From: a virus
Virus record (IMG/VR): IMGVR_UViG_3300021373_003021
Location: 1-25,480 of that record
Direction: 5' to 3' (one strand)
DNA length: 25,480 bases
A model generated the notes under the pieces. That model saw only the letters and a program-made list of their open reading frames with translations. It was not told the origin of the DNA and did no database searches. This document shows, one piece after another, positions 1-25,480 of the stretch (within the stretch, counting starts at the first letter, position 1; each line of letters starts with the position of its first letter). A program made the position numbers and the translations under genes.

Positions 1-1
1 G

Positions 2-1828
2 TCTCTGGACGAGTACTTTCAGGAAAGCCGAGACTTATACAGAGGGTTAATCTCTGAAGCAGATCGGGAAGCCTCTAGATCCGACGTTAGAGAAGCTGCG
101 AAAACTCAATTCCTTAGCGACTTAGGTAAGGCGGGTCTTCTTCTAGCTTCTCCCACAGCTTCTCCAATGAGCTTCTTCGAGAAGCTTTCTGGAGCGGTTA
201 GCGGAAGCGAAATGTTTGATAATTTGGCGAAGCAAGCCGCAGCAATTTCAGAGGCAGAGCGTGGGTTCCGCGATCAAGACCTTAAGCTGGACCTCGCCGC
301 ACTAACGGATGCTCAAAAACGATCCCTTGCGGACCAAGACGCTCGACGCGCATTGCAATTAAAGATGTTGGACGAAGGCGAAACGGATGCAAGCTTGTAT
401 TCTATATTTGGGCCGGATGGAAACCTTATTCAAACACGGGCTTACACGGATTCTGAGCTAAGAAATGTGACATCAAACCTAGGACCCGGATATACTATAA
501 GGGAAACCGCAGAAGAAGATATTTCTGCGACGGGTGGTGGTTCTCAAGAACAATACTTTGTCGTAAATCCCGACACAAATAAGGTTGAACCCTTTGATTT
601 TGGAGCCGGCCCGCAATCTAATATTTCTTTACGAGACGGTGCAGCTTACAACAAAGCGGCGGGCTTATTAGCTGGTTCCGGGCTTGTACTTGTAAGAGGC
701 ACTGACCTTAATCAATTTGGTCAGAGCGGTTCAGGTCGTAATCCAATCAACGTTCGAGACACTACAGGAGCTTACAATGACGGTGCTACTTTTTTAGTTG
801 GCCCTTCTGAACTTAGTGAAATACAAACACAAAACCCCGGCTCTAATTTTGTTGTAACAGGATCTCAAGCTGGCGCTGTGACCGCCAACCTTCTTATCGA
901 AGACAGTAGCGGGGCGCGGAGTATAGCGGCACAGGCAAACAATGGGTTGATTCTAAACGACGGCCTTATTCCGGGCGCTGGTGACTATGTTACAGTAAAT
1001 CAATTGCAAGACGCCGGTTTTAGTAACATAACCTCGATTCCAGACACTGAAGTTACAAAAATGCGTGAGGCGGTAGCGTATGGTAGGTACTTCCGTAGTC
1101 AGGCCGAAGGAAGGTACGACGAACCGACGTCAGAAATGCAAGATTATAGTAAGTCCCAAATTTCTGAGTTAAACGAAGACCCAATAAGCAACAGAGAGTA
1201 TAATGCTCTCAGAAACCGAATAAATTTTGATATGAATCTGTGGTCGAGTGAGCAGAGCGAAGATCTTGTGGCAGCTACCCGAGACGTAACCGGTTTGGGT
1301 TCTGTGGTGGCAAGGGCTGTGGATAGCGCCTTGGGTATCGTTGGTTTCGGTTTTACATCAAAATCCGTACAAGCAAAACAAACAGCTAAACTATTTAATA
1401 AAATGGTACTTCCGGGTCTTGTCACAAACACCTCTCGTGTAAGTAACTTTGACATGGAACAAGTACAGCCGATACTGCTTGACGTTGGTGTATTTGGTTC
1501 CGACTCCACTCAGCTGGCAAAAATGGTTAGGTTGTACGATCTTCTTAAATACAAAGAAGCGGCTATTATTAATACGGGAATGCAAGAGTCTCGTTACGGC
1601 GGTCTTATGACTGCTCAACGGTTTAGAGACTTGCAGACTGACCTTTCTGCTGTTCGAAGTTCTTTAGCCTTCTTCGGCAACAACTTCCAACAAGAGGTTC
1701 TTCAACAGTTCCCTAATCTAAGCGACGAAATGCAAAGAAGTATTGTCAACAATGACCCTGAGCGTCAGGGACTGTACAACGCTATCCGGCAGCAAGACGC
1801 GGCATTTCGTTCGGGGTCAAGCAACTAA
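2..1828 (+). CDS. Structural-type phage protein, 5' end outside window
   Basis: The reading frame is open back to the left edge: the 55 codons before the first in-frame ATG (167) contain no stop, and that ATG has no Shine-Dalgarno sequence. I therefore read it as an internal methionine of a gene that starts outside the window (at least 608 residues visible). The visible N-terminal part is Glu/Arg/Ala-rich and probably helical. The middle is rich in Gly, Asn and Thr, and the C-terminus is polar (ends SGSSN). I see no signal peptide or enzyme motif. It lies 15 bases upstream of another very long gene in the same direction, which suggests a virion, tail or internal-protein operon. The family is not recognised; the structural role is inferred from size, composition and context. 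Confidence 0.8.
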   Translation, partial: SLDEYFQESRDLYRGLISEADREASRSDVREAAKTQFLSDLGKAGLLLASPTASPMSFFEKLSGAVSGSEMFDNLAKQAAAISEAERGFRDQDLKLDLAALTDAQKRSLADQDARRALQLKMLDEGETDASLYSIFGPDGNLIQTRAYTDSELRNVTSNLGPGYTIRETAEEDISATGGGSQEQYFVVNPDTNKVEPFDFGAGPQSNISLRDGAAYNKAAGLLAGSGLVLVRGTDLNQFGQSGSGRNPINVRDTTGAYNDGATFLVGPSELSEIQTQNPGSNFVVTGSQAGAVTANLLIEDSSGARSIAAQANNGLILNDGLIPGAGDYVTVNQLQDAGFSNITSIPDTEVTKMREAVAYGRYFRSQAEGRYDEPTSEMQDYSKSQISELNEDPISNREYNALRNRINFDMNLWSSEQSEDLVAATRDVTGLGSVVARAVDSALGIVGFGFTSKSVQAKQTAKLFNKMVLPGLVTNTSRVSNFDMEQVQPILLDVGVFGSDSTQLAKMVRLYDLLKYKEAAIINTGMQESRYGGLMTAQRFRDLQTDLSAVRSSLAFFGNNFQQEVLQQFPNLSDEMQRSIVNNDPERQGLYNAIRQQDAAFRSGSSN

Positions 1829-1843
1829 ACTAAGGCTTAAAAA

Positions 1844-4800
1844 ATGGCAGTAACTTCTGGAATGAAAGTAGGCGGCGGTTCGGCGGGCATAACTTTAGGT
1901 GTAGCTGGATTGGGATCAAAACAGCCGGATCCTGTTTCCGCATCCCAAGAGGCGGAGCGGGACAGAGAGGCGGCGGAACGGATCCAAGAGGAGGCAGCCG
2001 TAGCCGTAGACGAACTAGGCTTTACTTTTAACCCGCTTGTTTTTGAAAGTTCTGACGAGTTCGAAGCTACTCTTCGATCCTTAAATGCTGAAACACCGAG
2101 CCGGGAAAGTCGAGATAAGCTAGCTCGATATGTCGCCAGTTTTATAGCCGAGCAAAACGCGGATATTTTCGAAGACTTGGGTTATGACACCGAAGACTTT
2201 TACGATTCTTTAATGCGCGGAGACAGCTTGTTACGCGGTAGAATACCCGGTTTTGATCAGCCTACTGGGGCTGATCAAATAGTCAGAAACCTAATTACCG
2301 ACAGTGAGGGTAATCCTCTGCCGGAGGCAACTATTGCGGGAACAGCTTTTAGGTATGCACCTCAAGCAATTGCCGCCCGTCAAGCAATGGTTTCTACCTT
2401 CCCCCGAATATACGGTTCGCTACAGGGAGCGGGACCTGTTAAAAGAACAGTAGCTGCCGGTTTGGGTTCTTTGGCTGCGGGAACTGGTGCAGCTCTTTTA
2501 ACTGACGCGGCTGTATCACAAGCTTTTGGGCCAGAGGCACCTGTATTGCCTACCATGACATCTGCCGTGAAGAGAAATATCGGTCAGACTGCGGTAGATG
2601 CGATTATGGGTCTTTCTTTGTTAAGAGAATTACCCACAGAGAAAACATCTGTCATGGCATCAGCGATACCACGACTTTTGTTTCCAGACCGACCGCAAGA
2701 TTTTGTAGGACCTGACCAACCTACAGGCGCAAAACCTTTTATGCAACGGGGTCTTTCCGGTTTGGAAGGAATGGCTATAGGGGTTGGTCAAAGATACGCT
2801 GCCGCACCGGTAAGAACCATGCTTAGCGAGGTTCCTTCAGAGGCTGGTGTGATAGCCGGGGCGGCCGTTGTACCTTTTTTTGCAAACCCTAATGACGGGT
2901 TAGCTAGGTTAGGGTTTGAGGTTTTAGGTGGTGTGGCGGGAGAAGCCACCACAAGCAGTACCCGTGGCGCTTATAACCTCGGTAACGCGATGGTTAATCA
3001 GATTAAACGGCAGGTTAGTAAAATGGGAGGTGGTGCTAGTTTAAAAGCGGAAGACGCTTTTTTACGAGACTTGTTCACTTCTCTTCGCTTTAATGATGAC
3101 CTAACAGATGAGCAGGTTCGTTTTGCCATAGAAGCTCTAGAAAACCCTCCCCGAGATGCAGCAGGCAACGTCATAGCGTTATCGCCCGCGCAGCTAACAC
3201 AATTACCTACCTTTAGAGATCTTGACAGAACTTTAAGCCAGATTGACGAGACGCGGTTCTTAGAAGAGAAAAATGCGGCGACTTTGCGCTTTCAAGAGTT
3301 CCTAACAAATGAAATACGGGCAACATATCAAAGGAATAATCCAGCACAGCTGGTATACCTGTCTGATCTCCTGTCTATTAAATTCGATGATTCTATTCGA
3401 GATGAATTGGACGCAGGATTAACCCGTGTTCAAGAGGCGGCGGCAACGGTTCGTCGAACTGATACAGAAGACTTAGTTCAGGGCACAACACAACCGGGAA
3501 CAGTTAGGTCTGCGGACCAACTGGGTCAGGCTGTCCTTAACGTTTGGAGCCAGACTTTGGCGGCTAGCCGACGTAGGGAAAGAGCTTTTTACGAAAAAAT
3601 TCCAAGCAACACGCTTATAGATCGTTACTTTAATGCCGACGGAGAGCCTGTAGAATTACCAAACTACATACGGGTTTATGATCGACTTATGGAAGAAGCG
3701 GCTCCTTCCGGATCGGCAACTCAGAGTGAAAGGATGGCTGGTGCACGGTCTGAGTTTGTGGCTCGAATGGGCCGCCCTCTTTCTAATTTTGTGGAACAGA
3801 GCCGGGCTCAGATAACCGGTACGGAGCCAAGTAAGGTGGTTGAAAGTCTTGGCCGACTTAGAGAGGCCAATACAAGGGCTAGACGAGCTCTTGTTGGCAC
3901 CGCTTCTGAAGGAATTGTAGAGGACTTTTTAGATCAGAAAAATGCGCAGGGCGTTGCATATAGAGATCTTCCGTTACAGGAGCGGGTAGACTTGTTAAAC
4001 GCCGAGGCTGATAGATTGAGGCAAATCCTTGGTCCGGGAAATAGACAGATGCGGATTTTATCGGCACAAGCCTATGAGGCTATGGCAAATTTATTAACCG
4101 CTCAAAACCGAGCGGCTTTAATTCCAACAACTCGGACGGGTGAACCACCCTCTTTTCCCACAGTAGGGGAATTGGTGAGTATGCGTTCTGCCGCTTTAAA
4201 TAAAGCAGTTGCGTTAATGGACGGGGCTAACCCGGATAGAGCTCAAGCTCGTCTCTTTTTTAAGATGGTCAGTGCGTTTGACGACGACATTGATAACATG
4301 ACTGAGTTTGCGGAAGACCTTCCTTTAGATGTCAGAACCCCACTGGCCACCGCCAGAGCTTACAGTCGGTCCCTCAACGAGATCTTTACACGCAGCACTT
4401 TGGGTTTACAGATAAACCCAACGAGACATGGCGTACCCACTATTTTCCCCGAAGAAATACCCTACGTTTTTAATCGTGGTGCAAACGAGTTTTTAAATGC
4501 TCGTACTGCGGAAGAGTTTGCAACGCTAAAAAGATACATAGACGAAAATGAGTTACTGGATCCCCGGTTTAGGGGTTCAATAGAAAATCTAGAAAACCCA
4601 GAAAGTCTTTCTGAAGAATTAATTAGATTTGCCGCAGACCAAAATCTTTATAGAATAAATCCAAACACAAATGAGCTTGAGTTTGACACTGCGTCATACA
4701 CTCGGTTTTTAGAAGAAAATAGCGTGGTTATTGACTTTCTAGAGGGTATAGGAAGAAACGTACGGGAGGACTTGGAAAACCCGTATCGTTTTGAGGTCCT

Positions 4801-6190
4801 AAGACTTACGTATGAAAGGCAAGCGGAACTAGACCGGAAAAACGCTTATTCAAAAAACAGTCTGTTAAGCTTTATTACACCGGAACGGGCTGATCTCGTT
4901 TCAGACGGTCCTACCCCGGGCGTAGTACCTAGAGAAGGTACACAAGATCCAACATCTATCATCACCGAATGGATAGACAACCCACAGACAACTTTTGCCA
5001 ATTTAAACAGAACACTGAGCGATATAAACAGCGCCCCGCTTCTTAATGAAATAACAGACGAGGATCGTGTTGTAGATTCTCCCGAAGAGATCATATCGAG
5101 AATTAAAAGCTCGATAGAGGGTCCTACACGAACCGCAAGAGGCCCTGTTTTTGGAAGTGCAAGCTCACGGGAAGACAATTTAATTCCTAGCACACCCGAG
5201 GGTGATCCCGCGCCAGAAGGAACTTATCTATCTAGGTCGGATGCTATTGCTCGCAGAAGGGCCTCAGCCGTTGGAGGTCTTAAAACAGCCATTATTGAAG
5301 ATGCACTGCGTTTTGGGAACATTGAGGGTTCAAACCCAAGCTTTCTAAAAATGCATCAAAGGCTTTTTCAACCTCGTCCGGGGATGAGCGGTCTTAGTAT
5401 GGCAGACTGGATGCTAGAAAACGACCTCTGGACGGCGGACATAAAATCAAGCTTTGAGCAAAGTCTCTCAGAAGCGGTTAGACTTGAGCGAAATGTTAGA
5501 GACGGAATACCTTTTAACCTTGATGAAGCAGACGCTACTTATTTTGCTTCGGTTATAGCTTCCTTAGCTGGCTCTTCTGCTGCGGGTAAGATTTACGGAG
5601 CTTTGGGCGGATCAGCCTCAAGCATTATTGCTCAAAGCCAAGGTGCCCGAGCTGGTAGAGAAGCGCTTGCTCGTCTTCTAGATACTCTTCCAAATGTTAC
5701 TAAAGCTCAGATAGCTATAGAACTCATGAACGATCCTCAGAAACTCGCAGCAGCTATGAGAAGGTTCCAAGAGTTAGGGGAGCCGGGAGTAACAGGCGTT
5801 CCAAAGACTAGATTTTCAGACGATGTAAGAACAACCTTTAACTATATTTTGAATGGGACGGGTGACTATTTAATTTATCGGGGTCTCCAGATGTTAGACG
5901 CCGCCACACCAAGTTCTCCGTCTGTGGTAAGAGAAAGTGCCCGAGAGATTCAAGAACTAACTCGTGAGGATGACGAAGCCGTTGCAGAAAGAGTGCGTAG
6001 TCGAAATCTACCAGCACCAGCACCTGCCCCGCCAGCCGCAGTCCCCGCGCCAACTCCCACGGCCCCCGCGCCACTAGCATCCGTCGATCCGGGGCGTTAC
6101 CAAATGTTGTTTGGGCCAAACGATCCTAATATGGACATCGTTCAACAGCGCTCGGGTCAGCAGGGTGGTATTGGGAGCTTGTTCGGCTAA
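1844..6190 (+). CDS. Very large virion-associated (internal/ejection-type) protein
   Basis: This 1448-residue protein starts at an ATG preceded by AAGG about ten bases upstream. The N-terminus is Gly-rich and is followed by a charged helical stretch. Ala/Gly-rich hydrophobic segments occur around residues 200-230 and 325-350 and could be membrane-interacting. The bulk is long, helical and charged. A Pro/Ala linker lies at about residues 1388-1412, followed by a short tail with RYQMLFGPNDPNMD and a Gly-rich end (GGIGSLFG). I recall similar Pro-linker plus LFGPNDP-like tails in large virion proteins of marine phages, but cannot verify this here. No lysozyme, peptidase or nucleotide-binding motif was found. 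Its length, and its place between two other structural-type genes, fit an internal virion or ejected protein; that role is inference. Confidence 0.75.
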   Translation: MAVTSGMKVGGGSAGITLGVAGLGSKQPDPVSASQEAERDREAAERIQEEAAVAVDELGFTFNPLVFESSDEFEATLRSLNAETPSRESRDKLARYVASFIAEQNADIFEDLGYDTEDFYDSLMRGDSLLRGRIPGFDQPTGADQIVRNLITDSEGNPLPEATIAGTAFRYAPQAIAARQAMVSTFPRIYGSLQGAGPVKRTVAAGLGSLAAGTGAALLTDAAVSQAFGPEAPVLPTMTSAVKRNIGQTAVDAIMGLSLLRELPTEKTSVMASAIPRLLFPDRPQDFVGPDQPTGAKPFMQRGLSGLEGMAIGVGQRYAAAPVRTMLSEVPSEAGVIAGAAVVPFFANPNDGLARLGFEVLGGVAGEATTSSTRGAYNLGNAMVNQIKRQVSKMGGGASLKAEDAFLRDLFTSLRFNDDLTDEQVRFAIEALENPPRDAAGNVIALSPAQLTQLPTFRDLDRTLSQIDETRFLEEKNAATLRFQEFLTNEIRATYQRNNPAQLVYLSDLLSIKFDDSIRDELDAGLTRVQEAAATVRRTDTEDLVQGTTQPGTVRSADQLGQAVLNVWSQTLAASRRRERAFYEKIPSNTLIDRYFNADGEPVELPNYIRVYDRLMEEAAPSGSATQSERMAGARSEFVARMGRPLSNFVEQSRAQITGTEPSKVVESLGRLREANTRARRALVGTASEGIVEDFLDQKNAQGVAYRDLPLQERVDLLNAEADRLRQILGPGNRQMRILSAQAYEAMANLLTAQNRAALIPTTRTGEPPSFPTVGELVSMRSAALNKAVALMDGANPDRAQARLFFKMVSAFDDDIDNMTEFAEDLPLDVRTPLATARAYSRSLNEIFTRSTLGLQINPTRHGVPTIFPEEIPYVFNRGANEFLNARTAEEFATLKRYIDENELLDPRFRGSIENLENPESLSEELIRFAADQNLYRINPNTNELEFDTASYTRFLEENSVVIDFLEGIGRNVREDLENPYRFEVLRLTYERQAELDRKNAYSKNSLLSFITPERADLVSDGPTPGVVPREGTQDPTSIITEWIDNPQTTFANLNRTLSDINSAPLLNEITDEDRVVDSPEEIISRIKSSIEGPTRTARGPVFGSASSREDNLIPSTPEGDPAPEGTYLSRSDAIARRRASAVGGLKTAIIEDALRFGNIEGSNPSFLKMHQRLFQPRPGMSGLSMADWMLENDLWTADIKSSFEQSLSEAVRLERNVRDGIPFNLDEADATYFASVIASLAGSSAAGKIYGALGGSASSIIAQSQGARAGREALARLLDTLPNVTKAQIAIELMNDPQKLAAAMRRFQELGEPGVTGVPKTRFSDDVRTTFNYILNGTGDYLIYRGLQMLDAATPSSPSVVRESAREIQELTREDDEAVAERVRSRNLPAPAPAPPAAVPAPTPTAPAPLASVDPGRYQMLFGPNDPNMDIVQQRSGQQGGIGSLFG

Positions 6191-7353
6191 TGGAAGGTTT
6201 CTTAGACATGCTAAATCTTTCGGAAGGTGTTAAACACGCCTTGCGAAGAGGAGACGTGAAGGAGGCTTTTAGTCAGCAGTTTGATGAAACTGTATCCCCG
6301 GACCATCCCCAATACAATTTAGCGGACGCTAGAAGAGATTTCGTAGTTGGTCAAATGCGAAGACCAAACTTGTACAAAGACGAACGGTATGCGGGTTTGC
6401 TTGACCAAGTCGCACAAGACGTGGCCCGCAACTCTATCTTTGTACAACCTGATGAGGAATTTGATTCAAGAGGCGTTGCAGGTTTTTTTGACCCATCAAC
6501 CATGCAACTTATTTTCCCTAGAAGTGATGCGGAAGATTTTGCAACAAGAACTCAGTTCGACAGCCCTTATGACCAAGCAGTGGCCTCGGCTTCCAATATT
6601 TATGAGGAAGATGCCGATCCGGAAGCGCGTTATAGATACTACAATATGCTACGCGGCGTTTACATGAAACCAAACGAAACAGCCCTTCAGCTGCGAGACA
6701 AGTTGGACAGGGATATTATTAGGAATGATATCCTTGAACAGCTTCTTAAAATTGCTCCCGAGATGTCTCAAAACGTATTTTATCCGGAAGAGCAGCCGGG
6801 CGACACGATTGTGATCGCGGGTTACGAGCTATCGGATGACGGTCAATTACAACCGATGATCAATGACGACAAGACGGTTGCATCTCATGAAGCAATACAC
6901 AGAGCGTTTACCGTAACGGACTACCCACGAAACACTAACTTGCGTAGGGCTTGGGATCAGTCCGGAAACAGCACAGAGGGCTGGACCAGCGCTGCAACGG
7001 CCTATGACAGGCTTCACGGTTTTGAAGAGCTGACAACAAGGCTTTTAACCGCCGCGGGCGCGAACGACAGGGCGTTTTTTGGTGCGGCAGCAGACGCATA
7101 TCCTAGAGCACCTCAATTTGGTTTTAACTATGACACCAAAGAAAAAGTTCGGGAAAAGTTCTGGAAGGACATGTTGGACTTTACCGACCGGTCTCAAGGT
7201 CCTTCCGTTTTAGATACCGCAACGGATTCGTTTATCTTTGACAAAAGCGCTTTGGACAGCTGGGTAACGCCTGCTACAGAGCTTTATTACGAAGGTAAAA
7301 TACCGGAGCCATACGCTACAATATTTGCGCAACGCTATTTAAACCAAGACTAA
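6190..7353 (+). CDS. Phage protein with HExxH zincin-like motif
   Basis: The 387-residue protein starts at an ATG sharing its A with the previous stop (TAATG), so translation is probably coupled. Residues 233-237 read HEAIH, an exact HExxH zinc-protease signature. About 40 residues later comes HGFEELTTR (275-283), where E279 or E280 could be the third zinc ligand as in gluzincin-type metallopeptidases. The segment before the motif (QPMINDDKTVAS) could supply an edge strand. The N-terminus is acidic with no signal peptide. As the last gene of the virion-type operon it could be a virion-borne or maturation peptidase. The motif is seen; the activity and role are inferred. Its stop overlaps the stop of the convergent helicase gene. 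Confidence 0.75.
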   Translation: MEGFLDMLNLSEGVKHALRRGDVKEAFSQQFDETVSPDHPQYNLADARRDFVVGQMRRPNLYKDERYAGLLDQVAQDVARNSIFVQPDEEFDSRGVAGFFDPSTMQLIFPRSDAEDFATRTQFDSPYDQAVASASNIYEEDADPEARYRYYNMLRGVYMKPNETALQLRDKLDRDIIRNDILEQLLKIAPEMSQNVFYPEEQPGDTIVIAGYELSDDGQLQPMINDDKTVASHEAIHRAFTVTDYPRNTNLRRAWDQSGNSTEGWTSAATAYDRLHGFEELTTRLLTAAGANDRAFFGAAADAYPRAPQFGFNYDTKEKVREKFWKDMLDFTDRSQGPSVLDTATDSFIFDKSALDSWVTPATELYYEGKIPEPYATIFAQRYLNQD

Positions 7354-8798
7354 GACAGCCACTCCCTCGCCTCTTCCCCTAAAACTTTGCCGGCTATGTC
7401 GCTCTTCTCTCGAAGCGCTTTCAAAATCTTCTCGTCAATGGTGTTAGGGCAAACTAGGTCTACATACGTTACGTTGTTCTTCTGCCCGATCCGGTGAGCG
7501 CGGTCCTCGGACTGTAGCCTGATTTCAAGATCGTAGCTGTTGCTGTAGTAGATAACGGTGTTTGCTTGCGTCAGGGTGATGCCGTATCCGCCGGTACGAG
7601 CCTGACCCACGAAGAAACGAAGTGGGTCTTCTGGGTCTTGGATCCTGTTCACGATTTCTTGACGCTCGTCTTGCGGTGTAGCACCATAATAGGTTGCGAC
7701 AGTTTCCTCGCCGTATAGCTTAGACAAGTTAGCTGCAATGTTTTTAATGTCGTAGGTATATGTTGCCCAAATGATACACTTACCTTGAGTTTCTTCTACC
7801 GCTTCAAGAAGGTGTGACATGCGGTTGTTGTGTATCGGTTGGATCTCGCCTTCGTCCGGCTGAATAAAACCACAACAAATCTGCTGCATACGCATGATCT
7901 GAGTCAAAACGCTGGCTGTTGTAGACAGCTCACCATTGTCCAGCTTGGCGAGCGCTAACTTTTTCATCTGTAAATACAAGCGCTTCTGCTCTTCGGTGAG
8001 AGACACTTCCCTGCGCAGGTAAACTTTCTCGGGCAGGTCCAAGCAATCCTCTTTCAAAATGCGGTTGCTGAACTTGTCTAGCTTCTTCGTTAATTCATCA
8101 AGCCTTCGGTACCCCGTTATCTTATTAAAGGATCGATGCCCCATGCGCTGAACATGCATTACTGCATACCTGCCCTGAAAAGCGAAATAGCTGCGCAAGC
8201 CCAAAGCTTTTTGATCTAAAAAAGAGCACTGACTAAACAAGTCCATCGGAGACTTTGTTACGGGGGATCCTGTAAGTATGCGCCGGTACTTACTGAGATC
8301 CTTTAGCTTCACAATATTCTTTGTGCGTTTCGCCGTGCGGTTCTTGATCGTCGTGCTTTCGTCCACGATAACCATATTGTCTGGGTTGAAGTTTAAGAAG
8401 TTCATCGCGGCCTGTGCCCCGCGTGGCGTGGAGAAGGCTTCTACATTCATTACAAATATTTTAAGACCATCGAACGGTTGATCTGTAATCTCCTCCAGAT
8501 CCGCCTTGTTCTTGTTTGTTTGCGCGGGTATCCAGCGATAAATCTTGCGCGGGATCCTGTCTGGTAAATGTGTGGGGATTTCTCCGCGCACCCAGTTGTC
8601 GTATACGCCCTTTGGTGCAATAACTAATACCGTGTCTATCTTACCCTGCTCATACAAGATACCTATTGTATCAATGGCAACCTTGGTTTTACCGGTGCCC
8701 ATCTCCATAAATAGCGCGTAGTAGGTCGCGGCCCACGAATCTTTGAGCGCTTTCATCTGGTGCTCGTATGGCTGCGTCTTGAAAACAAAGTCTTTCAT
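7350..8798 (-). CDS. SNF2-family DEAD/DEAH-type helicase
   Basis: I choose the ATG at 8798 (482 residues): GGAG sits seven bases upstream and the protein then begins MKDFVFKTQPYEHQ, a Q-motif-like start. Longer in-frame starts would run into the divergent gene. Superfamily 2 motifs in order are: MGTGKT Walker A (33-38), DEST motif II (146-149), LTGSPV motif III (175-180), and the C-terminal lobe with ARTGGYGITL and SEDRAHRIGQ (motifs V and VI, about 400-439). The 482-residue length fits a bare SNF2 motor without accessory domains. Such proteins remodel or translocate on duplex DNA and are common in phage replication modules. It is transcribed against both neighbours. Confidence 0.95.
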   Translation of the reverse strand: MKDFVFKTQPYEHQMKALKDSWAATYYALFMEMGTGKTKVAIDTIGILYEQGKIDTVLVIAPKGVYDNWVRGEIPTHLPDRIPRKIYRWIPAQTNKNKADLEEITDQPFDGLKIFVMNVEAFSTPRGAQAAMNFLNFNPDNMVIVDESTTIKNRTAKRTKNIVKLKDLSKYRRILTGSPVTKSPMDLFSQCSFLDQKALGLRSYFAFQGRYAVMHVQRMGHRSFNKITGYRRLDELTKKLDKFSNRILKEDCLDLPEKVYLRREVSLTEEQKRLYLQMKKLALAKLDNGELSTTASVLTQIMRMQQICCGFIQPDEGEIQPIHNNRMSHLLEAVEETQGKCIIWATYTYDIKNIAANLSKLYGEETVATYYGATPQDERQEIVNRIQDPEDPLRFFVGQARTGGYGITLTQANTVIYYSNSYDLEIRLQSEDRAHRIGQKNNVTYVDLVCPNTIDEKILKALREKSDIAGKVLGEEAREWLS

Positions 8799-8817
8799 TT
8801 TTTTCTCCAGAAAGTGA

Positions 8818-8846
8818 TTGACGTGTCTGTTGTATGCGATTATATC
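8818..8846 (+). promoter_or_regulatory. Sigma-70-like promoter of the replication block
   Basis: TTGACG at 8818-8823 is followed after 17 bases by TATATC (a 16-base reading gives TTATAT). It lies in the 97-base gap between the divergent helicase and the gene starting at 8896, and points at the latter. A TTGACA facing left (its complement at 8853-8858) overlaps this region and may serve the helicase gene, but its -10 box is poor. Confidence 0.5.
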
Positions 8847-8895
8847 TACCTTTGTCAAGGCCGTACCAGTGCCTTTAACAACGAAAGAGGTAATA

Positions 8896-9477
8896 ATGAT
8901 CGATAACTTAATATCAGAAATGGAAGAGGACTTTGAGGAGACCAGTGCGTCCTCTCTTGAGAAGCTAGACCAATCCGGTCTGTCCTCCATCGCAGCTCTC
9001 GCTCGACAAATCAGACAGAAAGAAGAAAGCATTCAACGCCTTGAGCAGGAGCTTAAGGAAGAGAAGAAAGCTTTGGTAAAGCTAACCGACGAAGACATGC
9101 CCGGCATGTTGGCAGAGGTTGGTGTATCTTCCTTTGTTCTGGAAGACGGATCTACCGTCGATGTCAAACAGACTTACGGCGCTTCCATCTTGGTCAAAAA
9201 CCGCGAAACCGCATTTCAGTGGCTTCGGGACAATGGTTACGACGACATCATAAAGAACAGCGTCTCGACGCAGTTTGGTCGTGGTGAAGATGACGAGGCT
9301 CGCAAGTTCCGTGAAATGGCGGCGAGCAATGGGTTTGAAACTCAGCAGAAAACTGAGGTTCATCCCATGACACTTCGTGCGTTTGTGAAAGAGCGTGTGG
9401 AACTCGGGGAGGACTTCCCGATGGAACTGTTCGGCGCATGGGTCGGACAAAAAGCTGTAATCAAGAAAGGTAAATAA
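8896..9477 (+). CDS. Conserved phage replication-block protein with coiled coil
   Basis: The chosen ATG has GAGG five bases upstream and gives 193 residues; an in-frame start at 8818 would lie in the promoter. Residues 1-35 are acidic. Residues 36-65 (RQIRQKEESIQRLEQELKEE) form a clear charged coiled coil. The rest is a compact domain with GVSSFVLEDGSTVDVK, a Trp-containing WLRDNGYDD segment, FGRGEDD and a C-terminal basic tail (VIKKGK). I know similar proteins as unassigned phage genes next to single-stranded DNA binding or recombination genes. It is two bases from the SSB-like gene and probably cotranscribed and functionally linked. No catalytic motif is visible. Confidence 0.8.
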   Translation: MIDNLISEMEEDFEETSASSLEKLDQSGLSSIAALARQIRQKEESIQRLEQELKEEKKALVKLTDEDMPGMLAEVGVSSFVLEDGSTVDVKQTYGASILVKNRETAFQWLRDNGYDDIIKNSVSTQFGRGEDDEARKFREMAASNGFETQQKTEVHPMTLRAFVKERVELGEDFPMELFGAWVGQKAVIKKGK

Positions 9478-9479
9478 TT

Positions 9480-10259
9480 ATGGCACAAGAATTGGCTAAA
9501 ACTAAAAAGGCTGAGGTAGCCGCATTTGATCCAAGCATGTTCGAGGAAGACGCTGGGGTTGGTATGGAGAACCTAGATCAAGATGATCTGGCGCTACCCT
9601 TCCTGAAAGTCCTGTCGGGTAACGATCCGGTGCTGGACACAAACGAAGTTGCTCGCAAGGGCGACATCTATAACACCGTGACCGGTGAAGTGTACAAAGG
9701 CAAAGACGGTGTCCGTGTTGTACCTTGTGCGTACCAACGTCGGTTCATTCAGTGGGCACCTCGTGGTGTTGGATCCGGTGCTCCGGTTCAAATCTACGAT
9801 GCCGGCGAGGCTCGCCCAAAGACTGAACGGTCGCCTGACGATAACAAAGATTATCTGATGGATGGTAGCGGTGACTATATCGAAGAGACGCACCAGCACT
9901 ACGTTCTCCTGCTGAAGGACGACGGTACTTTTGAAACAGCCTTGATTGCTTTGAAGTCAACGCAGTTGAAGAAGTCACGTAAGTGGAACTCGATCATCGC
10001 ATCGCGGACCATGCAGGGTAAGAACGGACCCTTCACACCACCCCGTTTCTCTCACGTTTACCATCTGAAGACGGTCAGCGAAGAGAACTCGAAGGGCAGC
10101 TGGCACGGTTGGGAAATGTCGTGCGATGGCCCCGTGTCCGAGGCGTTTATGTACAAACGCGCTAAGGAGTTTGCGACCAGCATCTCAGCAGGAGATGTCG
10201 TTGTTAAACACGCCAACGAGGATAACTCCGCCTCCGACAGCTCGGACATCCCGTTTTAA
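9480..10259 (+). CDS. SSB-like phage protein with acidic DIPF tail
   Basis: The protein has 259 residues. The body contains FLKVLSGNDP, a conserved-looking core with FIQWAPRG and a THQHYVLLL strand, then LKSTQLKKSRKWNS, a basic stretch suited to nucleic acid contact. The C-terminus is Ser/Asp-rich and ends SSDIPF, matching the acidic tip by which bacterial and phage single-stranded DNA binding proteins recruit partners (for example DDDIPF in SSB). The canonical OB-fold SSB signature is not obvious, so I call it SSB-like. Its position between a conserved replication-block protein and a primase supports coating of single-stranded DNA at the phage fork. A hairpin terminator follows the stop closely. 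Confidence 0.65.
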   Translation: MAQELAKTKKAEVAAFDPSMFEEDAGVGMENLDQDDLALPFLKVLSGNDPVLDTNEVARKGDIYNTVTGEVYKGKDGVRVVPCAYQRRFIQWAPRGVGSGAPVQIYDAGEARPKTERSPDDNKDYLMDGSGDYIEETHQHYVLLLKDDGTFETALIALKSTQLKKSRKWNSIIASRTMQGKNGPFTPPRFSHVYHLKTVSEENSKGSWHGWEMSCDGPVSEAFMYKRAKEFATSISAGDVVVKHANEDNSASDSSDIPF

Positions 10260-10269
10260 GTTAACTTTT

Positions 10270-10297
10270 GGTGGGGGGAAACCCCCACCATTTTTTT
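10270..10297 (+). terminator. Intrinsic terminator fused to the primase ribosome site
   Basis: An 8-bp stem GGTGGGGG/CCCCCACC closes a GAAA tetraloop and is followed by A and seven T. GGAGG starts at the very next base (10298) and serves the ATG at 10308. No promoter is evident between the hairpin and the gene, so it should reduce transcription from the SSB-like gene into the primase. Confidence 0.8.
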
Positions 10298-10307
10298 GGA
10301 GGATCAA

Positions 10308-11840
10308 ATGTCAGTAAAAAAGTTTATGTCTATCTTCGATGGCCTGCAGCAGGCTTACGGATACTTCCGGATAGACAAAGAAAGCTCGTCCGGCAAAAGC
10401 GTTGGTAAGGCGGGCATACTGCGCGAACCACGGACCAAGGACCTGTGGGAACGGCACCTGTCCGGCACCGGCAACGGGTTAGGTATCATCCCCATCAACG
10501 AGGACAACTCTTGTAAGTGGGGTTGTATTGATATCGACCAGTACCCCTTGGACCACACAGCGCTGATAGATAAGATACGGAAGCTCAAGCTTCCTTTAGT
10601 TGTCTGTAGGTCGAAGTCCGGTGGCGCTCACTGCTTCCTGTTTTCCAAGGATTGGGTAGACGCAAAAGATTTCCAGAAGGCGCTCAAGTGCATGGCGTCA
10701 GCTCTGGGTTATGGGGAAAGTGAGATCTTTCCTAAACAGGTTGTCCTGCACCTTGAACGGGGTGACGTGGGTAACTTCCTGAACCTGCCTTACTACAACG
10801 CAGAAGAAGGGCTTCGTTATGCTTTTCTGGACGACGGAACATCCGCGACACTGGAGGAGTTTTTCGATCTTCACAAAAAGTATACTCAGACAAAAGAGCA
10901 GATAACCAAGCTTCAGGTTGTAGATACCGGCGAAACAAAGGTCTTGGCCGACGGACCACCGTGCTTACAGGTCTTGTGTAAGAACAAGGTTAGCGAAGGT
11001 GGTCGCAACAACGGACTGTTCAACATCGGGGTGTATCTGCGTAAGGCTTTTCCAGACAGCTGGGAGGCCGAGATACTGAACTACAACATGCAGTACATTG
11101 ACCCTCCCCTGCCCCTCGCAGAAGTCAATGCGGTGGCAAAGCAGGTCGAGCGTAAGGATTACGCATACAAGTGTAACGACGCGCCCATAAACTCTCATTG
11201 TAACAAGGAGTTATGCTTTACCCGTAAGTTCGGGGTAGGGACGGGCACACAAGGCGCATCCATTGCGAACTTGCGTAAGTACAACTCGACACCACCCGTC
11301 TGGTTTATGGACGTCAACGGTGAGCCGCTGGAGCTGGACACAGATGCCCTGCTTCACCAGCCTACCTTCCAGAAAGCCTGTATGGAGCAGCTAAACCACA
11401 TGCCACGGTCAGTGGCAAAGGTGCAGTGGGAAGGTCGGATATCTACTCTCATGAATGAGATGAAGCAAAACGAAAGCAGCATCATCGAGGTGGCTCAGGA
11501 CGCTAGTGTCAGCGGTCAGTTTTATGATTATCTGGAAGAGTTTTGCCGTCACCTACAGCAAGCTCAGGATAAGGAAGAGATCCTCCTGCGTAAGCCTTGG
11601 ACTGACGAAGAGGCGGGTAAGACATATTTCCGTCTGAAAGACTTTGAGGGTTTCTTACGCAAGAACAAGTTCAGCGAGTACAAGACCCATAAAATAGCGC
11701 AGCGTTTACGTGATATTAATGGAGAAAGCACTGTTATAAGAATTAAATCACGGAGCGTTCGTGTCTGGGAAATACCCGCGTTCGACAGCTCTGACGTGTC
11801 CATCCGGACGCCACGGTTCGGGACGGAGGCCCCGTTCTAA
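10308..11840 (+). CDS. Archaeo-eukaryotic-type (TOTE-like) DNA primase
   Basis: GGAGG with five bases' spacing selects the ATG at 10308 (510 residues); a TTG 12 bases earlier lies inside the T-tract/SD and is not credible. The catalytic region has WGCIDIDQY (acidic pair D75/D77) and RSKSGGAHCFLF (101-112, with the SxH motif), typical of the AEP fold used in TOTE-type primase-polymerases. Next come a helical segment GGRNNGLFNIGVYLRKAF (about 231-248, PriCT-like) and clustered cysteines C219, C289, C298 and C303, possibly a metal or iron-sulfur site, ending in LCFTRKFGVG. The last 190 residues have no helicase motifs. It would make primers for the polymerase downstream. The family is clear; exact activity is inferred. 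Confidence 0.88.
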   Translation: MSVKKFMSIFDGLQQAYGYFRIDKESSSGKSVGKAGILREPRTKDLWERHLSGTGNGLGIIPINEDNSCKWGCIDIDQYPLDHTALIDKIRKLKLPLVVCRSKSGGAHCFLFSKDWVDAKDFQKALKCMASALGYGESEIFPKQVVLHLERGDVGNFLNLPYYNAEEGLRYAFLDDGTSATLEEFFDLHKKYTQTKEQITKLQVVDTGETKVLADGPPCLQVLCKNKVSEGGRNNGLFNIGVYLRKAFPDSWEAEILNYNMQYIDPPLPLAEVNAVAKQVERKDYAYKCNDAPINSHCNKELCFTRKFGVGTGTQGASIANLRKYNSTPPVWFMDVNGEPLELDTDALLHQPTFQKACMEQLNHMPRSVAKVQWEGRISTLMNEMKQNESSIIEVAQDASVSGQFYDYLEEFCRHLQQAQDKEEILLRKPWTDEEAGKTYFRLKDFEGFLRKNKFSEYKTHKIAQRLRDINGESTVIRIKSRSVRVWEIPAFDSSDVSIRTPRFGTEAPF

Positions 11841-11986
11841 TGACCCCCGCGGACTACTTTCGTCGAAACAAAAAGATCTACGAAATGTATCTGAACCGCA
11901 TGACTATGACAGCTATCGGGGCTCGCTTTCACATTAGTAGAGAGCGGGTCCGACAAATCATCCGGAGGTTGGAGAAAGATGTTTAG
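11840..11986 (+). CDS. 48-residue sigma region 4-like HTH protein
   Basis: The start shares its A with the primase stop (TAATG) and the stop overlaps the start of the helicase gene by eight bases, so the frame is locked between two certain genes. Residues 13-48 form a helix-turn-helix. In particular HISRERVRQIIRRLEKD closely resembles region 4.2 of sigma-70 factors (VSRERVRQIE...), the part that recognises the -35 element. No other sigma regions are present. It could bind a -35-like sequence, act with RNA polymerase, or simply be a small DNA-binding protein. The gene is strongly supported by the overlaps; function is inferred from the motif. Confidence 0.75.
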   Translation: MTPADYFRRNKKIYEMYLNRMTMTAIGARFHISRERVRQIIRRLEKDV

Positions 11987-13496
11987 AATATTTGGGCCGC
12001 CCGGAACGGGTAAGACAACAACACTATTGAACATGGTGGATGACGCACTGGCATCGGGCATCGCCCCGAACCGGATTGCGTTTTTTGCTTTCACAAAGAA
12101 GGCTGCAAACGAAGCTAAAGAACGTGCGGCAGCGCGTTTTAATCTCGACCCCAAGAAAGATCTTGTATACTTCCGGACCCTGCACAGCATGGCTCTGGCC
12201 ATGACGGACATTCAACCTACTCAGGTAATTCAGGACGCACACTATAAGGAACTAGGAGAGGCCATCGGCGTGAGGTTCGGCAACACCTCTTCGTACAATG
12301 CGGACAATGAAGTGGCTTCCGCAATAAGCTCCAGCGATCCAGTGCTAGGCCTGATTAACCTAGCCAAGCTAAGAAAGGTCGGGCTTCGAGAGCAGTACAA
12401 TTCGAGCAGCCTGAACGTGGACTGGAACGTGGTTAGCTACATCGATGAGTGTCTTACTAAGTACAAGCAAAGCATGGGTCTCTACGATTTCACAGACATG
12501 CTACAAGTGTTTATAGACCAGTCCGACCAGTGCTGTCCGTCTTTCGAGCTGACCTTTCTGGATGAAGCTCAAGACCTTTGCCCCATGCAGTGGGATATCG
12601 CACACATTCTAGATAAGAACAGCAACCGCATGTATGCCGCGGGTGACGATGACCAAGCTATTTATCGATGGGCTGGTGCAGACGTGGACCACTTCATTAA
12701 CCTAGAGGGCGGTTCGGAAACACTCAGTCAGTCCTATCGTGTTCCTAGTCGTGTTCACGAAGTGGCAGAGAACGTCGTAAAAAGAATTACAAAAAGATTT
12801 CCTAAACGATATGAACCGCGGGCAGAGACGGGGCAGGTGTCGCGCATAAACATGGTGTCCTCACTAGACATGTCCGACGGCTCGTGGCTTATATTATCGC
12901 AGGCTGCGTACCATCTCCAAGGCATCGCAAACGACCTTAAATCTTCCGGATACCTGTTCAGCCACCGAGGTAATAGATCAATTAGCGAAAAGATTAGCGA
13001 CGCGGTAAACGGCTGGGAGCAGTTACGTAAAGGCATGACGATCTCGGGCGAGAACGCCAGAAAAGTCTATGCTTACATGTCGCTTAAGAACCGAGTTAAA
13101 AAAGGTTTTAAGAAGCTGCCGGCCTTAGCTGACGAAGATCAGGTAAGCTTGGAAGCGTTGCAAAAGGATCATGGTCTGGTCGCCACCATAGATATGATCT
13201 GGAGCGAAGCTCTGGATAAAATACCGGAGAGTGAACGGGCCTATATCACAGCTATGCTGCGACGAGGCGAAAAGTTCAACGGATTGCCCCGTATCTCAAC
13301 ATCCACGATCCACGGATCAAAGGGCGGCGAGGCCGACAACGTCGTACTGATCACGGACCTCAGCCCAGCGGCAGATGACGACATGCGTATCAATCCCGAT
13401 GACATACACCGTGTGTTCTACGTCGGTGTTACCAGAACCAGAGACAAACTCTACATTGTCGAACCCGAAGATGTTACAAGGAGCTACTACATATGA
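11979..13496 (+). CDS. UvrD/Rep-family superfamily 1 DNA helicase
   Basis: The 505-residue protein carries the SF1A set: GPPGTGKT Walker A (6-13), FFAFTKKAANEAKER (motif Ia, 35-49), DEAQD (195-199), GDDDQAIYRWAGA (222-234, motif III with Q-motif character), QSYRVP (251-256), HGSKGGEADNVVLI (motif V) and VGVTRTRDKLYIV (motif VI). It is shorter than UvrD (about 720), so accessory subdomains 1B and 2B must be small. The start overlaps the upstream small HTH gene and the stop overlaps the next gene (ATGA). No DnaB-type replicative helicase is present in the window, so this protein and the SNF2-type protein are the candidates for unwinding at the fork; that is inference. Confidence 0.95.
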   Translation: MFRIFGPPGTGKTTTLLNMVDDALASGIAPNRIAFFAFTKKAANEAKERAAARFNLDPKKDLVYFRTLHSMALAMTDIQPTQVIQDAHYKELGEAIGVRFGNTSSYNADNEVASAISSSDPVLGLINLAKLRKVGLREQYNSSSLNVDWNVVSYIDECLTKYKQSMGLYDFTDMLQVFIDQSDQCCPSFELTFLDEAQDLCPMQWDIAHILDKNSNRMYAAGDDDQAIYRWAGADVDHFINLEGGSETLSQSYRVPSRVHEVAENVVKRITKRFPKRYEPRAETGQVSRINMVSSLDMSDGSWLILSQAAYHLQGIANDLKSSGYLFSHRGNRSISEKISDAVNGWEQLRKGMTISGENARKVYAYMSLKNRVKKGFKKLPALADEDQVSLEALQKDHGLVATIDMIWSEALDKIPESERAYITAMLRRGEKFNGLPRISTSTIHGSKGGEADNVVLITDLSPAADDDMRINPDDIHRVFYVGVTRTRDKLYIVEPEDVTRSYYI

Positions 13497-13777
13497 CGCG
13501 GGAAGAGATCCTAGATCAAGCATTGAACCTAATTACCGGTGACAGGGCGAAGCAATACGGCGACGCCAAGGATAATCATCTCGCAATTGCTACTGGCTGG
13601 AACCACATTATTCAAAAGGCTTATAAAACACACGGGACGCTGACGCCGGAACACGTAGCTTTAATGATGGACTGGTTGAAAACATGCCGCCTTCTGACAG
13701 ACATTCAACACGTTGATTCATGGGTGGACAAGGCGGGTTATACCGCGCTCGGTGGCGAGATAGCTACAAAGGATTAA
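13493..13777 (+). CDS. DUF6378-like phage protein
   Basis: This 94-residue protein starts by an ATGA overlap with the helicase gene. It contains the blocks GDRAKQYGDAKDNH (residues 16-29), HVALMMDWLKTCRL and HVDSWVDKAGYTALGGE, which I associate with the phage family DUF6378. Its molecular function is not established. The conserved acidic and histidine residues on predicted helices would suit a metal site, and a MazG-like nucleotide hydrolase has been my suspicion, but nothing here proves it. It lies between helicase and polymerase, consistent with a nucleotide or replication role. Confidence 0.8.
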   Translation: MTREEILDQALNLITGDRAKQYGDAKDNHLAIATGWNHIIQKAYKTHGTLTPEHVALMMDWLKTCRLLTDIQHVDSWVDKAGYTALGGEIATKD

Positions 13778-13779
13778 TC

Positions 13780-15675
13780 ATGGCAAAACTTCAGATGGCT
13801 ATGTTCGCGCCAAAAAGCGAATGGGTTCCTCCCCTAGAACTACCGGACATTACATCCGCCGGTAAAATAGCTATAGATGTCGAGACCCGAGACCCAAATC
13901 TCAAGGCCCACGGGCCGGGCTGGCCTACTGGTGACGGAGAAGTCGTGGGCTATGCAATAGCTGTTGACGGGTGGTCTGGTTATATCCCTGTAGGACACCT
14001 TGGGGGTGGCAATCTCGATAAGCGGATCGTCAACCGATGGCTTAAAAAAGTGTTTGAGTGCCCTGCGGATAAGATCATGCACAACGCACAATATGATCTC
14101 GGCTGGATACGTCAGATGGGGTTTCAGGTTAACGGCAGGATCATCGACACGATGGTTGTGGCGTCTCTGCTGGATGAGAACAGGTTTTCTTTCAGCCTCA
14201 ACGCACTAGCCTATGAGCACCTAAACAAGGTTAAATCAGAAAAAGGCCTGAACGAAGCCGCACGGGAGTTTGGCGTAGATCCAAAGGCCGAGATGTGGAA
14301 GATGCCGGCGATGTACGTCGGACCGTACGCTGAGGGTGACGCAGAGCTAACGCTGGAGCTGTGGAACTATCTCAGCGGACAGCTGCACAAACAAGATCTG
14401 TGGCCAATCGCCAACCTAGAGCTGGACCTGCTACCCTGCCTTGTGGATATGACCATGCGTGGCGTTCGAGTAGACACAGACCGCGTCGAACGGACCAAGG
14501 ACTATCTACTCAAGAAAGAGAAAGAGGTCCTGAAGCAGATCAAGCACATTACCGGATCAAATGTCGAGATCTGGGCAGCACAGTCACTAGCCAAGGCTTT
14601 TGATAAGCAAGGCATCTATTATCCCAAAACAGATAAGGGATCGCCAAGCTTTACCAAATCCTTTCTGTCCGACAGCGAGGAGCCGCTAGCTAAACTGGTG
14701 GTGCAGGCTCGCAACCTGAACAAGACCAGCGGCACGTTCATCAATACAATCATGAAGCACTGCCACTCGGACGGGCGCATCCATAGCCATATCAATCAGA
14801 TTAGATCTGATGACGGCGGAACAGTGTCGGGCCGCATCTCGATGAACAACCCTAACCTGCAACAGATCCCTGCCCGAGATCCAGAAATCGGGCCGATGAT
14901 ACGAAGCTTGTTTCTGCCAGAAGAGGGGGACCAGTGGGCGGCCATTGACTTCTCGCAGCAGGAACCACGGATCTTGGTCCACTATGCTTCAGTGTACGGT
15001 AAGTCTCGGGGCATACCTTTGAAAGGGGCTGATGAGTTTGTTGATGGGTATACCAACAATCCAGACATGGACTTCCACACAATGGTTGCGGAAATGGCCG
15101 GCATTGGTCGTAAGCAGGCTAAGACTATTAATCTTGGCATGATGTATGGCATGGGCGTAAACAAGCTTGCCGGTGAGCTGGGTATCGAGACCGACGAGGC
15201 GAAAGCGCTTATCAAACAGTACCATGAGCGCGTTCCGTTTGTGAAAGGTCTGATGACCGGCGTACAGAACAGGTTGAATGAAAGATCCAGCGAGGGCTCT
15301 CTGCGGTCCATATTGGGCCGTAAGTGCCGTTTTGATCTCTGGGAACCCGATACGTTCGCAATGAACAAAGCGCTGCCCTACAAGGAAGCTGTGGACGCCT
15401 ACGGGCCAACTACGCGGCTAAAACGTGCTTACACATACAAAGCGCTGAACAGACTGATCCAAGCATCGGCTGCGGACATGACAAAGCAAGCTATGGTTAA
15501 CTTGTACAAAGCAGGGCACCTGCCCTTGGTTCAGATACATGACGAAATTGCAATGTCAGTTAAAGGGCTTGACGAAGCAAAAAGTATCGCATACGTTATG
15601 GAAACTGCAGTTCCCCTCGAAGTCCCTAGTAAATGTGACATTGAAATCGGACCGAGCTGGGGTGAGGCGGTTTAG
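13780..15675 (+). CDS. polA: Family A DNA polymerase with 3'-5' exonuclease
   Basis: The ATG at 13780 has AAAGGA upstream and gives 631 residues beginning just before the exonuclease; an earlier in-frame start would overlap DUF6378. Proofreading motifs are IDVET (D33, E35), HNAQYDLG (N102, D106) and YAEGD (Y183, D187). Polymerase motif A is DFSQQEPR (D390), motif B is RKQAKTINLGMMYG (to 457) and motif C is HDE (587-589). There is no 5'-3' exonuclease domain. The residue matching E. coli Pol I Phe762 is Leu452, in INLGMMYG. This is the phage replicase, acting with the primase, helicases and SSB-like protein encoded just upstream. Confidence 0.97.
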   Translation: MAKLQMAMFAPKSEWVPPLELPDITSAGKIAIDVETRDPNLKAHGPGWPTGDGEVVGYAIAVDGWSGYIPVGHLGGGNLDKRIVNRWLKKVFECPADKIMHNAQYDLGWIRQMGFQVNGRIIDTMVVASLLDENRFSFSLNALAYEHLNKVKSEKGLNEAAREFGVDPKAEMWKMPAMYVGPYAEGDAELTLELWNYLSGQLHKQDLWPIANLELDLLPCLVDMTMRGVRVDTDRVERTKDYLLKKEKEVLKQIKHITGSNVEIWAAQSLAKAFDKQGIYYPKTDKGSPSFTKSFLSDSEEPLAKLVVQARNLNKTSGTFINTIMKHCHSDGRIHSHINQIRSDDGGTVSGRISMNNPNLQQIPARDPEIGPMIRSLFLPEEGDQWAAIDFSQQEPRILVHYASVYGKSRGIPLKGADEFVDGYTNNPDMDFHTMVAEMAGIGRKQAKTINLGMMYGMGVNKLAGELGIETDEAKALIKQYHERVPFVKGLMTGVQNRLNERSSEGSLRSILGRKCRFDLWEPDTFAMNKALPYKEAVDAYGPTTRLKRAYTYKALNRLIQASAADMTKQAMVNLYKAGHLPLVQIHDEIAMSVKGLDEAKSIAYVMETAVPLEVPSKCDIEIGPSWGEAV

Positions 15676-15714
15676 TTGTTTTTTCTCCAAGAGGGTTCCT
15701 CCCCCCTCGCACTT

Positions 15715-15743
15715 GGCCTCCGCTTCGGCGGAGGCCTTTTTTT
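15715..15743 (+). terminator. Strong intrinsic terminator after polA
   Basis: A perfect 9-bp stem GGCCTCCGC/GCGGAGGCC with a TTCG tetraloop is followed by seven T. It lies 39 bases after the polymerase stop and closes the replication block. Confidence 0.93.
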
Positions 15744-15755
15744 ATATAAAAAAGC

Positions 15756-15783
15756 TTGTGTTTGATATAAACTCTTATATAAT
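15756..15783 (+). promoter_or_regulatory. Promoter of the ribbon-helix-helix gene
   Basis: TTGTGT is followed after 16 bases by a consensus TATAAT (15778-15783), 25 bases before the start codon at 15808. It lies directly after the polA terminator, so it would start an independent transcript for the small-gene cluster. Confidence 0.7.
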
Positions 15784-15807
15784 CCCACATGCGGTAAGGA
15801 GATGTTT

Positions 15808-15963
15808 ATGGATACCAACAAGTGGAAAAGCATCCTAGTTCCACGGGATGTTTATGAAGAGATACGAGAACTATCTCGTAAAGAGGGGAGGACCATAAGC
15901 GGTCAGCTCCGACTGGTTTTTGAGCAGTGGCAGGAACGTAAACGGAGCAATCCCCATGACTAA
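15808..15963 (+). CDS. Ribbon-helix-helix (CopG/Arc-type) regulator
   Basis: AAGGAG ends at 15801, which favours the second ATG (15808, six bases away) over the ATG immediately adjoining it. The 51-residue product shows a short strand WKSILVP (residues 6-12), helix DVYEEIRELSRKEG, then TISGQLRLVFEQW, the strand-helix-helix pattern of Arc/CopG DNA-binding proteins. These act as dimers and usually repress transcription. It is first after its own promoter and overlaps the next gene by eight bases. It is a candidate regulator of the repeated promoters in this window, by inference only. Confidence 0.75.
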   Translation: MDTNKWKSILVPRDVYEEIRELSRKEGRTISGQLRLVFEQWQERKRSNPHD

Positions 15964-16237
15964 AAAGCCGAAGAAGCGCGGGCTAGACTACCTTATGTCT
16001 GACATGGGGGATCAGCAAGACGACTTCCTTCACGCAGCCGATTGTACGGAACAACTCATAAAAGAATTTGACCGACAAGGCATCGACAGGGGTAGCGCTT
16101 TGGGCGGCATTCTGACCGAAACAATATCACACATTATCTCAGGCAGTCCAAATCCGTCCGTGGCTCTAGGACTTATCGCGTCGTGCATAACAAGCGCTGC
16201 GGTGGCAACTGAATTAGACGATTTTAAAGTTCATTAA
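15956..16237 (+). CDS. Small unknown phage protein
   Basis: The ATG at 15956 has GGAG eight bases upstream and overlaps the end of the RHH gene. The 93-residue product has a basic N-terminus (TKKPKKRG), an acidic middle (MSDMGDQQDDF) and an Ala/Ile-rich helical C-terminal half (ALGLIASCITSAAVATELDD). That half is not hydrophobic enough to call a membrane segment confidently. I do not recognise it. Position suggests cotranscription with the RHH regulator. Confidence 0.7.
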   Translation: MTKKPKKRGLDYLMSDMGDQQDDFLHAADCTEQLIKEFDRQGIDRGSALGGILTETISHIISGSPNPSVALGLIASCITSAAVATELDDFKVH

Positions 16238-16249
16238 AAGGAGAAACCA

Positions 16250-16543
16250 ATGTTGTTCTACATTCCAACCTTAATAATTATTTTCTACATAATTTTACCA
16301 AAAGAAATCAGAAGATGGTTCTATGCACCGCTTCTGTCACTGGCCATTCTCGCACCCATTGACTTGATAAGCTTTGTGTTTTTTGAGGAAAATGCTTTAG
16401 AAAGAGGCGTCACTTGGGGAGTTTGGCTGTTTTCTTCTGTCTTCCTACCCTTATCGTGGATGATCTTCCTTGCCGCTGCGGAATGGTTCGCGGACCGCGC
16501 AATAAAAGTTATCGAACCAAAGGGCTTGAAAGAGGAAAAATAA
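16250..16543 (+). CDS. Small membrane protein, about three transmembrane segments
   Basis: AAAGGAG lies seven bases before the ATG. Of 97 residues, three stretches are strongly hydrophobic: LFYIPTLIIIFYIILP (2-17), APLLSLAILAPIDLISFVFF (26-45) and WGVWLFSSVFLPLSWMIFLA (56-75). The loops between them are charged and the tail is basic/acidic (EPKGLKEEK). It is probably an inner-membrane protein. Holin-like size and topology are possible, but no lysis partner is adjacent, so I do not call it a holin. Confidence 0.75.
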   Translation: MLFYIPTLIIIFYIILPKEIRRWFYAPLLSLAILAPIDLISFVFFEENALERGVTWGVWLFSSVFLPLSWMIFLAAAEWFADRAIKVIEPKGLKEEK

Positions 16544-16546
16544 TCG

Positions 16547-16562
16547 TGCATCGTTCGATGCA
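16547..16562 (+). promoter_or_regulatory. Hairpin directly before the zinc-knuckle start codon
   Basis: TGCATC/GATGCA form a 6-bp stem around GTTC, and the A of the ATG at 16562 is its last base. The only purine-rich SD (AGAGGA, 16531-16536) is too far away in linear sequence but would come close if the hairpin folds. Confidence 0.4.
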
Positions 16563-16765
16563 TGGTCGAGATCTGTCAAACATGTGGCGGTACCGGAGAA
16601 CTTTCGTGGGAGACGTACGATGCGCCTTCCTTGAAAAAAGACTTCGGTACCGTTTCTTTTTCCTCTGTAGATTGTCCCACCTGTAAAGGTACCGGCGAAG
16701 TCCTCGATGACATCGATCAGCTCATCGAAAAATATATCGACACGGATTACGATCCAGACGAATGA
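16562..16765 (+). CDS. DnaJ-type zinc-knuckle small protein
   Basis: The 67-residue protein has two CxxCxGxG units, CQTCGGTG (5-12) and CPTCKGTG (38-45), the zinc-binding repeat of DnaJ. No J domain is present. The C-terminal third is very acidic (DDIDQLIEKYIDTDYDPDE). The frame is closed 21 bases upstream, so 16562 is the earliest start. Its stop overlaps the HNH gene start (ATGA). Similar stand-alone zinc knuckles are common as small phage proteins of unknown role; a protein-binding function is inferred. Confidence 0.8.
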   Translation: MVEICQTCGGTGELSWETYDAPSLKKDFGTVSFSSVDCPTCKGTGEVLDDIDQLIEKYIDTDYDPDE

Positions 16766-17256
16766 AGAGTGAAACCAACAAAAAACGCTTCTGCATCGGC
16801 TGCGAAACCTACCAGCCAATAAATTCCTTCCTCAAACGAAACTCACCACCAAAACGCAAAGGCCAGTATTACGGTCGATGCAAGCCCTGCCGACACGAAC
16901 AATACAAAGTGAGATACGGCAGCCTAGAAACCTATTTTGGTAATAAGCTCGCCCGCATCAAACGACTTAACAAGATCGAAGTCAGCATCACCGTGGAAGA
17001 CGTTCTCAGCCTGTGGCAGGTTCAGGGCGGTAAATGTGCCCTGACCGGCCGTATAATGACCATAGGGGCCGGATCAGGGTCCACGGGACACGAACCTAGC
17101 ATCGACAGAATAGACAGCTCTGGTGGCTACTGTATGGGCAATGTCTGGCTGGTCACATCGGCCGTGAACTACGCCAAGCACAAGCTTTCAATGCAAGACT
17201 TTGTTAACTTGTGCGTAGATGTTCTGAATCACGGCAAAAAGAAAGCCCCGACATGA
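16762..17256 (+). CDS. HNH-family endonuclease
   Basis: The 164-residue protein opens with a zinc ribbon (FCIGCETYQP and RCKPCRHEQYK, two Cys pairs, about residues 10-50), then has the nuclease-like half with KCALTG, PSIDRIDSSGGYCMGNVWLV and VNYAKHKLS. SIDRIDS...GY..GNV and the Asn of VNYAK match phage HNH proteins of the kind found as free-standing homing-type endonucleases. The start overlaps the upstream gene (ATGA). Its stop lies within the stem of a convergent terminator. The class is well supported; whether it is a homing enzyme or serves the phage is unknown. Confidence 0.85.
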   Translation: MKSETNKKRFCIGCETYQPINSFLKRNSPPKRKGQYYGRCKPCRHEQYKVRYGSLETYFGNKLARIKRLNKIEVSITVEDVLSLWQVQGGKCALTGRIMTIGAGSGSTGHEPSIDRIDSSGGYCMGNVWLVTSAVNYAKHKLSMQDFVNLCVDVLNHGKKKAPT

Positions 17257-17268
17257 CATCAGGGCTTT
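17242..17268. terminator. Bidirectional terminator between converging operons
   Basis: AAAGCCC/GGGCTTT form a stem around 13 bases. On the minus strand it is followed by CTTTTT, a usable U-tract, so it mainly ends the leftward operon; it includes the stop codon of the HNH gene. Confidence 0.7.
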
Positions 17269-17270
17269 GC

Positions 17271-17546
17271 TCATTTGGATAATATCTCGTTCAGTTCCTC
17301 GGACCAGTCTCGGTCTGGGTACTTTTCTAGAAATTTACGCACACCATGAATAACCGTTGAATGATCCATGCCAAAAATCATGGCAATCTTTTTGTATGAA
17401 TAGCCTCGCTCTCGAAGTAGGCACCAAACATGCCAGCGGGCTTCTACAAAGTTGCGTGTCCGACCGCCATTTAAAACATCTCGCTCGGACACAAGTCGCT
17501 TTTGGCATGTTTCCCTGACGATTTTACGTGCTAAGGAAGGCACCAT
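17271..17546 (-). CDS. DnaA domain IV-only DNA-binding protein
   Basis: The 91-residue protein starts at an ATG overlapping the xre stop (TAATG on the minus strand). Residues 23-70 resemble the DnaA C-terminal DNA-binding domain: RDVLNGGRTRNFVEARWHV, then SYKKIAMIFGMDHSTVIHGVRK, which carries the DnaA signature (DHSTVxHxxRK). The AAA+ ATPase and DnaB-binding domains are absent. It could bind DnaA-box-like sites, at the phage origin or the host origin, or act as a regulator. It is the last gene of the leftward operon, directly before the terminator. The domain call is firm; the role is inferred. Confidence 0.9.
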   Translation of the reverse strand: MVPSLARKIVRETCQKRLVSERDVLNGGRTRNFVEARWHVWCLLRERGYSYKKIAMIFGMDHSTVIHGVRKFLEKYPDRDWSEELNEILSK

Positions 17547-17740
17547 TAAGCACTAACTCCGGAAACAAGCTCCTTCAGATTAAGATCTGGTAACAATTCA
17601 GTCAGCCGGACAGCTGTATTAAGTGAGGGTTTGTGCTGGCCGTTTTCAATGCCGCAAATGTGCGCCGGAGTACAGCCCAGAAGCTTTGCCAGCTGGACTT
17701 GTGTGTAATTAGAGGCCTTACGTGCTTCTCTTAAGTTCAT
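17546..17740 (-). CDS. Xre/Cro-type helix-turn-helix regulator
   Basis: I choose the ATG at 17740 (64 residues) because AAGGA lies eight bases upstream; longer in-frame starts lack a ribosome site. LREARKASNYTQVQLAKLLGCTPAHICGIENGQHKPSLNTAVRL is a complete HTH_3 domain, TQVQLAKLLG being the first helix pair and PAHICGIENG the recognition helix. There is no C-terminal cleavage or dimerisation domain, so it is Cro-like rather than CI-like. Target sites are unknown; the AAG-N5-CT elements at 19.5-25.1 kb are candidates. Confidence 0.9.
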   Translation of the reverse strand: MNLREARKASNYTQVQLAKLLGCTPAHICGIENGQHKPSLNTAVRLTELLPDLNLKELVSGVSA

Positions 17741-17803
17741 TTTGATGTTCCTTACATTTTCCATTTTTAAAAACAGGGTTACCACAGGCAACCGATCTAT
17801 CCC

Positions 17804-17881
17804 CTACCAAGAGGGTAGCGTGACAACGGCGAAACACTAATCGCCGCTGCCGTCGGTGTTTCATACGGATCTTCATCCGTA
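17804..17881 (-). repeat. Three consecutive hairpins upstream of xre
   Basis: Three inverted repeats follow each other: CTACC/GGTAG (17804-17818), CGGCGA/TCGCCG (17827-17846) and TACGGAT/ATCCGTA (17864-17881). The last contains the stop codon of the upstream gene. None has a T-tract on the minus strand. They would structure the mRNA between the gene at 17873-18253 and xre. Confidence 0.5.
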
Positions 17882-18253
17882 CACAATGTCACCAAGCAAG
17901 GCGTATTGCATGAAAACATCCGCGTCGTTGGCGTCAAAGTCATGACGCGATGACAAACCGTTGCGGTTTATCTTCCATTGCACCCAGCGACCATACGCAC
18001 GGTAAAAAGGTGTTCGTCCGTAAACCGTCTTCTCCTCACCAGATAAATCACCCTCCTGCTCCGAATATGTCAGGAAAAAATCAAAATCTCGGTTGAAGAG
18101 TTTTGGGTATTGATACGAAACGTCATCGCCCTTTTCATCTCGTATCTCTACAAGATCTAGCCAATGATTGGAGCCACCCTCTATCGCAGTGACAAACAAA
18201 TCACGGATATGATCGACTTCAAGATCAAATGTTATCGTTATTTTATCTTCCAT
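17873..18253 (-). CDS. Conserved phage protein with GGSNHW motif
   Basis: GGAG upstream of the ATG at 18253 supports this start (126 residues). The N-terminal strand-helix unit ITITFDLEVDHIRDLFVTAIEGGSNHWLDL and the C-terminal ADVFMQYALLGDIVYG resemble a family of phage hypothetical proteins that I remember by their EGGSNYW and ALxGxxVYG motifs. The middle has Tyr/Phe-rich strands. No catalytic residues are obvious and the function is unknown. It lies between a tiny membrane protein gene and xre in the leftward operon. Confidence 0.8.
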   Translation of the reverse strand: MEDKITITFDLEVDHIRDLFVTAIEGGSNHWLDLVEIRDEKGDDVSYQYPKLFNRDFDFFLTYSEQEGDLSGEEKTVYGRTPFYRAYGRWVQWKINRNGLSSRHDFDANDADVFMQYALLGDIVYG

Positions 18254-18257
18254 TTTA

Positions 18258-18377
18258 CTACTCCACTACAATCGTGGGCCACGGCTCTATCGGATCATAC
18301 ATCAGATAGCCAATACCAAAGCCCAGCACAAAACTAACTAGGATCACGACCCACGGATCACGGTTTTTGTTTTTCAC
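18258..18377 (-). CDS. 39-residue single-pass membrane protein (GTG start)
   Basis: A GTG start overlaps the stop of the upstream gene as GTGA. The product has a basic N-terminus (KNKNRDP), one hydrophobic segment WVVILVSFVLGFGIGYLM (residues 9-26) and a short acidic tail ending VVE. The four-base overlap and the following gene only four bases downstream make it very likely real despite its size. It is probably an N-in inner-membrane peptide of unknown role. Confidence 0.65.
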   Translation of the reverse strand: MKNKNRDPWVVILVSFVLGFGIGYLMYDPIEPWPTIVVE

Positions 18378-18610
18378 GAGGCCGGCAAAAAAGATGTGAC
18401 GTCATAAAAAATAGCGTCCGGATACTTATCACCCAAACCCTTCAAGGTGGTTTGAACAGCGTCAACACCAAGCCCTTCAAAGTCTTCAAGCAGGTTGACT
18501 TCTGAAGTGTCCGGCAAACGCTCGGTCACCAGTATGTCATACGTTTTTAAATACGGTTCCCAAGACATCATATATGTCTCAACCTCAATACGTGGTTTCT
18601 GATCAATCAA
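18374..18610 (-). CDS. Small acidic unknown protein (TTG start)
   Basis: The 78-residue product is read from a TTG that overlaps the upstream stop as TTGA, with AAGGAG about ten bases before it. No ATG gives a comparable ribosome site. The sequence alternates strands and helices (ETYMMSWEPYLKTYDILVTE, then DAVQTTLKGLGDKYPD). I do not recognise the family. The overlaps on both sides place it firmly in the leftward operon. Confidence 0.65.
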   Translation of the reverse strand: MIDQKPRIEVETYMMSWEPYLKTYDILVTERLPDTSEVNLLEDFEGLGVDAVQTTLKGLGDKYPDAIFYDVTSFLPAS

Positions 18611-18780
18611 AACGGGGGCTCCTTTTCTTCGGGGTCATTCTCAAATAAATCCTTCGCACGAGATCGAAGATGCTGGACATCACGCTTGCCGTAACTGTCC
18701 CACTCAATGTCGTCCGCGACGCGAAGTAAGTGGACAGCCCGCTCACGGCGGGTCTGCCAATCTTTAGGATTGTTCGTCAC
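18607..18780 (-). CDS. 57-residue charged helical protein (GTG start)
   Basis: The GTG at 18780 has GAGGAG about ten bases upstream. Longer in-frame starts would overlap most of the neighbouring gene, and the best ATG has an SD only one base away. The product is Arg/Glu-rich and predicted helical (TRRERAVHLLRVADDIEWDS, then RDVQHLRSRAKDLFEND), with a short acidic C-terminus ending EPPF. Family unknown. Confidence 0.6.
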   Translation of the reverse strand: MTNNPKDWQTRRERAVHLLRVADDIEWDSYGKRDVQHLRSRAKDLFENDPEEKEPPF

Positions 18781-18919
18781 GGTCAATGAACTCCTCCACA
18801 CGGACCACGGCTCCCGTGCCATGCTCCTTGTTTCTGATGTGATCGACTTCTTCTTCCGTCCGACGCAGATAGATAGATATCTCTTTATCCTTGTCCACAC
18901 GCACGTTGTAATGTTTCAT
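18764..18919 (-). CDS. 51-residue unknown protein
   Basis: The ATG overlaps the stop of the zinc-ribbon gene (ATGA). The product begins MKHYNVRVDKDKEISIYLRR, two likely strands, followed by an acidic helix (TEEEVDHIRNKEHG) and ends in RVEEFIDRDEQS. It overlaps the next gene by 17 bases. The two-strand start plus helix could be a small regulatory fold, but no family is recognised. Confidence 0.65.
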   Translation of the reverse strand: MKHYNVRVDKDKEISIYLRRTEEEVDHIRNKEHGTGAVVRVEEFIDRDEQS

Positions 18920-19137
18920 TCGTCATCTCCATGTTCCCAACGGATCTCGTCCTCACTCAGCGGGATAAAATCCCCATCGCCACAGCTGGGGCAGCAATAC
19001 TCGTTACCCTTGTAGCCAGCATATGCCGATCTCTGGTCGCCAGAACCCATCCAGTCACAATCTAGGCACAACATCAGATCACCCTTGGTGTAGTTGATCC
19101 GCTGTGCGCGTTCCCATAGGCTTAAATTTTCCACCAT
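18916..19137 (-). CDS. Zinc-ribbon small protein
   Basis: GAGG seven bases before the ATG at 19137 supports the start (73 residues). CLDC (24-27) and CPSCGDGDFIPL (49-60) form a Cys2/Cys2 zinc ribbon. The C-terminus is acidic (SEDEIRWEHGDDE). Phage zinc ribbons of this size bind nucleic acid or protein; no specific role can be assigned. It overlaps both neighbours in the leftward operon. Confidence 0.75.
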   Translation of the reverse strand: MVENLSLWERAQRINYTKGDLMLCLDCDWMGSGDQRSAYAGYKGNEYCCPSCGDGDFIPLSEDEIRWEHGDDE

Positions 19138-19265
19138 TCGTCATCCTCCCCGAAATCAAAAAGCTTGGTGGTGCGATCTTGGATCACGTCGTATAGGCCT
19201 TTGAAGATCAATAGCGTCGCGAAGAAGTGCGGGATCGCAATTATGGTTAACAAAAAGTTAGTCAT
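19122..19265 (-). CDS. 47-residue single-pass membrane protein
   Basis: AAAGGAG sits seven bases upstream of the ATG at 19265. Residues 3-24 (NFLLTIIAIPHFFATLLIFKGL) are hydrophobic and the remainder is an acidic cytoplasmic-type tail (FDFGEDDEWWKI). It overlaps the zinc-ribbon gene by 16 bases. Function unknown; it is the second small membrane peptide encoded in this operon. Confidence 0.65.
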   Translation of the reverse strand: MTNFLLTIIAIPHFFATLLIFKGLYDVIQDRTTKLFDFGEDDEWWKI

Positions 19266-19290
19266 TAAATTACTCCTTTAAACTAGAGGA

Positions 19291-19310
19291 GGGGCGACCG
19301 AGGCCGCCCC
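19291..19310 (-). repeat. GC-rich hairpin, copy 1
   Basis: GGGGCG/CGCCCC form a 6-bp stem around eight bases. It lies 11 bases after the stop of the gene at 19322-19507 and before the ribosome site of the next gene. The same sequence recurs at 19572-19591. There is no T-tract on either strand. Confidence 0.7.
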
Positions 19311-19321
19311 TGTGGTGTGAG

Positions 19322-19507
19322 TTAGCAAGCAAGGACGCTTTCAACACAGCCTTTCAGCCTTGCTTTGGTGCAGTAGTCAGCATCTCCGATTTGGTCGGCT
19401 TCATCGTTTGGTGAGGTCACTTGGTAGACAGTCCAGAGCTGGATTGATGGATCGTAGTAATACCTCGCCCATTGGCCCTGACCGTTATGCTGATAATACG
19501 TTGTCAT
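19322..19507 (-). CDS. Small Tyr/Gln-rich unknown protein
   Basis: AGGAG lies seven bases before the ATG at 19507 (61 residues); the earlier in-frame ATG lies before the SD. The product begins MTTYYQHNGQGQWARYYYD, then QLWTVYQV and ends with a helix containing two cysteines (CTKARLKGCVESVLAC). It is the first gene behind the leftward promoter at 19532-19560. The 5' leader and first codons nearly match those of the gene at 20117. Family unknown. Confidence 0.7.
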   Translation of the reverse strand: MTTYYQHNGQGQWARYYYDPSIQLWTVYQVTSPNDEADQIGDADYCTKARLKGCVESVLAC

Positions 19508-19531
19508 GTGTTTTTCTCCTTTCAATAAGTG

Positions 19532-19560
19532 ATACTATCATATGAAGTGCTGCTTGTAAA
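19532..19560 (-). promoter_or_regulatory. Leftward promoter P1 with two AAG-N5-CT elements
   Basis: On the minus strand TTTACA is followed after 17 bases by TAGTAT, with an extended TG motif before the -10 box. One AAG-N5-CTT element (19545-19555) lies in the spacer and touches the -35 box, and another (19527-19538) covers the -10 box. Their starts are 18 bases apart, a typical pattern for repressor sites. Confidence 0.7.
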
Positions 19561-19571
19561 CCAGGAGAGGT

Positions 19572-19591
19572 GGGGCGACCGAGGCCGCCCC
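19572..19591 (-). repeat. GC-rich hairpin, copy 2
   Basis: This hairpin is identical to copy 1 over its full 20 bases and again lies just after a leftward gene (stop at 19599). The matching extends two bases beyond the stem, which suggests a copied module rather than two unrelated terminators. Confidence 0.7.
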
Positions 19592-19598
19592 TGTAATG

Positions 19599-19910
19599 TT
19601 ATCTAAGGTGCCACTTTAGCCACTCGTCAGATTGAAGCTCGGCGACGTGCCGAGCAACCAGATCTTCAACAGGCCGAGTCTGCACATTTGCTCGAAAACC
19701 AATAAAGGGCTGGATCTCTTTAATCGTCAACGCCGGCTGCAACCGGGCCGCTGACATGATAGTAGAGCGCAAGAAAAATTCCGCCAGAGACTGTTCTGTA
19801 ATCTCGGCTTGGCCGAGGTGGTAGCACAGGCTGGCCATCTCATTTAACCGAGCTTCGCCAAGGGCTTCTACTTTACTCGCACACATAGCATCAGTGTTGT
19901 ATGAAAACAT
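19599..19910 (-). CDS. 103-residue unknown protein
   Basis: AGGAG lies nine bases before the ATG. The protein is predicted mostly helical (SKVEALGEARLNEMASLCYHLG, then a helix with SLAEFFLRSTIMSAAR) and ends with DEWLKWHLR. No motif is recognised. It is read divergently from the gene at 20117 and shares with it a 25-base leader as an inverted repeat, so the two are probably controlled together. Confidence 0.75.
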   Translation of the reverse strand: MFSYNTDAMCASKVEALGEARLNEMASLCYHLGQAEITEQSLAEFFLRSTIMSAARLQPALTIKEIQPFIGFRANVQTRPVEDLVARHVAELQSDEWLKWHLR

Positions 19911-19960
19911 TGTCTTTTCTCCTAATTGTCAAACAACTGTCGATCTCTGCCGACTCCTAT

Positions 19961-19988
19961 ACATTAGCATATAAGTGATGCTTATACT
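19961..19988 (-). promoter_or_regulatory. Leftward promoter P3 over a perfect AAG-N5-CTT palindrome
   Basis: The minus-strand -10 is TAATGT with an extended TG motif. A weak -35 (AGTATA) lies 16 bases upstream. The spacer holds ATAAG-TGATG-CTTAT (19971-19985), the most symmetric copy of the element seen in the other promoters. Confidence 0.5.
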
Positions 19989-20036
19989 ACCCCTATTTCG
20001 TCATAGCTGATATGCAAAAATGCATAACTAACCCTG

Positions 20037-20065
20037 TTTACAAGTCCCACTTAATATGCTAGCCT
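20037..20065 (+). promoter_or_regulatory. Rightward promoter P2 with AAG-N5-CTT element
   Basis: TTTACA (20037-20042) is followed after 17 bases by TAGCCT (20060-20065) with an extended TG motif. AAGTCCCACTT (20042-20052) fills the start of the spacer. It faces the gene at 20117 and is built like P1. Confidence 0.65.
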
Positions 20066-20116
20066 GTATAGGTCAGCAAAAAACTGGCAGTTGTTTGAAA
20101 ATTAGGAGAAAAACAC

Positions 20117-20410
20117 ATGACGACTTATGAGTGGGACATCGAATTAGTTGACGAGCATGGGGACATCCTTGCTCATCACCATTCTGATAAATGTCCGGGT
20201 ATTCCAGCCGATGACTATGACGATGAAGGTTTTATGCCGGCACTCGTTTTAGTCCGCGATAGGTGGGACGAAGGCGGGCTGACGGAGCGCTGGTGGGCTT
20301 ACGTCGAGGACGGCAAACTTCCAGAGCGCTTTGCAGACGCCTACGGTAACGAGGGTCCGTCCGTGCCGAAGCGCTTCCATGCCGAGCTTCAGCAATCGCA
20401 AAATAGCTAA
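20117..20410 (+). CDS. Acidic unknown phage protein
   Basis: AGGAG lies nine bases before the ATG. The 97-residue product begins MTTYEWDIELVDEHGDILAH, likely two strands, and contains ADDYDDEGFMPALVLVRDRW, then WWAYVEDGKLPERF. It is acidic and has no recognisable catalytic motif. It is the first gene of the rightward unit behind P2 and pairs with the divergent gene at 19599-19910 through the shared leader. Confidence 0.75.
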   Translation: MTTYEWDIELVDEHGDILAHHHSDKCPGIPADDYDDEGFMPALVLVRDRWDEGGLTERWWAYVEDGKLPERFADAYGNEGPSVPKRFHAELQQSQNS

Positions 20411-20431
20411 CCACCAGCCAAGAGGCCCCTG

Positions 20432-20458
20432 CCCCGACCGGATCATCCGGCGGGGTTT
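20432..20458 (+). terminator. Hairpin before the GcrA-like gene
   Basis: CCCCG-A-CCGG / CCGG-CGGGG form a 9-bp stem with one bulged A around ATCAT, followed by TTT only. It sits between the upstream stop and the TAGGAG ribosome site, the same placement as the other hairpins. The short T-tract makes termination uncertain. Confidence 0.5.
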
Positions 20459-20488
20459 CGGGGTGCCGACATAGGAGAGAAAAACCGC

Positions 20489-20752
20489 ATGAAAATCTAC
20501 ACCCCAGAACAAGAAGAACTAATCCTAAAAATGGTCGCCGAAGGCAGATCAAATACTGAAATCGGTGCCAAACTAGGCGTCTCAAGAAACGCAATCGCAG
20601 GGAAACGCGGACGTATGGGACTGAACAACAGACAAGTCATCGTCGAAGAAGACCTAATCTATGCATCTGAAAGCCTAAAAGAACCGTGGAACCCAGCGCG
20701 TGACCCACGGCCCGCGATCCTCGAACTACTAAACGAAAGCCTAACATCATGA
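20489..20752 (+). CDS. GcrA-like small DNA-binding protein
   Basis: TAGGAG upstream supports the start (87 residues). Residues 4-45 (YTPEQEELILKMVAEGRSNT, then EIGAKLGVSRNAIAGKRGRMGL) follow the GcrA N-terminal pattern W/Y-T-x-E-x...LW-x-EG-xSxxxIAxxLG-xSRNAVxGKxxRLGL, including SRNAIAGK. GcrA is an alphaproteobacterial cell-cycle activator that binds DNA near GANTC sites and contacts sigma-70. The rest (residues 46-87) is short and acidic and does not match the GcrA sigma-binding region. It may redirect or compete with host GcrA, or be a plain phage regulator. The domain resemblance is clear; the role is inferred. Confidence 0.75.
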   Translation: MKIYTPEQEELILKMVAEGRSNTEIGAKLGVSRNAIAGKRGRMGLNNRQVIVEEDLIYASESLKEPWNPARDPRPAILELLNESLTS

Positions 20753-20916
20753 ATTGCTGGCACTGCAAAAATCCGCTGACATGGGGCGGAGATATCGACC
20801 TAGAAGAAGAGTTTTACGAAAATTATTCAATAGAAACAAACCTCTCATGCTCGAATTGTGGGGCGTTCGTGCTGGTTTACCTGCCGCGGACCACGGACCA
20901 CGGGTCCGAAGAGTGA
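20749..20916 (+). CDS. 55-residue zinc-ribbon protein
   Basis: The ATG overlaps the stop of the GcrA-like gene (ATGA). CWHC (3-6) and CSNCG (34-38) give a two-pair zinc ribbon with an acidic insert (DIDLEEEFYENYS). The last codons (LPRTTDHGSEE) are encoded by a 20-base sequence that recurs inverted at 25417-25436, so the C-terminus may have been replaced by a repeat. Confidence 0.7.
   Translation: MNCWHCKNPLTWGGDIDLEEEFYENYSIETNLSCSNCGAFVLVYLPRTTDHGSEE
20884..20903 (+). repeat. 20-base repeat, arm 1
   Basis: This 20-base sequence is the exact reverse complement of 25417-25436. Its core CGGACCACGG, itself present twice in overlap, also occurs at 18801-18810. It lies inside the coding end of the zinc-ribbon gene. 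Confidence 0.8.
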
Positions 20917-21213
20917 GCACTTTCTTTTTGGCCCTATATATAGAAATAGAAATTAAAAAAAAATATTTTTTGTCAAACTACCTGTAATCGGTGTAACCGT
21001 GTAACAATAGGCCTAAAACCCTTATACGACGGGGGTTTTGGCCGCTACGCCGTTGTTACACTAGGCAATCAGAGGTGTGAACAGATAGATAAATCGCGTT
21101 TTTGCCTTAAGGGGCCTGAAATTTTATTTTATTTTTTTTTAAATTTTGAATTTACTATATAGGGCAGGATGGTAAAAAGAACCTACTCAATATAATTAAC
21201 TAGGTTTTGTTTG
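20917..21213. other. AT-rich non-coding region with nested inverted repeats
   Basis: The 297-base gap has no credible gene. It holds: an A6-TA-T6 palindrome (20958-20971); two direct GTGTAAC copies (20991-20997 and 20999-21005) with an inverted copy (21053-21061); a nested stem GTGTAACAA, GGCC(T)AAAACCC and their complements (20999-21061); long A/T runs at 21121-21157; and TATAAT at 21191-21196 before the terminase gene. Direct repeats beside AT-rich DNA would suit a replication origin or a complex control region. Neither is proven. Confidence 0.6.
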
Positions 21214-21828
21214 ATGACTGATACACCTAAAAAACGGGGCCGCCCAAAGGTTCAAAAAGACAGCACTTTGACCCGCCGGCAGGAATTGTTTGTGAAAGAG
21301 CTGGTTTCGAAAGATGGTCAAATTACCATGCGCGAAGCGGCAATCAATGCGGGCTATCCGGCAAGCAGCGCACATACTCGGGCTTACGAGCTGACTAATC
21401 CTAAAATATCGCCTCACGTTGTCTCGGCAATTAGGGCTTATCGTGAAGAACTAGATGAAAAGTATGGGTTAAATTATCAACGCCACCTACGAGATCTTCA
21501 GATCATTCGTGATGCTGCTTTAGAAAACGGTGCTTTCTCGGCGGCGGTCCAAGCAGAATACCGACGGGGTCAGGCACAAGGTGACATCTATGTCTCCAAA
21601 TCTGAGATCCGAACGGGGTCTATCGACAGCATGTCGAAGGAAGATGTGCTGAAAGCGCTAAATGAGGTTAGGTCCAGCTATGAGCCGATCACAATCGACG
21701 CGACGTTTACCGACGATTCGCAAAAAAACACTTCCGGAAACCGTACAAAAGCGCGAAGCCGACTTTTATCGACAGATGAAGGATGGGATAACGAAGCTCC
21801 CGCGGAAGGTAATCCTGACTCGAATTGA
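21214..21828 (+). CDS. terS: Terminase small subunit
   Basis: I choose the ATG at 21214 (204 residues), with AGG nine bases upstream; a TTG codon sits just before it. The N-terminus is basic (PKKRGRPKVQK). Residues 18-75 (LTRRQELFVKELVSKDGQIT, then MREAAINAGYPASSAHTRAYEL) form the HTH typical of Terminase_2-type small subunits, which recognise phage DNA at the start of packaging. The central helices (about 80-130) would form the oligomer. The C-terminal part is polar and flexible. The large subunit is not in this window, which is unusual because the two are often adjacent. Confidence 0.85.
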   Translation: MTDTPKKRGRPKVQKDSTLTRRQELFVKELVSKDGQITMREAAINAGYPASSAHTRAYELTNPKISPHVVSAIRAYREELDEKYGLNYQRHLRDLQIIRDAALENGAFSAAVQAEYRRGQAQGDIYVSKSEIRTGSIDSMSKEDVLKALNEVRSSYEPITIDATFTDDSQKNTSGNRTKARSRLLSTDEGWDNEAPAEGNPDSN

Positions 21829-22153
21829 AACTTGGGCCTCGGCAGGGGTTCCGGATTTAATGATCTGTGATGAAGATGGTCACTTTCATTTTATCGAGTT
21901 GAAAAACACGAGCACGAACGCGGTTGAGCTACGGCCTCATCAAGTCGCTTGGGCGTGTCGCCACGGACACGCCAGCTCGTGGATACTCGTTCGTAAACAA
22001 ACATCGCCGAAGGCCGATCAAGAACTGTATCTGTTTCAGGGTCACCATGCGGTCGAGCTACGTATGGAAGGCCTTCAGGCGGTCGAGCCTGTTTGTCACC
22101 AAGTAAAAAAATTTGATTGGTCCGAAGTTTTGGACTTGATCACTCGCAGATAA
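21680..22153 (+). CDS. VRR-type PD-(D/E)xK nuclease
   Basis: The ATG at 21680 gives 157 residues. It keeps the helix KREADFYRQMKDGIT, which such nucleases usually have before the core, but it overlaps the terminase gene by 149 bases; an ATG at 21776 would shorten the overlap but has no ribosome site. The core is TRIETWASAGVPDLMICDED then HFIELK: the D of GVPD and E-x-K of ELK form the nuclease active site, and the following RPHQVAWACRHGHASSWILV fits VRR-NUC proteins. It may act in recombination, replication or packaging. Confidence 0.8.
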   Translation: MSRSQSTRRLPTIRKKTLPETVQKREADFYRQMKDGITKLPRKVILTRIETWASAGVPDLMICDEDGHFHFIELKNTSTNAVELRPHQVAWACRHGHASSWILVRKQTSPKADQELYLFQGHHAVELRMEGLQAVEPVCHQVKKFDWSEVLDLITRR

Positions 22154-22162
22154 TCGCATACG

Positions 22163-22197
22163 TTGAAAACCTCATCCCTAGCGAAGGAGGTTTTCAA
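22163..22197 (+). promoter_or_regulatory. Hairpin that sequesters the ribosome site of the next gene
   Basis: TTGAAAACCTC (22163-22173) and GAGGTTTTCAA (22187-22197) are perfect 11-base complements with a 13-base loop. The right arm contains most of the AAGGAGG ribosome site (22184-22190) for the ATG at 22199. No T-tract follows, so it looks translational rather than a terminator. Confidence 0.75.
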
Positions 22198-22198
22198 A

Positions 22199-22588
22199 AT
22201 GGGTTTGGATATGTACTTAAAGGGCCGTAAGTGGGTTGATACTTATGCACATCAGCGGACCAAGGTTGACGGATTTACAGTCACCAACGTTCAATTAGAA
22301 ATCGGTTATTGGCGTAAGCATCCCGATTTGCATGGTTATATTATTAAGCATTTCGCTGGCGGTTTTGACGACTGCCGGCCAATCGAGCTGAGATCGTCAG
22401 AACTACGACAGATTGCAACAGCTATTCGATCCGGCGAGCTGCCGAAAACGGATGGCCCTTTTTTCGGCAACAGCGAAGATTACCGATCTAGTATAGATTA
22501 TGACGCGACCGTTTTCGAACGTGCCGCGGATTGGATTGATAGCGCCCCATTATACGATCATATCGTCGAATATGAGGGCAACTGGTAG
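22199..22588 (+). CDS. MGLDMYL-family conserved phage protein
   Basis: AAGGAGG eight bases upstream selects this ATG (129 residues); an in-frame TTG at 22163 lies within the hairpin. The start MGLDMYLKGRKWV and the block EIGYWRKHPDLHGYI followed by DDCRPIEL match a family I know from phages only by these motifs. It has no established function and is sometimes misnamed. Trp/Tyr-rich strands follow, ending HIVEYEGNW. Translation is probably controlled by the hairpin. It is encoded behind the nuclease with no separate promoter seen. Confidence 0.8.
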   Translation: MGLDMYLKGRKWVDTYAHQRTKVDGFTVTNVQLEIGYWRKHPDLHGYIIKHFAGGFDDCRPIELRSSELRQIATAIRSGELPKTDGPFFGNSEDYRSSIDYDATVFERAADWIDSAPLYDHIVEYEGNW

Positions 22589-22725
22589 TGTTTTTTATCA
22601 TACAAAAGATTGTAGAGTTATGTATCGGACCGGAACAAGCCGAATTTAACCGCCGACAGGCTCAAAAAAACAGGCAAATTGCGAAAAACTTAAAGAGGGT
22701 AAATACCAAAAATGTCAGAAGATAA
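22588..22725 (+). CDS. 45-residue basic protein (GTG start), tentative
   Basis: A GTG sharing the last base of the previous stop (TAGTG), with GAGG about ten bases upstream, opens a frame that overlaps the next gene by 14 bases. The product has a hydrophobic N-terminus (VFFIIQKIVELCIG) and a strongly basic Arg/Asn/Gln-rich tail (FNRRQAQKNRQIAKNLKR). The overlaps and ribosome site favour translation; size and lack of homology knowledge keep it tentative. Confidence 0.45.
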   Translation: MFFIIQKIVELCIGPEQAEFNRRQAQKNRQIAKNLKRVNTKNVRR

Positions 22726-22906
22726 AATGGATTACACGGAGGCCTTGGAAGTTTTGGCTCAGTTAGTGCGCGATCACGGAACAGGCAAGCATGACAACGC
22801 TATTCGGTTAATTGCACAAAATACGATTCGGCTTGAGGCGAAGGCGGCTATTTTGACAAGTCAACTTAACCGCCGACGTGAACAGTTGAGATCCTTTGCC
22901 AGTTGA
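22712..22906 (+). CDS. 64-residue helical unknown protein
   Basis: AGAGGG lies twelve bases before the ATG. The product is almost entirely helical: DYTEALEVLAQLVRDHG, NAIRLIAQNTIRLEAKAAI and SQLNRRREQLRSF. The last part could form a coiled coil. The family is unknown. Its TGA stop lies within the TTGACA box of the first promoter cassette, so it is the last gene read before the cassette array. Confidence 0.7.
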   Translation: MSEDKMDYTEALEVLAQLVRDHGTGKHDNAIRLIAQNTIRLEAKAAILTSQLNRRREQLRSFAS

Positions 22907-22930
22907 CACGATAAAGTGATACTATATAAA
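22903..22930 (+). promoter_or_regulatory. Cassette A promoter
   Basis: TTGACA (22903-22908, covering the upstream TGA stop), 16 bases, TATAAA (22925-22930). The spacer carries AAGTGATACTAT (22914-22925). The hairpin begins exactly five bases after the -10 box. Confidence 0.75.
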
Positions 22931-22935
22931 TAGAG

Positions 22936-22961
22936 CCGGCGACAAGATCGCCGGTTTTTTT
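22936..22961 (+). terminator. Cassette A hairpin
   Basis: CCGGCGA/TCGCCGG with loop CAAGA and seven T. GGAG follows two bases later and serves the ATG at 22977. The predicted transcription start falls in the first bases of the stem. Confidence 0.85.
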
Positions 22962-22976
22962 ATGGAGACGAAAGCA

Positions 22977-23618
22977 ATGAGCCCAGCTTTAGAAAGCAAC
23001 CCAAAAATGTCCACACATCTTCGCGGACATTTTCGTGTAGCGGATCTCCGCGGAGCGGATCTTAGCGGAGCGGATTTTAGCGGATCATATCTTCGCGGAG
23101 CATATCTTAGCGGAGCTGATCTTAGCGGAGCGGATTTTAGAAGAGCATATTTTCGTGGAGCTGATCTTCGTGGAGCTGATCTTCGTGGAGCTGATCTTCG
23201 TGGCGCGAGTCTTTGCGGAGCGGATCTGCAAAAATCAGATCTTCGTGGCGCGGATCTCAGCGGAGCTGATCTTTCAACGTCAAATCTTCGCGGAGCTGAT
23301 CTTCGTGGTGCAAATATTTTTACAGCGGACTTCAGCCGAGCTGTTATTTATAATGCAGCGTTTACCAATCTGATCGTAAAACAAGGCCCGATTCGATCCG
23401 ATGGCTGTCAGTATATTTTGTATACCTCGGCTTTGGGCGGCTGCGTCATTAAAACCGGTCGAGAAACGTGGTGGTCTTGCGAGGAAGCCGACGCTTTCGA
23501 AAAGGCCCGACACCATTCTCGGATTAATGCCAAAAAATATGCAGCTGAAGCTTTGCGAATTATCGATTTTTTAAAAAGTGAATTTGAGCTTATATGGCCA
23601 GACTATTTCTATGCTTGA
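22977..23618 (+). CDS. Pentapeptide-repeat protein
   Basis: GGAG nine bases upstream selects this ATG (213 residues) over the ATG at 22962. From about residue 22 to 130 the protein is built of some 22 A(D/N)LxG-type pentapeptides (ADLRG, ADLSG, ADFSG), a right-handed beta-helix fold. Related proteins (Qnr, MfpA) mimic DNA and act on gyrase. A distinct C-terminal part (131-213) contains GPIRSDGCQYILYT, WWSCEEADAF and a helical end with ALRIIDFLKSEFEL. The repeat is nearly perfect at DNA level in places (15-base units), suggesting recent expansion. It is a stand-alone unit of cassette A; target unknown. Confidence 0.9.
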   Translation: MSPALESNPKMSTHLRGHFRVADLRGADLSGADFSGSYLRGAYLSGADLSGADFRRAYFRGADLRGADLRGADLRGASLCGADLQKSDLRGADLSGADLSTSNLRGADLRGANIFTADFSRAVIYNAAFTNLIVKQGPIRSDGCQYILYTSALGGCVIKTGRETWWSCEEADAFEKARHHSRINAKKYAAEALRIIDFLKSEFELIWPDYFYA

Positions 23619-23642
23619 CACAATAAAGCAGCACTATACCTT
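23615..23642 (+). promoter_or_regulatory. Cassette B promoter
   Basis: TTGACA (23615-23620, covering the upstream TGA stop), 16 bases, TACCTT (23637-23642). The spacer carries AAGCAGCACTAT (23626-23637). The hairpin again starts five bases later. Confidence 0.7.
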
Positions 23643-23647
23643 AGAAA

Positions 23648-23674
23648 CCGGCGACAAGATCGCCGGTTTTTTTT
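23648..23674 (+). terminator. Cassette B hairpin
   Basis: CCGGCGA/TCGCCGG with loop CAAGA, then eight T and GGAG immediately, serving the ATG at 23685. Confidence 0.85.
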
Positions 23675-23684
23675 GGAGAAAAAA

Positions 23685-24470
23685 ATGACAGCTGAAACGC
23701 AAATATTCTTAACCCAAAAGTCCCGCATTGAAGCCTTGCGAGCGCGAGCCGGCATTGTTTCATTGCTGGCCCGGCCCGAAGCAAACCCTAAACTAGCGAA
23801 GGGTCGCAAGCTCGGCGTCATGTCAGCGCCTTTGCACCTAGCACCGGCCGACTTGTCAGGTTACGAAGTATGCGCCAAGCGCACTGAAGGATGCTCAGAG
23901 GCTTGCGTTCACTTTGCCGGCAATCCGGCCCATATGTCCGGCAAGACACGCGCAAGGATTGCACGGACTAAACTATATTTTGAAGATCGGGCTTTCTTCA
24001 TGTCTGCTTTGATCGACGAAATCGCGGCGCTGGAAAGAAAGGCACAACGCGCCGGCATGGTCTGCGGGGTTCGCCTTAACGCCACGTCGGACATCCCGTT
24101 TGAACGCGTCAAGATAAAGCATCTCGGCGAGACTTATTCAAACATTATGCAGCTCTTTCCAAAAGTTCAGTTTTACGATTACACCAAACGCCCGAACCGT
24201 CGCAACCTGCCGCCCAACTATCACCTTACGTTCAGTTTAGCCGAGGATAATGACGCCGACGCTCTGCAAGCGCTTAAAAACTCTATCAATGTCGCGGCTG
24301 TCTTCCGCACGAAGCGCGGACATGCGCTGCCAAAAGTGTTTTTGGATCGCCCCGTAATCGACGGCGACTTGCACGATTACCGGCCCTTTGATGCATCCGG
24401 CGTTATCGTTGGACTGCGCGCTAAAGGCCGAGCCTTGCACGATCGATCGGGCTTCGTTCGGGCCGCTTGA
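23685..24470 (+). CDS. Phage Gp88-like protein (DUF7227 type)
   Basis: GGAG with six bases' spacing selects the ATG at 23685 (261 residues). Cys-containing CAKRTEGCSEACVHFAG (about 61-77), then KTRARIARTKLYFEDRAFFM, VRLNATSDIPFE, LFPKVQFYDYTKRPNRR, NYHLTFSLAEDND and PVIDGDLHDYRPFD follow the order I know for phage Gp88-type proteins. The three cysteines near residues 61-73 suggest a metal site. Biochemical function is not established. It is the second stand-alone unit of the cassette array and the largest of the last four. Confidence 0.85.
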   Translation: MTAETQIFLTQKSRIEALRARAGIVSLLARPEANPKLAKGRKLGVMSAPLHLAPADLSGYEVCAKRTEGCSEACVHFAGNPAHMSGKTRARIARTKLYFEDRAFFMSALIDEIAALERKAQRAGMVCGVRLNATSDIPFERVKIKHLGETYSNIMQLFPKVQFYDYTKRPNRRNLPPNYHLTFSLAEDNDADALQALKNSINVAAVFRTKRGHALPKVFLDRPVIDGDLHDYRPFDASGVIVGLRAKGRALHDRSGFVRAA

Positions 24471-24494
24471 CATAATAAAGCGATACTGTATCTT
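24467..24494 (+). promoter_or_regulatory. Cassette C promoter
   Basis: TTGACA (24467-24472, covering the upstream TGA stop), 16 bases, TATCTT (24489-24494). The spacer carries AAGCGATACTGT (24478-24489). Confidence 0.7.
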
Positions 24495-24499
24495 ACAAG

Positions 24500-24526
24500 C
24501 CGGCGACACGATCGCCGGTTTTTTTT
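24500..24526 (+). terminator. Cassette C hairpin
   Basis: CCGGCGA/TCGCCGG with loop CACGA, then eight T and GGAG, serving the ATG at 24541. It begins five bases after the -10 box. Confidence 0.85.
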
Positions 24527-24540
24527 GGAGATTATAAAAC

Positions 24541-24774
24541 ATGACCGTTGAAACAAAAAAATTGTGCAACTTTGATCTTAAGATTATGTTGGTAGAAGGC
24601 TCGACTCAAGTAGAAATCACTGGCGACGACGGGGTGTGGGGCACATGGTCGAGCGTTGTTTTATGCGGACACTTATATAATGGCGACGATCAAGCGGTCG
24701 GCTGTTCGGATCATTTCCGACAAAGTGTTGAGGAGGCGGTCGAGGACTTTGAAAGCCGCCATAGCTTGACATAA
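24541..24774 (+). CDS. 77-residue unknown protein
   Basis: GGAG ten bases upstream supports the start. The product has alternating strands (NFDLKIMLVEGSTQVEITGDD), a Gly/Trp-rich turn (GVWGTWSSVVLCGHLY) and an acidic helix (SVEEAVEDFESRH). No known motif. Its stop is the TAA immediately after TTGACA of cassette D, so here the promoter box encodes the last residues (Leu-Thr). Single-gene unit of cassette C. Confidence 0.75.
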   Translation: MTVETKKLCNFDLKIMLVEGSTQVEITGDDGVWGTWSSVVLCGHLYNGDDQAVGCSDHFRQSVEEAVEDFESRHSLT

Positions 24775-24793
24775 TAAAGCAGCACTATAGCTT
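24766..24793 (+). promoter_or_regulatory. Cassette D promoter
   Basis: TTGACA (24766-24771, coding for the end of the upstream protein), 16 bases, TAGCTT (24788-24793). The spacer carries AAGCAGCACTAT (24777-24788). Confidence 0.7.
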
Positions 24794-24798
24794 ATAAG

Positions 24799-24824
24799 CC
24801 GGCGACACGATCGCCGGTTTTTTT
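24799..24824 (+). terminator. Cassette D hairpin
   Basis: CCGGCGA/TCGCCGG with loop CACGA, then seven T and GGAGG, serving the ATG at 24837. It begins five bases after the -10 box. Confidence 0.85.
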
Positions 24825-24836
24825 GGAGGTTAAAAA

Positions 24837-25034
24837 ATGACGAGTATTAGCAATCCCGACGACATCAAACGTTTTCGACAGCTGACTTTGCTTAAGGGGT
24901 TAAAACTCGAACTGGCCGGCCTGAAACTAGGCCGAGGACCAAGTTGCTATTCGAGAATAAAGCGAGAGTTTGGACTTAGAGGTAATAGGCAAAGCGTCTA
25001 TAACCAGTTTTCTAAAATGATTCAGACCCGTTGA
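24837..25034 (+). CDS. 65-residue conserved-looking phage protein
   Basis: GGAGG seven bases upstream supports the start. The pattern is SNPDDIKRFRQLTLLKGLKL, ELAGLKLGRGPSCYSRIKRE and GNRQSVYNQFSKMI: three helices with a Gly-Arg-Gly turn. This resembles small phage hypothetical proteins that share a GR-SxYS-xxK motif. Function unknown. Its TGA stop lies within TTGACA of cassette E. The basic surface suggests nucleic acid binding, by inference only. Confidence 0.75.
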   Translation: MTSISNPDDIKRFRQLTLLKGLKLELAGLKLGRGPSCYSRIKREFGLRGNRQSVYNQFSKMIQTR

Positions 25035-25058
25035 CATAATAAAGCGATACTATACCTT
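25031..25058 (+). promoter_or_regulatory. Cassette E promoter
   Basis: TTGACA (25031-25036, covering the upstream TGA stop), 16 bases, TACCTT (25053-25058). The spacer carries AAGCGATACTAT (25042-25053). Confidence 0.7.
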
Positions 25059-25063
25059 AACAG

Positions 25064-25091
25064 CCGGCGACCCGATCGCCGGTTTTTTTTT
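25064..25091 (+). terminator. Cassette E hairpin
   Basis: CCGGCGA/TCGCCGG with loop CCCGA, then nine T and GGAGG, serving the ATG at 25104. It begins five bases after the -10 box. Confidence 0.85.
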
Positions 25092-25103
25092 GGAGGTTAA
25101 AAA

Positions 25104-25277
25104 ATGACGAAGACCAAGACCAAGTACAAGAACAACGCCCGCGTCCGTGAACTGGCCCGATCGGCCGCGTTCAAGCTTCAGTTCATGTCAACGATGCTGC
25201 GTTCGGATCGCGTCGAAATGGCCGAAAAGGCCTATCTTGAGGTGCTGGACCTGTTGCGCCAAATCGAGACCGACTAG
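25104..25277 (+). CDS. 57-residue basic helical protein
   Basis: GGAGG seven bases upstream supports the start. The N-terminus is Lys/Thr-rich (TKTKTKYKNNARVRELARS) and is followed by helices AAFKLQFMSTMLRSDRVEMA and EKAYLEVLDLLRQIETD. Codons are more GC-rich than in neighbouring genes, which may indicate a different origin. Family unknown. It is the last unit of the cassette array and is closed by a terminator of the same hairpin family. Confidence 0.7.
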   Translation: MTKTKTKYKNNARVRELARSAAFKLQFMSTMLRSDRVEMAEKAYLEVLDLLRQIETD

Positions 25278-25302
25278 CTCTTAGCCTAAACCAAAACCCG
25301 AA

Positions 25303-25331
25303 GCCGGCGACCACATCGCCGGCTTTTTTTT
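25303..25331 (+). terminator. Final terminator of the cassette array
   Basis: GCCGGCGA/TCGCCGGC with loop CCACA and eight T. It belongs to the same hairpin family, but no TTGACA box precedes it at the usual distance and no gene follows closely. Confidence 0.9.
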
Positions 25332-25480
25332 GTGCGCGGTTTTTGACAGTGAAACATGCGCCGCGCGCCCTGCCGCGCAAGCCCTAAAACTTACCGCGCT
25401 AGGCGCGGTTCCTGATCCGTGGTCCGTGGTCCGCGGTTCTGGGTGCGCGGTTCCTGATGCGCCTTCCCCGGGAATTGGTT
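25332..25480. other. GC-rich repeat-bearing end of the window
   Basis: No gene is seen. A 14-base direct repeat GCGCGGTTCCTGAT occurs at 25403-25416 and 25445-25458. Between the two copies lies the inverted partner (25417-25436) of the 20-base repeat at 20884-20903. Composition is clearly more GC-rich than the preceding genes. Confidence 0.6.
25417..25436 (-). repeat. 20-base repeat, arm 2
   Basis: Exact reverse complement of 20884-20903, in non-coding DNA between two direct repeats. Confidence 0.8.

Follow-up and report, generated by a model that had tools for sequence, protein, structure and literature searches.

Near the end of a virus genome fragment, five unrelated genes in succession are each preceded by almost the same promoter, hairpin, and Shine-Dalgarno (SD) site, which raises the question of what a terminator-like hairpin does between a promoter and its gene, and how this control element stays the same while the genes behind it differ. 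We refer to the whole 25,480-nucleotide stretch analyzed (IMG/VR record IMGVR_UViG_3300021373_003021, positions 1 to 25,480) as the window.

An array of five promoter-hairpin cassettes

Each of the five genes is preceded by one module in which TTGACA is followed by 16 bases, a −10 box, 5 bases, CCGGCGA, a loop, TCGCCGG, a run of 7–9 T, GGAG, and ATG. The distance from the first T of TTGACA to the end of the stem is exactly 52 bases in 5/5 cassettes of the window, and the T-runs (7, 8, 8, 7, and 9 in cassettes A–E) lead into GGAG(G) and ATG. A scan of the window for TTGACA, a 6-bp GC-rich stem, a T-run, GGAG, and ATG gave five matches on the + strand, none on the − strand, and none in 300 dinucleotide shuffles. 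The preliminary description of this DNA had reported five cassettes with this layout and an identical 52-base total, and all five were found where it had placed them. An Rfam search gave no match. The features are listed below, with each cassette beginning at TTGACA and each cassette hairpin at CCGGCGA; L024 and L035 are two metagenomic relatives.

22712..22906, + strand: 64-aa gene directly upstream of the array; stop TGA inside TTGACA of cassette A; 91% identical ortholog at the same place in L024
22903..22979, + strand: cassette A; −10 TATAAA, hairpin 22936-22954, T7, GGAG, ATG 22977; orthologous first cassette in L024 and L035
22977..23618, + strand: cargo 1, pentapeptide-repeat protein (PF00805, 1.7e-41); further in-frame ATG at 22962
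23615..23687, + strand: cassette B; −10 TACCTT, hairpin 23648-23666, T8, GGAG, ATG 23685
23685..24470, + strand: cargo 2, Gp88-family protein of 261 aa (PF17338, 7.4e-44; phrog_1617)
24467..24543, + strand: cassette C; −10 TATCTT, hairpin 24500-24518, T8, GGAG, ATG 24541
24541..24774, + strand: cargo 3, 77-aa unknown protein; no Pfam match; absent from L024, which has two other single-gene units instead
24766..24839, + strand: cassette D; −10 TAGCTT, hairpin 24799-24817, T7, GGAGG, ATG 24837
24837..25034, + strand: cargo 4, 65-aa protein (phrog_19182, 5.8e-5); 78% identical in L024
25031..25106, + strand: cassette E; −10 TACCTT, hairpin 25064-25082, T9, GGAGG, ATG 25104
25104..25277, + strand: cargo 5, 57-aa protein; 93% identical in L024
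25301..25331, + strand: lone closing terminator; sixth hairpin CCGGCGACCACATCGCCGG, then C and T8, at 25304-25322; without promoter or gene start

The upstream stop TGA lies within TTGACA for cassettes A, B, C, and E, and the stop upstream of cassette D is the TAA of TTGACATAA, in agreement with the earlier claim that TTGACA lies on or touches the previous stop. The genes between cassettes had rightly been called unrelated: two belong to PF00805 and PF17338, and the three small proteins (cargo 3, 4, and 5) had no Pfam match. The −10 box is TATAAA in cassette A only and TAnnnT in B–E (TACCTT, TATCTT, TAGCTT, and TACCTT), where 3–4 of 6 bases match the consensus; these are sigma70-like boxes with a mostly weak −10. 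The hairpin, with its 7-bp GC-rich stem, 5-nt loop, and T7–9, has the sequence characteristics of an intrinsic terminator. Because a sixth, promoterless hairpin closes the array, hairpins outnumber promoters by one. A lone terminator is the array end in the window, in L024 (the same hairpin, before terL), and in L051, a contig of a second lineage.

Cassettes and cargo in related phages

The order of genes (terS, variable genes, terL) matches that of the HTVC023P-related phage group, the nearest isolates being HTVC023P, HTVC027P, 023Pt_psg01, and DSL-LC04 (TerL 55–64% and family A DNA polymerase 48–58% identity). Metagenome-assembled contigs with this TerL fall into bins of Rhodobacteraceae, Rhodospirillales, Maricaulis, Verrucomicrobia, and others, but for viral contigs such binning is an unreliable guide to the host.

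Searching relatives for the module with free cargo, as the preliminary description had proposed, yielded seven further cassettes, six in L024 and one in L035, for a total of 12. Its fixed geometry carried over in part: the distance from TTGACA to the 5′ arm is 33 bases (arm at position 34) in 12/12 cassettes, but the 52-base total becomes 53 in three of the 12, which have a longer loop. The −10 box is TATAAA in four cassettes and TAnnnT in eight, so that the positions most important to sigma70 are kept; TAAAG in the spacer is near-invariant, and the CT-TA preceding the −10 box is invariant. The stem arms are invariant across the 12 cassettes as well, and thus provide no covariation evidence. 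A near-identical record, G001, ends at about window position 20119; its lack of hairpins is not evidence because the record stops before the array.

Most matches from a strict and a looser promoter scan could be put down to chance and lay in unrelated contigs (L006, L007, L025–L034, L036, and L037), and TTGACA-65-base elements in L009–L012, L014, and L016 were set aside as unrelated elements of other contigs. A single promoter-hairpin-SD leader was observed in L038, an unrelated contig.

Cargo differs between relatives at the borders of the cassettes. Homology between the window and L024 covers 23615-24545 and picks up again exactly where cassette D begins, at 24766; the segment in between holds a single gene of 77 aa in the window and two unrelated genes, of 181 aa and 132 aa, in L024. 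Against L035, homology is lost within cassette A, at 22968, and none of the cargo is shared. A second lineage (L051, L131, and L133) also exchanges cargo at cassettes, with another hairpin: L051 and L131 share a 74-bp cassette at 96% identity, and the genes on either side of it are non-homologous. Since homology breaks at modules with differing cargo and an independent lineage has the same pattern, sequence comparison gives good support for the exchange of cargo behind conserved cassettes. This bears out the conserved control module with swappable cargo of the preliminary description, which had named absent or unconserved modules in close relatives as evidence against it; close relatives keep the modules. 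Gene-by-gene acquisition is a statement about process, which we infer from this pattern. The conservation of the cassettes may reflect selection or gene conversion among copies.

Hairpins at predicted transcription starts

The predicted start coincides with or falls inside the 5′ arm of the hairpin, and the energy of the stem depends on where transcription begins. Full read-through stems have −14.8 to −18.3 kcal/mol in 11/12 cassettes. In the cassette's own RNA, the stem has −7.6 to −9.2 kcal/mol when transcription starts at base 36, −3.4 to −5.0 at base 37, and −12.4 to −15.0 at base 33, and is stronger with starts further upstream.

We compared single-gene leaders of cousin phages, defined as phages sharing TerL/TerS with the window phage, and found that a hairpin often lies at the predicted start across the clade. 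In a count that includes related sequences, 47% of the 59 leaders with a promoter have the 5′ arm of the hairpin within −3 to +4 of the predicted +1, compared with 2.6% in shuffles. Cousin cassettes carry TATAAT boxes, and the stems of their start hairpins covary around an invariant GGGCAA loop, which is often present. Among cousins, free cargo is not a general rule: the gene behind the start hairpin usually belongs to one of two conserved protein families.

A T-run on the start hairpin trades off against a separate upstream terminator. In cousins, the start hairpin mostly lacks a T-run, and all 27/27 such leaders have a separate terminator ahead of the promoter. Of the 16 start hairpins with a T-run, which come essentially from two lineages, only 1/16 is accompanied by a separate terminator (none in 15/16). 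Hairpins with a T-run also begin further upstream, mostly at −1 to −5 relative to the predicted +1, compared with mostly 0 to +3 for the others (Mann-Whitney p=3e-5). The T-run therefore tracks with ending the upstream transcript.

Proposed mechanism and alternatives

We propose to see the terS-terL interval as a hyperplastic ‘cargo dock’ made up of single-gene transcription units. Each unit's cassette would comprise a host-sigma70-type promoter whose −35 box starts on the previous stop, a start-point hairpin, a U-run, and an SD site, with the promoter presumably used by host RNA polymerase. The hairpin would have two roles. For RNA arriving from upstream it would be a complete intrinsic terminator, and by terminating that RNA it would insulate every unit. 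For mRNA started at the cassette it would form the 5′ end, where a partial or complete stem would protect the leader and present it. Near-identical cassettes of about 70 bp lie on both sides of every gene, so homologous recombination could swap single genes and leave control undisturbed. Taken as a whole, this model of dual-role hairpins, insulated single-gene units, and exchange by recombination between cassettes seems to us the probable account, if by no great degree.

A more specific version is tentative, and we hold it at somewhat under even chances. The predicted +1 would lie inside the 5′ arm, so that the same 19-bp palindrome stops the upstream polymerase and not its own, the function would depend on the fixed promoter-to-stem spacing, and the units bounded by palindromes would form a modular dock for cargo; other members of the group have both a separate terminator and a start-site hairpin, often with the invariant GGGCAA loop. 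Own transcripts may escape termination since their predicted start lies at or in the 5′ arm.

The weak −10 box of most cassettes counts against the model. With an alternative −10 box two bases upstream (TATA, positions 21-26), transcription would start at base 33 and the whole stem would be in the cassette's own transcript, making it an attenuator. Transcripts would then stop some 25 bases from their start, in the U-run, unless an antiterminator or condition (a phage factor, translation, or NusG/Rho state) permitted passage, which would provide one switch for the whole array. The hairpin and T7–9 do sit between promoter and gene, and any start at base 33 or earlier gives the full stem; however, the cousin start hairpin without a T-run, accompanied by terminators upstream of the promoter, argues against this, no antiterminator was identified in this analysis, and we regard attenuation as unlikely. 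Plain compactness is improbable too: promoter and terminator would overlap because intergenic space is scarce, and the hairpin would only end the upstream transcript, its placement at the start having no function. Phage genomes are compact, and the hairpin is a canonical terminator whose lone copy closes the array, but start hairpins are also usual in cousins with separate terminators, where overlap saves nothing, and the covariation of cousin stems around their loop speaks against a functionless placement.

Two further readings are less probable still. Palindrome-separated single-gene cassettes recall integron arrays, and the invariance of the stem arms in 12 copies would suit hairpins recombined as folded DNA, with the promoter incidental. 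This is very improbable, because promoter, T-run, and SD are conserved along with the hairpin and the exchange in L051/L131/L133 takes in the whole 74-bp cassette; a Pfam scan of 20 proteins (17 from the window, a partial genome) found no tyrosine integrase. Alternatively, the TAAAG....ACTATA block (CACTATAG in cassette D), with its near-invariant TAAAG and CTATA, could be an SP6/T7-like promoter read by a phage single-subunit RNA polymerase. We rejected this scarcely credible reading since PF00940 had no match in 11 clade records, including four complete genomes (HTVC023P, HTVC027P, 023Pt_psg01, and DSL-LC04), with a positive T7 control; the TATAAT boxes of cousin cassettes also argue against it, and no such polymerase was found among the ORFs examined in the window, whose genome is incomplete.

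Under the dual-role model, the array offers a concrete mechanism, open to testing, by which genes could be exchanged one at a time with control preserved. It also suggests a very compact one-way transcription insulator, which could serve genetic engineering.

Comparison with known systems

Parts of the arrangement have parallels elsewhere. In leaders of the ompA type, a 5′ stem-loop stabilizes the mRNA from its extreme 5′ end and is followed by an A/U-rich SD region. The cassettes likewise have a hairpin at the predicted mRNA 5′ end before such a region, but the window hairpin also bears a terminator U-run, and its stabilizing role is putative. Morons, similarly autonomous single-gene units, are genes that have been inserted into phage genomes along with a promoter and a terminator of their own. 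The promoters and terminators of different morons are unrelated, whereas here one cassette family is reused for all units and a single hairpin is both terminator and leader.

The preliminary description had likened the array to the start-associated sequences (SAS/ESAS) of Cluster K mycobacteriophages, short repeated elements that adjoin the start codons of various gene families and of which half contain inverted repeats (Pope 2011, PMC3203893). That likeness in part stands, as repeated short elements beside the starts of differing gene families, but is weaker than the parallel drawn below. SAS is a 13-bp translation-start motif, the repeats of ESAS were considered unlikely to fold into hairpins in RNA, and no promoter was shown (PMC3203893); the 13-bp GGGATAGGAGCCC does not occur beside starts here, where leaders consist of a T-run, GGAG(G), and A-rich sequence. 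The haloarchaeal virus HGTV-1 has a conserved TATA-box and inverted repeat upstream of many ORFs, which have been likened to PeSLs (Sencilo 2013, via PMC3950731). It shares with the window a promoter-like box and inverted repeat before many ORFs, but its promoter is archaeal, and the account in PMC3950731 does not report an SD/terminator fusion or cargo exchange.

The closest known system appears to be the PeSL (promoter early stem-loop) cassettes of T4-like phages, as summarized in PMC4503421 (on Arbiol 2010, doi 10.1093/gbe/evq006, and Comeau 2014, doi 10.1093/gbe/evu129): composite promoter and stem-loop motifs that recur among small variable genes and have been proposed as a means of modular gene shuffling. 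Going by that summary, both systems have a variable region in which a promoter and stem-loop recur between neighboring ORFs (here five times in the window, six in L024, and once in L035). In keeping with what is proposed for PeSLs, cargo is swapped between related phages at the cassettes here (at 24545/24766 and 22968, and in L051/L131/L133). The window phage is not T4-like by TerL, family A polymerase, and synteny, and it differs from PeSLs as described in holding promoter, start-point hairpin, U-run, and SD in a fixed register per gene and in closing the array with a promoterless hairpin. By this analogy, the marine phage array appears to be a fresh version of the principle known from T4-type phages, seen outside them and with finer anatomy.

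Structure of the cassette array

The window, which is a whole IMG/VR record of 25,480 bases and represents one linear piece of an incomplete phage genome, carries five single-gene units between the terminase small-subunit gene and the record's 3' limit.

21211-21828, terminase small-subunit gene (terS), upstream of the array
25301-25331, sixth hairpin copy with T8, having neither a promoter nor a gene behind it

Each unit opens with a TTGACA that overlaps or touches the preceding gene's stop, followed by 16 bases, a -10 box, 5 bases, CCGGCGA, a 5-base loop, TCGCCGG, 7-9 T, GGAG(G), and ATG. The preliminary description had claimed five cassettes of fixed geometry, and a composite pattern search of the window returned exactly these five, with no match in 300 dinucleotide shuffles; for the hairpin by itself, 0 of 100 shuffles reached the window's match count. 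The sixth, promoterless hairpin closes the array. TTGACATAATAA can be seen directly to supply two-frame stop codons to any preceding gene, which fits a cassette obliged to take any cargo.

Elsewhere in the window (10269-10310), a hairpin TGGTGGGGGGAAACCCCCACCA with T7, GGAGG, and ATG lies directly 5' of a primase-like gene, sharing the hairpin-U-run-SD layout of the array cassettes, but its stem differs and it lacks a good -35.

Cassettes in relatives and exchange of cargo

When 2.9 million viral contigs were scanned for the pattern, the cassette turned up in two related phages, where the preliminary description had proposed to seek it: L024 (12.9 kb), with six cassettes followed by a lone closing hairpin and then terL, and L035, with a single cassette within its 4.5 kb. 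In all 12 cassettes from the window and these relatives, the offset from the first T of TTGACA to the start of the 5' arm is 33 bases. Nine of them have their stem end at base 52, and the other three, with a longer loop, at base 53. The stem arms, TTGACA, TAAAG, and T-run are the constant parts; the loop, discriminator, and spacer differ between cassettes. Four cassettes have TATAAA as the -10 box and eight have TAnnnT. Gene conversion, besides selection, may contribute to the identity of the arms.

BLASTN of the window against L024 gave homologous blocks at 23615-24545, ending at the start codon of a 77-aa gene, and 24766-25443, opening on the first base of cassette D, the fourth unit. Between them the window has only the 77-aa gene, and L024 has two different genes (181 aa, and 132 aa with DUF7222), each preceded by its own cassette. 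Homology to L035 breaks off at 22968, within cassette A. A second lineage (L051, L131, and L133) has TerL and TerS in common with the window and a different hairpin, GGGACGGGACATTTTCCGTCCC; over 74 cassette bases L051 and L131 agree at 96%, and the cassettes of L131 and L133 are about 95% identical, with differing genes on both sides in each comparison. Because homology borders fall at cassettes in two lineages, we regard the conserved module and its exchanged cargo, as originally proposed, as observed; the exchange is most simply explained by homologous recombination through the cassettes.

A second shuffled spot lies at 19285-20490, with two near-identical hairpins GGGGCGACCGAGGCCGCCCC (19285 and 19566), inverted leader copies (19915-19939/20088-20112 and 19496-19520/20104-20128), and a small gene (19331-19520) whose counterpart in L035 has the opposite orientation. 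The terS-to-array block is bracketed by a 23-bp inverted repeat (96%), CCGCGGACCACGGACCACGGGTC, at 20884-20906 and 25414-25436, which may serve packaging or recombination; similar CCGTGGTCC-like repeats occur 5' of terL in L024 and L051. The 1448-aa protein encoded at 1844-6190 has a 100% identical copy in IMG/VR contig 3300021425_000113, with no match in Pfam or, by tblastn, in 50,697 phage records.

Predicted start-site hairpins across the clade

Searches with TerL and TerS yielded 160 loci of one marine phage clade. The isolates closest to it are 023Pt_psg01, HTVC027P, DSL-LC04, and HTVC023P (TerL 55-64%). Among 59 non-redundant promoter leaders, 31 (53%) contain a hairpin, compared with 11% in shuffles, and the 5' arm starts within -3 to +4 of the predicted +1 in 47% compared with 2.6%, indicating that start-site hairpins are usual in the clade. 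Throughout, p-values overstate independence because the sequences are related.

The common form has an invariant GGGCAA hexaloop and a covarying stem, and lies in the 5' leader, mostly a short way 5' of the SD and ATG. Examples are:

L063, 4847
L142, 5095-5190
L143, near 6300 and 6750
L175, 11569 and 12133

Both sides changed in six of seven stem pairs (20 sequences); the covariation score was reached by 0 of 500 shuffles. Copies number 69, spread over 41 of 164 loci, whereas 59 permuted loops average 0.4. The motif has no match in Rfam and is a candidate new RNA motif of this clade. Separately, TTGACAATGTCACATATTACC...CCGGCGACATAGTCGCCGG, of constant 65-base length, is common to six unrelated contigs (L009-L012, L014, and L016), apparently as a conserved leader or terminator of a different phage group.

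Predicted termination and transcription

Start-site hairpins of the cousins, phages sharing TerL/TerS with the window, lack a T-run, and a separate terminator stands immediately 5' of the promoter in 27 of 27. T-run hairpins, found in the window, L024, L035, the second lineage, and borderline L103, lack a separate terminator in 15 of 16; here the single hairpin has probably assumed the terminator's role. They also begin slightly more upstream of the predicted +1 than the others, so that a cassette's own transcript would start inside the 5' arm. For read-through RNA the predicted folding energy lies between -14.8 and -18.3 kcal/mol in all but one of the 12 cassettes, the exception having -13.7. 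RNA beginning at base 36 is predicted to fold at -7.6 to -9.2, and RNA beginning at base 37 at -3.4 to -5.0. Upstream RNA would thus meet the full stem and the cassette's own RNA a weaker one, making the cassette a one-way insulator if transcription starts at bases 35-37. The main rival is a start at base 33, in which case each hairpin would act as an attenuator of the gene behind it.

As for the polymerase, the ACTATA core of the cassettes resembles T7/SP6 promoters and might be read by a phage enzyme of that type. However, PF00940, which matches T7 itself at 1e-109, was not found in seven clade contigs or in four complete related genomes, the window's own genome being partial, and the cousins have clear TATAAT boxes. 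We favor transcription by a host sigma70-type polymerase.

Comparison with known systems

The mycobacteriophage Cluster K start-associated elements (SAS/ESAS) resemble the window cassettes only in their position at gene starts, and their inverted repeats were considered unlikely to form RNA hairpins (PMC3203893). The nearest known kind is the promoter early stem-loop (PeSL) of T4-like phages, going by its description in PMC4503421, where the cited title reads 'composite conserved promoter-terminator motifs that mediate modular shuffling'; haloarchaeal HGTV-1 has likewise been proposed to carry a PeSL-like motif (PMC3950731). Within the literature compared, and with PeSL taken by its cited description, the novelty lies in the phage group, in a geometry that fuses start and terminator, in the promoterless closing hairpin, and in the clade-wide start-site hairpin.
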